Shown here in pieces: positions 1-64,000 of a DNA stretch of 64,000 nucleotides (position 1 is its first letter; every line of letters begins with the position of its first letter). The translations under genes and the position numbers were made by a program. Under the pieces are notes generated by a model. It ran no database searches and was not told the DNA's origin. It saw only the letters and a list, made by a program, of their open reading frames with translations. This stretch comes from Synechococcus sp. NOUM97013 (GTDB lineage Bacteria > Cyanobacteriota > Cyanobacteriia > PCC-6307 > Cyanobiaceae), in NCBI RefSeq assembly GCF_014279815.1, contig NZ_CP047941.1:1488001-1552000 (forward strand), in the 5' to 3' direction.

Positions 1-2
1 AG

Positions 3-851
3 ATGGAACAGAAAGCGCCCGAGTATCTCGCACTCATCGAGCAGAACTTCAACGACAAGGACGTCGACACCCTCATCGAGCACTTCCGTGACCCTGAACG
101 TCGAAAGGAGTTTTTCAGGGAGTACAAGGCGATTGAAATGCTCTACGAGATCATCTCCCCCGACGCCTTTCTGCGCCCGTTCCTAGATGATTTCGCTTCG
201 CTTTCTGCGATTTACTCCATTGTTCGGAAGGCCTACACGAACACAATCACAGTGGATCGTGAGTTTCAACGAAAAACCAATGCACTTGTGCAGGAGCACA
301 TCAGCAGCCAATCCTTCAGCAACCCATTGGAGCCAGTGCTGATCAACAGTGAAACTATTGAACTGATCAAAGCCCAACAGGGGGGAGGCGGCTCCAAGGT
401 GATCAACCTGGTGAAGAGCATCGAGAAATTTGCAGAAGAGAACAGCGACGATCCCTTCTTGATCGCAATGGCCGAACGGGCCAGGCTTGTGCAAGAGAGC
501 TTTGAGCAACGGCAGACCTCCACCTCCGAGGCCCTCGAAGCACTGTTGCAAGAGCTTGAAAAGAACGAAACCCGCAAGCATGAGCAAGCGGAGAAGGGCT
601 TCGATGAGCTCACCTTTTTCGTCTATCGCACCCTCCTTGATGCCAAGGTTAACAACCCCGAGGCCGTGAGCATCAAGATCAAGGCCGCTTTCCTATCCTT
701 GCCTAACTGGAAGCGAAGTGAAAACTCTCTTCGAGAGCTGAGGAAGCAGATCACCTTTGCAATCTATGCCGAATGCGATGAACTGGATCAAGTCACACCG
801 ATCGTTGATGAGCTTTTCACCCTGCTAGAGAAGGCGGATCGCATCGGATGA
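3..851 (+). CDS. hsdR: Type I restriction enzyme R subunit, C-terminal part (partial)
   Basis: This 282-residue helical, charged protein has the composition of the C-terminal region of type I restriction subunits (HsdR), which contacts the HsdM2S core. The reading frame runs into the left window edge, and the ATG at 3 is probably internal because HsdR is normally around 1000 residues. The nuclease and helicase domains would lie upstream, outside the window. The gene overlaps the next one (848) by 4 nt, so they are co-transcribed. HsdR followed by a YgjP-like metallopeptidase is a recurrent arrangement in type I systems. The identification rests on overall resemblance, because no catalytic motif lies in this part. 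Confidence 0.75.
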   Translation: MEQKAPEYLALIEQNFNDKDVDTLIEHFRDPERRKEFFREYKAIEMLYEIISPDAFLRPFLDDFASLSAIYSIVRKAYTNTITVDREFQRKTNALVQEHISSQSFSNPLEPVLINSETIELIKAQQGGGGSKVINLVKSIEKFAEENSDDPFLIAMAERARLVQESFEQRQTSTSEALEALLQELEKNETRKHEQAEKGFDELTFFVYRTLLDAKVNNPEAVSIKIKAAFLSLPNWKRSENSLRELRKQITFAIYAECDELDQVTPIVDELFTLLEKADRIG

Positions 852-1195
852 CAACAGCCACCAAAGCAGCTTTCAAATCAAGGGTTCACGAATGGGCTCA
901 ACAGCTTGAGGTGAATGTGGTGTGGATCGGCATGCGCCCGATGCGAAACAAGTGGGCCTCCTGCTCCACCAATGGACATCTCAACTTCAGCATCGACCTG
1001 CTCAACCTCGACCGTTCCCTTTGGGACTACGTGATCGTCCATGAACTGCTCCACTTCAGCGTTCCCAACCACGGGCGGCTCTGGAAGAGTTTGATGCGTG
1101 CTCATCTGGGTGATTGGGAACAAGCGGAGCAGGAGCTCAAACGCATCGCCAGCGAAACAATCACACCTAATCAAAGATTGAACAACGACCGATGA
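848..1195 (+). CDS. YgjP-like (DUF45/M48-type) zinc metallopeptidase domain protein
   Basis: This small 115-residue protein carries the metal-binding motif HELLH (in VIVHELLHFSVPNHG) followed by a third His and the W..L pattern typical of YgjP/DUF45 proteins. In this family the two His of HExxH and the downstream His bind zinc. It overlaps the HsdR end by 4 nt and the next gene by 4 nt, indicating one operon. YgjP-like proteins are frequently encoded with type I restriction systems; their role there is unknown. It is shorter than free-standing YgjP (about 230 aa) and keeps mainly the catalytic segment. Confidence 0.8.
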   Translation: MTTATKAAFKSRVHEWAQQLEVNVVWIGMRPMRNKWASCSTNGHLNFSIDLLNLDRSLWDYVIVHELLHFSVPNHGRLWKSLMRAHLGDWEQAEQELKRIASETITPNQRLNNDR

Positions 1196-2073
1196 AGCCC
1201 AGCCGCCCATTCGCGTTACGCCTATTTGTTCCTTCTGGCCAACCAGAAGGCATGCGCATCGTCGAAAAGACGAACTGGAGCGGAATTGGCTTCGTCATAC
1301 CCCGCTCCCAACTGAAAGAGTTCACCCAAAGGCCAGAAGCCAGCCGTCCAGGCGTCTATCTACTATCAGGGCCAGGGCCTGAAGGAGGGTCTGACCGTGT
1401 ATATGTCGGTGAAGCTGATCCTCTTGGCCGCCGTTTGGAACAGCATCAAGCAAAAGAATTCTGGACTACAGCTTTTGCATTCACATCGAAAGACGGTTAC
1501 CTCAACAAAGCGCATGCCCAGCATCTTGAAGCTCAACTAATTCAACTTGCTGAAAAGGCAAAGCGATGTCGATTAGAAAATATTGTTCAAGGCCGCTCCA
1601 TCTCCCTGGCAGAGATGGATCTAGCTGAGGCTAACGGCTTCCTCGAAGAGCTCCTACTTTGTTGCCCAGTGCTTGGGTTTCGCGCTTTCGAACAGCCTGT
1701 ACGTAAGACACCAACATCAGACCAGAAGACATTTCATCTGAGTGGGCCAGATGCCTCTGGGAAAGGCTTTGAGTCGCCTGGTGGCTTCACCGTCCTTAAG
1801 GGTGCTGAAGCCAGGTCTGAGTTCGTTGAATCCACACCAGCAAATGTGATTGCAGCAAGATCTGAACTGGAGAACCAAGGCGTTTTCATACAGTCAAAAG
1901 GCCATTTAAGCCTTGCTCAGGATTACGAGTTCAACTCACCATCCCAAGCTGCTGTGATGCTTTTAGCCCGCTCAGCAAATGGACGGACCAATTGGAAAGA
2001 CATGAATGGAAAAACTCTAAAGGCCTATCAAGATGAAGCTGCTGCAGCCGCGACCGAGGCAGAGAATCTCTAA
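1192..2073 (+). CDS. GIY-YIG nuclease family protein with C-terminal DUF4357
   Basis: Residues about 50-120 contain GIY-YIG features: GVYLLSG, VYVGEADPLGRRLEQH with the conserved Arg, and a downstream Glu in HLEAQLI. The C-terminal 60 residues (FNSPSQAAVMLLARSANGRTNWKD) match DUF4357, a domain commonly appended to GIY-YIG and restriction-associated proteins. The start overlaps the metallopeptidase by 4 nt, so the HsdR, peptidase and GIY-YIG genes form one transcription unit. The likely role is nucleic acid cleavage or recognition linked to the restriction system; the substrate cannot be read from the sequence. Confidence 0.8.
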   Translation: MKPSRPFALRLFVPSGQPEGMRIVEKTNWSGIGFVIPRSQLKEFTQRPEASRPGVYLLSGPGPEGGSDRVYVGEADPLGRRLEQHQAKEFWTTAFAFTSKDGYLNKAHAQHLEAQLIQLAEKAKRCRLENIVQGRSISLAEMDLAEANGFLEELLLCCPVLGFRAFEQPVRKTPTSDQKTFHLSGPDASGKGFESPGGFTVLKGAEARSEFVESTPANVIAARSELENQGVFIQSKGHLSLAQDYEFNSPSQAAVMLLARSANGRTNWKDMNGKTLKAYQDEAAAAATEAENL

Positions 2074-2133
2074 CTCAGAACCCATTCCAATAAGCCAAAA
2101 GAGGGCAAGCCTCATTTTCAAAGCGTATATGTG

Positions 2134-3573
2134 TCACTCCCCCGCCTGAATCTCCCGCACCACCTCATCGATCTGATCGCTCACATCGATTTCACCGCTC
2201 TGGCCCGCCAGCTCCGCAAAGCGCCGGCCCTGCGGCAGCAACCGGCTCTGCGCTGATCCCACCGCTGCGTTGAAGCTCTTGTTCAGGCGGTTCAGTTGGT
2301 TGCCGATGTCGTTGAACTTGTCGATGAAGGTGGAGAAGCGCTTGTGCAGTTCCACCGCCTGAGCCTGAATCTCATCGATGTTTTTGGCGATCTCCGCTTG
2401 CTGGATCGTCATCGCCAATCCCTTCAGGATCGCCAAAAGACTGGTGGGGAAGGTGAGGATGATGTTCTTGCTGAAGGCGTACTCAAGCAGCTGCGGGTCC
2501 CGCTCCAATGCCATCGACAGGGCACCTTCCACCGGGATGAACAGCACCACCCCATCCACCACCTGGCCCAAGGCACTGAGCTTGCCGGCGTAATTCTTCT
2601 TACTCAGCAGATCAATGTGGCTGCGCACCTTCTTCAAGTGCTCGGTGAGTGCTGCGTCCCGCTGGGTTTGATCATTGGCCTGCAACGCATCGAGGTAGCT
2701 CTCGATCGGTGCCTTGGAATCCACGATCAAACGGCGTGAACCGGGAATCGTGATCACACAGTCCGGCCGGTAGGCACCCTCATCAGTGCCCACATGCACC
2801 TGTTCGTCGAAGTCGCAGTAGGCGATCAAGCCCACAAATTCCAGGATCCGGCGCAGGTTCATCTCCCCCCATTGGCCCTTCACATTCGGCGAACGCAGCG
2901 CGGAGGTGAGCTGTTGGGCTGCGCCTTGCACGTCTTCACTGCGCTGGCGCAGATCTCGGGTGGTTTCCGCCAGCACCGTGAGCTTGGCGTTGGAATCCTT
3001 CTGCAACGCCTCCACCTGCTGGCGCAACTGCAGCACCTCCTTGGCAAACGGCTCGCTCACCGTTTCCTTGGTGCTCTTGAGCAACGCCTCGCGGGAGCCA
3101 TCCAGCATCTGACCACTCAGCGAGCGGAACTGGGTGAGCAAATCCGTGCGGGCCTGCTCGAGGAACTGGGTTTGGCTCTCCTGGCTCCGCAGCTTCTCGG
3201 CCACCTCCGCCATCGTTGCTGTGAGCTTTTCTTTCTCACGGCGCAGCTGATCCATTGCCGCCAATGCTGTGTCGTGCCCAGCCTTCAGCGCATCCCGCTC
3301 CTGGCTCACGCCCTCCAGCTGAGTGCGGCTCACCGCCGCCTGTTCGCTCGCCTGTTGCGCCTGCTGCTGTGCCGCCCGGAGCTCGGAGCTTTGCGCGTCA
3401 AGTTGCTGGCTGAATTGCGCCAGGCCCTGATCAGCCTTCAGAAGCCGTTCTTCCAAGAGCCGGATCTCGCCGGAGCCATCACCGCTTCTGCTACGGCCAA
3501 ACATCCGGCTGAGAATGAAGCCGGCAATCAACCCGGCGAGCACACCGGTGATGAACAGAAGGGTGGGAGCCAA
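2134..3573 (-). CDS. rmuC: DNA recombination protein RmuC homologue
   Basis: The protein starts with a membrane helix (residues about 5-22), continues with a long Gln/Glu/Ala-rich coiled coil (about 35-200), and ends in the RmuC nuclease-like core. The core contains NVKGQWGEMNLRRILE, RPDCVITIPGSRRLIVDSKAP and LFIPVEGALSMAL, all characteristic of the family. RmuC limits recombination at inverted repeats in E. coli. Length (479 aa) is normal. It is transcribed convergently to the restriction module and stands alone. Confidence 0.93.
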   Translation of the reverse strand: MAPTLLFITGVLAGLIAGFILSRMFGRSRSGDGSGEIRLLEERLLKADQGLAQFSQQLDAQSSELRAAQQQAQQASEQAAVSRTQLEGVSQERDALKAGHDTALAAMDQLRREKEKLTATMAEVAEKLRSQESQTQFLEQARTDLLTQFRSLSGQMLDGSREALLKSTKETVSEPFAKEVLQLRQQVEALQKDSNAKLTVLAETTRDLRQRSEDVQGAAQQLTSALRSPNVKGQWGEMNLRRILEFVGLIAYCDFDEQVHVGTDEGAYRPDCVITIPGSRRLIVDSKAPIESYLDALQANDQTQRDAALTEHLKKVRSHIDLLSKKNYAGKLSALGQVVDGVVLFIPVEGALSMALERDPQLLEYAFSKNIILTFPTSLLAILKGLAMTIQQAEIAKNIDEIQAQAVELHKRFSTFIDKFNDIGNQLNRLNKSFNAAVGSAQSRLLPQGRRFAELAGQSGEIDVSDQIDEVVREIQAGE

Positions 3574-3735
3574 AGCTGAACCGTCAGTTGCTTAAGGCTG
3601 CACCCAAAGGCCCACGAGGGAATCCCTCAACTGAGGGAGAAATACCGACGTCCGCCTACCTAAGTTGAGTGAAGGCAGAACCAACGTCTCTGAAGAGGAT
3701 GAACCAATTCAGCGAAGTCAGGAAACACTCAATCC

Positions 3736-4635
3736 ATGGCGGTTCAACTATCAACGCTGCAGCCGATCGAACTCCGTGAGGCCTGGCCCCATGAAGCACT
3801 CAACTTCACCCCCTGGCTGGCAGACAACCTGCACGTTCTTTCAGATCTTCTCGGGATGGAACTGGAGTTGATCAGCACCGAGCATCCGGTGGGGTCCTTC
3901 AACCTCGACATCTACGCCAAGGATCTGCGCTCCGATGAGGTGGTAGCGATTGAAAACCAGCTGGAGAGAACTGATCACACCCATCTCGGCCAGGTGATGA
4001 CCTACTTCAGTGCCCTCGAGGCGCGGAAAGTGATCTGGATCGCCAAAGAAATCCGCGAAGAACATCGCGCCGTGATCAGCTGGCTCAATGCCCACACGCA
4101 ACCGGAATACGCCTTCTTTGGAGTGGAAGTGAGCACAGTGCGGATCGCTGATTCACCCATTGCTCCTGTGTTCACCGTGGTGGAGAAGCCCAACAACTGG
4201 GTTCGATCAATCCAACAGCGGAGCACATCCACCAGCCAGGAAACTGCGGAACGCAATCAAGCCTTCTGGCAATCCGCTGTGGAACAGGATCAAGAGCTAG
4301 AAGGCATCTACCCAGAAGGAGTAGGCCCTTATGCATCCAACCACTGGCTTGCAATTCCTCGCACATACTTCATCCTTTCCCTAGCACTGACTCGCGATGG
4401 AGTCGGATGGTTTGTCAGGGGCCAACTTGGAAGCAAGGATGAGGAAACAGCAGCTGCACTCGGCGATCACTTCTCACTCCTCCAACAGAAGTTGAGTTGT
4501 GTTCCGAACAAGCCCTATCTCTCCCGTTGGTTGAAACACGACTGGTCCGAGCCCAATGCCCAATCAACCCTGCTGGAGTGGCTGGTGGCTGAAAAACAGA
4601 AAGTGCTTGCAGCTTTTGCGGATCTGAGCTTCTAA
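3736..4635 (+). CDS. DUF4268 protein with PD-(D/E)XK nuclease-like N-terminal domain
   Basis: The first 160 residues contain a restriction-endonuclease-like core: GSFNLDIYAKD (catalytic Asp) followed by VVAIENQLERTDHTHLGQ (E-x-Q in place of E-x-K, then the helix with HLGQ). The C-terminal half (RTYFILSLALTRDGVGW and following) resembles DUF4268. Such proteins occur beside restriction and defence genes. The monocistronic gene starts at an ATG after a 160-nt gap. Nuclease activity is an inference from the fold pattern. Confidence 0.75.
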   Translation: MAVQLSTLQPIELREAWPHEALNFTPWLADNLHVLSDLLGMELELISTEHPVGSFNLDIYAKDLRSDEVVAIENQLERTDHTHLGQVMTYFSALEARKVIWIAKEIREEHRAVISWLNAHTQPEYAFFGVEVSTVRIADSPIAPVFTVVEKPNNWVRSIQQRSTSTSQETAERNQAFWQSAVEQDQELEGIYPEGVGPYASNHWLAIPRTYFILSLALTRDGVGWFVRGQLGSKDEETAAALGDHFSLLQQKLSCVPNKPYLSRWLKHDWSEPNAQSTLLEWLVAEKQKVLAAFADLSF

Positions 4636-4907
4636 AGCGAAAACAGACCAGCAACCTCAGCAGCAGAGCCAAAAAGCCCTGCGCGAGCACCTGAATTGCA
4701 ACGTCAGTGCCAACAACTGAGTAGACGCTGACAGTATTTGGGTTCACCGCAGGCTTAACAATCGCCTTTGTTGGCACCAAGGTTGACACTTCCCGACGGG
4801 TTAAGCAGCGCCCTTTGACTCAGCAAAGTCTCAGAAACAAATCACCCATTCGGGGGAGCAAATCGTCTGGGGTTCCAGCGACATTGATTGCAAAGCTTCA
4901 TCACCGG

Positions 4908-5639
4908 ATGACCACAGCACAAAAGCACTTCGCACGCTCATCATTTTCCCAGGGTGCCGCAAAGCTCGGTATATCAATTCTGCAGACAGCCAAGCAGCCT
5001 GAAAGAGTCTTTCAACACGGCCGGTATTTTGCAATTCCAGGCCAGACCCAACTGGAGAAAGACGTTTTTGAAAGAATCCTCGCCATCCCAAAAGTTCAGG
5101 AGATACTGGCCAATCGACCGTCCCAACGATGGCCAGATCTTGAAGACATGGCCGCCATGCCCAAAGGCAGCCTTGGATGGTGCGTTCATCGACGTTTGGA
5201 GAAACTTGGGCTTTCTTTTTTAGTTGACCAATCGCACATACCAGAATCCCAAACCGACAAAGAATTCTTGCTAACCAGAGCTGGACGCTTGCATGAAATT
5301 CACCACACGATTCTTGGTCTTCCGATCACCGTGGCCGGTGAAGCTGCTGCGACCGCGTTTTATGCAAGCACTGGATCAAACCCCTCTCAAATCGGGATTC
5401 TTTCCTCATGGATGCTGCGTGGCGCCTATGAACCCAGTGAGCGCAGGTTGATCTGGGATGCCATCGGTTTTGGCATTGCAGTGGGCCAGGTGGTCCCTGA
5501 ACTGTTCTCGCCACGCTGGGAAGAGGGATGGGAAAGGCCGATCACCGATTGGCAGGATGAATTGAAAATCAGCAAAGTCCTGAAAACCTCTCCATTTCAG
5601 GATGAATTTGCAAACGTCTATGGATTCAATCTCGAATGA
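4908..5639 (+). CDS. Coq4 family protein
   Basis: The key motif is HEIHH at about residue 128 followed by 11 residues and Glu, which fits the Coq4 zinc motif HDxxHx11E with Glu in the Asp position. The surrounding LPITVAGEAAATAF is also typical of Coq4-like proteins. Coq4 acts in ubiquinone biosynthesis at the ring C1 step; cyanobacteria make plastoquinone, so the role here is open. I chose the ATG at 4908 (243 aa); an upstream TTG at 4815 would add 31 weakly conserved residues. Confidence 0.75.
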   Translation: MTTAQKHFARSSFSQGAAKLGISILQTAKQPERVFQHGRYFAIPGQTQLEKDVFERILAIPKVQEILANRPSQRWPDLEDMAAMPKGSLGWCVHRRLEKLGLSFLVDQSHIPESQTDKEFLLTRAGRLHEIHHTILGLPITVAGEAAATAFYASTGSNPSQIGILSSWMLRGAYEPSERRLIWDAIGFGIAVGQVVPELFSPRWEEGWERPITDWQDELKISKVLKTSPFQDEFANVYGFNLE

Positions 5640-5664
5640 TTGAGTCCCATCAAGAGTGGGCGCT

Positions 5665-5865
5665 TCAGCTTCTGGCTTTCAGCAACAGAGCCGAATTCAT
5701 GCGCCTCTCCTCATGGGAGAGGAAATCACCCCACATGCTGATCAGGAAGCTCAAGGTCTTGAGGGCGCGGACCTGATCGGCAGAACCCGGCGCCGTGTAC
5801 TTGAAGTCCATGAAGATCTTGTCGGCAACGTTCTGCTGCTCCTTGCAGCGCGAGTCGATCGTCAT
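5665..5865 (-). CDS. Conserved hypothetical protein (66 aa)
   Basis: This small, mostly helical, charged protein lies 2 nt downstream of the DUF2973 gene in the same direction, so the two are translationally linked. I do not recognise a domain. In other cyanobacteria DUF2973 is often followed by a DUF2605 gene, but this sequence is not a convincing DUF2605 member. Confidence 0.6.
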   Translation of the reverse strand: MTIDSRCKEQQNVADKIFMDFKYTAPGSADQVRALKTLSFLISMWGDFLSHEERRMNSALLLKARS

Positions 5866-5867
5866 GC

Positions 5868-6098
5868 TCAGCCCTCCGGGAACACGACGCCTTCTTTATG
5901 GGAGAAGCGCACAGCCCAGAGCTCTTCGTTGGTCATCTCGCCGTTCTTATCCAGCAATTCCGGATGAACAGTTTTGAGCCCGGTGCGGTCGGTCGGCGTC
6001 TTGGCGGCAGAGGACGACAAGCGCATCATCCGGAACGCTTGCAGCAGCAAACAGGTGGCAACAGCGGCGTAGGCAAGGGGGAAAAGGCCTGAAAGCAC
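5868..6098 (-). CDS. DUF2973 family protein
   Basis: A 76-residue protein with one N-terminal membrane helix (LFPLAYAAVATCLLLQAF) and a conserved C-terminus, HPELLDKNGEMTNEELWAVRFS, which is the hallmark of the cyanobacterial DUF2973 family. Function is unknown. It is the first gene of a two-gene unit with the 66-aa protein. Confidence 0.8.
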   Translation of the reverse strand: MLSGLFPLAYAAVATCLLLQAFRMMRLSSSAAKTPTDRTGLKTVHPELLDKNGEMTNEELWAVRFSHKEGVVFPEG

Positions 6099-6189
6099 GG
6101 ATCATCCGCCCGAATATGAAGAAACGTTAACCACTGCTGTGGTCAACCGAGGGCGGTTTTCTGGGGTGAGTGGTCAAGACCGAACCCCA

Positions 6190-6299
6190 CAGGGCGGTTC
6201 TCCTGCTCCCCGCCAGCAGGCATCCGCAAGATGCTGAACCAGTCGAGTCATGAAGAGGAACGGAGCCTCTGGGGGTGGGACCCCAGGGGTCTTTTTTTT
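6190..6299 (+). ncRNA. Candidate structured small RNA ending in an intrinsic terminator
   Basis: The strand opposite to DUF2973 and the Nif11 genes contains no ORF but folds well by eye. An outer stem GGTTC (6196-6200) pairs with GAACC (6236-6240). It encloses hairpin CCTGCT/AGCAGG (6202-6207/6215-6220) and hairpin CATC/GATG (6221-6224/6230-6233), giving a three-way junction. A strong terminator follows at 6266-6299. No SRP, tmRNA, 6S or Yfr1 signature is present. The 5' end is not defined, and a transcript could begin further upstream, up to about 6120. Confidence 0.45.
6266..6299 (+). terminator. Rho-independent terminator
   Basis: CCTCTGGGG (6266-6274) pairs with CCCCAGGGG (6281-6289) as a 9-bp stem with one G-T pair, followed by eight T residues (6292-6299). 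On the plus strand it terminates no protein gene, which supports a small RNA upstream. Confidence 0.85.
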
Positions 6300-6370
6300 G
6301 GCTCAACCGCTGTTGGTCGCTTTTATGGCTTTGCGAACTTCAACCAGCGCAAAGGCATAAACCCCTGCAT

Positions 6371-6604
6371 TTAAAAACGACCCCAGCTCGACCTGACTTG
6401 GCAATCGCGCTGACCACCACCTGCTGCACCCTCTAATTCAACCTCATCGATTGCTGATTGAAGCTCACCAGCATCGAGCGAAAACCCAGCATCTTGAGCA
6501 ATAGCCATAGCTTTCTCAGCGGTGATGGCAGCTCTGAGCTTTTCCTGCAACGTGGCGTCTGCTTTGACCTGCTCCAGAAACGCTTTGAGTTGATTGTCAG
6601 ACAT
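6371..6604 (-). CDS. Nif11-leader RiPP precursor peptide (prochlorosin-like)
   Basis: A 77-residue precursor. Residues 1-60 form a Nif11-type leader (MSDNQLKAFLEQVKAD...LQEKLRAAI...AIAQDAGFS) ending in LEGAAGGG, a double-glycine cleavage site. The predicted core QRDCQVRSSWGRF is short and has a single Cys and two Ser. Nif11 leaders direct peptides to LanM-type or other enzymes, and C39 transporters remove them after Gly-Gly. A second precursor lies 70 nt upstream on the same strand. No modifying enzyme is present in the window. Confidence 0.85.
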   Translation of the reverse strand: MSDNQLKAFLEQVKADATLQEKLRAAITAEKAMAIAQDAGFSLDAGELQSAIDEVELEGAAGGGQRDCQVRSSWGRF

Positions 6605-6674
6605 GGGAATTCATCAAGCAATTGTTCGTTTGGCTGGTGGCGATGGCAATCACACCAAGCTTCCTTCCAAGGGA

Positions 6675-6908
6675 TCAACCGTGCGTGTTGTTATGGGTGG
6701 TCTTGCAGCACATATGAATTCCTCCAGCAGCGACACCATCGAGTTCTTCATCGCTGAGTTCCGTGAACTTATCGATGCTGAATGCATGCCCATGATCTTT
6801 AGCGATGGCCACAACATGCTCCGGTGATTTTGCACCCTTGAGCTTCTCCTGAAGGCTGGTGTCGCCTTTCACCTTCTCAAGAAAAGCCTTCAGTTGCTCA
6901 AGGGACAT
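6675..6908 (-). CDS. Nif11-leader RiPP precursor peptide (prochlorosin-like)
   Basis: The leader (MSLEQLKAFLEKVKGDTSLQ..., ending LSDEELDGVAAGG) is nearly textbook ProcA/Nif11, and the core after Gly-Gly is IHMCCKTTHNNTHG with two adjacent Cys and three Thr. Those residues are what lanthionine formation would need. The start at 6908 is chosen because GGAG sits 7 nt upstream; the longer in-frame reading to 6971 adds sequence unlike the family. It is 77 aa, the same length as its neighbour, which suggests tandem duplication and core diversification. Confidence 0.88.
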   Translation of the reverse strand: MSLEQLKAFLEKVKGDTSLQEKLKGAKSPEHVVAIAKDHGHAFSIDKFTELSDEELDGVAAGGIHMCCKTTHNNTHG

Positions 6909-6946
6909 GTGAGGGCTCCGCAACGTCAGCCCGGTCATAGCAAGGG

Positions 6947-7027
6947 TCAGCAGCCTTTTTGAAAATCCCAACCTCCAGCAATGGCAGTCATGGCGAAGGC
7001 CTTGAACTCTTCGAGCGTCGCCGTCAA
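6947..7027 (-). pseudogene. Probable remnant of a third Nif11/GG-leader peptide
   Basis: Reading the minus strand from a TTG at 7027 gives LTATLEEFKAFAMTAIAGG, then WDFQKGC and a stop at 6947-6949. It keeps the start of a Nif11 domain (LEEFKAF) and a double-Gly end (AIAGG) with a Cys-containing tail, but the ~40 residues between them are missing. There is no ATG with a good ribosome site for a full leader. It lies 39 nt upstream of the second precursor, consistent with decay of a tandem array by internal deletion. Confidence 0.35.
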
Positions 7028-7307
7028 CAGTCCAGCAGCTTGGGTTGGCTCGAGCCGTGAATCACCTTGAACAACCCAGATGGGGGAGCGCAAGCCTCAA
7101 CACCGCTTCAAAGACACCCCAGATGGGTGATGGAATCGGTGGGCAAAGGCGAGATGGTGAAAGCATCCGAGAGAAAACAGACGGAACCGATCACCGCCAC
7201 CGTTGTCATCGTTGCTGTTTGGACGCCCTTCTATCTGAAGGTTTGCCGCTGGGTCGCAGACCTTTGAGCGTCCTGGTCAACGCAAAGCCCAAGCCTCAGT
7301 TTGACGT

Positions 7308-7544
7308 TCAAAGGCTGCTGACAACTGGAGCCAGAGTCATCGCCAGCACAGCTGCAACCAAGGACATCAACCAGGCCACCAGCCTCTTGCGCAAAGCCAC
7401 TGGACGTGGGTCAATCCCCGTGAGAATGACCACGCTGGCATTGCCGAACAGCCTGATGGCGACAGTGATCAACGCCAGCGCCAGCAACCGTATTTCCACT
7501 CTCAGCAGACACGTCGCAAGACCATTCAAAGCCTGATCAACCAA
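7308..7544 (-). CDS. Possible small membrane protein
   Basis: This 78-codon frame (TTG start) has two hydrophobic segments (LLALALITVAIRLFG and LMSLVAAVLAMTLAPVV) separated by a basic loop. It is the best reading in the 7.05-7.6 kb stretch, but there is no clear start or ribosome site, and plus-strand frames are also open. I do not recognise it. The rest of 7030-7600 shows nothing I can support. Confidence 0.3.
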   Translation of the reverse strand: MVDQALNGLATCLLRVEIRLLALALITVAIRLFGNASVVILTGIDPRPVALRKRLVAWLMSLVAAVLAMTLAPVVSSL

Positions 7545-7603
7545 CTGGACAAGCCGGGCTCCGACGCGGAGGATGCCCCCAACACCACTGTGGATGCACC
7601 GAA

Positions 7604-7990
7604 ATGCGTCGAGCCACCAAAAGCGTTCTCGCTGTGGGCTGCCTGCTGGGCATCGGAATGGTCGGCATCCCGGCACTGGCCCAGATGCGCGGCCCCCGGA
7701 TCAGCAGCGTGCGCGATGTGACCTGCGTGGCCAACTGGGAACGACGCTTTCAGATGATCAGTCTGGAGACGTGGGAAATGACCATGGGCCCCAACGACAG
7801 GGATCCCTTCATCTTTCGGGAAACCAGTCGATCCCAAGGAGCCATTCGGCTTCAGTCCGTGCACAACAGGCGCTTGAAAGCCGTTCTCAACCTGGGCCGT
7901 CAGCGCATCAAATACATCATTCCGGGCCAGGAATACGACCCGCTCTACTTCAACATTCAGAGCTACAACATCAACGGTGGCGGCTGCTGA
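7604..7990 (+). CDS. Secreted hypothetical protein
   Basis: A 128-residue protein with a clear signal peptide: basic MRRATK, hydrophobic VLAVGCLLGIGMVGIPALA, cleavage after ALA. The mature part has a Cys near its start (VTCVANW) and a C-terminal NGGGC, so a disulfide is possible in the periplasm. No domain is recognised. It faces the DoxX gene convergently, 8 nt away. Confidence 0.65.
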   Translation: MRRATKSVLAVGCLLGIGMVGIPALAQMRGPRISSVRDVTCVANWERRFQMISLETWEMTMGPNDRDPFIFRETSRSQGAIRLQSVHNRRLKAVLNLGRQRIKYIIPGQEYDPLYFNIQSYNINGGGC

Positions 7991-7998
7991 CGCCGGCG

Positions 7999-8391
7999 TC
8001 AGCCCTTGTGGCGCAGGTGGTTGAAGCTGGGCACCGCATTGCCGCGGGCGCGGGTGATCGCCAGAATCAGCCCTCCGATCAGGGCCAGGTTCATCACAAA
8101 GCCGCGGTCTACCGGGAAGGTGTGAAAGATCAGCGTGGTGGGCACCAGAAACACCAGCAGCAGTGACGCACCCAGGGTTGTGTTGCGCCCAAACACCAGC
8201 AGCACGGATCCGGCAATCAGCACCGCAATCGCGCAGGCCAGCAGAACTGCTGCCAGCGGTGCCGGGATGCCCTTGGAGGCAATGAACGCAGCTGTCCCGG
8301 CGAAGTCGGTGAGCTTGGAAGGCAGCGCATTCACAAACACCGCCGCCATCAGCACACGGCCGAAAACGTCAAAACATTTCGCAGCGTTCAT
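7999..8391 (-). CDS. DoxX family membrane protein
   Basis: A 130-residue protein with four hydrophobic segments. It has a DoxX-like start (CFDVFGRVLMAAVFVNALPSKLTDF), the KGIP...LAAVLLACAIAVLIAGSVLLVFG central part, and a conserved C-terminal FVMNLALIGGLIL. DoxX-like proteins are small quinone- or thiol-associated membrane proteins, mostly uncharacterised. It is the last gene downstream of the FAD oxidoreductase (40-nt gap), possibly in the same operon. Confidence 0.85.
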   Translation of the reverse strand: MNAAKCFDVFGRVLMAAVFVNALPSKLTDFAGTAAFIASKGIPAPLAAVLLACAIAVLIAGSVLLVFGRNTTLGASLLLVFLVPTTLIFHTFPVDRGFVMNLALIGGLILAITRARGNAVPSFNHLRHKG

Positions 8392-8430
8392 TCGATCAGC
8401 GGGCCCAAAGAGCCCTAGGCGTTGTTGGGA

Positions 8431-10068
8431 TCACGATGCCAACCAGGGCCAACGAATGCCAAAGCCCTCCAACGGATCCATCACCAATTTGTTCAGGGCC
8501 CGGCCAAGCAGCACCTGCGGCTCATCAGCGCGGATCGGAATCACAGGATGCCGGCGATTACGAGCGGCAGCACCGCCCTGCACGATCCCGCGCCGCAGCA
8601 AGGAATTCGCGGCCTCCAGCCCGCACACATAGGCCCGCTCCTGACAGAGACCCTTGGCCCCGAATTCACGCGAGCCCATGCGCACCCAGTCGCCGGCACA
8701 CACCACAGGCGGCAGTGAGGTTTCCAGCGGCGGACGCTGGCGGAAGCTTCCCGGCGAAAACAACGACACCGAACCCGGGTAACGGCGCACCTCCTGATCC
8801 GCCACGCGAGCAGCCTTGAACGCCGGTACCGCCACCGGCAACAGCTCCTGCATCAGACAGTCGACGATCGCCTGATCGCTCAACTCTGCAATGGCAGTGG
8901 CGTTGTAGAAGTCGCTGGCGATCACCGAGCCCTGCACCGGCTGATCCCCCCAGAGCGCCGCTTCATCCTCCTGCTGCAACTGGTCGAGCATGAAGAAGGT
9001 GGCACCAGAGCCGCGCAGGGCACTGAAGCGCGAGAGCACATTGGCGGGATCGGCAACCGGCACGTGGCGATCCAGCCACAACCGCACCGACACCACGTCG
9101 ATGGCCCCGAGAGCGCCCGCCGCCACCAGCTCCGGTGCCGCCGCCGCGCAGGCCGGGGAGCCGGCCATCAGCGCCCGCATGCCCTTGGCCCCCACCGCCA
9201 GCACCACCGCATCCACATCCTCGATCACCCCGTTGCGGCCCGTCGCCAGCGTTCGCGTGCTCACCGACACCAGCCGCTGACCATCCGCCTCCAGATTCAA
9301 GGCCGTGGCGAGCGTGCCGCCCAGCACCTGCAACTGGTGCTGTCGTTGCAGACGCTCGCTCAAGGGTGCGATCAGCTGCTCGGCGATGCTCTTCGCCTTG
9401 ATCCAGCGCACATCAAAGGAGTCCTGATGAGCGAGGGCGTAGTAGTAGAGCAGCTCCATCGTCACGGCCGCCGACAGCTCCTCCGGCGGCTTGAACAAGC
9501 CCACCAGCAGGATCGGCCGCAGGAACTCATCGATCATCCGCTCGCTGATCTTCAGCTGGCGGAACAGGGTCAGCGCATCCATCCCGTCGTAGCGCCGGAA
9601 CACCGCCTCACTTCGATGGAAATCGAGCATCGCCACCAGCAAGCCGGCGATGCTGAGCCGATCGGCAACCGGCAGCCGCTTGAAGTTGTTGATCGTGGCG
9701 AAGGCCTGCCCAAGCGGACTGGGCAGCTGCGGCCCATCGCCGAACACCGGTGCTGTGGCCTCCAACCCTTCCGGAGACCAAAAGGCACTGCTGGTGAACT
9801 CGGTGAACACCTGCTTGAGGCCGAGCTCCGCCGTGAGCGCGTTGATGTTGGGGTAGTCCTTCCAGAAGCCGCGGGTGCCCGCCTCAAACGGTTTGCCGCT
9901 GGCGGTGGTCAAAGGCGTGGCCCCCGTGGGATCAGCCATGCCATCGAGCAGGGTGACGCGCACCCCTGCTTCACACAGGGCTTTGGCAGCACCCCATCCC
10001 GCCCAGCCGGCACCAATCACCACTGCATGGGATGCCCCCGACGCATCGGGCTTGGCGCTGTCTGGCAT
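8431..10068 (-). CDS. FAD-dependent oxidoreductase, phytoene-desaturase/amine-oxidase-like
   Basis: The N-terminal Rossmann motif VVIGAGWAGWGAAKALCEAG binds the FAD ADP moiety. Substrate-domain features (GTRGFWKDYPNINAL, RPILLVGLFKPPEELSAA) and a C-terminal CAGDWVRMGSREFGAKGLCQERAYVCG FAD segment resemble carotenoid desaturase/amine oxidase family members. Length (545 aa) fits. It starts 4 nt after the DUF3050 gene, so the two are co-translated. The substrate is unknown; a terpenoid or carotenoid is plausible from the family only. Confidence 0.85.
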   Translation of the reverse strand: MPDSAKPDASGASHAVVIGAGWAGWGAAKALCEAGVRVTLLDGMADPTGATPLTTASGKPFEAGTRGFWKDYPNINALTAELGLKQVFTEFTSSAFWSPEGLEATAPVFGDGPQLPSPLGQAFATINNFKRLPVADRLSIAGLLVAMLDFHRSEAVFRRYDGMDALTLFRQLKISERMIDEFLRPILLVGLFKPPEELSAAVTMELLYYYALAHQDSFDVRWIKAKSIAEQLIAPLSERLQRQHQLQVLGGTLATALNLEADGQRLVSVSTRTLATGRNGVIEDVDAVVLAVGAKGMRALMAGSPACAAAAPELVAAGALGAIDVVSVRLWLDRHVPVADPANVLSRFSALRGSGATFFMLDQLQQEDEAALWGDQPVQGSVIASDFYNATAIAELSDQAIVDCLMQELLPVAVPAFKAARVADQEVRRYPGSVSLFSPGSFRQRPPLETSLPPVVCAGDWVRMGSREFGAKGLCQERAYVCGLEAANSLLRRGIVQGGAAARNRRHPVIPIRADEPQVLLGRALNKLVMDPLEGFGIRWPWLAS

Positions 10069-10072
10069 CAGC

Positions 10073-10855
10073 TCAGGCGGGCACAGAAACTGAGTGAATC
10101 ATGGCCGCAGAGTGATCAACCTGAGAGCGCTGACGAAGCTGGAGCGCAATCGCATCCCAGAACGCAGCCCGATCAGCAAGCACCTGCCTGCGAACCGTAC
10201 GAACCGTCTGATGCGCAGCAGGGTCGCTTCCGGCCAGGGTGAGCACCATCGTTTCCGCCAACGGCCCATGGCTGTCGCCGTCCAGAGCGATGTGGCGCTC
10301 GAGATACCAACGCAGGGTCGGGCAGGGCAGCTCCAACACAATCAACCGATCGAGCAGCCCACTAAAGAGATCGGGCACCAAGAGCTCCCGGCCATAGGCA
10401 AACGCCGCTGCCAGCGCGTGCACTTCCCCGGAGGCGATCAACGCCTGGGTGGTGCGCAGGAAATGGGCCGCCGGCGCTGGCATGTCCGGATGGTGCAACG
10501 CAGAAGCGAGCTCACCGCGCGACGCCGACTCCAACACCGCATCGATCACCGAGGTGTCCGCACCGATCTCCACCATCGCGCGTCGATAGATCGCGAAATG
10601 ACAGAGATGCAGCGGCCCTCCAAGACTGTCAGGCAGCACATCACATTCCTCTTCCGCCACCAGGCTGTTCACCAGACCTGCGATCTCGGGATGGCGCGGC
10701 GGCACCCAGGGGACACCGGAAGGCGCCAAATGCTGCTGCAAGGACTTGAGCAGCAGCATGAAATCCCACACCGCAAACACGTGGTGTTCCATGAACAGCC
10801 GCAGGTCCGCGATGGACGTGATCGCCTGCGGCAGTGGATGACGGTGCAGCTCCAT
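10073..10855 (-). CDS. DUF3050 family protein (heme-oxygenase-like fold)
   Basis: The protein contains conserved metal-ligand-like residues of DUF3050: LRLFMEHHVFAVWDFM near the N-terminus, VAEEECD in the middle and YLERHIALDGDSHGPLA towards the C-terminus. This is the pattern of heme-oxygenase-like diiron oxidases. The ATG at 10855 is preferred over a TTG one codon earlier. It is tightly packed between DUF1348 (4 nt) and the FAD oxidoreductase (4 nt), suggesting that the three act on one compound. Confidence 0.85.
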   Translation of the reverse strand: MELHRHPLPQAITSIADLRLFMEHHVFAVWDFMLLLKSLQQHLAPSGVPWVPPRHPEIAGLVNSLVAEEECDVLPDSLGGPLHLCHFAIYRRAMVEIGADTSVIDAVLESASRGELASALHHPDMPAPAAHFLRTTQALIASGEVHALAAAFAYGRELLVPDLFSGLLDRLIVLELPCPTLRWYLERHIALDGDSHGPLAETMVLTLAGSDPAAHQTVRTVRRQVLADRAAFWDAIALQLRQRSQVDHSAAMIHSVSVPA

Positions 10856-10859
10856 CAAC

Positions 10860-11327
10860 TCAGAGTCCCAGCTCCGTCAAACCCGGAAAATCATCCGGGC
10901 GCGGGCCATCTCCCCAGGTGAACAAGCGGTCACCTTCAGCGATCGCCACGTCATTAATGCTGGCTTCGCGACGACGCATCAAGCCGTTCTCGGCGAATTC
11001 CCAGTTTTCGTTGCCGTGGGCCCGGAACCATTGCCCCGCGGTGTCGTGCCACTCGTACTGAAAGCGAACCGCAATCCGGTTGTCGCTGTAAGCCCAGACT
11101 TCTTTGATCAGCTTGTAATCCAGCTCCTTGGCCCATTTGCGCTGCAGGAACGCCAGGATTTCAGCGCGGCCGCGGATGAACTCACTGCGATTCCGCCAGA
11201 CGCTGTCTTCGGTGTAAGCCAGTGAGACCTTGTCGGGATCCTTGCTGTTCCAAGCATTTTCCGCCATGCGCGCTTTCTGGCAGGCGGTCTCCAGGGTGAA
11301 TGGGGGAAAGGGAGGTTTTCCAGACAT
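10860..11327 (-). CDS. DUF1348 family NTF2-like protein
   Basis: A 155-residue SnoaL/NTF2-like protein. [30 protein letters not shown] and a [21 protein letters not shown] segment are the DUF1348 signature. The family forms cone-shaped barrels that bind small hydrophobic ligands; activity is unknown. First gene of the DUF1348-DUF3050-FAD oxidoreductase-DoxX unit. The ATG at 11327 is used. Confidence 0.88.
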
Positions 11328-11354
11328 CAAAAAATAAACCGTTAAAAGTGATAA

Positions 11355-11636
11355 TCAGTTCAGCTGACCGATCACACGAACCGTGTCATCGGAGCTGTAG
11401 CGGGAGACCCATTGAAGAAGCTGGGATTCTTCTTCATCTGCACGTGTGCAAGCAAAACCATAACGCGCACGAACCCGCTCAGACGCAGCGCGTAGAGCTT
11501 CAACTCCGCGCGCTTCAAGCTCAGAAACCAACAGTGAATCTCCAGCTTGAAAATAATCGAGAATCACCGTCGAAGGCGAATACAACGTACTGGATTGCCC
11601 ATCTGGCCACTCCAGCTGAAAGCGAACTTCAGGCAT
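11355..11636 (-). CDS. MSMEG_0570 family nitrogen starvation response protein
   Basis: A 93-residue protein with the family pattern PEVRFQLEWPDG, STVILDYFQAGDSL and RARYGFACTRADEEESQL. It belongs to the conserved Nit1 cluster found in mycobacteria, Synechocystis and other bacteria. Its own activity is unknown. It follows the AIR-synthase-like gene by 52 nt at the end of the minus-strand arm. Confidence 0.9.
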   Translation of the reverse strand: MPEVRFQLEWPDGQSSTLYSPSTVILDYFQAGDSLLVSELEARGVEALRAASERVRARYGFACTRADEEESQLLQWVSRYSSDDTVRVIGQLN

Positions 11637-11688
11637 TGATCAATGCTCAATCCAAATATTTTGCACATCAACATTGCCCATGACTGTC

Positions 11689-12666
11689 TCATCGAACACA
11701 GCCAAAACCAGTCAACGCATCAGTGCCATCCCAGAAGTGATGCGTGTCACCTGAATGGTTCACAACCACACTGCAATCACCCGAGGCAAAGTACCCAACA
11801 CGGCAGCAAATCAGCGTCGAATCGCGTGAGGCCAGCTGCGCCAAGGCGGCCGTACGCGATGGGTCCGCAGCCAGCATGTAGCCGAAACTGGGGAAGCAAG
11901 TCAGCCAGGCCTCGTCGTGGATGCCTTCCGGTCGTTCCACGGCGTCGAGGTCAAGGATCAACTGATGACCACATGCCTCGGCAAACATCACAGCGGTGCC
12001 GATGAGGCCTCCCATGCTGATGTCTTTCGCCGCGTGAACCAGCTGTTCCGCAGCCAGCATGGGAAGCAAGGCAAGTTGCGAACGAAGACGCTCGGGCGGG
12101 GCATGGGTCGCAGCATCCCAGAAGGGGTAGTGGCGATAGAAGCCTCCTGCCTTGTTCACCAGCATCCACAGCTCATCACCTGGACGTGCTGCGCGAGCAG
12201 ACAGCACAGGACCCTCCGCCACCCCCAGAACAGACACCGAAAGCGCCTGATAAGAGCTCTGCTGGTTGGAGTGGCCACCCACCATCGGAACACCGAAGCG
12301 ATCACAGGCAAATCGCATTCCCTCCATCAAGGCGCTGATGTCTTCAGTGCCCGTGCTCCAGACACTGTTCACCAGCGCCAGGGGACGGCCACCCATGGCT
12401 GCGATGTCACTGAGGTTGACCAAGACCCCACTCCAGCCGGCAAACCATGGGTCCTCTTCTACCAATCCGGGATGCATCCCCTCACAGGCCAGCAACAGCT
12501 GGCCGGTCTGAGCAGGCAGCACAGCCGCGTCATCACCCAGCATCCCGGCCAGTCCCAGCTGCGGAAAGGGCTGATGGCAAAAGGTGGCAGCGGCCGAGCG
12601 AATATCGCGCTTCGCCAACAGGCCGCTGGTGCTGCGCAAGGCGTTCACAAGACCCACGTCATTCAC
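11689..12666 (-). CDS. Sll0787 family AIR synthase-like protein
   Basis: A PurM/SelD-type ATP-binding protein. It has GDDAAVLPAQTGQLLLACEGMHPGLVEEDPWFAGW near the N-terminus, DIAAMGGRPLALVNSVW, and AAKDISMGGLIGTAVMFAEACG in the C-terminal domain. These fit phosphoramidate-forming ATPases such as AIR synthetase; the substrate of the Sll0787 family is unknown. It overlaps the acetyltransferase by 4 nt. Confidence 0.9.
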   Translation of the reverse strand: MNDVGLVNALRSTSGLLAKRDIRSAAATFCHQPFPQLGLAGMLGDDAAVLPAQTGQLLLACEGMHPGLVEEDPWFAGWSGVLVNLSDIAAMGGRPLALVNSVWSTGTEDISALMEGMRFACDRFGVPMVGGHSNQQSSYQALSVSVLGVAEGPVLSARAARPGDELWMLVNKAGGFYRHYPFWDAATHAPPERLRSQLALLPMLAAEQLVHAAKDISMGGLIGTAVMFAEACGHQLILDLDAVERPEGIHDEAWLTCFPSFGYMLAADPSRTAALAQLASRDSTLICCRVGYFASGDCSVVVNHSGDTHHFWDGTDALTGFGCVR

Positions 12667-13331
12667 GCCGCAGTTGACAAGTGATGCGAGGCGATCGGCC
12701 GTTGCTCACGGGAGGGCAGGTAGTAGCCAAGATCCGCTTCCATCAGGTGATGGCGAATGCCCCGGATCTCAAGTTCATCGATCGAGGACCAGTGCAAGCG
12801 GCGGAAAAAACGGACGTTCTGAATCTGCACCGTGGCCAGGAAGCGATCACATCCCCAACCATTGGCCGTGGTGACAGCTTTCCAAATCAAACCCTTGCCA
12901 ATTTGGTTATGACGACGGAAATCGGAATGCACGCCAAGACGTCCGCCATACCAAAGTCGCGGTTCCGTCTCCACAATCCGCACCACGCCAACCACATCTG
13001 TTTCGGCGCCATCGTCATGCCCCCGCTCTGAGCTGTGATGCAACGCCGCTATCGGGTAGGCGATCGCATCAAGCTCGTCACGATCAGACTCTTCAAACAC
13101 GTGCTGCTCGCTGCAGAAGATGCTGCGCCGCAAGGACCAATACCCCTGGTTCAGTGACGACTCGGCCCGCAGAAGATGAAAGGTAAAACGATTGGAACTC
13201 GCGGTGGGAGACAGACGGAAATCATCGGCATCGATGCCGATGCCAGCGCGCACAGACGGCGTGAACAGATGAGGTGCGGAACTGACGCTGCGGCCAATGC
13301 CGCAGCTGCTGGGATCAAGACACGAGACCAT
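12663..13331 (-). CDS. MSMEG_0567/Sll0786 family GNAT N-acetyltransferase
   Basis: The start of the conserved domain is RFTFHLLRAESSLNQGYWSLRRSIFCSEQHVF. It is followed by a GNAT acetyl-CoA region (VGVVRIVETEPRLWYGGRLGVHSDFRRHNQIGKGL), where the R-x-x-x-x-G-K/G segment would bind CoA. The ATG at 13331 avoids overlap with the radical SAM gene; a longer frame to 13388 is open. A member of the Nit1 cluster. Confidence 0.88.
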   Translation of the reverse strand: MVSCLDPSSCGIGRSVSSAPHLFTPSVRAGIGIDADDFRLSPTASSNRFTFHLLRAESSLNQGYWSLRRSIFCSEQHVFEESDRDELDAIAYPIAALHHSSERGHDDGAETDVVGVVRIVETEPRLWYGGRLGVHSDFRRHNQIGKGLIWKAVTTANGWGCDRFLATVQIQNVRFFRRLHWSSIDELEIRGIRHHLMEADLGYYLPSREQRPIASHHLSTAA

Positions 13332-13333
13332 GA

Positions 13334-14422
13334 CTACGACACTTGCTCGAACAACGAGAGTGCGGAGCAAGCCCCGCATTTGGCACAACCAGCGGACATC
13401 TGCTCGGAACGCAGATCCCCCGCATTCAGCATCGCGGCAACACCCTGATACACATCGACCATGAAGGAGCTGTCCGGCGATGGATGGCTCTCCAGCGGTG
13501 TTCCAGAAATCGGCACGAAGGGCACAACAAAGGGGTAGACCCCGAGTTCAATCAAACGGCGGCTGCAGTCGAGCAAGGCCTCCTTGCTGTCACCCAGGCC
13601 GGCCAGCAGATACGTGGACACTTCACCGCGACCGAACACCGCAACGGCATCCGCGAAGGCCTCGTAGTAGCGCTCAAGACTGAGCTCCGATTTCCCGGGA
13701 AGGATCCGACGCCGCACCTCCGGCTCCACCACCTCCAGGTGCATGCCGAGACTGTCAATTCCAGAGTCCTTCATGCGCTGATACCAGCGCGGATCTTCCG
13801 GCGGTTCACACTGGCCCTGGATCGGGAGATTCACACGACGCTTGACGGCTTCAGCGGTTTCAGCCATCACACGGGCTCCGCGATCGTCACTGTTGGGCGT
13901 TCCGGTAGTCATCACCAATTGCTTGACCCCGTCCAGCCGGACAGCCGCTTCCGCCACTTCCGCCACCTGTTCGGGCGTCTTGCGCACCAAGGCCCCATCC
14001 TCGATCGATTGTTCAATCGCACAGAACTGGCACGACTGGGATCGATCCCGAAAACGAATGCAGGTCTGCAGCAACGTGGTGGCCAACACATCCTTGCTGT
14101 GCAGCAAGGCAATCGATCGGTAGGAGATTCCGTCGGCTGTGCTCAGGCCGTAAAACGCTGGTTCCCGTGGGGTTGTGACATCAGGAGAGCACTGCTGCTC
14201 GGGTCCCTCAATCGCAAGTGCAGCACCGGAGGATGCCAACTTGTAGGGAGATGCTGCGGAGGCATCGTTGTAAACGGGCACCATCACGGTGGTGCCATCG
14301 AAATCCAAGGCACGGTGGTCGGAGGGACCCGCACCTCCCCGTCGCCCCGGGTTGCCCTTCACAGGGTCAACCCGAACCCCATGCACCTGCAATTCCGTCA
14401 CCAGGCGTCCAAGCTCAGACAT
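13334..14422 (-). CDS. MSMEG_0568 family radical SAM protein
   Basis: The protein has a Cys-rich FeS motif, [18 protein letters not shown]. The downstream parts ([46 protein letters not shown]) resemble radical SAM barrels of the biotin-synthase/lipoyl-synthase type. The C-terminus has a further cluster, CAKCGACS. It overlaps the nitrilase gene by 8 nt. Its reaction is not assigned; in the Nit1 cluster it is always next to the nitrilase. Confidence 0.9.
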
Positions 14423-15413
14423 GGTTCAACGCCTCCATCGAGGACAGGCCATCGGGAGCTGTAGCCGGCTCCAAAAGAGCCGATGCAGTCGACATGTCTT
14501 GAACGGGAACCGCAGGCGAACTGTTGATCTGCAATGACAGCAGTTCGGGGCGGCTGTAATGCCCGACGCTGTCCATCATCCGTTTGCGCTTGGTGATCAG
14601 GGCAAGATCGAGATCGGCGATTGCCAACCCCTCACCATCCGGCAAGGGGCCTGCCAGATACCGGCCCTCAGGACTGATCACAGCGGTGTGACACCCCCCT
14701 TGAAACGCCTTGTGAAGCCCCGACTCCGACGTGATCGACGCGTAGTCGTCGGGGTGCAACCAACCGGTGGAACAGATCACGAAACAGCCGGCTTCAAGCG
14801 CGTGATGGCGCATGGTGACGGCGGTCTGTTCCGAGAAGATCGGGCCCACCAAGGAGCCCGGGAACTGAGCGCAGTGGATCTCCTCCCCCTGGGCCATCAA
14901 GGCGTAACGAGCCAGAGGGTTGTAGTGCTCCCAGCAGGCCAGAGCGCCGACACGAGCCAACGGCGTCTGCACCACCTTGAGACCTGAGCCGTCCCCTTGG
15001 CCCCAGACCATCCGCTCGTGATAAGTCGGCGTGATTTTCCGCCGCTTCAGAACCAGTTCGCCACAGCTGTTGAACAACAACTGCGTGTTGTAAAGCGTTC
15101 CACCGTCACGCTCATTGACGCCCAACAAAACCTGCATGCCGTGCTGACGGGCAGCAGCCGCCACGGCATCGGTGACGGGACCAGGAACCACCACAGCCTG
15201 CTCATACAGAGCCAGATGGGATCGCCCCATCAAAACCGGGGGTTCAACAAACGAGAAATAGGGGTAATAGGGCAGAAATGTTTCAGGAAAAACAATCAGT
15301 TCAACACCTTGAGCCGCGGCTTCGGCCATGGCATCCAGCACTCTTTGCAGGGATCCGTCCAGGCTGAACAGCACGGGACGGATCTGCGCGGCAGCAACTT
15401 TGACTGTGGTCAC
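14415..15413 (-). CDS. Nit6803 family nitrilase (Nit1)
   Basis: A carbon-nitrogen hydrolase with the full Glu-Lys-Cys triad visible: [34 protein letters not shown] and [12 protein letters not shown]. Nit6803-type enzymes hydrolyse nitriles to acids and ammonia. The GTG at 15413 ([10 protein letters not shown]) is the likely start because the family begins just before KVAAAQI; a longer frame reaches 15455. Nit1 clusters have been tied to cyanide assimilation in Pseudomonas and to nitrogen starvation in Synechocystis. Confidence 0.93.
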
Positions 15414-15435
15414 AGTGGAGAGCCTCCGGAAAAAA

Positions 15436-15918
15436 TCAGAGCGTCCAGGTGTCAAGAATGAAGGCGCCTTCCTTGCGATGCATCAAGACGATGTCGAGCA
15501 CATCCAGTGGATTCACGGGCGTGATCCCAGGCATCAGTGCTTTTTCACCGTGACCATATAAAGCCTGTAAGGCAAAGCGACAGGCGTACACCTTTCCCCC
15601 TTGATCCATAAATTTCTGCAGTCGTGCGTTGAAGTTCAGATGACCATCAAACGCAGCATCTCCAAGCTTGGGAAAGCCGCGCATCACCCCCAGCGTGACG
15701 CCAGGACCGTAAAGCAGAACTGAGGTTTCAAAGCCCTTGTTGATCAGACGACTGGCTTGGAGGAGATTGACCAGGCCGATCGAGCCCTCGAAAGCAACGG
15801 TATGGAATGTGACAAGAGCCTTTTCTCCAGGCTCGGCTTTCACATCAGGAAAAACCTTTTCCTCGTAGTCAACAAGGAAATCACCAGGCTGATTAGCGGG
15901 ACGATCTACAGCAGGCAT
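15436..15918 (-). CDS. MSMEG_0572/Sll0783 family nitrogen starvation response protein
   Basis: The 160-residue protein starting [20 protein letters not shown] is a canonical family member, with [26 protein letters not shown] and [17 protein letters not shown]. The longer frame to 16110 is not needed, because the family starts at MPAVDRP. In Synechocystis the homologue sll0783 is strongly induced by nitrogen starvation through NtcA, and its loss affects PHB accumulation. It is the first gene of the minus-strand arm. Confidence 0.93.
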
Positions 15919-16024
15919 GTAAAGTTTCCATAAGCATATCAATCGTGACTCCAGCGATGCCTCCAGCGATGTGCTTGTTGCAACAAAATCATCGACAAAA
16001 GCAGATTCATCGATTCGCGATTTA

Positions 16025-16067
16025 GTGCTTTTCACTACAGCCTTTTCAGGCTGCATAGAAATAGTGT
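16025..16067 (+). promoter_or_regulatory. Candidate NtcA box and -10 element between divergent Nit1 arms
   Basis: GTG-N8-TAC at 16025-16038 differs by one base from the NtcA consensus GTA-N8-TAC. It is followed after 23 nt by TAGTGT (16062-16067), a TAnnnT-type -10, with the flavoprotein ATG 34 nt further on. This is the spacing of an NtcA-activated promoter. No equally good -10 is seen for the minus-strand arm, though the site is nearly palindromic. Confidence 0.4.
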
Positions 16068-16100
16068 TTAAAAGGTAATTGGCGAAAATCGCTGAGAGTG

Positions 16101-17399
16101 ATGTCTCCATTCAATTCATCACCTCAGCGGCGTTCAGCAGTCATTATTGGAGCCGGCCAGGCAGGACTTTCTGCTGCCTACGCCCTGCAGCAACAAGGGA
16201 TACGACCGCTCGTTCTCGAGAAGAACCGTGTGGCATACGCCTGGGACCAACAGCGCTGGGATTCCTTCTGCTTGGTCACACCGAACTGGCAGTGCCGTCT
16301 TCCCGACTTTCCTTACGACGGTGATCAGCCCGACGGCTTCATGAGCAAGGCGTCGATCGTGGATTATCTCCAGCGCTTCGCTCAGCACGTCAACGCCGAC
16401 CTTCGCGAAGGCGTGGCCGTCTCGCGGTTGCAACCCATCGTGAACGGGTATCGGCTCGACACCAGTGAGGGAGTTATCGAAGCCGAACACGTCATCGTTG
16501 CCACTGGGGGTTACCACATCCCCCGACGTCATCCATTCGCCGAACGCCTACCAGCATCTGTGCAGCAACTGGATGCTCGGTCCTACCGCAACCCCGAGGC
16601 ACTCCCCGACGGTCCGGTGCTGGTGGTCGGCAATGGCCAATCCGGCAGTCAGATCGCTGAAGACCTTCACCTGGCAGGTCGTTCCGTGCATCTGAGCGTG
16701 GGCCGAGCCCCGCGATCTCCGCGTCGCTATCGCGGCAAAGACGTTGTGGATTGGTTGGATCGCATGGGCTACTACGCCATGCCGATCAGCGATCACACGG
16801 ATCCACGCTCGGTTCGAGCCAAGACCAATCACTACCTCACTGGCCGAGACGGCGGGCGCGAGATTGATCTACGACAACGGGCGAAGGAGGGCATGCATCT
16901 GCATGGCCGACTCTCGAACATCTCACGCGAACACATCGGTTTCGCAGATGACCTAGCCAGCAATCTTGATCAAGCCGATGCGGTGTATTGCCGCATCCGC
17001 ACCAGCATTGACAGCTGGATCGAACAGGAAGGGATCGATGCACCGACCGAACCGGCGTATTCCCCCTGCTGGCAGCCGTCTGCCATGGAAGACCCAGGAA
17101 TTGATCTGAGCTCACAGCCGCTCGCTGCAGTGATCTGGTGCACGGGTTATCGCAGTGACTTCAGCTGGATTGAGGCGCCCGTTTTTGATGGGAGTGGATT
17201 GCCGGCCCACGATCGCGGCGTCACCCAAAGCGCCGGCCTTTATTTCATTGGCTTGCCTTGGCTGCACACCTGGGGCTCCGGGCGCTTCTGCGGCGTCAGC
17301 GACGATGCTTGTTATCTCGCCCAAGTGATCAATCTGCGTTTGCAGCGCCGTGATGCCTGCCAAGAGCGCCTGGAATGCACGGCAATCTTGGGTTCATAG
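16101..17399 (+). CDS. MSMEG_0569 family flavin-dependent oxidoreductase
   Basis: A class B flavin monooxygenase-like protein with two dinucleotide motifs: [20 protein letters not shown] (FAD) and [21 protein letters not shown] (NADPH), plus [12 protein letters not shown] between them. The C-terminal [19 protein letters not shown] matches the family. Divergent to the nitrilase arm, as in other Nit1 clusters. A GTG directly precedes the ATG at 16101. The substrate is unknown; an N- or nitrile-containing compound is inferred from context. Confidence 0.92.
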
Positions 17400-17460
17400 G
17401 AGGGAAAGCAGAACACTGTCCCAGTGGAATGCGCCTCAACGCTCGCACCACTCCGATCGA

Positions 17461-17625
17461 TCAATCCACCAGAAACTCACTGCGCAACGCGCGGGCATCC
17501 TGAATGCGCTGTTCCAGGGCCAGCTGTCGCAAGCGGCGCTGCAACCACGTCTTCAATCGAGTGGACGCCACCGATTTGTTGAGGAGAGCGTCGGACGGCT
17601 CCGGATCACCGAAGGGAATGGTCAT
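17461..17625 (-). CDS. Hypothetical small protein
   Basis: A 54-residue basic, helical protein starting MTIPFGDPEPSDALL and rich in Arg/Leu/Gln. It lies 52 nt downstream of the Ycf66-domain gene on the same strand. A longer frame to 17709 would overlap that gene. Not recognised. Confidence 0.4.
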   Translation of the reverse strand: MTIPFGDPEPSDALLNKSVASTRLKTWLQRRLRQLALEQRIQDARALRSEFLVD

Positions 17626-17677
17626 CGATCCACACCGGTGCTTAACCCTAGGCAGAGGCATCGATTGGGTGACGGCA

Positions 17678-18415
17678 TCAAACGTGGGCATCCAGACGGC
17701 GACGGGCATCTGCCTGCGTGCGGCGGATGGCAGCTCTCACAGGCAGAAGACAGGCGAACACATTGGCCACCATCAACACCAAGTTCACAGCCGCTCCAAT
17801 CCAGAAGTTCACCGTCTCGGCTTCTGAAAGCCCTCCGAAGACAAATGACTCAGGGTTGTAAGGAAACAACTGGGCAGTCATTGCGGCAACGCCAATCGTG
17901 ATCAGCAGCACGACAAATCGTGCGACGGCATCCCACAGCAAAGGTGTGATTGTGCGCCGGGTGATTGCGTAATAGATGCCAGCAAAAGGCAAAACTGCAT
18001 GTGCAAACACCCAGGGCCAGACACGATCGCGAAGGCGAAGCTCCAGAGCACGCTGTCGACTTGATTGCTGAGCATCCTCTGCCGAGCGTTGCTGCAGGGC
18101 TCGGTGATCGGCGCGAACGGCGGGGATCGCCTCAACGAGGGTCCCCATCACCAGCAGGCCAACTCCGAATTGCAGGATCGGATCCAACCGCCACCCCTGA
18201 AAAAAGAGGATCGACGCCACAAGCGGCAGGGCGATGCAGCGTCCGGCCAGGGTGACTAGAAGCCAGGCCAACCCGAGCCCCTGAAGCGACTCGCGCGGTT
18301 GACCCCGATCCATCGACACATCGAAGCGGCGCAACGACACCACGAGGGCCGGAACCCAGAGGGCCATGAGCACCAATCCCCAGATTGAGGCCCAGTTCAG
18401 ACTGGCGTTCACCAT
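17678..18415 (-). CDS. Ycf66 family membrane protein
   Basis: The N-terminus (MVNASLNWASIWGLVL) and the segment FFQGWRLDPILQFG are diagnostic of the cyanobacterial/plastid Ycf66 family. About five hydrophobic segments are present. A central basic Gln/Arg-rich region (about 105-130) is followed by a C-terminal membrane domain with WVFAHAVLPFAGIYYAITRRTITP. The C-terminal half is not part of classical Ycf66, so this looks like a fusion or lineage extension. Function unknown. Confidence 0.8.
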   Translation of the reverse strand: MVNASLNWASIWGLVLMALWVPALVVSLRRFDVSMDRGQPRESLQGLGLAWLLVTLAGRCIALPLVASILFFQGWRLDPILQFGVGLLVMGTLVEAIPAVRADHRALQQRSAEDAQQSSRQRALELRLRDRVWPWVFAHAVLPFAGIYYAITRRTITPLLWDAVARFVVLLITIGVAAMTAQLFPYNPESFVFGGLSEAETVNFWIGAAVNLVLMVANVFACLLPVRAAIRRTQADARRRLDAHV

Positions 18416-18545
18416 CAGCAGCTCCGCGCTGCTGCCATCTTGCCCAGGCCGAAGGGCTTGGCATCCGGCTCGAATGCGTGTTCATGCCGATTGTTTTTCA
18501 CCGGCAGCGGATCTATCTCTGTGTTCATTGATACAGGAGGGTCCG

Positions 18546-18590
18546 ATGACGGATGCCACTCCACCGCAGCAGCTGGGCCGATCGATCTGA
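18546..18590 (+). CDS. Tiny ORF of the MT(A/D)(D/A)TPP family, copy 1
   Basis: A 14-residue peptide MTDATPPQQLGRSI with a strong ribosome site (GGAGG, 5 nt spacer). It matches two other tiny ORFs at 29878 and 52168 in start, length class and sequence. Here the 101-aa gene follows 65 nt downstream, so it could act as a leader peptide. The downstream tail shared by the other copies is not obvious here. Confidence 0.5.
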   Translation: MTDATPPQQLGRSI

Positions 18591-18655
18591 GAGGGAGGTC
18601 CTTCATTGGCGCCCAGCGCGAGCCCCCCTCTGCCATCGCAGACACCGGAGACACC

Positions 18656-18961
18656 ATGCTGATCAACAAGCAACAGAAAAGCGTCCAAACCGGCGAGCCG
18701 CTGCTGAACACCGTCAGCGCCTCAATGGAATGCCAGGCCCGCAACGATCGTCAAACCTATTTCTCGATCACCCGAAGCCTTGTGAAGGCCCAGTTTCAAT
18801 TGGCTGACCAGGAACTGAGCCAACGGCTCTGGCAAGACGTGGCTGACCGCGACCTCGAAGTGGGGCGGATCATTCATCTGATGTATGGATGCTGGTTTCA
18901 CGGCGACGACGAAGCCATGACCGAAACCGACGATCAGTTCCTGTCGATGAGCATGTCGTAG
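18656..18961 (+). CDS. Conserved hypothetical protein (101 aa)
   Basis: A mainly helical soluble protein with SITRSLVKAQFQLADQELSQRLWQDVADRDLEVGRIIHLMYGCWFHGD and an acidic, Met/Ser-rich tail. The ATG at 18656 is preferred because GGAG lies 5 nt upstream; the frame stays open to 18440, but that part has no protein-like character. No domain recognised. Confidence 0.6.
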   Translation: MLINKQQKSVQTGEPLLNTVSASMECQARNDRQTYFSITRSLVKAQFQLADQELSQRLWQDVADRDLEVGRIIHLMYGCWFHGDDEAMTETDDQFLSMSMS

Positions 18962-19133
18962 ATCCCGGACACCAATTCACCCCTGTGTATCCGCGCGAAC
19001 GACACAGGGGTTGACCTCGGCGCTATAAAAAGTCTGTAGCAACCGCTACTTACAACGTTCACCTCACAGCTCGTGAGGCGCAGTTCGACTCAGGCCATGG
19101 AACGGGGACCTGAGCTTGCTTCGAGGAACCCTC

Positions 19134-19241
19134 ATGACCCTGACCTATCGCGGCCAGAAGTACGTCGTCAACAACGCTCCCGCCGAGCGCAAGCAGTCGG
19201 GCAACGTCGTCTATCGCGGTCAGAAGCTCACCAGCAAGTGA
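19134..19241 (+). CDS. DUF4278 family small protein
   Basis: A 35-residue protein, MTLTYRGQKYVVNNAPAERK followed by QSGNVVYRGQKLTSK. The YRGQK motif occurs twice, which defines the cyanobacterial DUF4278 family. GAGGAA lies 7 nt before the ATG. A terminator follows 30 nt downstream, so this is a short monocistronic, probably abundant transcript. Function unknown. Confidence 0.8.
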   Translation: MTLTYRGQKYVVNNAPAERKQSGNVVYRGQKLTSK

Positions 19242-19270
19242 CCCTCTGACAGGCATTCGCCGAACCACAA

Positions 19271-19294
19271 GGCCCCACCGCGGTGGGGCTTTTT
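19271..19294 (+). terminator. Rho-independent terminator
   Basis: GCCCCAC (19272-19278) pairs with GTGGGGC (19283-19289) around a CGCG loop, followed by five T residues. It ends the DUF4278 transcript. Confidence 0.8.
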
Positions 19295-19362
19295 CATGCC
19301 CAGAGGCAGGTCTCTTAGCAAGATCCAGCTGAGATTTAGGCTGGCGAATTCACGCCTACTCC

Positions 19363-19527
19363 ATGAACGAGGCCCGGAAGTTCAGAATCGCTTTTGCCAA
19401 ACAGGGAACCAACGCCATCAGCAACGGCAGCATCATCCAGGCCCTCGACCTTGAATCCGCCCGCAAAATCGCCAAAACGATGGCGTCTCACCGAGAGGAA
19501 GTGGTGTTCGTGAAGCAGTGCCACTAG
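19363..19527 (+). CDS. Hypothetical small protein (54 aa)
   Basis: MNEARKFRIAFAKQGTNAIS and onward: a compact alpha/beta-looking sequence with a basic surface and a conserved-looking end EEVVFVKQCH. It is convergent with the ferredoxin gene, 13 nt away. No family recognised, but the composition is protein-like. Confidence 0.5.
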   Translation: MNEARKFRIAFAKQGTNAISNGSIIQALDLESARKIAKTMASHREEVVFVKQCH

Positions 19528-19540
19528 GTGCGGACCGAGC

Positions 19541-19834
19541 TCAGAACAACTGCTCTTCCGCCTCCGCTTCGATCTTGCAATCACTTTTGGGATAAGCAAC
19601 GCAGAGCAGACCGAAGCCCTGCTCCATTTGCTCATCATCCAGAAAGCTTTGATCGCTTTGGTCCAGATCACCAGCAACCACCTTGCCAGCGCAGGTGGAG
19701 CAAGCTCCCGCACGGCAAGAGTAGGGAAGTTCGACACCGGCCTCCTCCGCCGCATCAAGGATGTATTGATCCCCAGCACACGTGAAAGTCTGCTCGGACT
19801 CCTTGCCGATCATGGTGATAGTGAATGAAGCCAT
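19541..19834 (-). CDS. petF: [2Fe-2S] plant-type ferredoxin
   Basis: The 97-residue protein starting [10 protein letters not shown] has the four cluster Cys: [13 protein letters not shown] (Cys x4 Cys x2 Cys) and a fourth in [14 protein letters not shown]. The very acidic C-terminus (EAEAEEQLF) suits docking to basic partners. The longer frame to 19915 is unlikely. Whether it is the main photosynthetic ferredoxin or a paralogue cannot be decided here, since cyanobacteria carry several. Confidence 0.92.
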
Positions 19835-20011
19835 GGGTTGATGAGGCAGATATCCATCACAGTCATTCACACCCACCAAATTGACGAACAATTGGCGCAT
19901 TCTCTTTGGGATCACGTCATCAAACGAGGATATGTATCAACAGTGACGAAACTTTCAAAGCCATGATTGCATTGGCACAACAACACAAACCGCTTGAACA
20001 TTCCACAAGCC

Positions 20012-20545
20012 GTGTCGTACTGGCTGATGCCCGACCAACAGAGCGAGCCCGCACTGGAGCGGCTCTCTGACTGCGCGCAACAACAGATGAACGGCTGCCG
20101 GCTGCCGCCGCACATCACCCTCTACAGCGACCATCTCGACAGCCCCGAGCGCGCCATCGAACGCCTGGTCGCCACCGCAGATCAGCAGCCACCCATCCGG
20201 CTTCAGCCACAAGCGATCGAAGCCGGTGCCCTGTTCACGCAGAGCCTGGTAATCCGCTTCAGCGTTGAGGCGCGTGAACAGGCTGCCCATGCCGCGTTGC
20301 AGACGTGTTGCGAGCACCTGCGCCAACGCTCAGCCAATGCGCTGGGTTATCGGTTGGATCCTCACCTGAGCTTGCTGTACAGCCATGACGCCTTGCCAAT
20401 CAGACAAGCCTGCGCGACCGCTTTAATACCCCCTGCAACCTGCCTGCGCTTCGATCGCATCAGCGCCGTCAGCCATCCGCTGCGCATCCAAACAATCGAC
20501 GACATCGCCGCATTCACCACACTCACCACCCAACAGCTGAACTGA
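20012..20545 (+). CDS. 2H phosphoesterase superfamily protein (2'-5' RNA ligase/cyclic phosphodiesterase-like)
   Basis: Two HxT/S motifs are visible, PPHITLYS at about residue 37 and DPHLSLLYS at about 120. Their spacing is that of 2H phosphoesterases, which act on cyclic phosphates such as ADP-ribose 1'',2''-cyclic phosphate. The GTG at 20012 (MSYWLMPDQ) is the most family-like start; a TTG at 19967 extends it by 15 codons. Monocistronic. Confidence 0.8.
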   Translation: MSYWLMPDQQSEPALERLSDCAQQQMNGCRLPPHITLYSDHLDSPERAIERLVATADQQPPIRLQPQAIEAGALFTQSLVIRFSVEAREQAAHAALQTCCEHLRQRSANALGYRLDPHLSLLYSHDALPIRQACATALIPPATCLRFDRISAVSHPLRIQTIDDIAAFTTLTTQQLN

Positions 20546-20557
20546 TCGCACAGCCAC

Positions 20558-21517
20558 TTACAGGCTGGCCAGCAAAGCCTCCGAGCCATTCCACAGAGCC
20601 GCCGCTTTCGCCAGGTCAGCTGCTTCAGCACTGGTGTCGACCGGCTCAAAACGATGCACACCAGGTCTCAGCAGCTGGTTGCTGCGGTAGCTGAATCCCG
20701 GCGTAGCAAGCGCATCGTCGAGGCACAGCTCCGCCAGCAATTCACCGGCGCGGGGCAGCGATTCGGTCAACCGCAGCAGGTCGCGGGCCACAAACGCAAA
20801 GGCCGCCATCCCAAGAGGATTCTGCTGGCGGCTGTAGCGGAAAAAGCCCCCCGAGTCGCGCGCAATCACCAGCCCCGGGCTCCAGGCCATCACTGGGATG
20901 GTGCCCGCAAGCCTCCGGTTCAGTTCCCGCGCCAGCAGCACATTGCAGAGCTTGCTGTCCTTGTAGGCCTTGTCGCCATCGAACACCGCACTGCCATCCA
21001 GCATCGGAGCACCAACGCCGTGATCCAGACCGCTGAGATCACCAAGCCCAGCTGGCTTTCCCACCCTGCCGCCACCACTGTCGGGGTTGTGCACTTCCGA
21101 AGCGGTGATCACCACCCGCGGCCTGGAGGCAGCCCTGAGCAGAGGCAGCAAGGCCGTTGCCATCACCTGATGCGCCAGCTGATTCACCGCGAAGGTGAGC
21201 TCAATCCCCTGAACGCTCCAGCGGGGCTGCCGCTCACCGGTGTATTGGAGGCCGGCATTGAGCACCAAGGCATCCAGAGGCACACCCTGCTCAAGCAACT
21301 GAGCCGTGGTTACCTGCACCGCATCGAGATCCGCCAGATCGCAGATCAGGATTTGCGCGGCACCTGAGAGAGTCCGCAGGGTGTGGTCGGCGCGGGCCTG
21401 ATTGCGACAGACAATCGTGAGTGCATGCCCGCGCGCCGCCATCTGTTTCGCCGCCTCAAGACCGATGCCCGAACTCGCTCCAGTGAGCAGGAGCCGGCGG
21501 GGTTCAGCGGAAGCCAT
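20558..21517 (-). CDS. Short-chain dehydrogenase/reductase
   Basis: A classical SDR related to retinol dehydrogenase/protochlorophyllide reductase-like enzymes. It has the TGASSGIG cofactor motif, a CDLADLD segment, LNAGLQYTG (NAG), a catalytic ITASEVHNP Ser and YKDSK (Tyr-x3-Lys). The 319 aa include a long insertion after the catalytic Ser, as in that subgroup. Substrate unknown. Confidence 0.9.
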   Translation of the reverse strand: MASAEPRRLLLTGASSGIGLEAAKQMAARGHALTIVCRNQARADHTLRTLSGAAQILICDLADLDAVQVTTAQLLEQGVPLDALVLNAGLQYTGERQPRWSVQGIELTFAVNQLAHQVMATALLPLLRAASRPRVVITASEVHNPDSGGGRVGKPAGLGDLSGLDHGVGAPMLDGSAVFDGDKAYKDSKLCNVLLARELNRRLAGTIPVMAWSPGLVIARDSGGFFRYSRQQNPLGMAAFAFVARDLLRLTESLPRAGELLAELCLDDALATPGFSYRSNQLLRPGVHRFEPVDTSAEAADLAKAAALWNGSEALLASL

Positions 21518-21701
21518 GGAGCAGGGTCAAAGGACGATCGGAGGCCGCACCGCCGGGTGCCGGAACGACAGACCCGAAGATAACTTTTACCGGAAGGAAA
21601 TTGCCTCCATGGCGATCACTCAGCACAAGCGAAAGATTGCCTTTAAAACCATCAGCAACCCAACCCGTCAATTCAATCATGAATGATCGGCAGGGTCATT
21701 C

Positions 21702-22301
21702 ATGAACCGACGCGTTGCACCTGCACTGTTAACCAGTTGGCTGCTTCTGGTGACGCTGACGTTGGCCGCTCAGAGATCAGGCCAGAGCGCCATCATTCGC
21801 CATACCAAGGATGGCTACAGCACCCAAGTGGGCACACCGCTTACTGGGATGCATGAACTTCAAGTCGCTCAACGCTTCATCACATCCGAACGCGCCTTCA
21901 ATGCGTTCTTCATGAGCGAATTTGATTTCTGGGATGCACGCATCCTCGCCGACTACTGGGACCTGAACATTCGCAATTCCAAACTGAACATCGGCCGCAA
22001 ACTGATCAGAAATCAACAGAACGGAACACTGGATCTCGCCATTAACAGCCTCAACAGTCAGGTTCGACGCGCCAGGGAGCAGTATTTGCGCAGCGTGCGT
22101 TATGGCAATCCATCCACCTACGCGCTCTATCTGGAGTACTACACCTACAACGACGCCAGACGTCTTGCCCAACTCTGGAACAACGGCAACGCATCACCGC
22201 GACAAATTGCCGAAGCCAAATACGCCATCGATCGAGGCCTGGCCCTTGGCAATTACGACTTCATCGAAGCATCCCTGAAACGGGCCAGGCAGATGGACTG
22301 A
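21702..22301 (+). CDS. Hypothetical exported or membrane-anchored protein
   Basis: An N-terminal hydrophobic segment (LLTSWLLLVTLTLAAQ) is a signal peptide or anchor. The remaining 170 residues are helical and rich in Arg, Asn and aromatic residues (FNAFFMSEFDFWDARILADYW, YALYLEYYTYNDARRLAQLW). No domain recognised. The stop touches the TTG of the amidoligase frame, so the two may be co-transcribed. Confidence 0.6.
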   Translation: MNRRVAPALLTSWLLLVTLTLAAQRSGQSAIIRHTKDGYSTQVGTPLTGMHELQVAQRFITSERAFNAFFMSEFDFWDARILADYWDLNIRNSKLNIGRKLIRNQQNGTLDLAINSLNSQVRRAREQYLRSVRYGNPSTYALYLEYYTYNDARRLAQLWNNGNASPRQIAEAKYAIDRGLALGNYDFIEASLKRARQMD

Positions 22302-22316
22302 TTGACACACCGAGTG

Positions 22317-23456
22317 ATGGATCTGTTCTGGAAAATCGGATTTGAGATTGAACTTCTCGCCCCGAAAGGCCTCTCAAGACAAGATCTTGCCGAAGCCATT
22401 GCAGACCGGCATCAAGGCCGCGTCGAGCGGATGTTTCACCAACAGGTGGAGCCGTCCCACGTGCCTGGCCATCCGATCTTTGAAAACCTGACGCTGGGAT
22501 ATAGGGCACTCGACAGCGAGGGGCGCTGGATCGCCCACTGCGTGGATGACCTCACACTCCAGGATGATCTGGACAAATCCCACCCCCCCAGGCCGGGGTG
22601 GTATCGAATCGTCAGCGATGACGCCCGCTTTCTGCAGCTGATCCTCTGCCACTGCAACCCCGATCATCCGATCGACCGAGTGCTGCAGGATCTGGCACGG
22701 TTGTTTCACACCACCCTGCATCGCGACGCGTCCGGCATGTGCCGTGTGTGTGATGCCAGCGGCCAATCGGTGGCGATCGCCGCTCCCTTGCCTGGCGAGC
22801 GGGAACGGCCCTGCGAGCTGGTCACAGCGCCCATCGCTCAAAACCACAGCCGGCATTTATCCGCCCTGCTCGATGTGGCCCAACAGCTGAACTTTGCAAT
22901 CCCCAGCGAGGGAGCCACACATCTGCACTTTGATGCCACACGCCTGTGCACAACGCAACGGCTAAAACAACTGGTGCTGGTGTTTTCACATTGGCAAGAC
23001 ACCTTCAACAGGCTGTTTCGTCCCAACCCGCGCTGCCGAAGGCTGGGACCCTGGCCTGCTCAGCTGCTGGAGCGGGTTTGCAGCCCTGACTTTGAGCGGC
23101 TTGCCTGGAGTGATGCCTGCAGAGCTCTGGGACAACTGCCGCTGACCAAATACTGCGACTACAACCTCATCAACATCGTCACGCAGAACAAAGCCAAACC
23201 CACCTTGGAAGTGCGCAACCTGCCGGCAACGCTTGATTCAGGCTGGATCCTCTCCGTTGCCTCCGTGATCGAATCACTGCTGATGTTGATCTGTTCTGAG
23301 GATGCCGCTCAGACGCAGGAGCGGCTCCTGGCCACACCGCCAACAGTGGAGTCATTGCTGGCCTTGGTTGAAGCCTCTCCAGCAGTGAAGGCACAGTTGC
23401 ACAGCAGCCTTTGCAGTGATTCCGTTCAACCCGTGGCAGCGAGCTTGAACACATAG
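22317..23456 (+). CDS. Putative amidoligase family enzyme
   Basis: The motifs match the amidoligase family of the glutamine-synthetase/GCS fold: GFEIELLAPKG (metal-binding Glu residues) at the N-terminus, CELVTAPI in the middle, THLHFDATRL, KYCDYNLINI and TLEVRNLPAT. These proteins are proposed to ligate amino groups to carboxylates in peptide or cell-surface modification. ATG 22317 is preferred over TTG 22302. The preceding exported protein is its only obvious neighbour. Confidence 0.75.
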   Translation: MDLFWKIGFEIELLAPKGLSRQDLAEAIADRHQGRVERMFHQQVEPSHVPGHPIFENLTLGYRALDSEGRWIAHCVDDLTLQDDLDKSHPPRPGWYRIVSDDARFLQLILCHCNPDHPIDRVLQDLARLFHTTLHRDASGMCRVCDASGQSVAIAAPLPGERERPCELVTAPIAQNHSRHLSALLDVAQQLNFAIPSEGATHLHFDATRLCTTQRLKQLVLVFSHWQDTFNRLFRPNPRCRRLGPWPAQLLERVCSPDFERLAWSDACRALGQLPLTKYCDYNLINIVTQNKAKPTLEVRNLPATLDSGWILSVASVIESLLMLICSEDAAQTQERLLATPPTVESLLALVEASPAVKAQLHSSLCSDSVQPVAASLNT

Positions 23457-24229
23457 AGCCGTGCATCGCGATCGCTCACCACGTACACATGGCCACGCTC
23501 GGGATCAACCGCGACGCCCTCTGCCTTGCGCACCAAACGGCGCTTGCCGTCGTCAATCTCCAGATCAAGCCGTTGCAGCACCACGTCCTGCTCCCAGTCG
23601 TAGTGAAACAGGCACCGCCCTTGATCACTGACGATCCACAGGCTGTCGTTGCGGGGGTCGTAGCTCAGACCGGAAAAATCGAGCTTGTCTGGGCCAACCT
23701 TCGGATGGGAGAAGCCATTGGCTGCGCCAAGACAGCGTGACGAAAGGATCGAGCGGCACTGCGCATCCAGCTCAATCAGCAACCCGGGCTGGGATTCCTT
23801 CACCACAAACACATGCCCGTTTACCGGGTTGACGGTGATCCCCTCCAGCCCTTTGTTGTCGGGACGCTCCGGAAAATGCTCTGCCACGGCGTCGTAATTG
23901 GCCATTGCTGCGAGGGGTTGGCGTTGCCGCTCACAGCGGGCTGCGATATCGATGATCAGCACCGCATTGGTCTCTTCCTGCACCGCGAAGAGTTGCGTGC
24001 CATCGGCACTGAGTGCGATTCCTTCCAAACCGGCCTCGCTGATGAAGAACGACCGCTGCAGCAACACCTGCCCCTTGAGGTCGAGGCAGAAGATCGCCTT
24101 AGTGTCGTCGCAGACGGTGTAGAGCGCTGTGCGGTCTGCATTGAGCGTGAGCCCTGAAGGTTCGTTCAGACCGATCCCGGGATCACCGATGCGATGACTA
24201 CTAATCAACTCGAGGCGGCATGAACCCAT
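23426..24229 (-). CDS. SdiA-regulated/phytase-like beta-propeller protein
   Basis: The protein shows repeated beta-propeller blades: LNEPSGLTLNADRTALYTVCDD, SEAGLEGIALSADGTQLFAVQEE, DNKGLEGITVNPVNGHVFVVKE and RKAEGVAVDPERGHVYVVSDRD. This is the SdiA-regulated family pattern. The start at 24229 (MGSCRLELISSHR) is chosen over 24292. It overlaps the end of the convergent amidoligase by 31 nt. Function unknown. Confidence 0.75.
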   Translation of the reverse strand: MGSCRLELISSHRIGDPGIGLNEPSGLTLNADRTALYTVCDDTKAIFCLDLKGQVLLQRSFFISEAGLEGIALSADGTQLFAVQEETNAVLIIDIAARCERQRQPLAAMANYDAVAEHFPERPDNKGLEGITVNPVNGHVFVVKESQPGLLIELDAQCRSILSSRCLGAANGFSHPKVGPDKLDFSGLSYDPRNDSLWIVSDQGRCLFHYDWEQDVVLQRLDLEIDDGKRRLVRKAEGVAVDPERGHVYVVSDRDARLYVFKLAATG

Positions 24230-24381
24230 CAACGCCCTTGCCAACGACTTCTCCGATTCTGGACGCAGCGACCAGCAACAACCGGGCGTCAATCGGAGTT
24301 GCCATCGCGATCAATCTTCCCATCACTGCTGAGCCAATCAACGCAGAAGCGAGTAGTGGTGGTCAGGATGCGACAGCCGCG

Positions 24382-24843
24382 ATGCCTGCCTCAACGCCAC
24401 AAGCTGATGAGCTGATTCTCTATCCCAACAAGTTCAAATGGGCCTTCTACGTAGTTCTCAGCATCGGCTTCAGCTGGCTGATGATCTCTCTGCAAAGCCA
24501 ACATCCAGCCATGCGTGGCTGGCTGGCCTTCGGAGCCGTGTTCTTCATCTTCTGCGCTGTGGTTTGCGCCATCCAGCTATGGCCCGATAGCGCGTGGCTG
24601 AAACTGAACGGCGATGGCTTGCACTACAGCGTGCTGTTTCGCCGCTTTCACTACCCATGGAGCGAGATCAAGCGCTTCGGGATTGTTGAGGTCGACACCC
24701 AGTACGGCTCAGAATCATTGGTGAGCTTCTGGGTCGAACCCAACGACCGATGCATCAGCCTGAATGATTCTTTCGGGAAAAAACCTGGACAGCTGGTGGA
24801 GATCCTTGAAAGCCACTGGAAACGGGCCTGTGGAGATCCCTGA
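24382..24843 (+). CDS. STM3941-like membrane protein
   Basis: From ATG 24382 the 153 residues contain ILYPNKFKWAFYVVLSIGFSWLMI (first membrane segment), a second hydrophobic hairpin (WLAFGAVFFIFCAVVCAIQLW) and a C-terminal PH-like part (WLKLNGDGLHYSVLFRRFHYPWSEIKRF). This architecture resembles STM3941-type proteins. The frame is open to 24220, but the extra Pro/Ser/Ala-rich residues look non-conserved. Function unknown. Confidence 0.65.
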   Translation: MPASTPQADELILYPNKFKWAFYVVLSIGFSWLMISLQSQHPAMRGWLAFGAVFFIFCAVVCAIQLWPDSAWLKLNGDGLHYSVLFRRFHYPWSEIKRFGIVEVDTQYGSESLVSFWVEPNDRCISLNDSFGKKPGQLVEILESHWKRACGDP

Positions 24844-25160
24844 TGTGCGGGCAACGCTGTGACCGCAAGATCTTGAACACGCAGACTTGAACGCGATCCA
24901 GGCATGCGTTAAACCGTTCGTAGCGTTACAAACGCCATCCAAACTCACACGAAGATGGAGGTCTGGGGGGACACCATCTCCGCTGTGACCTCGCAGCCCT
25001 GCGATCAGTCACCCATGCATTTCTGCACGGATGGCTGCTGGCTGGCGGATCACTTCACAATTGGTTAGGAGCACTGCTGGCGATCATTCGTTTCATCAAT
25101 CAAGCCGGTAACAAGCAAGACAATCTGACCACTTGATGGCGACTCTTCCCGTTCAGTGCA

Positions 25161-26474
25161 ATGGCCAGTCACGGTGATCACAGGCCTGCACCATGGCTGT
25201 TCGGAAAATGGCTGTTCGGAAAATGGCTGTTCGGAAAACGGCTGTTCGGCAATTGGCTGTTCCGGCTTTGGAAGGTGTACTGGCTGACGTTTCATCTGGT
25301 GCTCAAGACTCTGGCTCGCGTCCTGCCATTTCCGCAGCCAACGCTGCTGATCGGCAGTGACTCCCTGCATTCCTTGGGGGATGTTCTGCAACAACGTGGC
25401 TGGACACGCCCTCTGCTGGTCAGCGACAGGCAGCTGATGCGATTGCAGCTGCCGGCACCGCTGATCAATGCACTCGCCGGCGCTGGCATGCACTGCACCA
25501 TCTTCGACGCGGTGCCGGAAAATCCCACCATCGCCAGTGTGGAAGCAGGACTGCGCCGCTTTCAGGCGACGGGTTGCGACAGCCTCATCGCCATCGGCGG
25601 CGGCTCAGTGATGGACTGCGCCAAGGGAATCGCCGCACGTGCCGGCAACCCCTGGCTGCCGCTGCAATGGATGGAAGGACTGTTCAAGGTGATTGGCCCG
25701 ACGCCACCGCTGACCTGCATCCCCACCACAGCAGGCTCCGGCTCAGAAGCCACCATCGCCGCTGTGTTCACAGACCCGACCCAAGCGCGCAAATTCGCGA
25801 TCGCGGACCTCAAGCTGATGCCCAGGGTCACAGTGATCGATCCACAGCTTTTGCTGACGCTGCCCCCCTCCATCACTGCGGCTGGAGGCATGGATGCCCT
25901 CACCCATGCCGTGGAGTCCTTCATCGGCCGCAACGGCAATGCCTGGAGCCGAAACAAAGCATGCTCAGCATTGCGACGCATTCACCGTTCGCTGCTGAAT
26001 GCCTACCGACAGGGAGACGACCTGCCGGCACGCCTCGACATGGCCCTAGCCGCCCATGAAGCCGGCGAAGCCTTCACACGCACCAATGTCGGCTACGTGC
26101 ACGCCATCGCCCATGCCATTGGCAGCCGCTATGGACTCCCCCATGGCTTGGCCAATGCAATCGCGCTGCCCCCTGTGCTGCGCTGGTCTCAGCCAGCCTG
26201 CAAGTCCCAACTGGCCGAACTGGCCCGCACGATCGCGCTGGGCGACGCCCAAGCCAGCGACACAGAGCTGGCAACACAGTTCATCCGCTGGGTAGAGGAA
26301 CTCAACCGACAACTCAACGTTCCGCCGGTCGTGCATGAACTGCAGGACACTGACATCCCAGTGCTCTGCCGAAGCATCCTGCAGGAAGCCCATCCGGACT
26401 ACCCAGTCCCCAGACTGATGACCCCAAGCGACTGTGCGTCGGTGATGCGAGAGATGCTTGAACCGACGCGATGA
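25161..26474 (+). CDS. Iron-containing alcohol dehydrogenase
   Basis: A group III-type alcohol dehydrogenase, with NAD-binding IAIGGGSVMDCAKGIA, TTAGSGSEAT, a metal-binding region GGMDALTHAVESFIGR and HAIAHAIGSRYGLPHGLANA. These supply the Asp and His ligands of the Fe/Zn site. Unusually, residues 12-34 are a run of LFGKW-type pentapeptides made by a 15-bp tandem repeat, preceding the normal N-terminus (FHLVLKTLARVLPFP). The enzyme could begin at a later codon; I see no good ribosome site for either start. Confidence 0.85.
   Translation: MASHGDHRPAPWLFGKWLFGKWLFGKRLFGNWLFRLWKVYWLTFHLVLKTLARVLPFPQPTLLIGSDSLHSLGDVLQQRGWTRPLLVSDRQLMRLQLPAPLINALAGAGMHCTIFDAVPENPTIASVEAGLRRFQATGCDSLIAIGGGSVMDCAKGIAARAGNPWLPLQWMEGLFKVIGPTPPLTCIPTTAGSGSEATIAAVFTDPTQARKFAIADLKLMPRVTVIDPQLLLTLPPSITAAGGMDALTHAVESFIGRNGNAWSRNKACSALRRIHRSLLNAYRQGDDLPARLDMALAAHEAGEAFTRTNVGYVHAIAHAIGSRYGLPHGLANAIALPPVLRWSQPACKSQLAELARTIALGDAQASDTELATQFIRWVEELNRQLNVPPVVHELQDTDIPVLCRSILQEAHPDYPVPRLMTPSDCASVMREMLEPTR
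25195..25263 (+). repeat. 15-bp tandem repeat, 4.6 copies, in-frame
   Basis: The unit GGCTGTTCGGAAAAT occurs twice exactly (25195-25209, 25210-25224), then with one change (25225-25239) and three changes (25240-25254), plus a partial GGCTGTTCC. It encodes (W)LFGK repeats at the alcohol dehydrogenase N-terminus. The stretch 24844-25160 before it holds no gene I can support. Confidence 0.95.
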
Positions 26475-26478
26475 TTCC

Positions 26479-26739
26479 TCACCAGACAGGCTCAACCACG
26501 GACCAACCGTTGCGAACCAGCTGCTTCCAGAGCGCAACAGCGTCTTCGTAGCGCATCTGCCGCCGCGATTTCAGCAGAGCGGGTTCTCCGTCAGCCATTC
26601 CCCTGCCGTGATCAACGAACACCCTGACATCACGAATCCAGCTGTCGGGATCCTTGTGAAAGCGCACGGCCCAGAAGCACTGAGGGTCTTGAAGCCAACC
26701 GTCCATCGCTTTCGAAGAAGTACAAATGTACTTATACAT
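26479..26739 (-). CDS. DUF1651 family protein
   Basis: The C-terminal 70 residues (MDGWLQDPQCFWAVRFHKDP, VFVDHGRGMADGEPALLKSR, RQMRYEDAVALWKQLVRNGW) are the DUF1651 signature, a family largely confined to marine picocyanobacteria. ATG 26739 is used; a GTG at 26769 would add ten residues. Function unknown. Confidence 0.82.
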   Translation of the reverse strand: MYKYICTSSKAMDGWLQDPQCFWAVRFHKDPDSWIRDVRVFVDHGRGMADGEPALLKSRRQMRYEDAVALWKQLVRNGWSVVEPVW

Positions 26740-26794
26740 CTGATCGAGGTGCGCTGCAGCTGCTACCACCAGAGCAGTGAACGATCACGGTGCC

Positions 26795-27763
26795 ATGACT
26801 GCGCAGACCAAGATCGCACTCGAGGAGCACTTCTCGATCCAGGAGCTTCTGCCCACACCAGCAGAACTGGAGTTCTTCGATCCTCAGGTGCTGAACCGGA
26901 TTGAACCCTTGCTGCCCGAGCTGGCTGATCAGCGACTGACGGCCATGGACCGAGCGGGGATCGAGATCGCCGTTCTCTCCCAGACCGCACCCGGGATTCA
27001 GACGGTCGCCAGCTCCAGTGAAGCCTCAGTGCTGGCCAGACGAGCTAACGACGCACTGCAGGCGGCGATTCAACAGCAACCACGACGCTTCCGAGGCTTT
27101 GCAGCATTGAACCTGCAGGATGTGGAGACAGCCTGCGCTGAGCTGAAGCGCTGCGTCACTGAGTTGGGATTTGTCGGCGCCCTCATCAATGGCAGCAGCC
27201 ATGGCGACTATCTCGACCACCCCCGCCTAGAGCCGCTCTGGTCAACGCTCGAAGAACTTGCAGTGCCGCTCTATCTGCACCCTGGACTTCCCACCAACCA
27301 ACCCGCCTCGATGGTGAGAGAACTGGACGGAGCCACCTGGGGCTGGTCATTCGACACCGCCACCCATGCACTGCGCTTGATCGTGAAAGGGGTGTGCGAC
27401 AAACATCCAAAGGCCAGGGTGATCCTGGGACACATGGGTGAAAACCTGCCCTTCTACCTCTGGAGATTGGACAGTCGCTATGCAACCACGCGCTATCGCC
27501 AGGCCATCAGCAGTTCACCCAGCGAGATCTTCCGGCGACACTTTTTCATCACCACCTCAGGCGTCTGCGATGACGCAGCTCTGCAGTGTTCGATCGACAC
27601 ACTTGGCGCTGATCGAATCATGTTCTCAACGGATTACCCCTACGAAGACATCGCGCTAGCAGGCCGCTGGATCGATCAAGCACCGATTGATCCCCTAACA
27701 AAAACCATGATCTGTCGAACAACAGCGCAGACATTGCTGCGCATCACTCCTGATCAGGATTGA
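26795..27763 (+). CDS. Amidohydrolase family protein (gamma-resorcylate decarboxylase-like)
   Basis: The protein begins KIALEEHF as in ACMSD/gamma-resorcylate decarboxylase-type amidohydrolases. Metal-site residues are visible in VPLYLHPGLP, VILGHMGENLPFYLWRLDSRY and MFSTDYPYED. These enzymes are non-oxidative decarboxylases or hydrolases of aromatic or related acids. ATG 26795 is preferred; an upstream codon at 26777 is in frame. It overlaps the small minus gene at its 3' end by 20 nt. Confidence 0.85.
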   Translation: MTAQTKIALEEHFSIQELLPTPAELEFFDPQVLNRIEPLLPELADQRLTAMDRAGIEIAVLSQTAPGIQTVASSSEASVLARRANDALQAAIQQQPRRFRGFAALNLQDVETACAELKRCVTELGFVGALINGSSHGDYLDHPRLEPLWSTLEELAVPLYLHPGLPTNQPASMVRELDGATWGWSFDTATHALRLIVKGVCDKHPKARVILGHMGENLPFYLWRLDSRYATTRYRQAISSSPSEIFRRHFFITTSGVCDDAALQCSIDTLGADRIMFSTDYPYEDIALAGRWIDQAPIDPLTKTMICRTTAQTLLRITPDQD

Positions 27764-27917
27764 GGCCAAGCTGCTGCAATCGATCAAACAGATCAGGGTC
27801 GGCCACGATGACCCTGCGACTGCCATCTTCAGCCATGTAGGTCAGCCTCCCATTGGCATCCAGCGTCAACGCGGTCATCGGCGTGATCGGCTCGGGATCA
27901 ACCATGGGGGCTTTCAT
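27744..27917 (-). CDS. Hypothetical small protein (57 aa)
   Basis: MKAPMVDPEPITPMTALTLD, then a two-strand hairpin GRLTYMAEDGSRRVIVADPDLFDRLQQLG. It is protein-like with an acidic end and convergent with the amidohydrolase (20-nt overlap). It lies 79 nt downstream of the linker gene on the same strand. Not recognised. Confidence 0.5.
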   Translation of the reverse strand: MKAPMVDPEPITPMTALTLDANGRLTYMAEDGSRRVIVADPDLFDRLQQLGLNPDQE

Positions 27918-27996
27918 GAAACAACAACGTTGCACCAGCGAGGCCACCAGACCAGGTTGAAACAACCTGCGCTGATGGCCTCGCAACTCCGATGGA

Positions 27997-28856
27997 TCAA
28001 GAGCGGTAGAGGAACTTGCCACCGTACATACGGCGATAGGCAGCATTACCGGCGTTCTTGACAGCCTTGGTGTAGCAGAAGCCACCACCATCAACGGAAC
28101 CGGGAGCAACGTTGAAGATGCTGAGATCCTTGTTCAGACGTCTGATCAGCATGCTGCCGGAATACATGATGTTTTCGGAGCTGCCGTTCGCGGGCGTGAG
28201 ATCGGCCATGCCAACGAAAGTGGAGCAAGCTGCCCGTGCTTCGGACTTGAAGCCGCGCAGATAAGGCACGGTGTCGGTACCAAAGGTTTCGAGATATTCC
28301 TCGGAATGAACAATGCTGTCGACGAAGGCATCAAAGCCCTGGCCAGCAATGATCTGAATGGCTGCGCTGATCTCGGCCTGACTAATCGGAGGACGACCCA
28401 GCAGATGCTTCATCGTCAGCTCAACGCCGCGGATCGGCGAAACGGCATGGAAGAACTTTTGCTTATAGAGATCTGATTTCACAAGCCCTGCCATGAAATC
28501 ACGAACGCTGATGCGGCCATCACGCAGGAAAGCTTCTTCAGAAGCCAGGCGCTGGTTACCGGTGATTCCGATGTTGCCAAAAACCTGCTTGTAACCAGCA
28601 GTAATCGCGGCTTCAAGAGCACCATTCCCAGTGGCTGCATAGGAGTGGTTGACTGCCGAGAAGGGGCAGACTTCATGCAAACGGGGACCTGCACCAATGC
28701 CCATCGAAGCGCATTGATTTTCTTTAAATTGTGCAGGTGAAGTGGCTGCCTTGCCCTGATTGGAACTGGCACTCTTGGTCGCATCTTTAGAATTTGCATG
28801 CGCAAAAGAGACACGATCTTGATGAGTGAAGTCCCGCTTGTACTTGACAGCAGCCA
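27997..28856 (-). CDS. Phycobilisome rod linker (phycoerythrin-associated type)
   Basis: A pfam00427-type linker domain spans about residues 50-190, including FMAGLVKSDLYKQKFFHAVSPIRGVELTMKHLLGRPP and FDAFVDSIVHSEEYLETFGTDTVPYLRGF. The N-terminal extension has two Cys (QCASMG, HEVCPFS), which in phycoerythrin gamma-type linkers can carry a bilin. Start at 28856 (MAAVKYKRDF). It lies away from a phycobilisome operon. Which phycoerythrin it serves cannot be told from sequence alone. Confidence 0.87.
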
Positions 28857-29016
28857 TGTGGATTAATGAAATAATCGAAATCATGTTATTGCGATCGCGA
28901 CGTCACACAAAAAAACTTATTAATAGTTCAGACGAGCTATGGTCGGCGCTCAATATTAATTCACAGAAACTGATAACAACGTTGTCAGCATCAGCTGTCT
29001 TGGCAATAGCGTCGCA

Positions 29017-29241
29017 CTAAGCGATCCAACGATTGGCATCCATGATCGTTTTGATCAGAAGGCCAAGGCGCTTGAACTCGGCAAAGTTCAGATCCTTCAC
29101 CGCCTGATCCAGACCACTGTCCACCCACTCCCCATCACGCTTCTCGTAGATGGTGAAGTCCTCGTCAAGGGACGCGCGACGAATGCAATAGGTCTTGCCG
29201 TCCTCATGCAGAAAATCAGCTGAGTGCAGTTGCAGTCCCAT
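29017..29241 (-). CDS. Conserved hypothetical protein (74 aa)
   Basis: A 74-residue soluble protein with strand-rich DGKTYCIRRASLDEDFTIYEKRDGEWVDSG followed by a helix (LDQAVKDLNFAEFKRLGLLIKTIMDANRW). It starts 44 nt after the lipoprotein gene in the same direction. Protein-like and probably real, but not assigned. Confidence 0.6.
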   Translation of the reverse strand: MGLQLHSADFLHEDGKTYCIRRASLDEDFTIYEKRDGEWVDSGLDQAVKDLNFAEFKRLGLLIKTIMDANRWIA

Positions 29242-29285
29242 GAACCCCTGGTCCCGAGGAGGTCTGATGCGCTGGAGCGTAAATC

Positions 29286-29753
29286 TCAGCGCTTCAACTC
29301 GAGATCCAGTCGCCTGATCTCAACGGGTCCAGAAAAAACCGGCACTGCAGTGACCTGCAGTTGCTGTGCTTCAGAAACCGGACCATATCCACAACGCATG
29401 CGAGCCAGTTTCCATGCCTCGTCGATGCGACCTTGCACCTGCACCTTTTTGGACATCAAGGTCATCGAAGGCTCGAGTGCATCACAAATGACCTCTGTCG
29501 GCTGCGGCTCACCGGGGCTTTGGATGGACAGTTTGAAGGCCACGGAGGTGCCTTCCACATAACCGAGATCAAGACTGTTCCAGAAGCTCAACTCCCCGCC
29601 CCGAGGCAGGTCCACAATCGCAACCTGGGGGTCCATTGCTTCGGCCGTGAACGAGAAACGCTTCAGCGCTTCACCGCCAGTGCAGGACGTCAGCACAACC
29701 GGGACGACAAAGGCAGCCGCCGCACTGAGAACGCGATGGTGCAGTCGCTCCAT
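29286..29753 (-). CDS. Putative lipoprotein
   Basis: Starts MERLHHRVLSAAAAFVVPVV and has a lipobox LTSC (Cys about 24), so it should be lipid-anchored. The mature part is about 130 residues with beta-strand character and two Cys (ICDAL, RMRCGYG). The ATG at 29753 is chosen since the longer frame to 30017 lacks a signal sequence at its start and covers the tiny ORF element. Function unknown. Confidence 0.65.
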   Translation of the reverse strand: MERLHHRVLSAAAAFVVPVVLTSCTGGEALKRFSFTAEAMDPQVAIVDLPRGGELSFWNSLDLGYVEGTSVAFKLSIQSPGEPQPTEVICDALEPSMTLMSKKVQVQGRIDEAWKLARMRCGYGPVSEAQQLQVTAVPVFSGPVEIRRLDLELKR

Positions 29754-29877
29754 TCCAGAACCAAGCACGCCACTAGCACTTTCAGGGACTCGCACTGAAT
29801 CAGGCAATGCGCCGTCCTGCTCATTGCCATTGCAGGGCTCGAGACCAAAACTGGTTGCATCGAGATCGGAGGCGCTG

Positions 29878-29922
29878 ATGACAGCCGACACTCCACCCAA
29901 CCAGATCGCAGGAGCTTTCTGA
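29878..29922 (+). CDS. Tiny ORF of the MT(A/D)(D/A)TPP family, copy 2
   Basis: A 14-residue peptide MTADTPPNQIAGAF with GGAGG 5 nt upstream. It has the same length and pattern as copy 1, which argues for translation. Divergent from the lipoprotein gene. Confidence 0.5.
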   Translation: MTADTPPNQIAGAF

Positions 29923-30237
29923 CTTTTCGGCCCCCTGCTCCAACAGTTTCCACCCATCCGTGAGGCTGGTCCTTCGACAGGCAAACATCCGGTGCGCCAG
30001 GTCGATCGACACTCCACTGCATCGTCCAGGCAGGGACAAACTGCCGAAGGTGCCCCGGAGCTGCATCAGCCCCACTTCTGGACGTCATGGCCCCAGGGAA
30101 CCACAGCCAGATGCTTCGACCCTTCCTCGACAGATGACGTGACGGGTTGAACCATGCACAAGCGAGCGAGTTAGGCCGTCGTCTCCATCCGGAACGATCG
30201 GCCTCCCAAATCTGAACAATCACGTTCAGGACTCATT

Positions 30238-30281
30238 CCCCAGATCCCTTTCACTCCAGGGGGTCTGGGGTTTGTTTTTTT
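30238..30281 (+). terminator. Rho-independent terminator of element copy 2
   Basis: CCCCAGA (30238-30244) pairs with TCTGGGG (30264-30270), with extra C-G pairs inside, followed by TTTGTTTTTTT. Confidence 0.85.
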
Positions 30282-30600
30282 GAGAATCTGACAGCATTAA
30301 TTGAACAGAGCGAGAGCGATAAGCATTCCAGCGCCACTAGCCCGACGCATGGACAAAAGCCAAGCAGGAGCGGCAAGACCATCGTTCAACACCAACGATC
30401 TAGAAGCGCCAGGCACAATCCCAGCAAGCGTGAAAACAGAAGATAAGAAAGCTCGATCGACACACTCGCAATCAACAGACCCTGTTCACGTCCATTGGCC
30501 TCGCAGGCGAGAACTGATGATTCAAAGAAGGAGACCGGTCCTCTGCATGCAATACGGAACACTTTGAAAGTCAACGATGACTCGACATGTTCAGCCACGC

Positions 30601-30720
30601 ATGAATGCCCCAAACCAGATGATCGTCCCTAAAAAGCTCGACAACACCAACGTCTATCTGGACGAATTGAATCAGCATCAGGACATCGACAAACCACCGG
30701 GTCACCGCGCAAACCCTTAG
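30601..30720 (+). CDS. Possible small protein (39 aa)
   Basis: MNAPNQMIVPKKLDNTNVYL followed by a polar, acidic/His-rich tail. The only reading between the terminator at 30281 and the cyAbrB gene that looks like a protein, but no clear ribosome site is visible. The rest of 30282-30957 holds nothing I can support. Confidence 0.3.
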   Translation: MNAPNQMIVPKKLDNTNVYLDELNQHQDIDKPPGHRANP

Positions 30721-30957
30721 CTCATCTCGAACGAATTCGCGTGCATTCCATCAAGCAGAGCGGATCGACCATGAAAGTGGCGGTCCTGTGGGTGCAGGAC
30801 AACGGGAGAAAGATGGATTGATGCGTTCAGAGAAGGATGATTCAACAAGGATCACGAACCTCAACCCACTGATCACATCAGCTCTAGTCCACATCGTGGG
30901 CATTGACATCGAGGCGTCCTCTTCTTTAATTTCATTTTGATTATTCAAACTTCTCCC

Positions 30958-31332
30958 ATGCTCACTGGTGCTGAACTCCTTGCCAAGGTCAAAGACCTCG
31001 GAGATGTGAGCAAAACCGATATGGCCACGGCGTGTGGCTACGTCTCCAAAAAGAAGGATGGTTCAGATCGCGTGAACTTCACTGCGTTTTACGAGGCCCT
31101 GCTGAACGCCAAAGGTGTTGATCTCGGTGGCGGTTCAGCAGGCGTCGGCAAGGGTGGCCGAAAGTTGTCCTACAAAGCTGTCGTTCAAGGCAACGGCAAC
31201 CTGCTGGTCGGCAAGGCCTATACAGCCATGCTTGATCTGCAGCCCGGCGACGAGTTCACCATCAAACTATCCAAGAAGAAAGGTGTGACCCTGGTGCCGG
31301 TGGGTGCAGAAGACGAAGAAGGGGAAGACTGA
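30958..31332 (+). CDS. cyAbrB family transcriptional regulator
   Basis: A 124-residue cyanobacterial AbrB. The N-terminal part (LTGAELLAKVKDLGDVSKTD, TACGYV) precedes the swapped-hairpin DNA-binding region near the C-terminus (RKLSYKAVVQGNGNLLVGKAYTAMLDLQPGDEFTIKL) and an acidic tail. cyAbrBs are abundant DNA-binding proteins that modulate carbon and nitrogen genes. ATG 30958 is the family start. A terminator follows at once, so the gene is monocistronic. Confidence 0.9.
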   Translation: MLTGAELLAKVKDLGDVSKTDMATACGYVSKKKDGSDRVNFTAFYEALLNAKGVDLGGGSAGVGKGGRKLSYKAVVQGNGNLLVGKAYTAMLDLQPGDEFTIKLSKKKGVTLVPVGAEDEEGED

Positions 31333-31363
31333 TTGCCATCTCCAACGGCAACTGTCGTCCCTG

Positions 31364-31389
31364 AGGCTCTCCAAAGGAGAGCCTTTTTT
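31364..31389 (+). terminator. Rho-independent terminator of cyAbrB
   Basis: AGGCTCTCC (31364-31372) pairs perfectly with GGAGAGCCT (31376-31384) around AAA, followed by six T residues. Confidence 0.9.
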
Positions 31390-31414
31390 GTGCCTTCCCG
31401 CTACAACAAACTGT

Positions 31415-31843
31415 TCAAACACCAGCTGCTCTGAGGACACCCACATCCCCAAGACCCAAAATCCGAATGAACACGGCGCTGAGCACGCTGTAAGCCACGG
31501 CCCCGAGCAGGGCGCTACTGAGACCATTCTTGAGACGGAATCCGTCCACCAGTGATGAAGCAAGAGCGAACAACATCACAGTGATGATCCAGTCGAACAA
31601 CCAACTCACCGGTGCGATCAAGCCACCCAAGCTGGCCACGGCCCAAGGCAAGGCCAGCATCAGTTTCAAGGGAAGAATCAACAAGGTGCCGAGCAGGCCA
31701 ATCACCACAGCCGAGGTCAGTGCAGCCTGAAAACTGGCGAGTTCCACGCCGAGCGGCATCACCGCCACGAGAAGCAAAACAAACGCCCGAACGGGCCACT
31801 GCAGTAACCAGCCGATCAATCCCATCCCCATAGCTTCAAGCAA
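31415..31843 (-). CDS. Phage-holin-family/DUF360-like membrane protein
   Basis: A 142-residue protein with four hydrophobic helices (WPVRAFVLLLVAVMPLGVEL, ALTSAVVIGLLGTLLILPL and two more) in the pattern of the Phage_holin_4_2 family, which is widespread in cyanobacterial chromosomes without any phage context. There are two possible ATG starts 15 nt apart. Function unknown. Confidence 0.75.
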   Translation of the reverse strand: MLEAMGMGLIGWLLQWPVRAFVLLLVAVMPLGVELASFQAALTSAVVIGLLGTLLILPLKLMLALPWAVASLGGLIAPVSWLFDWIITVMLFALASSLVDGFRLKNGLSSALLGAVAYSVLSAVFIRILGLGDVGVLRAAGV

Positions 31844-31943
31844 ACCTCAACTTAGGTGTGATCGAGGGTGAGATCTGCAGATTGACCCGCCTAATGATCT
31901 GCGGACACAAAATGCACGGGTGCGGCCAAACGCTGCCTCGGCC

Positions 31944-32048
31944 TCAACGTTTCAGGACCCGAACCTCACCAACGAGAACTGCCATCAAGACGACTGCAGC
32001 CAAACAAATTCCAAGGATTGTCAAGAGCACGACAACCTCCCTGTTCAT
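31944..32048 (-). CDS. Single-pass membrane microprotein (34 aa)
   Basis: MNREVVVLLTILGICLAAVV, then LMAVLVGEVRVLKR: one long membrane helix with a short polar N-terminus and basic C-terminus. This is the layout of small subunits of membrane complexes. It lies about 100 nt upstream of the holin-family gene on the same strand. Not matched to a known photosynthetic subunit. Confidence 0.5.
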   Translation of the reverse strand: MNREVVVLLTILGICLAAVVLMAVLVGEVRVLKR

Positions 32049-32204
32049 GCTTTCAACCCTAAAAACCGGGTGAAAACACACGAACGATTGCCGGACTTTT
32101 TTAGGAATTGGCTTCACAGGCAGCCAAAGCTGAGCCCGCCGTCAGCAGCATCACTCGCAACGGAATCCCAGCGCTTTCTACGGTCATCGGCGATTGGTCC
32201 AACG

Positions 32205-32825
32205 ATGGCGATGCATGACCCCGGAGCCGCTCTACTGCAACACAACAGCGGCAGTTGGCAGGGATGCTTCATCCGATTGCATGCGGATGGAAAGGAAGTC
32301 GATCGGTTCAACACCACACTCAGTGTGGAAGAGGTGGAAGGGATGATCCAGACGAAGCTCACCTACCTCAACAGCGGCCAACAGCGCTCAATGAATTTTC
32401 TCGAGCTTCCTCACACCATGCAGGTCAGTGCTTGCGGAGGATGGTCACTGGGACCTGGATCCATCACACCGTTCAACTGGGTTGGGGAGCTGTGCGTCGT
32501 GCGCGGTGAAGAGCGACGCAGAATTGTCGTGCGTCATGGCGCCAGCGGACTCGATCAAGTGGTTTATGTGATCGAAGCCAAGGGCTCGACGCTGCTATCA
32601 CCTCCTCGAGACACCGTTCAATGCCAGATGGAGAAACAAGGCGACTGGAGCCTCTGGCGGCCGGAACCCGATGTGGAGTTGCTGCTCGACACAAGACAAC
32701 GCTCCACTGGTGACGCCACGGTCTGCGGCCTTCGCTGGAGCGGGATCGAAGGTGAACAGCGTCAGATCGTTCGGCGATATGACACCAATGGCCTGTTGCA
32801 GCCGCTCACGGACACCTGGCCTTGA
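32205..32825 (+). CDS. DUF3598-like protein
   Basis: The 206 residues from ATG 32205 start with ALLQHNSGSWQGCFIRLHADG, the typical opening of DUF3598 calycin-like proteins, and are strand-rich throughout (SACGGWSLGPGSITPFNW, LCVVRGEERRRIVVRH). Such lipocalin-like barrels are related to bilin-binding proteins in cyanobacteria. The frame is open upstream to 31920, but that part overlaps the microprotein and lacks the conserved pattern. Confidence 0.65.
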   Translation: MAMHDPGAALLQHNSGSWQGCFIRLHADGKEVDRFNTTLSVEEVEGMIQTKLTYLNSGQQRSMNFLELPHTMQVSACGGWSLGPGSITPFNWVGELCVVRGEERRRIVVRHGASGLDQVVYVIEAKGSTLLSPPRDTVQCQMEKQGDWSLWRPEPDVELLLDTRQRSTGDATVCGLRWSGIEGEQRQIVRRYDTNGLLQPLTDTWP

Positions 32826-33093
32826 ACGATTCAGACCTCTTCCACCAAAGCCAACACTGACGAACTGTGAGAAGACAAAAAAAACCCCCGCCAAAGGCAG
32901 GGATTTGAAAACGTCTCTTGGGAGTGTTTCCTTGTTTCCACCCCATGAGGCGTTTTTTCCTCACAACAGAAATATGACAAGGCAACTGTCACAGTGACAG
33001 TCCAAGGCATCCACTTCAGCAACCGGCCAACCGCTGGCAACCTTCAGTCCCCGACAGACAATCCACTGGAGCAACGTTCGTCACCCACACACC

Positions 33094-33456
33094 ATGAGAC
33101 CAACCAGAACCGTCACGCTGGATCTGTCCGCAGATCTGCTGGACACGCTTGAAGCTGGTGCGATCGCCAAGGGGATCAGCCTGAACCAAGCCGTCGAGAC
33201 CGCACTGCGCAACTCTCCTGGCGAAACGCAACCCAGCATCAGCGCAAACGCGCAGGACCGTGGAGCACGTGAGGCACTCACCAAGCTCAAAGAGCGAACC
33301 GCAGCACTCGAAGCACTGACACAGCAGATGACGACGCACATGCGCATGCTTCAAGAGGAGGTTGACGCGCTGAAACGCCCGGATCACCAGTCCACTCAGG
33401 AGCGAATCGCTGAATACCTGCCCACCCACAGCGACGACTTCGCAGCAGGCTTCTGA
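33094..33456 (+). CDS. Putative small DNA-binding/coiled-coil protein
   Basis: The N-terminus (RTVTLDLSADLLDTLEAGAIAKGISLNQAVETALR) has the strand-helix-helix pattern of a ribbon-helix-helix domain. It is followed by a coiled coil (ALTKLKERTAALEALTQQMTTHMRMLQEEVDALK). A regulator or scaffold is plausible, by pattern only. 120 aa, monocistronic. Confidence 0.55.
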   Translation: MRPTRTVTLDLSADLLDTLEAGAIAKGISLNQAVETALRNSPGETQPSISANAQDRGAREALTKLKERTAALEALTQQMTTHMRMLQEEVDALKRPDHQSTQERIAEYLPTHSDDFAAGF

Positions 33457-33526
33457 GAGCCAACCAGCGCAGCGTTGCATTCCTTCACAAATACCCTTAA
33501 CATTGCTTTACACGTAGAGGGTTTCC

Positions 33527-33733
33527 ATGAATTCCGCTTCCGAAGCTCAAGCACAGGATCAGTGGTTCCAAGAAGCCGCCGCATCCCAGATCAAGGGTGA
33601 GCGTCTTGTGCGAGCTGAATTGCTCAACGGCAGAGTCGCCATGCTGGGCTTTGTCATTGGTGTTGCCACCGAAGCCATCACTGGTCATGGGATCCTCAGC
33701 CAAATCACTTTCGGCGTCCTTGGATTGAACTGA
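33527..33733 (+). CDS. hli: High-light-inducible protein (Hli/Scp)
   Basis: The chlorophyll-binding helix ERLVRAELLNGRVAMLGFVIGVATEAITG carries the ExxNxR-type motif of LHC-like one-helix proteins. 68 aa. Hlips bind chlorophyll and carotenoid and protect PSII assembly intermediates under stress. AGAGG lies 8 nt before the ATG. The stop overlaps the next ATG by 1 nt, so the two are translationally coupled. Confidence 0.92.
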   Translation: MNSASEAQAQDQWFQEAAASQIKGERLVRAELLNGRVAMLGFVIGVATEAITGHGILSQITFGVLGLN

Positions 33734-33852
33734 TGACGGACTACACCATCTGGATCTACGCGATGCTCGCCTTCGGCGCCGCGATCACAGCCGCTGTGGT
33801 TTACACCTTGTCCAAACCCAGCGACCTGCCTTACCTCAAAAACGACCGCTGA
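33733..33852 (+). CDS. Single-pass membrane microprotein coupled to Hli (39 aa)
   Basis: MTDYTIWIYAMLAFGAAITA, then AVVYTLSKPSDLPYLKNDR: one membrane helix and a short basic tail. TGATG overlap with the hli gene and a shared terminator make a two-gene operon, so a joint role in the thylakoid is likely. No family name known to me. Confidence 0.65.
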   Translation: MTDYTIWIYAMLAFGAAITAAVVYTLSKPSDLPYLKNDR

Positions 33853-33873
33853 CACTGTTCAAGTAATCCTTTC

Positions 33874-33905
33874 AACCCCTCACAACGTCTTGTGGGGTTT
33901 TTTTT
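33874..33905 (+). terminator. Rho-independent terminator of the hli operon
   Basis: AACCCC-T-CACAA pairs with TTGTG-GGGTT around CGTC, followed by eight T residues. Confidence 0.85.
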
Positions 33906-33926
33906 AATGGAATCTAGGATTACTGA

Positions 33927-34133
33927 TCAACCATCTGATTTGTCCTGCCCCATGGCCGCAAGACGCGCATCAGCCCAGCGAGCAAAAAAATAAACGACAA
34001 CAAAGAGGGGCAGGTAGGCCATCCACATCCTCTCGGGGGCAATGCCAGCATTGTTAATCACTGCCAGACCGCCATACCCAACAACGAAATAGATGACAGC
34101 CCGCCTGATGGCGCCCACCTGCTTGGGATTCAT
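33927..34133 (-). CDS. Small membrane protein (68 aa)
   Basis: Two hydrophobic segments (RAVIYFVVGYGGLAVINNAGI and MWMAYLPLFVVVYFFARWAD) and charged ends. Convergent with the hli operon. Looks conserved in style but has no recognised domain. Confidence 0.6.
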   Translation of the reverse strand: MNPKQVGAIRRAVIYFVVGYGGLAVINNAGIAPERMWMAYLPLFVVVYFFARWADARLAAMGQDKSDG

Positions 34134-34325
34134 GGTCTCACTTGCTTTGCATGAAGCCTAAGAACGTATTGACCTTGTCCAGTCATCAGGCCAACCCGTC
34201 CACTAAGCATGATTCCGAGACCGAAGGTATTGATGCTTACCCGCACCAATACAGGGAATGGTCACTTTCGCAACCACAGAACCTGCGTGGCCTGCCAACC
34301 ATGCGGTCAAGAAAGCAACCAACTC

Positions 34326-34514
34326 ATGACCAGCGAACAGGCAATTGAACTGATTGGTGCTGCCGTTGACTACAGCCGTCAACGCAGCAAGCTGCTCAAG
34401 AGTATGGAACGCACATCGGAAGCAGAAGCGATTCGCTCTGAATTTGAAGAATGGTTGAACCCCTCAGGCGAATGCCTTCCTTTGATGCCATGCCCTCGAC
34501 CTGAGGACTGCTGA
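34326..34514 (+). CDS. Hypothetical small protein (62 aa)
   Basis: MTSEQAIELIGAAVDYSRQR, then a helix KLLKSMERTSEAEAIRSEFEEWLN and a Cys-containing tail. The frame stays open to 34209, but the MTSEQ start is the protein-like one. Unknown function. Confidence 0.5.
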   Translation: MTSEQAIELIGAAVDYSRQRSKLLKSMERTSEAEAIRSEFEEWLNPSGECLPLMPCPRPEDC

Positions 34515-34586
34515 AGATCAGGTCGTCCAGAGAACGTTCGCACGATCGCAGTCATCACCTCGACATGATGAAGGTCATGGTGAACC

Positions 34587-35429
34587 GTGATGACAGATCA
34601 AACCATTCCGGCTAATTCCTCTCTCTTGCTGATTCATCCCGTTGGTGTCGGACTTTCGGCGCAGTTTTGGGATCGTTTCATCAACCACTGGAGCTCGACA
34701 GGCGATGATCGCGAGCTGGTCGCTCCTGATCTACTGGGTTGCGGAACAGCGCCATGTCCAAATCAGCCACTCAAACCTGATGATTGGGCCACAGCACTGA
34801 TCGCGTCATTGCAGCAACGCAACTCAGAGCCTGTGATCCTCGTATCCCAGGGAGCTTCGTTGCCGATTGCCCTGGCCGTCATGAACAAAGCTCCTCAGTT
34901 GGTCACAGGGTTGATCGCGATCAGCCCACCGGGATGGCGGGTACTAAAGAACCCATTCCCAACACAGCGATCCAAGCAACTCTGGAACATTCTGTTCAAC
35001 GGGGTCGTGGGAAAACTCTTTTATCGCTATGCGCGACGACGGCAATTTCTAAAAAGTTTTTCAGAAAACAACCTTTTTGAGCGTCAGCAGGATGTCGACG
35101 AGGAGTGGCTGGAGATGCTCCACGAGGGGTCGAAAGTGATGGACACCCGCTGGGCCGTATTTTCTTTTCTGGCAGGGTTCTGGAGATGTGGCTGGGAATC
35201 AACACTCACATCGGTCGACAAACCATTCCTGGTGGTGTTTGGACGTTCAGCAACAGGAATTGGTCGCTCAAGCAACTGGGATGATCTTGAAGAGCGGCTG
35301 AAAACCTACAACACCAAACTGATCAATGCGGAGATTCAGACGATCGAAGGAAGGAATGTCTTGCCATACGAATCAACCGAACAGTGTGTCAACTGCATCC
35401 AGCGCTGGCTTCAGGCGGTCAACAGTTGA
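34587..35429 (+). CDS. Alpha/beta-hydrolase fold protein with altered nucleophile elbow
   Basis: The fold pattern is clear: LLLIHPVGVGLSAQFWDRF, ELVAPDLLGCG, and the elbow region VILVSQGASLPIALAV. At the position of the G-x-S-x-G nucleophile the sequence reads S-Q-G-A-S, so the usual Ser is replaced by Gly. It may therefore be non-hydrolytic or use another residue. The C-terminal FLVVFGRSATG strand is present. Substrate unknown. Confidence 0.75.
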   Translation: MMTDQTIPANSSLLLIHPVGVGLSAQFWDRFINHWSSTGDDRELVAPDLLGCGTAPCPNQPLKPDDWATALIASLQQRNSEPVILVSQGASLPIALAVMNKAPQLVTGLIAISPPGWRVLKNPFPTQRSKQLWNILFNGVVGKLFYRYARRRQFLKSFSENNLFERQQDVDEEWLEMLHEGSKVMDTRWAVFSFLAGFWRCGWESTLTSVDKPFLVVFGRSATGIGRSSNWDDLEERLKTYNTKLINAEIQTIEGRNVLPYESTEQCVNCIQRWLQAVNS

Positions 35430-36214
35430 TACGCATCATTCACGCGTCGAAAGGCATCAGCTGATCCACCCACATCAGGGTGATGTTGCTTCACAAGCCG
35501 GCGAAAAGCCTGCTTGATGGCATCCTGCGTCGCTGAGGCATCAAGACCGAGAACAGACAATGCCTCCAAACGCGCATCAGCTTGACGCCAATGACGGTCA
35601 GTGCTGCGTCGATCACTGCGTGTCCGACGACCGGAGTTGGAAGTTTGGGCTTGTCGTTGACGCTGCCGCAGGTCCATAACGACCCGAGCGGAATCTTCTT
35701 CCAACCATTCACTCGCTCGAACGCCATACAAGGCAAACGCAGCGAGGACTGCCATCGAACGTTTGGAGGGACGAGCACCAACAGCAGCCAAAAGGTCTGT
35801 CCCCAAGCCATTGACCAAGCGATCCAGTCGTTGCTGCAAAGACAGCTGAGAATGAAAGCTAGAGCGATTGAGCTGATCGATCAGTGCGCCCAAACCGGCG
35901 GCTCGCAAGTCAGTCCAACCCGTCTGACCAGCGAGAGAAGCACCCCAGCGTTGCACCTGCGCAGCGGTGACTCTGGGGGAAGACTCACTTGACGACTGAT
36001 GCCATGACTGGCGAGAGGAAGACTCTCTCCGAGGTCGCTGCCATTGAAGACGTCTGAGACGATCAAGTTCCAGCTCAAGACGCTGAACCTCACGACGCAA
36101 AGAATCGTTCTCACGTAAAAGGGCTTCAACGTTGCTCGTGACCCGCTCGCCGCGGGCCTTCCCGTCTCGACTGACGTGGGGTGTCGCTGACCAATCACGA
36201 GGATCAAAACCCAT
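35411..36214 (-). CDS. Coiled-coil protein with C-terminal DnaJ domain
   Basis: Residues 25-60 form a coiled coil (VEALLRENDSLRREVQRLELELDRLRRL). The C-terminal 65 residues are a J domain (LEALSVLGLDASATQDAIKQAFRRLVKQHHPDVGGSADAFRRVNDAYQLL) with the HPD motif that stimulates Hsp70 ATPase. The middle helical part is unassigned. It overlaps the alpha/beta hydrolase end by 19 nt, convergently. Confidence 0.82.
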   Translation of the reverse strand: MGFDPRDWSATPHVSRDGKARGERVTSNVEALLRENDSLRREVQRLELELDRLRRLQWQRPRRESSSRQSWHQSSSESSPRVTAAQVQRWGASLAGQTGWTDLRAAGLGALIDQLNRSSFHSQLSLQQRLDRLVNGLGTDLLAAVGARPSKRSMAVLAAFALYGVRASEWLEEDSARVVMDLRQRQRQAQTSNSGRRTRSDRRSTDRHWRQADARLEALSVLGLDASATQDAIKQAFRRLVKQHHPDVGGSADAFRRVNDAYQLLTA

Positions 36215-36338
36215 AGTGACGAGGTCAAAGCCTCAATTCGGCCGTAAGGGGCTCCAGCTTGCCATCCAAAGCCCGTCGTCACCACAAATGACAATCCAGC
36301 AGCACGCTCACGAGAGCAACGACTAATCCGAAACCACT

Positions 36339-36623
36339 TCAGTCGTAGTCGATGTCATCGAATTCCCCAGCAAGACCAGACATGAAGGGCCGATCCTCAC
36401 CAGGATCATCATTATCAAGAACGAAGGCTTTCAGCGCAGCATCAGCTGTGTAGTGAACAAGAGGGTCATGCTCGAGATCAACACCCTGCATTTCAGGGTG
36501 CCCACCTACAAAACGCTTGGCTTTGCGCCACTCTCCATATCGCCGAAGCATCTTGGTAGCCAAGTGGTCGAGCACAACAAGATTGAGCAAAACCAAAAGA
36601 CTGAATGCAGCAAGAGAAAGCAT
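36339..36623 (-). CDS. Hypothetical membrane-anchored protein (94 aa)
   Basis: One N-terminal membrane helix (LSLAAFSLLVLLNLVVLDHLA), a basic segment (MLRRYGEWRKAKRF) and an acidic C-terminus ending GEFDDIDYD. The start is fixed by GGAGGA 8 nt before the ATG. Unknown function. The 395 nt up to 37018 are AT-rich with only doubtful reading frames. Confidence 0.6.
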   Translation of the reverse strand: MLSLAAFSLLVLLNLVVLDHLATKMLRRYGEWRKAKRFVGGHPEMQGVDLEHDPLVHYTADAALKAFVLDNDDPGEDRPFMSGLAGEFDDIDYD

Positions 36624-37017
36624 GGTCACTTCCTCCTCCAGACTTGGTAAGTTTGTTCTAGACCAAAGCTGCAGGCGCGCACAAGGGTTTTTGTACTCAA
36701 ACAGGAGGAGAACCAAGACAAAATCAAATAAGCATCATCATCTAACCGCATCGGCAATAATAGAAAGGAAAAATACATAGCACCAAACAAAAAAGAATCA
36801 CCAAAATACCAATAAACAGACCCTCGAAAAGGGGGAAGACAGAAGTAAATTATCACCGCAGCTCGAAACAAAATAAGAAAAGGATTGAACCCCAAAAAGC
36901 ATAATCAAGCCGAAAATCCAGGAGAAACGAAATCATGAAGAGAGAGTTGCGAAAACAGAAATAGCTGATAACGTATGGCAACAAGACATCGAAGCAAGTA
37001 GCGGAAACTCGTTCGGC

Positions 37018-38463
37018 ATGGATAACAAGCTGGAGAACAAAGTTCCAAGGAAGATCCCTACAACCGCAGTCCTTAATTCACCGAACGCAGTCGCCGGGGG
37101 GATCTTCGTAGGACTTGCGGGCATTACTGCAGTTTGGGGATTTACAGCACCCATTCCAGTGCACGTCAATGGGCTCGGCATTCTTGCCCCGGTCGACGGT
37201 CTTTTCACATACCAATCCCAATCAGTAGGGAGAGTTCTCCTACCATTTGTACAGAACAAAAACAAGAACAAAGTCGAATATGTGATCCCAAGCTGGTCCC
37301 AAAGCGCCTATCAATTCAATACGGATAGCAATACATCGACATTTGACGAGACGGTCGAGTTGACTGAACAAATTCTAGATTACCTAAATATTCTTCAGAC
37401 AAGTCGGGTTCCAACAAGTTTATTCAGCGGCGGGATTGAAACTGGTGGTAATTACACTGTCGAGATGAAAGAGGGCGATATTGTCGCGATCATCGACCAG
37501 CCCTCGGCAAGGCAAGAACTACAGAATAATCTTCTTAATCTGAAAAGGTCAATTGCAAACTACGAAAGTCTCCTCAAAATCAATCAAGAGTCTTTGGCTC
37601 TCAGCAAAAAAGTGGAGAATTCGCAAAATCAGCTTGTTGAACCCCTTGATGATCTCGTGAAAGAGGGTTTCGTATCTAAACTTGAATTGAACCAAGCACT
37701 AGCTGAGGCAACACGGTCGAGCATCACAGTCTCTGATATTGCATCTAAACTGCAGAATTTAGAATTAGAGATCCAAAGAAATCAATCAAGCCTGATTGAT
37801 TCATTATCACAATTTCTTAGAGATTCAGTTATCTTTGCATTTGACGATGCATACGTCCAATCATTCACGTCTAGTCAGTGGGATTTTGTCCAGCCTGGTT
37901 CAGAAATTATGACAGTAAGTTGGTCAGAAGTCTCAGATCCATCAATCATACCAGTCTTTATTGATCAACGGGCAGCGACTCAAGTGGAAATTGGACAGGA
38001 AGTCATCCTGACACCCTTGGGTTTTAGCTCAGCCGAAGTCGGAGGAATTAAAGGACAAATCGACTCTCTTGAATCAATCCCTTTCACCACAGCAACACTG
38101 GCAGCAAGATTGAACTCTCAAGGACTGGCAACAGTGGTAAGCCCACGGGGAAGCGTTTACCAGGTTAACGTGAAACTGAAAAAGAAAGATCTCACAAAAC
38201 TTCGAAAGGAAGCACGCACTACAGCTGCAGTTCCGATCCTCGATAGTGAAGAAGAAAATAGAATCCTGCAAGACAACAGCGGTGGATATGTTTGGAACAA
38301 CAGAAGCAACCCTCCGATTTCTCCAAGAGAGGGATTTTTACTATCAAGTCAGATCACAACAAGAGTCAGCACGCCAATCCAAATGTTGATCCCAGCGATT
38401 AGAGAAATGATTGGCATCGCACCTCCGGATAAGTTGATCCGGATTGAACTGAATCAGCCATGA
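37018..38463 (+). CDS. HlyD-type membrane fusion protein, NHLP-type export
   Basis: One membrane helix (about 25-45, FVGLAGITAVWGF) is followed by a biotinyl-lipoyl-like entry (PIPVHVNGLGILAPVDGLF). A long coiled-coil hairpin (about 165-270) with PLDDLVKEGFVSKLELNQA comes next, then a C-terminal beta region with VSPRGSVYQVNVKLKKKDL. It is longer (481 aa) than classical HlyD and resembles NHLP bacteriocin-system adaptors. It bridges the inner-membrane ABC transporter to TolC. It overlaps the next gene by 4 nt. The island is AT-rich compared with its flanks. Confidence 0.85.
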   Translation: MDNKLENKVPRKIPTTAVLNSPNAVAGGIFVGLAGITAVWGFTAPIPVHVNGLGILAPVDGLFTYQSQSVGRVLLPFVQNKNKNKVEYVIPSWSQSAYQFNTDSNTSTFDETVELTEQILDYLNILQTSRVPTSLFSGGIETGGNYTVEMKEGDIVAIIDQPSARQELQNNLLNLKRSIANYESLLKINQESLALSKKVENSQNQLVEPLDDLVKEGFVSKLELNQALAEATRSSITVSDIASKLQNLELEIQRNQSSLIDSLSQFLRDSVIFAFDDAYVQSFTSSQWDFVQPGSEIMTVSWSEVSDPSIIPVFIDQRAATQVEIGQEVILTPLGFSSAEVGGIKGQIDSLESIPFTTATLAARLNSQGLATVVSPRGSVYQVNVKLKKKDLTKLRKEARTTAAVPILDSEEENRILQDNSGGYVWNNRSNPPISPREGFLLSSQITTRVSTPIQMLIPAIREMIGIAPPDKLIRIELNQP

Positions 38464-40688
38464 TGAAATATTCAGTTCCAGGATTTCTTCGCAAAAAAGT
38501 GCCACTCGTTTTGCAATACGAGATGGTTGAATGTGGTGCAGCATCATTATCAATGATACTTCAATATTTTGGCAAGTATCTTCCATTGTCAGATCTCCGC
38601 TATCAGTGCGGAGTGAGTCGAGATGGTAGCAATATGTTGAACATCAAGAAAGCTGCGCTTCACTATGGACTCAGCGTGAAGGTCGGCAAGCAAAAGCCCA
38701 ATGAAATCTTAGATGGCAAGGTTGATTTTCCCTGCCTTGCATGGTGGAATTATAATCATTTTGTCGTCTTTGAAAGTACAGATGGGAAACATCTGCATAT
38801 TGCTGATCCCGGTGGTGGTAAATACAAAGTTAATGAGTCAGTATTAACAAACAGCTTCTCAGGCCTACTTCTCCAATTCGAAAAGACAGATTCATTTGAA
38901 AAATCAGGACAGCCGGAACGAGAAATTCTGAATTTCCTACCAATCATCGGTGAATATCAGATCTCAATCTATTTTCTCTTATTGATTTCCACTGCGTTGC
39001 TAGTGACGTCACTTGCTTCTCCTGGATTATCAGGAGCATTTGTCCAGTCATTTTTGGGAGACAAGAGATATGAACTTGGCCTACCCATCATGTGGCTGTC
39101 CTTTTTGATGGTCATTCTGGCTGCATCACTCACCAGTGTTCAACTGAATGTTGTACGACGTCTTGCGCTCACCATTCAAAGAAAATTGTCTGTCGAAATA
39201 TCCTTCAAAATTCTATCAGTTGACTTTCAGTTCTATACAAGTCGTTTCATCGGCGACATTGCTAGCAGGCTCAAACTTTCAGAGAATATTGCCAATACAT
39301 TAATTAATCAGTTTTTGGTATTTGTATTAGGCTTGATTGGAGCCTTCTTAATTATTCCATTCTTACTTCTGATTTCATGGCAACTTACTGTTGTTTCACT
39401 CGTCTATATCTTTGTCAATATTACATTGGCAGCGATATCCGCAAATACATTAATTGATTCGAATCGCTCCATCCAGGTTGAATCCGGCAAGGTCAGTGGC
39501 ATCACGGTGAGGATGCTGAGTGATACACGAACGATAAAAGCATCAGGACTTGAAAATAGATATTTATCAACGTATCAAGATTTTTATACTCCGATACTAA
39601 AAAAAGGACAGGAAGTTCAGAGCACAATGAATTCATTTGCGTTTTTGACTGCCTTATCGAACACGCTGTACGACTACGGAACAATTGCTTTTTCCGGTTT
39701 TTTGGTCATGCAAGGCAGCATGAATTTGGCGGGCTTTATGGCTTTCCAAGTGCTGCGTAATGAAATCACTGGTCCTCTACTTGGCGTTTCAAATCTATTG
39801 GAGCAACTTCAACAGGCTGAAGCAGAACTGGGACGACTACAAGATTTACGATTAGTAGAGAACGATCCTAAGGTTCGATCTCTCAACTCGTATAAATCAC
39901 AATTAAGAGATTCAAAACTAAATTCAGTCTCTGAAGAGAAGCCAACTTCAAACAAAATCAGCCAGCCAAGATCAATTAGTTTGACCAATGTCGACCAAAC
40001 TTTTTCACCCTTGTCACCGAATGTTTTAACCAACATCAATTTAAACATCGAAGCTGGAGAGCTAGTCAGCATTATCGGGCCGAGTGGATCAGGCAAATCA
40101 ACTTTAATCAAAAATATAGTTGGTCTTTATCAACCAAGCAAAGGTCAAATACTTTACGGAAATCACGATTGGATGGATTATGATGACGATACAATACGTC
40201 AATCATTTGCATATGTCTCGCAGGAAACCAATATTTTCCGGGGTTCTATCTATGACAATTTAACAATGTACAATGAGGGCTACGATCTTGAACAAGTAAG
40301 GAAAGTGGCAAAGATTGCTTGTTTTGATGATGTTGTGATGAACTTGCCTCAAGGATATTCTCACCATTTAGGTGATAATGGAAATGGATTGAGTGGTGGG
40401 CAGTTACAACGCCTCTCCATCACTCGTGCCTTACTAAGCTCGCCGCGAATACTTTTCTTGGATGAGGCCACAAGTGCTTTGGATGTGCCTACAGAGCGGA
40501 TGGTTATACAGAATATCAAGCAGCTCAATCTCACAGTCATTGCTGTCGCACATCGACTTCTGACTGCAAAACTCTCAGATCAGGTTGTCGTCTTAGAGAA
40601 AGGATTTATCAAAGAATTAGGTCATCCCGATGAGTTGTTAAAACAAGATGATTCATTGTTTAAAAAACTTGTTGAGGACGAAGATTAA
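38460..40688 (+). CDS. NHLP-type peptide-export ABC transporter with C39 peptidase
   Basis: Residues 1-135 are a C39 peptidase with Cys in VECGAASLSMILQYFG, His in WNYNHFVVFE and Asp in HIADPGGG; it cuts leaders after Gly-Gly. Six membrane helices (about 165-430) follow. The ATPase has Walker A GPSGSGKST, signature LSGGQLQRL and Walker B ILFLDEATSALD. All catalytic residues are present, so it should cleave and export GG-leader peptides such as Nif11 precursors. It forms a pair with the next transporter. Confidence 0.92.
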   Translation: MMKYSVPGFLRKKVPLVLQYEMVECGAASLSMILQYFGKYLPLSDLRYQCGVSRDGSNMLNIKKAALHYGLSVKVGKQKPNEILDGKVDFPCLAWWNYNHFVVFESTDGKHLHIADPGGGKYKVNESVLTNSFSGLLLQFEKTDSFEKSGQPEREILNFLPIIGEYQISIYFLLLISTALLVTSLASPGLSGAFVQSFLGDKRYELGLPIMWLSFLMVILAASLTSVQLNVVRRLALTIQRKLSVEISFKILSVDFQFYTSRFIGDIASRLKLSENIANTLINQFLVFVLGLIGAFLIIPFLLLISWQLTVVSLVYIFVNITLAAISANTLIDSNRSIQVESGKVSGITVRMLSDTRTIKASGLENRYLSTYQDFYTPILKKGQEVQSTMNSFAFLTALSNTLYDYGTIAFSGFLVMQGSMNLAGFMAFQVLRNEITGPLLGVSNLLEQLQQAEAELGRLQDLRLVENDPKVRSLNSYKSQLRDSKLNSVSEEKPTSNKISQPRSISLTNVDQTFSPLSPNVLTNINLNIEAGELVSIIGPSGSGKSTLIKNIVGLYQPSKGQILYGNHDWMDYDDDTIRQSFAYVSQETNIFRGSIYDNLTMYNEGYDLEQVRKVAKIACFDDVVMNLPQGYSHHLGDNGNGLSGGQLQRLSITRALLSSPRILFLDEATSALDVPTERMVIQNIKQLNLTVIAVAHRLLTAKLSDQVVVLEKGFIKELGHPDELLKQDDSLFKKLVEDED

Positions 40689-40693
40689 TCAAA

Positions 40694-42889
40694 ATGATAA
40701 AACATAATAGAATCAATCAGCTTAAGAGTTCAAACGCAATCCAGTTACTGTTAAGCCTTGATGTCTCAACACGACGGGATCACGAATCATTCGATGAAAA
40801 TCCAATACATGAAGAAGCATATTGCCTGATCAATAAACTGAGAATTCTATTTGGTCTTGATCAAAAACAAAAAATTCAATCACGCGACAATCTTGAAGAA
40901 CTGCTCGAATCGAATGGATTTTATTATCGTCCATCAAATATCAGTCTTGATTACGGAAAATATGAGCAAATCCCGTTGATCACGGTCAACAAGAAGGATA
41001 GCTCTCTTGTTATTATTCATGAAATAGGATCAAAAACAAAGATCTTTTGCGCAACATTTGATGCCTATATCAATGAGAATGATTTTCATCAAGATGATGC
41101 TCAGACGGTCTATGAAGTATTTCCTGTATTCCCAGAAAATCTAGATACATTCTGGGAACTCATTAAATTCGCCTTTCCAGCTGTAAAACGAGATTTTATC
41201 CTGGCCCTTTTAATCTCCATTTTAGTAACTGGATTAGCACTTCTTTCCCCGATTATCACATCAAGGGTAGTTGGAGATGTTGTTCCAAGTGGAAATATTG
41301 GGTGGATTGTTTCTACTTTTATCATCTCAGTCATCATCGCTTTGTATGCGTCACTGATGACTTGGTTGCAATCATATTTTTTGCTTAGATTCACTCAAAA
41401 ACTAAGCCTAAGAATTCAAATCCCTCTTTACCAACGGGTACTTTCCTACCCGATCATATTTTTAGATCAATACAAAATTGGCGACCTATCATCACGAGTT
41501 ACCTCAGTTAGCAACCTATTAAGGTCTTTATCATCATCAGCGCTGTCATCCCTGATAAACATTATTTCATTAATTGGATTTATGGGATTGATGATTAATT
41601 ACGACTGGATGCTAAGCATCCCCTCAATCGGCTTAATCTTCGTCATCGCCTTGATTCAAACGTTTATATTTAGACGGCAATTGAATTATGAAAGAAGGTT
41701 CGTTGAAGAAGAGGCAAATTTCTATGACGAGACACTTCAATCACTGAATAACATCTCTCAAATACGAACCTCCGGAAACGAAAAGTCAATCATTAATCGA
41801 TGGAGTAAATTAATTTACTCTTTCACCTCCCTTCGTTTTAACGTCAATGTACTTGCTGGTTACAATACAATAATAGCTAATTTCTTGAACAATTTTGGTC
41901 TATCTCTAATCTACGCATTTTTGATTTATCGTTTACTTAACTCAAGTAATATCAACGAACTTGGGCTACAAGCATCCACATTTATTATTTTTTCGAGCGC
42001 CTTTTCGAGTTTTTCAACAAAGTTTACCCAGCTTGTGAATCTGTTCAATACAGTCTTTGGTCAAGGTTGGGTTGACTTTCAGCGAGCGATGCCATTGATT
42101 AGACAAGTGCAGGAAGAGGGCCTTAATACCATTAAAAAGCAAATCAACCTGAATGGCCTCATAGAGTTCAAAGACGTCACTTTCTCCTATCCAGGTTCTG
42201 AAAATATCGTTCTCGACAAGGTAAGCTTCTCGCTTTACCCCAACCAGTTTAATGTCTTATTTGGCCCGAGCGGATGTGGAAAATCGACGGTCATTTTGAT
42301 CATCCTTGGTTTTTATCCGATTAAGTCAGGCTCCATATTTATCGATGGGCACGATTTGTCAGAGCTCGATATCAAACATCTCAGATCACAAATGGGTACA
42401 ATATTGCAAACAACTGTATTACCGGTTTCTTCCATTAGAGAGGCTTTAACGTCTGGATTGGGAGAGTCGGATAAAACAATTTGGGAAACACTTGAAACTG
42501 TAAATCTGTCTGAAGAAATTCAAGCTTTGCCAATGAAGTTAGAAACAATCTTATCTGAAGGTGCAGGTAATATCTCTGGTGGTCAGAGACAACGATTGGG
42601 GATTGCACGTGCACTTTTGCGCAAACCTAAAATTTTACTGGAAGATGAATCAACATCGGCACTTGATAACTACTCCCAACGCATCATTGTTGAAAACTTA
42701 AAGCACATTGGTGTCAGTCGTGTTGTAGTCGCTCATCGTATTACAGCTATTCAAAACTGCGATCATATTGTCGTACTCAACAAAGGAAAAATTGAATTCG
42801 AGGGATCTTTTGAGGACAGTCTAACTCAGTCCCATTATATGCAAGACGTCATGGAGAAATACTATGCTCAGCAAAAAAGGGAGTTTTAA
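40694..42889 (+). CDS. NHLP-type ABC transporter, second permease/ATPase subunit
   Basis: 731 aa. The N-terminal 160 residues look like a degenerate C39-type domain without the Cys/His pair. Six membrane helices follow, then an ATPase with Walker A GPSGCGKST, signature ISGGQRQRL and Walker B ILLEDESTSALD. NHLP systems typically encode such a partner next to the peptidase-bearing subunit. It starts 5 nt after the previous gene and overlaps the TolC gene by 26 nt. Confidence 0.88.
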   Translation: MIKHNRINQLKSSNAIQLLLSLDVSTRRDHESFDENPIHEEAYCLINKLRILFGLDQKQKIQSRDNLEELLESNGFYYRPSNISLDYGKYEQIPLITVNKKDSSLVIIHEIGSKTKIFCATFDAYINENDFHQDDAQTVYEVFPVFPENLDTFWELIKFAFPAVKRDFILALLISILVTGLALLSPIITSRVVGDVVPSGNIGWIVSTFIISVIIALYASLMTWLQSYFLLRFTQKLSLRIQIPLYQRVLSYPIIFLDQYKIGDLSSRVTSVSNLLRSLSSSALSSLINIISLIGFMGLMINYDWMLSIPSIGLIFVIALIQTFIFRRQLNYERRFVEEEANFYDETLQSLNNISQIRTSGNEKSIINRWSKLIYSFTSLRFNVNVLAGYNTIIANFLNNFGLSLIYAFLIYRLLNSSNINELGLQASTFIIFSSAFSSFSTKFTQLVNLFNTVFGQGWVDFQRAMPLIRQVQEEGLNTIKKQINLNGLIEFKDVTFSYPGSENIVLDKVSFSLYPNQFNVLFGPSGCGKSTVILIILGFYPIKSGSIFIDGHDLSELDIKHLRSQMGTILQTTVLPVSSIREALTSGLGESDKTIWETLETVNLSEEIQALPMKLETILSEGAGNISGGQRQRLGIARALLRKPKILLEDESTSALDNYSQRIIVENLKHIGVSRVVVAHRITAIQNCDHIVVLNKGKIEFEGSFEDSLTQSHYMQDVMEKYYAQQKREF

Positions 42890-44570
42890 GACAGTGAGAT
42901 ATGTTTTATCGTTCACAAAAATATCGATCAAGCTTACGCTCAAAACGTTCATGGCAACTCTTTGCATTATTCCCATAACAGCAAATTCACAAGCATATGA
43001 TATAAAAGACTCAATTAACAATTCAATCAACGATCTACCTAAATCCTATGATGATATCAATAATGCACCAGAAGGATTTTATAAAAACGAACTTTTGCAG
43101 ACCATTTCCAGTCAGCATTGGCAAAGAGTCGAGCAATTTCTAGAGAAGAGCACAAATCATAAAGACGCAAAGTCTTTGTCACTTAAAGAGTGTATCGATC
43201 TCTCTTTTGCAAATAATCCGGAAATCAAACAACAACTCAGTGTTTTGCAGTCCAGTCGAGATCGGTTGAGCGCAGCAACGAGAAGCTGGAATCCGACTGC
43301 GTCAATCAATAGCGATAGCCTCTCCATCACAGGAGGCGAATCATTTACGGAGAGTCGACAAGAGACCAATCCAACAGGATCGGAATTGCAAAGGTCCATT
43401 CAAAGAAGTCGAACCACAGCTACAACAAACTCGCAGGCGAATTCAGCAGTTCGAGCGGAAATGACATGGCAATTTCTTGACTTTACTCGACAACCCACAA
43501 TCAATTCAGCTTCAGCAAGCTATTCAGCACAACGTTATGCTTTCTATTTATTTTCTCGAGACCTAGTCAATCAGATACAATTAAACTACTACCAGTTATT
43601 AGCTCAGAAAGAGCTTATCACCTCCTACACGATTATTGCTCAATCGCAGAGGAACTCGGCAAAAGTACAACAATCAAGGTTTGAAGCAGGGCGTGTCAGT
43701 CTTCAGGATTTGGGTCAAAGTTACGCAGCGTATTACAACACTCTTTCAAGACTGATTCAATCTATCCAAACCTATTACGAGCTATCCAGCACACTAGCTA
43801 GGCTTGTTTCCCTTCCCGATGAGACCTTCATTATTGTCGAAGGTCAAAACAAGTTTCAAGCAGAGTGGCCCTATGATCTCGATGAATCAATTGCACTGGC
43901 GAGGCTCAATAACGAGCGAGTACTTCAAGCTATGGAACTCTCCAAAGGATCAAAATGGAGTGGAATCTCACAATTAAACAGCACTCTTCCAACGCTGTAT
44001 CTTTCAGCCAATGCGAGTTACCTGGCAAGTGATCGTTCAACTACAACAGTCCGAGATGCTGAGCTAACTCGTAATTCCGTATCTCAAAACAGCTATGAAA
44101 CAACAAGCTTGTTGACTAGAGAATCAAATTATGACATTGCCGCATTGATTGGATTTCGATGGAACTTCTATCAGGGTGGAGTCAACAACGCTAATGCTGA
44201 CTCCGAATTCAATCGATCTAAGTCCTTTGATTTCGAAGCAGAAGTTGCGCGTGATCGCGCCACCGACACTGTAAGAACGACAATCAATGCTCTTGATTCC
44301 TTAATCCTTGAATTTATTACTGCTGAAGCAGCAGCCGATGCATCCAAAATTGCTTATATCGCAGCAGTGGCTCGAATGAATGCTGGTCTCACAGATATCA
44401 CAGCTCTTAATCAATTAGCTCAGCAATACCAGCAAGCAATTACGTCGGAGATTCTATCGATTCAGAATTACAATATTCGTCTATCCAATTTGTATCGAGA
44501 AACAGCTATTTGGCCTCAGGATGCCGAAGGAGTTGCAGATCAGCTCCTGAATAAAACAGGATTGGACTGA
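42864..44570 (+). CDS. TolC family outer membrane efflux protein
   Basis: A signal-like N-terminus (LKTFMATLCIIPITANSQA) is followed by LKECIDLSFANNPEIKQQLSVLQSSRD. The alternating strands and long helices, with conserved repeats (LNYYQLLAQKELI, RFEAGRVSLQDLGQ, ARMNAGLTDITALNQ), are typical of TolC trimers. It completes the trans-envelope channel with the HlyD and ABC genes upstream. The start lies within the end of the previous gene. No terminator hairpin is obvious after it. Confidence 0.88.
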   Translation: MLSKKGSFKTVRYVLSFTKISIKLTLKTFMATLCIIPITANSQAYDIKDSINNSINDLPKSYDDINNAPEGFYKNELLQTISSQHWQRVEQFLEKSTNHKDAKSLSLKECIDLSFANNPEIKQQLSVLQSSRDRLSAATRSWNPTASINSDSLSITGGESFTESRQETNPTGSELQRSIQRSRTTATTNSQANSAVRAEMTWQFLDFTRQPTINSASASYSAQRYAFYLFSRDLVNQIQLNYYQLLAQKELITSYTIIAQSQRNSAKVQQSRFEAGRVSLQDLGQSYAAYYNTLSRLIQSIQTYYELSSTLARLVSLPDETFIIVEGQNKFQAEWPYDLDESIALARLNNERVLQAMELSKGSKWSGISQLNSTLPTLYLSANASYLASDRSTTTVRDAELTRNSVSQNSYETTSLLTRESNYDIAALIGFRWNFYQGGVNNANADSEFNRSKSFDFEAEVARDRATDTVRTTINALDSLILEFITAEAAADASKIAYIAAVARMNAGLTDITALNQLAQQYQQAITSEILSIQNYNIRLSNLYRETAIWPQDAEGVADQLLNKTGLD

Positions 44571-44643
44571 GATTAATTCATTAAAACGGAATCTTGGCAA
44601 CCAATCAAAGGAAGAAAAAGCCAATGACCTCTCCGACCCAATG

Positions 44644-45309
44644 TCACCACGGCAGAACTTCACCATTGGCATGCCAGAAGGTTCCTGACGTTTCCAACGA
44701 GAGCGCATCGATTCGTTGCAGCAGCCCTTGAACAGCGGACTCTGGAGCAATCCCATTGGGATTGAAACCAATCATGCGTGTTTGCACCAATCCGGGATGC
44801 AGAATCGCCACAGCAATACCCCGCGGTTTCAAGTCAAAGGCGAGTGATTTTGCTGCACTGTTGAGCGCTGCTTTTGACATCCGATAGCCGTAGGAACCAC
44901 CCGAGGTGTTGTCGTCCATGGAAGCCATCCGGCTACTCATGAGCGACAACTTGGACCCTGCCGGCATTAAGTCAACAAGTGCTTTGGCCAAGAGCAATGG
45001 AGCCAAGGCATTCACCTCGAACTGACGCCGAATGGCATCAGGATCCAGCTTTTCGAGAGCAATGGACTCCAGAATTCCGGCATTGAGAACCACACCATCC
45101 AACACCTCACCTTCAAGCCTGCGAATCAGTTGATCGGGTGCATCGCGCGACGTTTGATCCAACCCGGCTTCAATGCGTACTGGTAGAGCCTTGAGCTCGT
45201 CTGAAGGCTCACGGCACACCGCGATCACCTGATCGCCGCGCTCATGCAGTTGTCGACAAAACTCAAGACCAATGCCTCGATTGGAACCGGTCACCAGGAA
45301 CGTTGCCAT
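44644..45309 (-). CDS. Short-chain dehydrogenase/reductase
   Basis: Cofactor motif TGSNRGIGLEF, LNAGI, SLMSSRMAS (catalytic Ser) and YGYRMSK (Tyr-x3-Lys) are all present. 221 aa, close to the sniffer/carbonyl-reductase-like C-factor SDRs. GC content returns to genome level here, marking the end of the AT-rich export island. Confidence 0.9.
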   Translation of the reverse strand: MATFLVTGSNRGIGLEFCRQLHERGDQVIAVCREPSDELKALPVRIEAGLDQTSRDAPDQLIRRLEGEVLDGVVLNAGILESIALEKLDPDAIRRQFEVNALAPLLLAKALVDLMPAGSKLSLMSSRMASMDDNTSGGSYGYRMSKAALNSAAKSLAFDLKPRGIAVAILHPGLVQTRMIGFNPNGIAPESAVQGLLQRIDALSLETSGTFWHANGEVLPW

Positions 45310-45397
45310 CCATTTGTCTCGCCTTGAACACCATCCTCACGGGTGAAGGCTTGGACGTTCCAATGCTTTAGAGAAGGCTCAGAAAGCCATCAGATGG

Positions 45398-45580
45398 ATG
45401 GATCAGGACACTGTCGCCACACCCTCGCTCAAACAGCTGTTACTGCGCGGTCTTCGCATTGCCGCAAGCACTGTCGCTTTGGTGGAGCTGCTTCGCAACG
45501 ACTGGACCGGAGGTGGACTGGCCACCCTGGCGTGGTTCGTGTTCACGCAGGTGGAGCGTCGTCAAAGCAAGCAGCAGTGA
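45398..45580 (+). CDS. Small membrane protein (60 aa)
   Basis: MDQDTVATPSLKQLLLRGLR followed by a hydrophobic stretch (IAASTVALVELL) and WTGGGLATLAWFVFTQVERR. Its stop overlaps the PhzF ATG by one base, so the genes are translationally coupled. Unknown function. Confidence 0.6.
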   Translation: MDQDTVATPSLKQLLLRGLRIAASTVALVELLRNDWTGGGLATLAWFVFTQVERRQSKQQ

Positions 45581-46383
45581 TGACCCTGAACATTCCGATC
45601 CAACAGGTGGCCGCTTTTGCCGAAGCACCGTTTGAGGGCAATCCAGCTGCCATCTGCACGTTGGGGGCATGGCTGCCCGAAGCGCTGATGCAAGCGATCG
45701 CAGCAGAAAACAACCTCTCAGAGACAGCCTTTGTGGTGGGAACAGACGGGCACTACGGGATTCGCTGGTTCACTCCCAGCTGCGAAGTGGACCTCTGTGG
45801 TCACGCCACGCTGGGCGCCGCCTATGTGCTGTTCCAGCAAGATCCTGGATTGGATCAGATTCAGTTCGAATCCAAGAGCGGTGGTCTACAGGTTCAGCGT
45901 CAGGGTGAACGTTTCACTCTCGACTTCCCCAGGCAACACGCCAGTCCCTGCGATCCACCGAAAGGGCTTCGCGACGCACTTGGCACGAGTCCGTTGGCCT
46001 GTCTGCTCGGCGAGGATCTGATCGCCGTTGTCGCTGATGAAGCGACGGTTCAGGCTTTAACCCCGAACCTCGGATCTGTGGCATCACTGCCCGGTCGAGG
46101 TTTGATTGTGACGGCACCGGGTAATGACGTGGATTTTGTCAGTCGTTTTTTCGCACCGGGGATCGGGATCGATGAAGACCCCGTGACTGGCTCAGCCCAC
46201 TGCAGCCTCACTCCCTTCTGGGCTGAGCGATTGGGGCGCAGCACACTTCAGGCACGTCAGCTCTCCAAGCGACGTGGCACTCTGCGCTGCGAGCTGGCAG
46301 GTGAGCGCGTAATGATCACAGGGCAGGTGATGCCTTTCCTCAGAGGTGTCATTGAGCTCTCACTGCCATCCCGTGCACTCTGA
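45580..46383 (+). CDS. PhzF family isomerase-like protein
   Basis: The N-terminus PIQQVAAFAEAPFEGNPAA, ENNLSETAFVV (conserved Glu of PhzF), WFTPSCEVDLCGHATLGAA and GIDEDPVTGSAHCSLTPFW are diagnostic. PhzF isomerises a phenazine precursor, but most homologues act on unknown substrates; there are no phenazine genes here. 267 aa. Confidence 0.9.
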   Translation: MTLNIPIQQVAAFAEAPFEGNPAAICTLGAWLPEALMQAIAAENNLSETAFVVGTDGHYGIRWFTPSCEVDLCGHATLGAAYVLFQQDPGLDQIQFESKSGGLQVQRQGERFTLDFPRQHASPCDPPKGLRDALGTSPLACLLGEDLIAVVADEATVQALTPNLGSVASLPGRGLIVTAPGNDVDFVSRFFAPGIGIDEDPVTGSAHCSLTPFWAERLGRSTLQARQLSKRRGTLRCELAGERVMITGQVMPFLRGVIELSLPSRAL

Positions 46384-46433
46384 TCCAAGAGAGTCACAGC
46401 AGAATTCGCAACAGACGTTTGGCATAAGAGTCC

Positions 46434-47150
46434 ATGGCTGTCTTCTTGCTCGTGCATGGTGGATCTCACGGCAGTTGGTGTTGGGACGCTTGTGCTGAAG
46501 CGCTTCGGCGTAATGGTCATGCAGCGTTGAGTTTCGATCTACCAGGTCACGGGCAGGACCCAACGCCACGGGATCAAGTGACCTTGAAGGCCTACGCCGA
46601 AGCGATCCGCGATCAATTGGAGCGGTGCGGACCTGAACCCCCTGTTCTTGTTGGCCATTCATTGGCCGGAATCGGCATCGCTGAAGCCATGGCAACGGCA
46701 CCAATCGCGTTGGATCAACTGGTGCTGGTGGCCGCACTGGTGCTGCAACCCGGCGAACGCGCCATCGACCGAATTCCTGAAAGCCGTCGTCCGAGTTACT
46801 TCGAGCTTGCGGAGGCGTCAGCCGATCAAACAATCGCCCTGAGTGCGGAGGTCACACGCAAGGCGTTCTTCAACGACCTGGATGAAAGCCAGGCCGCTGC
46901 TTATCACGCCCGGCTCACTCCCCAGCCTCTGGGCGTCTACCTCGAAGAGAGCCGATTCGACTTGTCCACACTCGCCTGCCCCAAGCACTAACTCGCCTGC
47001 AGACATGACCAGGCACTCGGGCTGGACAGCAACCTGTTGTATGCCGAGCGGTTAGGGGGAACCACGCGCATCCTCGGGGCAGGTCACGATGTGATGCTGT
47101 CTGAACCTGAGATGCTTGCGCAGGCACTGATGACGCTTGTCAGCAGCTAA
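46434..47150 (+). pseudogene. Alpha/beta hydrolase interrupted by an in-frame stop
   Basis: The first 185 codons encode a salicylate-esterase/RsbQ-like hydrolase with FLLVHGGSHGSWCWDACAEAL and the nucleophile LVGHSLAGIG. A TAA at 46989-46991 follows CPKH. The same frame continues directly with LACRHDQALGLDSNLL and ends AGHDVMLSEPEMLAQAL before the natural stop at 47148. The second part carries the catalytic His (GAGHD), so the truncated product lacks it. The TAA probably replaced a Tyr codon. A sequencing error is the main alternative. Confidence 0.8.
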
Positions 47151-47158
47151 CGCGCCCA

Positions 47159-47875
47159 TCAAACAACACGCAGCCCCAATGCATGGGGTCTGAGGCCTGA
47201 AACATCCCAGGGCATTCCCGGCAACAGCGAAAAGAGCAGCAACAAGAACAACTGCATCAGCAGCACAGAGGTGATGCCCAACCAGGTGAAGCGTGTCGAA
47301 GAGGTCTGCAACCAGTTCTGATACAGATGGCTGAGACGAGGGACTAAAAAATGCCCAGTCAGCTGCACCGTGATGAAATTACTGACCAACATATTCAACG
47401 GCAGTGGAAGTGTTCCAAGGGTTGAATTGCCAAGCAAAATCAGAAACATGACTGACGGATAGAGTGCCAACCACACCAGCAGATTCACCTTCCAGACTGG
47501 AACCTTTTCAGGTTGCTTCGTTTGAATCCACTGATCAAATGAATCCGACTCAAGCGTGCCTTGATAGCTGTAATCCATCAAGGTTTCAGCCTCATACAGC
47601 AAACGCCGCCGCTCTGAGCTATCCAACCAATGCAAACATTGATTCAGAGCTTCAAACACGATCCGTGTGGTGGCCAGCAAATGCTGTCCATCGTCTTTGT
47701 CCTGAAATGAAGTCGTCTGCCCGCAATATCCATCAAAACAACAGGCTGCCTCGTTCATTCGATACTGCAGGTTCTCAAATGATTGCTTTTTCGCAAGGGG
47801 AATCACACTATGAATGGTATATACGAAATGACCCGAATCGAGTAATTCCGAATCATTCGAGAAAGCCATAACCAT
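47159..47875 (-). CDS. ABM-domain membrane protein (COG3224-like)
   Basis: The N-terminal ~120 residues resemble an antibiotic-biosynthesis-monooxygenase-like ferredoxin fold (IPLAKKQSFENLQYRMNEAA). Then QPEKVPVWKVNLLVWLALYPSVM opens a region of three membrane helices ending near the C-terminus. This layout matches COG3224 proteins. It abuts the deaminase gene. Confidence 0.7.
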   Translation of the reverse strand: MVMAFSNDSELLDSGHFVYTIHSVIPLAKKQSFENLQYRMNEAACCFDGYCGQTTSFQDKDDGQHLLATTRIVFEALNQCLHWLDSSERRRLLYEAETLMDYSYQGTLESDSFDQWIQTKQPEKVPVWKVNLLVWLALYPSVMFLILLGNSTLGTLPLPLNMLVSNFITVQLTGHFLVPRLSHLYQNWLQTSSTRFTWLGITSVLLMQLFLLLLFSLLPGMPWDVSGLRPHALGLRVV

Positions 47876-48405
47876 CAGTAGCGTGCACCATCAGGAAGCA
47901 GGCGAAATTCCTTCCACACTTCAGATGCCTCACCCTGAAGAATTTGTGTGAGCTTGATTTCACGCTTGTCTTTGCTGTTCTGCATGTCCTCATTGATCTC
48001 CTGATCGGAGAACAAATCGCTGTAATCCGACCATGCCGCGGCATAGAAAACAGTGCGGATCCCAGCCCAGTACGCCGTGGCGTAACACATGGGACAACAC
48101 TCACAGCTGGTGTACAGCACGCACCCACTGAGGTCCCAGGTTCCCAGCTGTTTGCAAGCCGCCCGGATGGCGTTGACTTCAGCGTGGGCACTGGGGTCGA
48201 GATCCTTCACGACGCTGTTGCCAGCCGCAGCAACCACCCGTCCGTCCTTGGCGACCACAGCGCCGAACGGCCCTCCCGTCTTCTTCACCACGCCGGCATC
48301 CCGCATCAAGCGGATCGCTTCACGCATCAGAACTTGATCCTGATCCGAAGCCATGGCGTCGCCAACCACTGACCAAAGAGTGGCCATGGCTGCCAACAGC
48401 GGCAA
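47875..48405 (-). CDS. Nucleoside/guanine deaminase-like protein
   Basis: A cytidine-deaminase-fold enzyme with zinc His and catalytic Glu in PSAHAEVNAIRAACKQLGTW and zinc Cys in YTSCECCPMCYATAYW. The Glu-rich C-terminus and LFSDQEIN pattern fit guanine deaminases of the GuaD type. The first ~17 residues (to MASDQDQVL) may be an overextended start. It shares a boundary base with the membrane protein downstream. Confidence 0.88.
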   Translation of the reverse strand: MPLLAAMATLWSVVGDAMASDQDQVLMREAIRLMRDAGVVKKTGGPFGAVVAKDGRVVAAAGNSVVKDLDPSAHAEVNAIRAACKQLGTWDLSGCVLYTSCECCPMCYATAYWAGIRTVFYAAAWSDYSDLFSDQEINEDMQNSKDKREIKLTQILQGEASEVWKEFRLLPDGARY

Positions 48406-48415
48406 GCGGTTGAGA

Positions 48416-48592
48416 TCAAGGTCGACGCGCCCATGACCACACGAACCAGACGATCAGTGCCAGAAGGACCCATGGCAGCAGGGCTCGCAACACCACGACG
48501 GACACCAGCAACACCAGCAGGCTCACCGCACCGCGTTTCACCAAGGCCTTGCTCTCATCGGTCATGTATTGCCAGCGGGGAAGTAAGGCCAT
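48416..48592 (-). CDS. Small membrane protein (58 aa)
   Basis: MALLPRWQYMTDESKALVKR followed by one long hydrophobic stretch (GAVSLLVLLVSVVVLRALLPWVLLALIVWFVW). Start at 48592 is chosen because GGAG lies 8 nt upstream. It may share the transcript of the deaminase, 10 nt downstream. Confidence 0.6.
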   Translation of the reverse strand: MALLPRWQYMTDESKALVKRGAVSLLVLLVSVVVLRALLPWVLLALIVWFVWSWARRP

Positions 48593-48640
48593 GCAGCTGC
48601 TCCTCGACCAATCGATCAGACAAGAAGCCAGCATGAAGGC

Positions 48641-49075
48641 ATGACCTCCCAGCTCCTCAGCCTCAGCACCGAGGCACCCTTTCAGTGTCTGCCGCTCACC
48701 GCAGCGCTGCGTCGGTTCGTGCAAGTGCATGGTGAACGCGACGGCGCCGTTGTCGTCTCAGGCCAGCACACCACCACGGCCGTGATCGTCAACGAGATGG
48801 AAGAACGGCTGCTGATGGACCTGAAACGCTGGCTAAGCCAAATAGCACCTCCTGGCGATGGCTGGAAGCACGACGACCTTCATCTACGACCAGGCGTTCC
48901 TGACGATGAGCCACGCAATGCCCACGCGCACCTTCAGGCCTTGCTGCTGGGCAATCAAGTGACCGTGAATGTCTGCAATGGAGAGCTGCAACTCGGCCAG
49001 TATCAGGATGTGCTGTTGGTGGAACTGGATGGGCCCCGGCAACGCAAGGTGTCGCTGCAGTGGCTTTCGGCTTGA
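48641..49075 (+). CDS. yjbQ: YjbQ/UPF0047 family protein
   Basis: A 144-residue protein with VVVSGQHTTTAVIVNEMEERLLMDL, HDDLHLRPGVPDDEPRNAHAHLQALLLG and QLGQYQDVLLVELDGPR, the standard UPF0047 pattern. Members can have weak thiamine-phosphate synthase activity; the physiological role is unclear. Confidence 0.93.
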   Translation: MTSQLLSLSTEAPFQCLPLTAALRRFVQVHGERDGAVVVSGQHTTTAVIVNEMEERLLMDLKRWLSQIAPPGDGWKHDDLHLRPGVPDDEPRNAHAHLQALLLGNQVTVNVCNGELQLGQYQDVLLVELDGPRQRKVSLQWLSA

Positions 49076-49100
49076 AGCGGCGAGAGGAGCATCAGTCATC

Positions 49101-50033
49101 TCAATCGTCGGCTGGATGCTGGACGCCTGTTGCTGAGGCCAAGGGTCTGACAATCACCACACCGATGGCATCGGGTACCGAGCGCAGGTAGCGGGCCAAT
49201 CCAGGAGAACGCATCACCCCAAGGCCAGGAGCGGCATGAATGGCATCCACCTGTGATCCTGATCTAACAACCACACCGGTGTGACTGACATCCAGCCCCT
49301 GCACATTCGTTGCGATGGCGAACAGATCACCGGATTGAAGACTGGGGAGGACGGATTCAATCGCTTCCAGTGGAATGAAACGCTGCTGAACACGACGCGC
49401 CTTTTCCCGAACCTTGATGCAATCGAACAGGGCATTCGATTGCAACTTTGGGTAGAGAGCACGATTCGACGACATGAAATTCAAGAGCAACGATCGCGAA
49501 ATCTCACCTTCCAACGCAACATCAGGCTCAAGCATTCCCTGCCTGACAGCTGACGCAGCCCAGTCGTGGAAGTAATGCCAGCGATTGCAGTAGGAGGCCT
49601 CTCCATCGCGATACCGCAAGCTCTGCGTGAGCGCAGCGAACTGATCGAAAGACTCGGACCAAGCCAAAGCCAGCAGTTGCTCCACGAACAACATGCAATC
49701 AAATTGCGTGAGATCGAGACGCAACGTTTCAGCGCCATCGGCATCCAGAGACATGGCGAGATAAGGGCTCCCGATAAACGACTCCGCCAGGAGTGCAATC
49801 GCCTGATTCACATGCAAGTCCGCGATTAACGAACGACGCGACTCAAAAACACTGCGTGTGTCGCCGATGACGTCGACGTCGCTGTTGATCTCAAGCGCGG
49901 GATTGGTCAACGCCATGCTTTTGACAGACGCTGTTGCCGCATGCGTTCCGCTTTGAGCAGCATCAATCGGCTCAGACGACCACAAGCCGACCACAACGGT
50001 CAGAACGCTGATGGCCCGCAAAGAACGTTTCAA
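49101..50033 (-). CDS. DUF1460 (N-acetylmuramoyl-L-alanine amidase-like) protein
   Basis: An N-terminal signal sequence (RAISVLTVVVGLWSSEPIDA) is followed by a DUF1460 domain with FIGSPYLAMSLD, LTQFDCMLFVEQLLALA (catalytic Cys) and GLDVSHTGVVVR (His). These NlpC/P60-like enzymes act on peptidoglycan fragments outside the cytoplasm. 310 aa. Confidence 0.85.
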   Translation of the reverse strand: MKRSLRAISVLTVVVGLWSSEPIDAAQSGTHAATASVKSMALTNPALEINSDVDVIGDTRSVFESRRSLIADLHVNQAIALLAESFIGSPYLAMSLDADGAETLRLDLTQFDCMLFVEQLLALAWSESFDQFAALTQSLRYRDGEASYCNRWHYFHDWAASAVRQGMLEPDVALEGEISRSLLLNFMSSNRALYPKLQSNALFDCIKVREKARRVQQRFIPLEAIESVLPSLQSGDLFAIATNVQGLDVSHTGVVVRSGSQVDAIHAAPGLGVMRSPGLARYLRSVPDAIGVVIVRPLASATGVQHPADD

Positions 50034-50213
50034 GTGACGGGAGAAAAGACCGCTGAACTCCGAACACGGCGCTCAATCCATCCATGATCACATTGGTCGA
50101 TGGCTCCAATCAGCGGCTGAAGCAGATATCCGTTGAAACAACCATCGAGAGCGTCAGGCGAAGGATGAGACTTGATCCAACCATTGCCGCACTGGCATTC
50201 AGCGGAGATCCTC

Positions 50214-50372
50214 TTGACCTCTGGGCTGCTGCCGGTTGGCACCCTGCCTCAGCTCCTGATCACGCTGCTGGTGGTGGGAATTCCAGTGCTGGCGCTTTCC
50301 ACGCCGGGGCTTTTGCGCCAACGACGCGTTCGCAGGTTCCAGGAACGCGTGCGGCAGCGGGATCAAACCTGA
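50214..50372 (+). CDS. Small membrane protein (52 aa)
   Basis: From TTG 50214 (GGAG 7 nt upstream) the reading is LTSGLLPVGTLPQLLITLLV, then a hydrophobic end of the helix and a very basic tail (LLRQRRVRRFQERVRQRD). An overlapping frame from 50084 also starts protein-like (MITLVDGSNQRLKQISVETT) but degenerates, so the assignment is tentative. Confidence 0.45.
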   Translation: MTSGLLPVGTLPQLLITLLVVGIPVLALSTPGLLRQRRVRRFQERVRQRDQT

Positions 50373-50373
50373 A

Positions 50374-50628
50374 TTAGTGGGTCGCGGCGTGGCGGCGGCG
50401 ACCCAGTGGCTCAATCCAGTGCTCCAGTACGTCGCGGTGATGCAGCCACTGAGGCGTCAAACGACATCCCAGATTCACCACCCCCTCATCCATCAAGCGA
50501 CCCAAACGGATCGCCGCAGCCTCCTCATGCCGAGAAAACGCGTGTTGATGAGAAGCCAGCCAATCGACTTCTCCCTGCGTGATCACACCGCTGGACAGAC
50601 TTTTCAGAAACAGCTCCCCAAGTGTCAT
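50374..50628 (-). CDS. Conserved hypothetical protein (84 aa)
   Basis: MTLGELFLKSLSSGVITQGE followed by helices with VDWLASHQHAFSRHEEAAAIRLGRLMDEG. It looks like a small all-helical soluble protein. No domain recognised. Convergent with the small membrane protein. Confidence 0.6.
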   Translation of the reverse strand: MTLGELFLKSLSSGVITQGEVDWLASHQHAFSRHEEAAAIRLGRLMDEGVVNLGCRLTPQWLHHRDVLEHWIEPLGRRRHAATH

Positions 50629-50772
50629 GGCGATTTGTAACGAACTTGTTACATCCTGTCGACCCGGCGCGCAAACCGCGACTTCGACGCCGGAGGAAGT
50701 GCAAGCCCATCGTCAAGACAACGCAACAAGCCATGACGTTTTTTTAAGATATGCAAACCAAGCCGCTCCGCC

Positions 50773-50931
50773 ATGCAGCTGAACCTCTCTCAGCAGTTCG
50801 AAGCCGAGTCGCTCAAGCGAATGATCGACTCCACCACCGACGTGCAGGAGCTGCAGTCCCTGGCCCGCGAACTCGCTGATCTCTACCTGCGACAACGGGC
50901 AGCCACGGCTTGGGTCGTGTCAGAGCGATGA
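50773..50931 (+). CDS. Small cyanobacterial protein (52 aa), coupled to the next gene
   Basis: MQLNLSQQFEAESLKRMIDS, a helical hairpin with VQELQSLARELADLYLRQRAATAWVV. The LxLxQQF opening and length recall NblA (phycobilisome degradation adaptor), but the rest is not a convincing match; a general cyanobacterial QQF/AAT-x-WV small-protein family is more likely. The stop overlaps the next ATG (ATGA). Confidence 0.6.
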   Translation: MQLNLSQQFEAESLKRMIDSTTDVQELQSLARELADLYLRQRAATAWVVSER

Positions 50932-51452
50932 GTAAGCATCAGTGGCCAGAGCTGCTTTGCCGAATCCCGAGCGCCGAATTAGAGAAACTGGCCATTCTCC
51001 GGGTGCTGGAGTGCAGCAACGGAATGATCCAACTGCGATTCAGGGAGGGGCACCCCGACGCCCTCAATGTCGACGACACGCGCAGGGCCATGCAATTTTC
51101 CATGCGCTGCATCAAGGCCATGGAAATTCCCCTGGGAGATGAGATCATTCGCTTTGACAGCGCCACGCAGGACCTCCTCCAAGAAATCCGAACGCTCTAC
51201 GTGGACGGAATCAAACGCAACCACAGCGGAAGCCGCAGCGAATTCTTCCGCGCATCCAGAGCCAATCTCGAAGCCATCGGCCACGAACGCTTGAAGCGCG
51301 CCCATCGTCGACTGTTCGCCGACTGCTACGACCTACCGGTGCACACCCTCGACTGGGGGATGGACTACATCAACGACTTCCTGACACCAGCGCGCCAGAC
51401 GCGAGCCGAAACTGCTCAAGGCAAGTCAACCACTGAGCACAGCAAGGGCTAA
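50928..51452 (+). CDS. Conserved hypothetical protein (174 aa)
   Basis: Starts MSKHQWPELLCRIPSAELEK with ATGA overlap to the previous gene. It is mixed alpha/beta, with MQFSMRCIKAMEIPLGDEII and a C-terminal RRLFADCYDLPVHTLDWGMDYINDF. I do not recognise a domain. Coupling suggests that it works with the 52-aa protein. Confidence 0.6.
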   Translation: MSKHQWPELLCRIPSAELEKLAILRVLECSNGMIQLRFREGHPDALNVDDTRRAMQFSMRCIKAMEIPLGDEIIRFDSATQDLLQEIRTLYVDGIKRNHSGSRSEFFRASRANLEAIGHERLKRAHRRLFADCYDLPVHTLDWGMDYINDFLTPARQTRAETAQGKSTTEHSKG

Positions 51453-51604
51453 AGCCCGAAAACGGTTCCCAGAAGATCTGCCGGATGCGAGGTTCGCTGG
51501 GTGCGCTGCATTTCCAGCTGCAGAGCCAGCACGACGTGGGCCATGAAACGAACCGCCGAAAGAACGGCAAGGCCTATGCAGAGCGGACAGTGAAGCAATC
51601 CCAT
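51449..51604 (-). CDS. Possible small membrane protein (51 aa)
   Basis: MGLLHCPLCIGLAVLSAVRF, continuing FMAHVVLALQLEMQ with a polar tail. One membrane helix containing a Cys-x2-Cys pair. Overlaps the convergent gene end by 4 nt. No clear ribosome site is visible. Confidence 0.35.
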   Translation of the reverse strand: MGLLHCPLCIGLAVLSAVRFMAHVVLALQLEMQRTQRTSHPADLLGTVFGL

Positions 51605-51737
51605 GCACGGAGCTTCGGATCATTCCCAGCCACTCACAACCTTGCTTGCCATTTCTTGACGTAGACGGATTCCACTCATCAACACTTGACCCCGAAGAGC
51701 ATCCTTGGCTAGTACAGGCGTACTAAGCACGAACGGC

Positions 51738-51968
51738 ATGGAGGAGTGGATCTTTGTGGACGAGGGGGAGTTGTTGTCGTTTCGGGGGAGTGAAGCCTGC
51801 ATGACCTGCCAGCACTTCACCCATGGCGTGGATGCCCATTGCCACACCCTGGTGGCATGTCGATTGCGCCAGCAGCGTCTCGCCGATGGCGAGCACCTCA
51901 CCAGGCGCTGCAGATTGTGGACACCGACATGGCACCAGGAAGCCGGCTGGGCTCCGGAATTCAGCTGA
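51738..51968 (+). CDS. Small Cys/His-rich protein (76 aa)
   Basis: MEEWIFVDEGELLSFRGSEA, then CMTCQHFTHGVDAHCHTLVACRLRQQ and a distal Cys. The Cys/His spacing suggests a zinc-binding site. It is the type of small protein conserved in marine Synechococcus. Start at ATG 51738; a TTG 33 nt upstream is also open. Confidence 0.65.
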   Translation: MEEWIFVDEGELLSFRGSEACMTCQHFTHGVDAHCHTLVACRLRQQRLADGEHLTRRCRLWTPTWHQEAGWAPEFS

Positions 51969-52167
51969 GTCTCAAACGAGGCCAAGGCATGGTCCAGGGC
52001 CTGAAGGATCCAAGCCCTGAACAATCCAAGGCTTGACGTGCAGTGAATCGATCAGGCACAGCATTTTCACCATCACCCAGCTGATGTGAAACAGCAATGC
52101 GTGATTGCACTGATTGCCTCATCGAATCAGAGCATCAACACTGGTGTCAGACAACAGGAGGTACCGC

Positions 52168-52200
52168 ATGACGGCCGACACTCCACCTGAGCAAGCCTGA
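52168..52200 (+). CDS. Tiny ORF of the MT(A/D)(D/A)TPP family, copy 3
   Basis: A 10-residue peptide MTADTPPEQA with GGAGG 6 nt upstream. It shares the first seven residues with copy 2 but stops four codons earlier. Confidence 0.5.
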   Translation: MTADTPPEQA

Positions 52201-52509
52201 GAAGCCTTTCGACTGTTCGCCCCTGCTCCAGCGCTCCCTCAACCAAAGTCAGACTGCTCCAGCAAGGATCACCATCAAAGGTCCATGCAGTTCTGGTCTC
52301 ACTGGAACCTGGCCCCAGGCACCTTCAGCCGGATTGTTCGCTTCTGTTCTTCCTTTCCTTTGCTTCATTCACTGTCCTTCGCAACGGATTCGACCAAGGA
52401 TTCACGCTCAGCATCAGACAGGAAGCCAATGAATCAACGAGCGAGCTAGGCCGTTTCATTCATCCGAGTGGAGCGGTCATCCATGACCAGCCAACCTGGC
52501 TGGCAACAA

Positions 52510-52545
52510 CCCCCAGGATTCAGAGCCAACACTGAATCCTGGGGG
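52510..52545 (+). terminator. 14-bp perfect hairpin, terminator-like
   Basis: CCCCCAGGATTCAG (52510-52523) pairs perfectly with CTGAATCCTGGGGG (52532-52545) around an 8-nt loop. The T-tract after it is weak (TCTATTC), so termination may be partial. It sits 7 nt before the GH57-like ATG and would block its ribosome site if transcribed through. Confidence 0.65.
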
Positions 52546-52552
52546 TCTATTC

Positions 52553-54058
52553 ATGAGCAACAACTGCACGATTGAAAGGCTCAACATTTCATCCTCCATG
52601 GCAGACCACTCTGAGTTTTTATCAATCTGTGGACGGGAACAGAGCATTCAAACCCTGATGCAGTCCCCCGAGCGCATTTGGCAGGCATCCAAGAGCCACG
52701 ACATCAGGCATCTGCGCTCTGCATTCGCTTGCGCCCTGCACATGCATCAGCCAACGGTGCCAGCCGGTCCTGACGGACAGCTGATCTCTCACCTGCAATA
52801 CATGTTCGATCATTCGAACGAGGGAGATAACCACAATGCAGCCGCATTCGCACACTGCTATCGGCGCATGGCCGATCTGATTCCCGAGCTGATCGCAGAG
52901 GGATGTCAGCCACGAATCATGCTCGATTACTCCGGCAATCTCCTCTGGGGACTGGCGCAGATGGGGCAGGAAGACATCCTTCAATCCCTGCGATTTCTCG
53001 CCTGTGATCACCAGATGCAGCGCCATGTGGAATGGCTCGGCAGCTTCTGGGGACATGCCGTTGCACCATCCACACCTATCCCCGATCTGAGCTTGCAGAT
53101 CAACGCCTGGCAGCACCAATTCGCTCGATTGTTTGGAGACGATGCCCTCCGCCGCGTGCGCGGCTTTTCACTGCCGGAGATGCATCTCCCCAACCATCCC
53201 GACACCTTGTTTGCGCTACTCCATGCCCTGCGCAATGCGGGATACCAGTGGTTGATGGTTCAGGAACACAGCGTTGAACAGCGGGACGGCACGACACTGA
53301 GCGCAGAACAGCGCTACCTGCCCAATCGGCTGGTGGCTCGCTCGTCCACAGGCGATGAAGTCAGCATGATCGCCCTGATCAAAACCCAGGGATCAGACAC
53401 CAAACTGGTGGGCCAGATGCAGCCCTGCGGAGAAGCCCTGGGGCTTGGGCCTCAAAGCATCGGAGCCATGCAAGTGCCCTCGCTGGTCAGCCAGATCGCG
53501 GATGGAGAAAACGGCGGCGTGATGATGAATGAGTTTCCGGACGCGTTCCGACAGGCAAACCGTCGCATCCGCGATCAAGGCCTGGCCACAGCGGCCCTCA
53601 ATGGCAGTGAATACCTGCAGGCCCTCGATGACCTGCAGGTGTCCTGGGATGCGTTGCCTCAGATCCAGGCCGTGCATCAACACAAACTCTGGACCCACCT
53701 GGAGGATGCAGCGAAGCCAACCAATCTCAACGACGCCATTGACGCAATGAAGACGCAGGATCCTTCTCTGGCCATGGAAGGAGCGTCATGGACCAACGAT
53801 CTCAGCTGGGTGAAGGGATACGAAAATGTGCTCGAGCCGATGCAACAGCTGAGCGCCAGCTTCCATCAGATCTTCGACCCGAAGCAGGCCGAGGACGCAT
53901 CGATCACGACGACGGATGCGTACAGAGATGCTCTGCTGCATCTGCTGCTGCTAGAGACCAGCTGTTTTCGTTACTGGGGGCAAGGGCTGTGGACCGATTT
54001 CGCCAAGGAGATTCACCGCCGCGGTGAGTCTCTGCTCATGGCAGCGCAATCCGCCTGA
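52553..54058 (+). CDS. Glycoside hydrolase family 57-like protein
   Basis: Near residue 65 it reads FACALHMHQPTVPAGPDG, as GH57 proteins do at their first His motif. FAHCYRRMADLIPELIAEG, PRIMLDYSGNLLWGL and RGFSLPEMHLPNHPDTL follow, matching the N-terminal (beta/alpha)7 barrel pattern of GH57. Activity on an alpha-glucan is a family inference. The first ATG is right behind a strong hairpin; the ATG at 52598 (MADHSEF) may be the true start. Confidence 0.75.
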   Translation: MSNNCTIERLNISSSMADHSEFLSICGREQSIQTLMQSPERIWQASKSHDIRHLRSAFACALHMHQPTVPAGPDGQLISHLQYMFDHSNEGDNHNAAAFAHCYRRMADLIPELIAEGCQPRIMLDYSGNLLWGLAQMGQEDILQSLRFLACDHQMQRHVEWLGSFWGHAVAPSTPIPDLSLQINAWQHQFARLFGDDALRRVRGFSLPEMHLPNHPDTLFALLHALRNAGYQWLMVQEHSVEQRDGTTLSAEQRYLPNRLVARSSTGDEVSMIALIKTQGSDTKLVGQMQPCGEALGLGPQSIGAMQVPSLVSQIADGENGGVMMNEFPDAFRQANRRIRDQGLATAALNGSEYLQALDDLQVSWDALPQIQAVHQHKLWTHLEDAAKPTNLNDAIDAMKTQDPSLAMEGASWTNDLSWVKGYENVLEPMQQLSASFHQIFDPKQAEDASITTTDAYRDALLHLLLLETSCFRYWGQGLWTDFAKEIHRRGESLLMAAQSA

Positions 54059-54060
54059 AT

Positions 54061-54363
54061 TCAGCCAGCAGCACGGGAGCGGCGACGCACCACACGACGG
54101 CCATCCGGGGTCTGCTCAACCTCGGAGCCTGAATCAGCGGTTGTGGTCACATCCTGACCCTGGGGCTCGCTTTCAGGCGGCTCCTGCTCAGCGATCACTC
54201 CCACAACGACAGCGGCCTGCACCTGATCCTGCAGATCCCCGATCACCATCAATGCCTTGAGCGTCAGTTCCAGGCGTGACTCCCTGGGCAGTCCTGGACG
54301 CAACTTCTTGACTGAGCCCCAGAGCTCTAACGCAACCTCTCTGAGGAGTTCCTTGTCTGCCAT
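54061..54363 (-). CDS. Conserved hypothetical protein (100 aa)
   Basis: MADKELLREVALELWGSVKK opens a helical domain of about 65 residues, followed by an acidic, disordered linker and a basic end (RRVVRRRSRAAG). The frame extends to 54459, but the ATG at 54363 is the natural start. Convergent with the GH57-like gene. Unknown. Confidence 0.6.
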   Translation of the reverse strand: MADKELLREVALELWGSVKKLRPGLPRESRLELTLKALMVIGDLQDQVQAAVVVGVIAEQEPPESEPQGQDVTTTADSGSEVEQTPDGRRVVRRRSRAAG

Positions 54364-54505
54364 TCGAGCCGATGCAATCGGATAGGTCGATCGCATCAAC
54401 TTACCGTTTGGGGTGCAGCCGATTGGAAACGCAGCCTGGCTGCGCAGGCTGAAGAGCAATCACAAGATCTCCGCAACACTGCTGTCCAGCAGCCAAGATG
54501 TCGCG

Positions 54506-54883
54506 ATGTCAATCACACTCGTCTACGACGGGGGCTGCCCCTTCTGCCGTCATTTCGCACGCCGCAGTGAATTGCTCGGGGGGCTGCCCGATCTGATCAT
54601 CCGCGATGGACGCAGTGACCATGAGCTGCGAAGGATGTTGGGTCGCCGGGGCTTCAATCTCAGCAATGGCGCTGTGTTGATGGAGGGAGAGCGCATTTGG
54701 CATGGCAGCGAAGCCATTGCAATGCTGTGCCAACACCTCACGCCAAGTGATCCCCTGCTCCAGTTGCTGCATGGCCTGTTCAGGAACCCCCGCACAGCCA
54801 ACCTTCTTTATCCAGGGCTCCTGGCTGCTCGCCAGCTCGCGTTGGGATTGCGCGGGCTCCCGCTGGATCCTGATCAAGCTTGA
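54506..54883 (+). CDS. DCC family thiol-disulfide oxidoreductase-like protein (DUF393)
   Basis: The YDGGCPFCRHFARR motif near the N-terminus (Asp-Gly-x-Cys-x2-Cys) and GSEAIAMLCQHL define the DCC family. 125 aa. It probably acts as a thioredoxin-like protein; partners are unknown. ATG 54506 is preferred over the GTG at 54413. Confidence 0.88.
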   Translation: MSITLVYDGGCPFCRHFARRSELLGGLPDLIIRDGRSDHELRRMLGRRGFNLSNGAVLMEGERIWHGSEAIAMLCQHLTPSDPLLQLLHGLFRNPRTANLLYPGLLAARQLALGLRGLPLDPDQA

Positions 54884-55032
54884 GCTTGGGACTCCACGAC
54901 AAGGGAGCTGCCGGTGGCGGTCACTTGGGGTGCTTGGTCCATCTGATAAGCGAACTCCTCGAGTTCAGCCTGCATCTCCAAAAGCATCACAGCCAGTGAA
55001 TGCGCCAATTCCCTGCTGAAGCTGTTCTGCAT
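54874..55032 (-). CDS. Hypothetical small protein (52 aa)
   Basis: MQNSFSRELAHSLAVMLLEM followed by an acidic helix (QAELEEFAYQMDQAP) and a Ser/Thr/Val-rich end. It is amphipathic and helical, convergent with the DCC gene (10-nt overlap). Not recognised. Confidence 0.45.
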   Translation of the reverse strand: MQNSFSRELAHSLAVMLLEMQAELEEFAYQMDQAPQVTATGSSLVVESQAQA

Positions 55033-55115
55033 CGACCGTTCGCAACCCAAGACTCATCGGTTTTAGAGACTTCAACGAATCAGGCGTGAGCTGCGTGAAG
55101 CTGCCGTTACATGAC

Positions 55116-55141
55116 GGCCGCCTCCAAACAAGGAGGCGGCC
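55116..55141. terminator. 10-bp perfect GC-rich hairpin
   Basis: GGCCGCCTCC (55116-55125) pairs with GGAGGCGGCC (55132-55141) around AAACAA, 6 nt past the stop of the degenerate Nif11 gene. There is no T-run on either strand, so it may be an RNA-stabilising end rather than a classic terminator. Confidence 0.6.
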
Positions 55142-55147
55142 TGTGAT

Positions 55148-55321
55148 TCATTTGTGCTCTCGTTGCCAGCGGGTGTAATTCGCTGCTGAGAACTTGTGGC
55201 CATGGCGCAAACCAACCTTGGCGACGCAGGCGGTATCACCGCCGCACTGCTCCACTTCGCGTCGGATGTTGTCATTGCCATTGGCTCGCGCCAGGAATGA
55301 CTCCAGCTGTTTCATGGACAT
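55148..55321 (-). CDS. Nif11-domain protein without double-Gly site or core
   Basis: MSMKQLESFLARANGNDNIR, then REVEQCGGDTACVAKVGLRHGHKFSAANYTRW: the two-helix Nif11 pattern is kept (KQLESFL, VAKVGLRHGHKFS), but the leader ending and core are absent, and two Cys lie inside the domain. GGAGG is 7 nt upstream. It resembles nitrogen-fixation-associated Nif11 proteins in lacking a core, or it is a precursor that lost one. Confidence 0.7.
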   Translation of the reverse strand: MSMKQLESFLARANGNDNIRREVEQCGGDTACVAKVGLRHGHKFSAANYTRWQREHK

Positions 55322-55411
55322 GAAGAACCTCCAGAGGGGTTCCTCTACGGGTAACAACGTGAGACGCAAGGACGGAATTCCGTCGGTTTTTCTTCCCTGC
55401 ACTCTGTCGAA

Positions 55412-55633
55412 TCAAATCAGAAGCCCACTGGGGCTTGGTGATGGCTGTTGAGGGGATGGCTGCTGGGGGGATCGCTGTCGCAGCGGTCGTTGTCTGGGAA
55501 AAGGCTCCATGAGCCCTGGACCGCGCTGGGGAAGAACGCGGTAGCGAACGTTCACGCGCATGTGAGCCGCACAGTGCGTGATTAACCCCATCAGCAACAC
55601 GAGAGCGATCCCCGTGGCGGTACGCCGCTTCAT
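55412..55633 (-). CDS. Hypothetical exported Pro/Gln-rich protein (73 aa)
   Basis: MKRRTATGIALVLLMGLITH is a signal-like N-terminus with a Cys (THCAAH), followed by a basic Pro/Gln/Ser-rich tail with imperfect RSPQQPSPQQPSPSP repeats. Directly downstream of the prohibitin gene (16-nt gap). The repetitive tail makes gene status less certain. Confidence 0.45.
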   Translation of the reverse strand: MKRRTATGIALVLLMGLITHCAAHMRVNVRYRVLPQRGPGLMEPFPRQRPLRQRSPQQPSPQQPSPSPSGLLI

Positions 55634-55649
55634 AAGGACATCGGAACCG

Positions 55650-56456
55650 TCATCGCCGGCCAACGATCACTGGTGGTGTGCCGCCAGCCGTTCCAGGCAG
55701 ACCGGGGACCACCTGCGTCTGCCCGTCCCATTTGTCGAGGAACAGCTTGTAGAGCACTTGGTCATCCAGACTCTTGTTGAGCGTGTCGTACCGAAGCGCT
55801 TCCTGCTCAGCAATCTTCACTTCGGTCTGCGCCCTCAGCAGTTGCTGCTCCGCGATCTGTTTCTGCTCGATGGCAGCGCGGTATTCCTCAGCGATTTCCA
55901 GACCTGTGAGATCAAGGCCAACCACTTTCACGTAGTCGAACTGATCCAGCTCCTCGGCGACGGTGGAGGCCACCAAAGCGGAGATGTCGTTCCACTCCGA
56001 GGCGATGGTCACCAGCTCGTATTGGGAGAACACCGACTTGAGCGCTTTCAAGAGGGACGGCTGGATGATGCGTGGGTAGACGTCGCGATCACTGCTGGCG
56101 ATGGTGCTGTAAACGCGACCTGCCTCATCAGGGCGTAGGGCGTATTTGATCGTTGCGGTGGCCTGAATGACCTGGAGATCCTTGGTCAGGGTCGCGAAGT
56201 TCTCAGGCTTGACCTGTGTGCGGATGCTGAACGGCCACACCTGTTGGACAAGGGGGAGCTTGGCGTTGAGTCCGGGCTGTCGCGGAGCGCCACTGACTTT
56301 TCCCAGGGTGGTGATCACCGCCACCTCACCAGCGGGGACCACAAACAGCGCTTGCCCCACCAGCAGAAGTGCCGCCAACACGATGGCAACAATCGCCACC
56401 AGACCACCTTCGGGTCCTCCAGGGTTGACCGATCGCATTGACGAAGGACTCTGCAT
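55650..56456 (-). CDS. Prohibitin/SPFH-domain protein
   Basis: An N-terminal membrane helix (LVAIVAIVLAALLLVGQALFVV) precedes the SPFH domain: VPAGEVAVITTLGKVSGAPRQPGL, KYALRPDEAGRVYSTIAS and SALVASTVAEELDQFDYVKVVGLDLTGLEI. A helical EQKQIAEQQLLRAQTEVKIAEQEALR stalk follows. These form large ring assemblies on membranes. Start at 56456; an inner ATG at 56438 is equally possible. Confidence 0.9.
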   Translation of the reverse strand: MQSPSSMRSVNPGGPEGGLVAIVAIVLAALLLVGQALFVVPAGEVAVITTLGKVSGAPRQPGLNAKLPLVQQVWPFSIRTQVKPENFATLTKDLQVIQATATIKYALRPDEAGRVYSTIASSDRDVYPRIIQPSLLKALKSVFSQYELVTIASEWNDISALVASTVAEELDQFDYVKVVGLDLTGLEIAEEYRAAIEQKQIAEQQLLRAQTEVKIAEQEALRYDTLNKSLDDQVLYKLFLDKWDGQTQVVPGLPGTAGGTPPVIVGRR

Positions 56457-56569
56457 GCGGAAAAGACTTGAGCAAGGACTGTGGACTTCTTCTAGCGACC
56501 GTGGCGCGACACTGCTTACTGGTCCGACCAAACCCTGATAGCGTCCAGAACCCAAGCCTTGTTGCTGTT

Positions 56570-57085
56570 GTGAGAAGCCTGGCCGCGTTGCTAATCGCTG
56601 CGCTTCTTCTGATCGCTCCACCGGCCTGGGCCGCCGACCTGCGTCTCGATGCCGTGGCCTTGATGCCATGCGACGCGTCGGACCCCGGAGCCCAACCCAG
56701 TACAAGCAGTCTCAGCCGACGCACCAACATCACCAGCCCCGAAGGTGCCAGCTGTTTCGTGCTCAGTGGAACCGTCCACAATCCTGGACGCAATCCAATC
56801 GTCGACACCGACGTGTACGCGCGCATTCTTGATCGAAGCGGTGAACCGGTGCTGCAGAACCGCACGCGCGTCGGCTCGATTGGTGATGTGAACCCCGGCG
56901 ATCATCCCTTTGCCCTGCGCCTGGCCATCCCCGCAGGCACTCCGGGGCCTTTCGAGGTGAAGAACCCGCGGGCGCGTGGCTTCAGTGCACCGGTCCGCAG
57001 CCGTGCAGCCGACGATGAAGAGCTGCTGCCCCTCGAACAGGGTGTAGTGCAATCAGATCTGACAGCGTCAGACGCGAGCAGCTGA
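56570..57085 (+). CDS. Secreted hypothetical protein (171 aa)
   Basis: The GTG start at 56570 gives a clear signal peptide, RSLAALLIAALLLIAPPAWA, with cleavage before ADLRL. The mature part is strand-rich and has two Cys (ALMPCDA, GASCFVLSG) and an acidic end. The arrangement suggests an immunoglobulin-like fold. Stop and next ATG share a base, so the genes are coupled. Confidence 0.65.
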   Translation: MRSLAALLIAALLLIAPPAWAADLRLDAVALMPCDASDPGAQPSTSSLSRRTNITSPEGASCFVLSGTVHNPGRNPIVDTDVYARILDRSGEPVLQNRTRVGSIGDVNPGDHPFALRLAIPAGTPGPFEVKNPRARGFSAPVRSRAADDEELLPLEQGVVQSDLTASDASS

Positions 57086-57255
57086 TGTTTCAGGCTCTGC
57101 GGGCAGGGGCGGTGATTCTGCTGATGCTGATTGCCATGGTGATGGTCGGCTATCACCCACGGGCACGTCAGTCAGAACTCACCATGCCCTCGTTGCGCGA
57201 CAACCGGATGATGCCCAGAAACACCTTGCGACGCCTGAGGGAAGACCGGTGGTGA
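57085..57255 (+). CDS. Small membrane protein (56 aa)
   Basis: MFQALRAGAVILLMLIAMVM followed by a strongly basic region with RDNRMMPRNTLRRLREDRW. One membrane helix. Coupled to the preceding secreted protein gene and 5 nt before the WbuC gene, so the three form an operon. Confidence 0.55.
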   Translation: MFQALRAGAVILLMLIAMVMVGYHPRARQSELTMPSLRDNRMMPRNTLRRLREDRW

Positions 57256-57260
57256 CGGCC

Positions 57261-57749
57261 ATGGCTGATCTGAAACGTTTGGATCAATCGCTGTTCAACC
57301 AGGTGGCCCAGCAGGCCCGTCAGCGTGATCGGCTGCGTTGCAACCACAACCTGCATCAGGAAACGGACGCGGTCCAGCGGTTTCTGAATGTGCTGCAACC
57401 GGGAACTTACGTGCGGCCGCATCGCCACTGCCGCGAGCAGAAGGGATCAGGCTTCGAATGCTTCCTGGTGCTGCAGGGCGCGATCGGCCTGCTCGTGCTC
57501 AATGAGGATGGAGTTCTGCTCGAGAAGGAAATTCTCCGCGCCGACGGTCCTGTGAAAGGCATCGAACTGGCCGAAAACCAGTTCCACACCCTGGTGGCTC
57601 TTGAACCCGATTCCGTGATCTTCGAACTGAAGCAAGGCCCTTACCAACCCAGCCTCGACAAAGACTTCATCGCCAGCTTCCCTTCCGAAGGAACCCTTGA
57701 AGCGCGTCAGCAGGAGCTGCACTGGCGGGCCATGTTTACCGACAGCTGA
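57261..57749 (+). CDS. wbuC: WbuC family cupin-fold metalloprotein
   Basis: 162 aa. Metal ligands are visible in YVRPHRHCREQKGSGFECFLVLQG, with the conserved RPHRH, and NQFHTLVALEPDSVIFELKQGPY. WbuC proteins occur with O-antigen genes in enterobacteria and as stand-alone genes in cyanobacteria; activity is unknown. Confidence 0.88.
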   Translation: MADLKRLDQSLFNQVAQQARQRDRLRCNHNLHQETDAVQRFLNVLQPGTYVRPHRHCREQKGSGFECFLVLQGAIGLLVLNEDGVLLEKEILRADGPVKGIELAENQFHTLVALEPDSVIFELKQGPYQPSLDKDFIASFPSEGTLEARQQELHWRAMFTDS

Positions 57750-57773
57750 CCTTCAGGCTCACATCCCCATCGG

Positions 57774-58403
57774 TCACAGCAGCGACAGCTGTCCCTGAAG
57801 AGACTCAGGTTCCTCAAGGCGCCATCCTGATGGATCCCATGGATTGAGCAACGGCTCAAGCGCACGCAGCTGATGGCCATCGGCAGGTGCCATCCAAGCC
57901 TCTTCCAGACCTTGGGGAATCGTCACGGGCATGCGCGGGTGCAGGGGTTTCACCAGGACATTGGGCGTGGTGGTGAGGATCGTGCAGGTATCGACTTCAC
58001 TGCCATCGCTTCCGAGCCAACGCTCCCAGAGCCCTGCTAACCAGAACGGCTGACCGTCGACGCGCCTGAATCTGCGGCCCTTTTCCAGGAAGGCACTGGC
58101 TGGAATCAGACAGCGGCGGTGTCGCCATGCCCCACGAAAACTGGCTTTTTCCGCCACCGTTTCCGAGCGAGCGTTGATGGGTCTTGGCCCGTTGGTTGGA
58201 TCCTTGCTCCAGCTCGGAATCAAGCCCCAAAGCATCAGCGCCGCTTCAGTCCCCGTCTGATCACGACGCAATGCCAGCACGGGTTCGCCGGGACAGATCA
58301 GTTCGCGCGGCGCATAACGACGCTGATGTTCAGCATCCATGCGCTCACGCAAGGGATGCGGGAGGTCGCCGACGGGGATGGACAACGCGAACCGACCGCA
58401 CAT
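57774..58403 (-). CDS. SOS response-associated peptidase (HMCES/YedK family)
   Basis: The protein begins MCGRFAL, placing the catalytic Cys at position 2. It continues with WGLIPSWSKDPTNGPRPINARSETVAEKASFRGAWRHRRCLIPASAFLE and LHPRMPV with the active-site His. The family crosslinks to abasic sites in single-stranded DNA, shielding them. The start at 58403 is fixed by the Met-Cys requirement. Confidence 0.95.
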   Translation of the reverse strand: MCGRFALSIPVGDLPHPLRERMDAEHQRRYAPRELICPGEPVLALRRDQTGTEAALMLWGLIPSWSKDPTNGPRPINARSETVAEKASFRGAWRHRRCLIPASAFLEKGRRFRRVDGQPFWLAGLWERWLGSDGSEVDTCTILTTTPNVLVKPLHPRMPVTIPQGLEEAWMAPADGHQLRALEPLLNPWDPSGWRLEEPESLQGQLSLL

Positions 58404-58416
58404 CGACAGCGCCCTC

Positions 58417-58602
58417 TCACGACTCCTGACGAAAGATACGTTCAAGATCGCGGCGAAACTGTTCGCTGCTCAAGGGGCGCTCCCCCCGATGACGACGGTT
58501 ACGGGCAAACAGAGCCCCGATCCACCAAACCTGAAGTGCTGCGAAGGCGACACCGAACACCAACAGGCTGATGGTTGGAGCGTCGAGGTCAAAAGCCATC
58601 AC
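58417..58602 (-). CDS. Small membrane protein (61 aa)
   Basis: One membrane helix (PTISLLVFGVAFAALQVWWIGALF) and a basic cytoplasmic tail (RRHRGERPLSSEQFRRDLERIFRQ). Starts upstream of the SOS peptidase on the same strand (13-nt gap), probably co-transcribed. Unknown function. Confidence 0.6.
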   Translation of the reverse strand: MMAFDLDAPTISLLVFGVAFAALQVWWIGALFARNRRHRGERPLSSEQFRRDLERIFRQES

Positions 58603-58646
58603 CGCTCCACAAAATCGAGCAAAATGTACTTTGATGCCAAACCTCC

Positions 58647-58802
58647 ATGAAGGAGATCAGCCTGCTGGAACTGCTCGCACGCAATGCCGCTCGTTTTGCT
58701 GCGGTCTCCGGAGTGCTTGCTGTGGTGATTTGGTTGACCTGGGTTTTGCTTGATTTCGAGCACATGCAAAGCGGGTTCACCCTGCCCCAGTCGGTCTACT
58801 GA
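58647..58802 (+). CDS. Small membrane protein (51 aa)
   Basis: MKEISLLELLARNAARFAAV, then a membrane helix (SGVLAVVIWLTWVLL) and a polar end. Divergent from the 61-aa protein and convergent with DoxX. Unknown. Confidence 0.5.
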   Translation: MKEISLLELLARNAARFAAVSGVLAVVIWLTWVLLDFEHMQSGFTLPQSVY

Positions 58803-58822
58803 AGCAGGGTTTGCGGATAGAT

Positions 58823-59341
58823 TCAGCTCACACCATCGGGAACAGGTGTTGAGCTGGTGTCGGTGGCACGCTCGGTAGAGGCGAAGGCAGCTTCCAAACG
58901 GTCGGTTTGGGAACGCACATCAGGATCGAAGCGACGCAGAATCAGCTCATCGATAGCGAAACGGCCAGGACCCACCGCGAGAATGGCGATGGCTGCGCCG
59001 ACATAAAGACCCAGCAGCTCGAGAAGGTAGATGTTGAAACCCGACGTGATGATCGCGTGATAGATGGCCACGGAAATGGTTCCGAAGATGGCCAGTGCAC
59101 CGAAGCGCGTCAGCAGACCAGTGATCAGCAGCCAGCTGCCGCCGATCTCGGAAAAAGCAGCGATGTAAGAAAGGGTGATCGGGAAAGGTAGATGCAGAGG
59201 CCTGACAAAGGCGTCAGCGAAGTTCTGGATATTGGCGAGCTTCTCGTAACCGTGGTGAATCAGCAAAACACCGGTGAAGACACGGAGAATCAACAGTCCG
59301 GCATCCGCGAGAAACGGTTTCGAAAGAATTGTTCTGAGCAC
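58823..59341 (-). CDS. DoxX family membrane protein
   Basis: 172 aa with four membrane helices and the family motifs LLILRVFTGVLLIHHGYEKL, SEIGGSWLLITGLLTRFGAL and GPGRFAIDELIL. A second, unrelated DoxX copy is at 8.0-8.4 kb. The C-terminal 40 residues are acidic and probably flexible. Confidence 0.92.
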   Translation of the reverse strand: MLRTILSKPFLADAGLLILRVFTGVLLIHHGYEKLANIQNFADAFVRPLHLPFPITLSYIAAFSEIGGSWLLITGLLTRFGALAIFGTISVAIYHAIITSGFNIYLLELLGLYVGAAIAILAVGPGRFAIDELILRRFDPDVRSQTDRLEAAFASTERATDTSSTPVPDGVS

Positions 59342-59502
59342 GTCGCCAAAAACTTAATGACGAAAAATTAAGGATTGGCCGCACCCATCCGCGAGCTCAC
59401 GTGACAGGATCAGAACAAGATGAGCACATATACCTAGTGGCCCAACAAGTCACGGCGCAACACTCTCGCGGCCATAATGAATTTACGTAACGAGTGATTG
59501 AC

Positions 59503-59607
59503 ATGACCAGCGAAGCCCTCATCACTCTTTTTCTGGGTTTTGGTGCTGCCACCACCACTCTTGCTTTCTGGAAGTTCAGTCGCAGTCAGTCCACAAATCG
59601 CTTGTAA
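59503..59607 (+). CDS. Single-pass membrane microprotein (34 aa)
   Basis: MTSEALITLFLGFGAATTTL followed by AFWKFSRSQSTNRL. One membrane helix and a basic tail, in the size range of small thylakoid subunits. Its 3' end overlaps the convergent NTF2-like gene by 22 nt. Confidence 0.5.
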   Translation: MTSEALITLFLGFGAATTTLAFWKFSRSQSTNRL

Positions 59608-60029
59608 AGCCAGCGCACAAATCCGCCGACAACCGGAACAGGCTCAAAAGTCGGACCGACAAAGTCGAAATAATCGCGGTGATCGCAGACCTTGCCCTGG
59701 TCATTGATGCGCAAGCGACTGGCACCCGGGTAGATGAATTCGATCCCTTTGATCTTGAGACCCATTTCCCATTCGATAAATGCGGTGTCGCCTTCGACGG
59801 CGATTGAGCTGGGAACCAAATAAACATCGTCACAGCGTTTGATCAGCCCTTCCTGGGCCTCGATGTAAGCCTTGATGCCCGTGCGCTCCTGGGTTGGATC
59901 CTGAAAATGAACGTTGTCGTCGTAGAGCTCGCGCCATTGCGCCTCGCTCGGAGCGGCCATGCCGTAGGGCTTGGTAAACAGAGTGCGGAGACGGTCAGCG
60001 TTCACGGCGTTGAAACATCCTGAGATCAA
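59586..60029 (-). CDS. NTF2/SnoaL-like protein
   Basis: A cone-barrel protein with WRELYDDNVHFQDPTQERTGIKAYIEAQEGL, FIEWEMGLKIKGIEFIYPGASRLRINDQGKVCDHRDYFDF and a C-terminal VPVVGGFVRWLYKRF. Ligand unknown. The frame is open to 60131, but that would overlap the hli gene; the TTG at 60029 is a compromise, and a GTG at 60005 is also possible. Confidence 0.78.
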   Translation of the reverse strand: MISGCFNAVNADRLRTLFTKPYGMAAPSEAQWRELYDDNVHFQDPTQERTGIKAYIEAQEGLIKRCDDVYLVPSSIAVEGDTAFIEWEMGLKIKGIEFIYPGASRLRINDQGKVCDHRDYFDFVGPTFEPVPVVGGFVRWLYKRFVD

Positions 60030-60091
60030 GACCTTATTCAGTTCAACGCTGCTGTTGCATAAGCTCCACAGCTCCGCTGGAACCTGGTCCC

Positions 60092-60307
60092 ATGGCTGAT
60101 CCGCGCTATCACTACGAACCGGTGGAGGCATTTGGCGAGAGCCTCACCACCCGACGCCCCTGGAACACCTCCGCTTTGGAATTCGTGGAGCGTCTCAACG
60201 GCCGAACGGCCATGGTCGGCTTCGCGGCCGCTGTGGTGGGTGAACTGATCACCGGGCATGGGCCTGCTGGTCAGGTCATCGGACTCATTCGCTGGTATCT
60301 GAGCTGA
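60092..60307 (+). CDS. hli: High-light-inducible protein (Hli/Scp)
   Basis: 71 aa with FVERLNGRTAMVGFAAAVVGELITGHGPAGQVIG, the ExxNGRxAMxGF chlorophyll-binding motif. The N-terminus (RYHYEPVEAFGESLTTR) is longer than in the first Hli. The gene is divergent from the NTF2-like gene, and its end overlaps the dehydrogenase end by 23 nt. Confidence 0.93.
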   Translation: MADPRYHYEPVEAFGESLTTRRPWNTSALEFVERLNGRTAMVGFAAAVVGELITGHGPAGQVIGLIRWYLS

Positions 60308-61154
60308 TCGTGGTCAGGGCATGCAGCGCTGAATAATCGCCTGCATCCAGCTCCGTGCCTTCAGCACGCTGCAGTAACCGTGCCAATCCCTCCAGGCCAG
60401 ACGCATCGACGCCTGCGAGATCGGCTTCCCGCAAGAACAGATTCAGATCCTTGCGCAACAGGCTGGTGCTGAAATTGGGGTCGCCATAGTGCTCCGTCAG
60501 CATTCGCTCCAGCTTTTTATCAACCGTTGGTGCGTAGAGAGCGGAGGGGCGCAGCACCTCCATGAAGCGTTCCACCTCCAGGCCCGATGCCTGCACAAGC
60601 CGAAGGGCCAACGAATACCCATGGGTCAGGCTGGCGATGAGCTGATTCAGCGCCAACTTCGCGGCGGCTCCAGTGCCGACATCACCCATGCGCAGCGGAT
60701 CGGAGCCAAGGTGCTTCAACAGAGGGCGTTGCAGTTCAAACAGCTCTGGATCCCCGCCAGCCATCACCAGCAACGTTCCCATCTGTGCTTGCGGACGACT
60801 GCCCAGCACCGGTGCTTCCAGATAGCGACCGCCCTGCGCGCTGACCTGCTGCGCGAGGCTCACGCTTTCACTGATTCCCATGGTGCCCATGGGAATCACA
60901 GTGCGCCCCTGCAGGAGACCAAGACTCTGCACAACATCAGCCGTCACGGGACCATCGCGCAGCACGGTGATCACGGTGTCTACACCCAGCAAGGTGTCGG
61001 CAGGACTGCTGCACTGCTGCGCTCCGGAACCGACTAGAGATCGGCAGCGATCAGGATCACGGTTCCAGACCTTGAGGCTGATCCCCACCTCCAGGAGGCG
61101 ATGACCAATGGCGGCACCAAGCAGACCGGTGCCCAGAAGAGCAAGAGTTGTCAT
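60285..61154 (-). CDS. Beta-hydroxyacid dehydrogenase family NAD(P)-dependent oxidoreductase
   Basis: Rossmann motif LALLGTGLLGAAIGHRLLEVG, the substrate region YLEAPVLGSRPQAQMGTLLVMAGG and the catalytic TGAAAKLALNQL (Lys) fit 3-hydroxyisobutyrate dehydrogenase/glyoxylate-reductase-like enzymes. 289 aa. TAATG overlap with the DnaJ-domain gene upstream. Confidence 0.92.
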   Translation of the reverse strand: MTTLALLGTGLLGAAIGHRLLEVGISLKVWNRDPDRCRSLVGSGAQQCSSPADTLLGVDTVITVLRDGPVTADVVQSLGLLQGRTVIPMGTMGISESVSLAQQVSAQGGRYLEAPVLGSRPQAQMGTLLVMAGGDPELFELQRPLLKHLGSDPLRMGDVGTGAAAKLALNQLIASLTHGYSLALRLVQASGLEVERFMEVLRPSALYAPTVDKKLERMLTEHYGDPNFSTSLLRKDLNLFLREADLAGVDASGLEGLARLLQRAEGTELDAGDYSALHALTTISSDTSE

Positions 61155-61483
61155 TAGGCAGCAATAGCCTCCATCTCGGGCTGCAGCAGCACGTCACGCG
61201 CTTGGTTCAAGCGCGTCATCATCTCCGGGTTACCCCCTTTATCGGGGTGGTGCTGAACGGCCAGACGCTTGTGCGCCCTTTTCACCGTCTGCGCTTCCAA
61301 CCGGCCGGAGAGAGGCAACGACAAGGTCTGCCGTGCACAGATCGCATCAAATCCAGGGTCACGCCCAAGGGGACAGCGCTCGCGCCCATGATTCGACTGA
61401 CCAGGCCTGCGCTTGCCGGTGCTGCGCCTGCGTCCGCCGTTCGAAGTCGACGCCGTCCTCGTTGCAAAACCATCACCAGACAT
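61154..61483 (-). CDS. Small DnaJ-domain protein
   Basis: The C-terminal half is a J domain (RLEAQTVKRAHKRLAVQHHPDKGGNPEMMTRLNQARDVL) with the HPD motif. The first 50 residues are basic and probably disordered. 109 aa. It overlaps the dehydrogenase start by 1 nt, so expression is coupled, though no functional link is known. Confidence 0.8.
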   Translation of the reverse strand: MSGDGFATRTASTSNGGRRRSTGKRRPGQSNHGRERCPLGRDPGFDAICARQTLSLPLSGRLEAQTVKRAHKRLAVQHHPDKGGNPEMMTRLNQARDVLLQPEMEAIAA

Positions 61484-61655
61484 GCGTTGCTACTCCCTCA
61501 AAGGCTCTCCACCTTGCTTGATCGCGCAACGGCGATCCGATGTCCGCCGCCCGCTGAGTCATGGGCACGAAAGCAACCCGTTGAGGGGCCTGGTCCGGCA
61601 AAGGAATCGAAGCAACTGGGAGAGTGACACGCCGCGGGCTAGCCCGTGATCCTGT

Positions 61656-62891
61656 TCACAGAAAAGGGCGCGGGTCTTGATCAAAACGATGCTCGAACGG
61701 GAGCGGCGTTGGTTGTTGATCCCCATCCAGGACTGCGGTGGCCTCCAGTGCCTGCCTGAGCAGACGGGCACTGTGCAAAGGCATGTCTCGGGGCACTGAG
61801 ATGCGGTCACGCAGGTAGCGCAAAGCGGCAGCCGATCCAGGCTCAGGAGAGACCGACCGCTCCTGCATCAGCGTGGTGAGCGCCGCACGTAAGGGCTGAT
61901 CAAACGCATCGCCGAGAGGATTGCGCGCCAACAGCGTGCTCCGATGACGCAGCACCCGCTCCAGCGCCCGCTCTCGCGACATCCCGTCAGCCAGCGCCGG
62001 TGTCCAGCGACTCTCCAGCGCTCCAAGACCCTGGCCAGCATCCACTGCTGCGGCCATCGAACGCTGGCCTTCACTGCCATCTGCCCAGCATCCACCCATC
62101 TGCGGCGGCAGATCATGGGCATGCGTATGCACATCACTCTGGGTGCCGCGATAGGTCTCCAGTTGCTCAAGCGCCGAGAGCCAGCGGTCGATTCCCGGGT
62201 GCGCGTTGCGCAGCGCAAAGCCTTTGAAATAAGCCAAGGACGCGTTCATTCGCTCCACATAAGGGATGAACACCAGGTCAGCCGTGCCCGGTATTGCGCC
62301 CCCAGGGGACTCAGGATCCAGCCAGGAACCTCCCCCGGCCGCGAGCGCGTCCTCCATCTGTCGTGCCACGACCTGAAACTGATCGCGGGCCTGACGCTCC
62401 TGGCGTTCGTTCAGGCCTGGGGTGCACAACCAGATGCACCAGGCACGGAACAGCAAGCGTTCAAGATCACGCAAAGCGCGCACGCGCCGGTCACCCATTG
62501 GAACGCCGACAGGCCCGAATGTCCTCTCGAGCGCTTCAAGAATGCGGTCGCTTTCCGTGAGAAGCCGCCCATCCAGTTCAAGTGCCGGGAGCATTCCCGA
62601 TGGAACCAAGGCAGTGAACCACGGCTCCTTAGGCCCGTAACAACGCATGGTGACCTTGCGGATCCGATACGGGATCCTGCGAAATTCCAGCCAAAGCCAA
62701 ACCTTCTGGCAGTAGGGGCACCAGGCGTGGTGATCGCGAAACAGCGTGACGCGCACCGAAGATTCAGGCTGACCAAACAGACGAAGCGTCGCCTGCGCGT
62801 TGGCCGGTCCTTCAACACGCTCCGCAGCGGGCGGTGCCATGGCTTCCAATTCAGACCAGCTCAGAGCCGTGGTGGGATTGGCTTCAACCAT
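61656..62891 (-). CDS. Glutathione S-transferase family protein
   Basis: A thioredoxin-like N-terminal domain with HAWCPYCQKVWLWLEFRRIPYRIRKV (CPYC), PSGMLPALELDGRLLTESDRILEAL, and a helical C-terminal domain (about 170-270). An extra ~140-residue C-terminal extension (411 aa in total) contains ERVLRHRSTLLARNPLGDAFDQPLRAALTTL. Large two-domain GSTs of this kind occur in cyanobacteria and plastids. Confidence 0.88.
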   Translation of the reverse strand: MVEANPTTALSWSELEAMAPPAAERVEGPANAQATLRLFGQPESSVRVTLFRDHHAWCPYCQKVWLWLEFRRIPYRIRKVTMRCYGPKEPWFTALVPSGMLPALELDGRLLTESDRILEALERTFGPVGVPMGDRRVRALRDLERLLFRAWCIWLCTPGLNERQERQARDQFQVVARQMEDALAAGGGSWLDPESPGGAIPGTADLVFIPYVERMNASLAYFKGFALRNAHPGIDRWLSALEQLETYRGTQSDVHTHAHDLPPQMGGCWADGSEGQRSMAAAVDAGQGLGALESRWTPALADGMSRERALERVLRHRSTLLARNPLGDAFDQPLRAALTTLMQERSVSPEPGSAAALRYLRDRISVPRDMPLHSARLLRQALEATAVLDGDQQPTPLPFEHRFDQDPRPFL

Positions 62892-62939
62892 GACAATCTC
62901 GGATCACCACTGCATGATCACCGCCGGAGTGAATCACCT

Positions 62940-63410
62940 GTGACCATCGAACACCGCCAGCTGCAAGACCTTGAAGATCAGGTCCGTCACCGGGGCACTG
63001 ACCTCCGATGCGAGGACATCCTGGGCTGCTGGCAACTGACGACGATCTGGCCCAAAGGATGCGATCAAAGCAATGCCTTCAATGGTTGGCTTCTGCGCAG
63101 CCTTGGAGCCTGTCTGGACATTGCGGCAGGCCGCAACGCCGATCTTCAGCTGCGCAATGCGGTGAACCTGGGATCACTCTGCCTGCAGTTCCAGGGGCCT
63201 GGTCATCTGCGCGGCAAACGGCCGCTGCTGGTGTTTCAGTTCGAAAAGGTGGAACTGAAGGTTGGCCAACTCACACTGTTGAAACGAACGCTTCCCAGCC
63301 CCGCGAAAGGCCGCGAGCCCTTTTTTGCCTTGATCAGCCGCAGCAACGACGGATGGATGGCAGCCCGAGGCCGCGGTGGGGGGTTGGCGCTCTGGACCCT
63401 CAGGGGTTGA
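62940..63410 (+). CDS. Conserved cyanobacterial protein, possibly PAP/fibrillin-like
   Basis: GTG start (MTIEHRQLQDLEDQ). It has ILGCWQLTTIWPKG, LQLRNAVNLGSLCLQFQGPGHLRGKRPLLVFQF and WMAARGRGGGLALWTL. The beta-barrel-like pattern and the WMAARG..GGLALW end recall plastid-lipid-associated proteins, but this is by eye. 156 aa; overlaps the PPOX gene end by 11 nt. Confidence 0.65.
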   Translation: MTIEHRQLQDLEDQVRHRGTDLRCEDILGCWQLTTIWPKGCDQSNAFNGWLLRSLGACLDIAAGRNADLQLRNAVNLGSLCLQFQGPGHLRGKRPLLVFQFEKVELKVGQLTLLKRTLPSPAKGREPFFALISRSNDGWMAARGRGGGLALWTLRG

Positions 63411-63987
63411 GCCGCCGTTCTCGCCAGTGGTCCTGACGCTGCCAACAGCGTCGGCAATGGGGGTGAGGCTTCAGATCCAGCTGCTCCACCTGAGATAGAT
63501 GAATGCGCAGCAGCACCAGATGCGGCGAGACAGGTTCGCCATCGACCACCTCGCGAGGCCAAGGCCCTGCCTCGGAGAACAGCTGCCCAGGATCCGGCCA
63601 GGCCCAGACACTGCGGCCGGAGGGCGAGAGCCTGCGCCAGTGATCCGCCAATGCTGCCGGGTCCTGTTCAGGGGTGATCAATCGAGCCGCGCCACGCAAG
63701 CGGAATTGCTCTCTTGCCTTGCGGAACAACCAACACAGCTCCACCTGAGGCTGATGCATCAGTTCAGCGGGTTTCTCGCTGCGAGCATCCGTGAGCAGCT
63801 CCAGCTCACCGGATGGGCTCCACCCACGAAACACCAACGTGCGGACGCGCGGCGTGCCGTCGTGAGCAACGCTGGCCAGTTGAAGCCAACCCGACCCCGG
63901 AGCCCGTCCCTCACGCTGGCGCGCTCCACGCAGCAACGCTCTCCAGGGAGGAAGTAGGTCTGCAGGCCCCTGATCAGTGGACATCAT
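63400..63987 (-). CDS. PPOX-class FMN-binding protein (Npun_F5749 type)
   Basis: A pyridoxamine-phosphate-oxidase-like fold: WRALLRGARQREGRAPGSGWLQLASVAHDGTPRVRTLVFRG, LLTDARSEKPAELMHQPQVELCWLF and EQFRLRGAARLI. 195 aa, the size typical of the cyanobacterial subgroup. FMN binding is expected; the reaction is unknown. The start is 13 nt from the window edge. Confidence 0.9.
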   Translation of the reverse strand: MMSTDQGPADLLPPWRALLRGARQREGRAPGSGWLQLASVAHDGTPRVRTLVFRGWSPSGELELLTDARSEKPAELMHQPQVELCWLFRKAREQFRLRGAARLITPEQDPAALADHWRRLSPSGRSVWAWPDPGQLFSEAGPWPREVVDGEPVSPHLVLLRIHLSQVEQLDLKPHPHCRRCWQRQDHWRERRLNP

Positions 63988-64000
63988 TCAGCCAAGGATC

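Follow-up and report, generated by a model that had tools for sequence, protein, structure and literature searches.

A Shine-Dalgarno-led mini-ORF under amino-acid-level selection at the 5′ end of the cyanobacterial RNA Yfr103, and its possible role in translation gating

The 5′ end of Yfr103 bears a Shine-Dalgarno (SD)-led mini-ORF, and the pattern of codon changes among its copies shows selection at the amino-acid level that extends only up to Asp-Thr-Pro-Pro. From this comparison of sequences, we infer that the mini-ORF is translated. The reading that we prefer, to which we give a probability of roughly 45%, is that Yfr103 may be a translation-gated small RNA, in which a ribosome would initiate at the 5′ end, pause at the Pro-Pro codons against a conserved helix (P1), and thereby protect or gate the RNA. 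If the 5′ end is indeed translated up to a di-proline lying 12 nt before a helix, a dominant marine “non-coding” RNA would prove to be a translation-coupled device. A translated 5′ mini-ORF in Yfr103 is probably unreported, judging from the main text of one paper on this RNA, where the terms ORF and open reading are absent (PMC5069720).

The element and its copies in the window

In the window, by which we mean the whole stretch of 64,000 nt analyzed here, GGAGG is followed by an ATG at 18546 (site A) and 29878 (copy B), each opening 14 codons, and at 52168 (copy C), which opens 10 codons, in all cases on the plus strand. An earlier note on this DNA had pointed out these three sites with their tiny ORFs, and both the sequence and a motif scan bear them out; the scan gives exactly three matches on the plus strand and none on the minus strand, and none of 200 mononucleotide-shuffled versions of the window contains a match, which is a weak control. 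The three sites share the head but are otherwise unequal, as site A lacks the Yfr103 body and looks like a gene leader only. Copies B and C are whole elements, and site A is a head only. A whole element runs from an upstream palindrome (approximately 75 to 50 nt 5′ of the ATG in both copies) through a strong SD, the mini-ORF, and a tail of around 300 to 400 nt with shared blocks, to 3′ hairpins (Table 1). The tail blocks described as common to copies B and C are real, comprising CCTGCTCCA, TGGCCCCAGG, and CGAGCGAG(T/C)TAGGCCG, with the hairpins coming next, and the last block lies at +285 and +270 from the ATG. In contrast, the element start, formerly placed at 29866, has to be moved further upstream, to take in the palindrome and the predicted transcription start of copy B. 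This 5′ end was deduced from CC9605-type copies, with starts set at the conserved A and unmapped, and the RNA probably ends, on the evidence of its sequence, at the T-run 3′ of the second hairpin, at about 30282.

A GH57 gene has its ATG 7 nt past the end of the 14-bp final hairpin of copy C. A role for copy C as the leader of this gene was considered and is unsupported because, among 10 loci, the GH57 frame opens at the ATG behind the hairpin in the window's own locus alone. As for other RNA elements, Rfam matches identify a Glutamine-II riboswitch and a Cyano-1 sRNA elsewhere in the window; over copy B, the Rfam search gave no family, its best result being Pseudomon-1, which at E 0.95 scored 16.9 bits where the gathering score is 50.

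Table 1. Positions of the elements discussed in the text, in window coordinates.
Feature	Position	Strand	Details
Copy B, imperfect palindrome	29803-29828	+	GGCAATGCG...CATTGCC; -56 to -31 from predicted start; putative regulator site
Copy B, predicted 5′ end and SD	29859-29872	+	ATCGAGATC; predicted transcription start 29859; GGAGG 29868-29872
Copy B, mini-ORF	29878-29922	+	MTADTPPNQIAGAF, then stop; D-T-P-P core codons 29887-29898
Copy B, P1 5′ strand	29911-29921	+	GGAGC 29911-29915; CTG 29919-29921; 12 nt past second Pro codon
Copy B, near-invariant motif	29934-29942	+	CCUGCUCCA; predicted partner UGGCCCCAGG
Copy B, inner hairpin	30019-30053	+	GCAUC...GGUGC
Copy B, 3′ strands	30088-30117	+	UGGCCCCAGG 30088-30097; CAG 30108-30110; GCUUC 30113-30117 (closes P1)
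Copy B, tail block and hairpin	30160-30203	+	AAGCGAGCGAGTTAG; hairpin GGCCG...CGGCC; marine Synechococcus-type tail
Copy B, second hairpin	30238-30282	+	followed by TTTGTTTTTTT; likely terminator
Copy C, whole element	52094-52545	+	
Copy C, palindrome	52094-52117	+	
Copy C, SD	52157-52161	+	
Copy C, mini-ORF	52168-52200	+	MTADTPPEQA, then stop
Copy C, P1 5′ strand	52201-52205	+	12 nt past Pro-Pro
Copy C, shared block	52222-52230	+	CCTGCTCCA
Copy C, shared block	52310-52319	+	TGGCCCCAGG
Copy C, P1 3′ strand	52340-52344	+	GCTTC
Copy C, tail block	52435-52453	+	
Copy C, hairpins	52449-52478 and 52510-52545	+	
Site A, head	18460-18590	+	no Yfr103 body
Site A, palindrome-like sequence	18460-18489	+	
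Site A, SD	18536-18540	+	
Site A, mini-ORF	18546-18590	+	MTDATPPQQLGRSI, then stop
101-aa protein gene	18656-18961	+	downstream of head A
Glutamine-II riboswitch	19053-19114	+	Rfam match
Cyano-1 sRNA	32904-32970	-	Rfam match; presumably the Yfr2 family

The 101-aa protein encoded downstream of head A has no match at E ≤ 0.01 in Pfam or NCBIfam, and relatives of its gene are present in 27 of 31 genomes of the genus. Twenty loci of these relatives were fetched, 12 of which were readable by script, and in six of these 12, a head lies no more than around 250 nt upstream of the conserved protein motif; these six include L302, where the start codon has been lost. Judged by this arrangement, head A looks like an sRNA head captured as the leader of the 101-aa gene.

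Correspondence with Yfr103

Genome G245, which we take to be that of Synechococcus CC9605, contains seven strong copies of the head, with E values from 1.1e-28 to 8.5e-20 under the head model R1 described below, plus three weak ones (1.1e-8 and, twice, 0.03). In the seven copies, the distance from the conserved A of ATCGAG, which is the predicted 5′ end, to CGAGCG is 282 to 320 nt, and this spread of 38 nt equals that of the 290 to 328 nt published for the seven Yfr103 paralogs of CC9605 (PMC5069720). In the same paper, an imperfect palindrome spans roughly -58 to -29 relative to the start; in 7/7 of the G245 copies, the palindrome starts at -54/-55, counted from starts set at the conserved A and unmapped, and the palindrome region of copy B, which is conserved among the aligned copies, also agrees with the published position. 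Furthermore, genome records named WH7803 and RCC307 carry copies of the element, and both strains are among those named with Yfr103, together with SS120 (PMC5069720). Matched in this way through the copy number, length spread, palindrome, and strains of the published description, the element in the window is identified as a copy of Yfr103 on strong but indirect grounds, and the label of an uncharacterized family, under which it was first noted, falls because of this match.

Yfr103 has been described as an ncRNA that is abundant in marine Synechococcus and several Prochlorococcus, with a function called “enigmatic”; it has been reported to accumulate more highly than any other transcript in marine populations of Synechococcus CC9605-like cells and accounts for 55.2% of the CC9605 mdRNA-Seq reads, so that transcription is already published for the family in that strain (PMC5069720). 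Our picture differs from the published one, which is of an ncRNA with a predicted structure, in that it includes a codon-selected mini-ORF and a helix at a near-constant distance from its Pro-Pro codons. The range of the head also goes far past the strains named in that paper, as it was found in 55 of the 59 genera sampled.

Distribution of the family

The earlier note had proposed a search of related genomes, and many further copies turned up. BLAST with copy C gave matches at E ≤ 1 in 25/25 genomes of the genus, with 2 to 13 per genome and only a weak result in G005 (E 0.048), and nine other genomes contain near-full-length matches to this copy (L002 to L010). In other families, 11 of 15 genomes were matched at E values of 0.076 to 0.86, which is chance level. 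We aligned 51 copies and built two models, one for the head (R1, from 47 copies, without structure) and one for the tail (R2). R1 matches 290 of 400 Cyanobiaceae genomes in the 55 genera mentioned, while R2 matches 79 of the 400 in 12 of 59 genera, several only weakly; thus, the head is family-wide, but the marine tail is not. Some of the loci for R1 were collected by a pattern that fixes most core bases, and divergent heads may therefore escape this model; likewise, searches over more than 40 genomes had stricter filters, under which weak matches may drop out.

In a class-wide draw of 242 genomes, R1 matched 19, of which 18 were Cyanobiaceae. The match outside the family (G033, E 1.5e-4) was rejected and is taken as chance, given that it has neither an SD-led start nor CCTGCTCCA and resembles a portion of a gene. 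None of the 11 genomes listed for the genus g33 (1.6 to 1.7 Mb), which we take to be high-light Prochlorococcus, has an R1 match, and relatives such as G049 have the family. Phage-borne copies were also considered and rejected: a scan of viral contigs with one exact 17-base pattern, to which diverged copies would be invisible, gave five stretches, of which R1 supported none fully, as it found a partial match inside a 101-aa reading frame in one (L248) and nothing in the other four. Within the family, locus L027 (G013:C1:2267800-2269700) contains three tandem copies with a 450-nt period and the same mini-ORF peptide, and this triplet is a recent tandem amplification. No fixed neighbor is evident, since four copies from small, Prochlorococcus-sized genomes adjoin different genes among the ORFs scanned, namely those for IF-2 and a radical SAM protein (L290), DNA polymerase A and a Cys-type tRNA synthetase (L291), and TauE (L292 and L293).

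Selection on the mini-ORF

The 288 loci gave 282 profile hits, of which 195 unique copies remained after 87 repeats were dropped, and 190 of these have an SD-led in-frame start (ATG in 164, TTG in 22, and GTG in 4); the five others comprise one copy cut at the core, three in which an ATG or near start fails the SD pattern, and one with ACG. The 190 ORFs stop at TGA (175), TAA (9), or TAG (5), one being cut, and their length is 13 to 14 codons in 155, 7 to 11 in 29 (including one truncated at the end of a contig), and more than 20 in 6. Their core reads DTPP in 174, DGPT in 6, ETPP in 3, and NTPP in 2, with five other versions occurring once each. One of the latter, EPHL, is a frameshift, and apart from this copy, 8 of the 190 cores have no full Pro-Pro (6 DGPT, 1 DSPT, and 1 DTPS).

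Changes at each codon position were counted by parsimony on an approximate tree made from the flanks. In the four core codons of 191 copies, positions 1, 2, and 3 changed 15, 10, and 84 times (binomial p 1e-20), and among the 98 copies whose loci had been retrieved through R1, the counts were 9, 6, and 56 (p 5e-15). For the next four codons past Pro-Pro, the corresponding counts were 145/140/131 and 94/80/75 in the two sets, while a neighboring conserved RNA motif, when read in threes, gave 42/45/22 and 27/32/18, which is uneven but far less so than the core. The Thr codon occurs as ACT, ACC, ACG, and ACA, and the second Pro codon as CCT, CCC, CCG, and CCA. Given that the codons following Pro-Pro are without codon-position periodicity, amino-acid selection appears to end there, and these codons also tolerate stops and frameshifts. 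A second mini-ORF in the tail, MHKRAS followed by a stop, was rejected, as its start or stop is missing in L013, L066, and L070, and we treat it as an RNA motif and not as a gene.

The seven G245 copies are less uniform, with DTPP in two, DGPT in three, and a frameshift within the core in two. At loci L226 and L227 of this genome, the D-T-P-P core is shorter by the same one base, yet both have CCTGCTCC as well as the tail block, so these frameshifted copies offer a natural test of the importance of the ORF for abundance.

RNA structure and its distance from the Pro-Pro codons

The structure was tested on 48 diverse copies that had been aligned without structure. Helix P1 is formed by GAAGC/GCUUC, GGAGC/GCUCC, or, in one copy, GCAGC/GCUGC, and its second pair (AU in 25, GC in 20, GU in 2, and CG in 1) is paired in 48/48 copies, with about five pair-state changes on an approximate tree. 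Considering all 20 pairs together, 97.0% of the cells pair and 24 are double-changed, and 0 of 500 shuffles reach these values or the covariation score; 74 of the 500 shuffles have at least as many double-changed pairs (3), and 343 at least as many further pair types (12). For the marine tail hairpin, 97.2% of the cells pair, with 33 double-changed cells and double changes in 6 of the 12 pairs; of 500 shuffles, none attains the proportion of paired cells, the double-changed cells, or the covariation score, 7 reach the number of pairs, and 14 the pair types. Covarying helices, by which the earlier note had proposed to judge the element, are seen in both P1 and the marine tail hairpin, and together with the codon pattern and the many copies, they support its suggestion of an RNA family with a conserved mini-ORF and selected blocks. 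In addition, CCUG pairs with CAGG in 48/48 copies and the adjoining CCA with UGG in 42/48, and the former pairing gives no covariation because it is invariant. When two copies were folded thermodynamically, neither exceeded its shuffles clearly in stability (z -0.82 and -1.37), and P1 was absent from the folds. A hairpin that would sequester the SD by GGAG/CUCC pairing was also considered and rejected, as this pairing is lost in many other members of the family.

P1 overlaps codons 12 and 13 of the 14-codon ORFs and codons 11 and 12 of most 13-codon ORFs, with the stop lying inside or beside it, and because of this overlap, the apparent protein conservation at the C-terminus (EA/GA) is best ascribed to the RNA. 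Measured from the last base of the second Pro codon, P1 lies at a distance of 12 nt in 174 of 187 copies (93%), 11 nt in 8, 10 nt in 1, and another value in 4, with no recognizable P1 in 7 further copies; if the first P1 candidate is taken instead of the one nearest to 12 nt, 163 of the 187 are still at this distance. For comparison, the mode share is 0.35 for the interval from SD to D, 0.65 from start to D, 0.54 from SD to start, and 0.47 from P1 to CCUG. Among the 35 copies whose ORF is not of 13 to 14 codons, 22 are at 12 nt, 8 at 11, 1 at 10, and 1 at 2, and 3 have no recognizable P1. Copy C holds the 12 nt even though its ORF stops before P1. Nevertheless, the frame is broken in each of the 8 copies at 11 nt and in the single copy at 10 nt, and frame-keeping may therefore explain part of the constancy. 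Counted from where the P-site codon begins, the front edge of a ribosome lies about 15 to 16 nt away, and on this figure, the 12-nt distance corresponds to about the front edge of a ribosome paused on Pro-Pro. Thus, the near-constant gap suggests a ribosome pause at this point.

A model of translation gating and its alternatives

We propose that a ribosome would load at the 5′ end of the RNA, make fM-x-(x)-D-T-P-P, and pause on the di-proline, where its front edge would abut P1. Parked there, it would cap the 5′ end while the folded body stays intact, which could help the RNA to be very stable and abundant. Relief of the pause, through EF-P, prolyl-tRNA, or the translation rate, which may change with light or temperature, would let the ribosome run into P1, and the opening of this helix would expose or destroy the RNA body. 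Ribosomes of E. coli without EF-P pause at PPE and PPN, as well as at some PPQ sites (PMC4140641), and in B. subtilis, RNAs are stabilized by strong SDs or by ribosomes stalled at the 5′ end (PMC3997798). It is also possible, although we would say so only tentatively, that Yfr103 is a ribosome-parking RNA, in which the ribosome trapped at the di-proline caps and stabilizes the RNA or holds a ribosome reserve, coupling the transcript to the translation status (EF-P, proline, and light or temperature). The main evidence against the pause model comes from G245, taken as the strain of the measured abundance, which keeps DTPP in only two of its seven copies.

Other explanations would assign the mini-ORF a different role or none. 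Yfr103 might be a classical base-pairing sRNA in which the mini-ORF serves only for ribosome-mediated stabilization of the 5′ end and ACUCCACC, CCUGCUCCAAC (C/U-rich), or AACGAGCGAG are target seeds, as would suit the near-invariance of the CUCC-containing motifs and the presence of a block with invariant AACGA.CG directly 5′ of the 3′ hairpin. However, we find this doubtful, given that the CCUG/CAGG and CCA/UGG pairings reported above leave the motif predicted as paired and that AACGAGCGAG cannot be a family-wide function, because its tail model matches only 12 of 59 genera. We consider it unlikely that Yfr103 is an mRNA for a functional micropeptide of 7 to 14 aa, whose long tail serves mainly as a 3′ UTR or forms a regulatory RNA of its own. 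The preservation of the start, SD, frame, and D-T-P-P at the amino-acid level across many genera, in a head found in nearly all of those sampled, is what one would expect of such an mRNA, but the residues past Pro-Pro have no codon periodicity and can be stops or frameshifted, the C-terminal EA/GA is accounted for by P1, and a free peptide has no need of a near-constant 12-nt gap to this helix. Finally, the ORF could be incidental to a non-coding RNA, with the D-T-P-P bases kept for structure. RNAalifold does pair GGAG of the SD with CUCC of the ORF in 25 marine copies, with even the weakest of the four pairs formed in 23 of the 25; elsewhere in the family, however, CUCC becomes CCCC, CGCC, or CACC, which breaks the pairing and keeps the Thr, and the codon-position pattern of the core is absent in the next codons and much weaker in the adjoining motif. 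This last explanation is thus highly improbable, and we regard the non-coding reading of the ORF as largely refuted.

Comparison with known systems

Several known systems resemble the proposed translation-gated RNA in part. Arrest-peptide leader ORFs with RAPP-like C-termini (PMC12992588) share with Yfr103 a short ORF containing Pro-Pro and selection on the residues before the pause, and as expected of an arrest leader, selection in the Yfr103 mini-ORF reaches only to the presumed stall site, with periodicity ending after Pro-Pro. In contrast to these leaders, in which RAPP or RGPP lies upstream of a regulated gene (PMC12992588), the DTPP of Yfr103 is near the start of the RNA, usually with no conserved gene downstream; copy B has its own likely terminator, and the four small-genome copies adjoin varied genes, the exception being the 101-aa gene family behind head A. 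For the latter, a parallel may be found in the actuatons, in which an sRNA cassette is read into a downstream gene (PMC5386190), as head A and several heads elsewhere directly precede one small protein gene; this likeness is one of arrangement alone, and the other copies examined are without such a gene.

The dual-function sRNAs SgrS/SgrT and SR1/SR1P (PMC5126843) likewise combine an ORF and a long RNA part in a single transcript. Nevertheless, they encode functional peptides of 43 and 39 aa, whereas the Yfr103 ORF has 7 to 14 codons as a rule, with selection that stops at Pro-Pro and a stop codon inside or beside an RNA helix. Lastly, the ermC stall sequence and the STAB-SD 5′ stabilizers (PMC3997798) are similar to Yfr103, an abundant RNA, in having an SD near the 5′ end and, as we propose for Yfr103, a ribosome there. 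The difference is that in Yfr103 a nascent di-proline, without any antibiotic, would bring about the proposed stall, and that this stall would abut a conserved helix.
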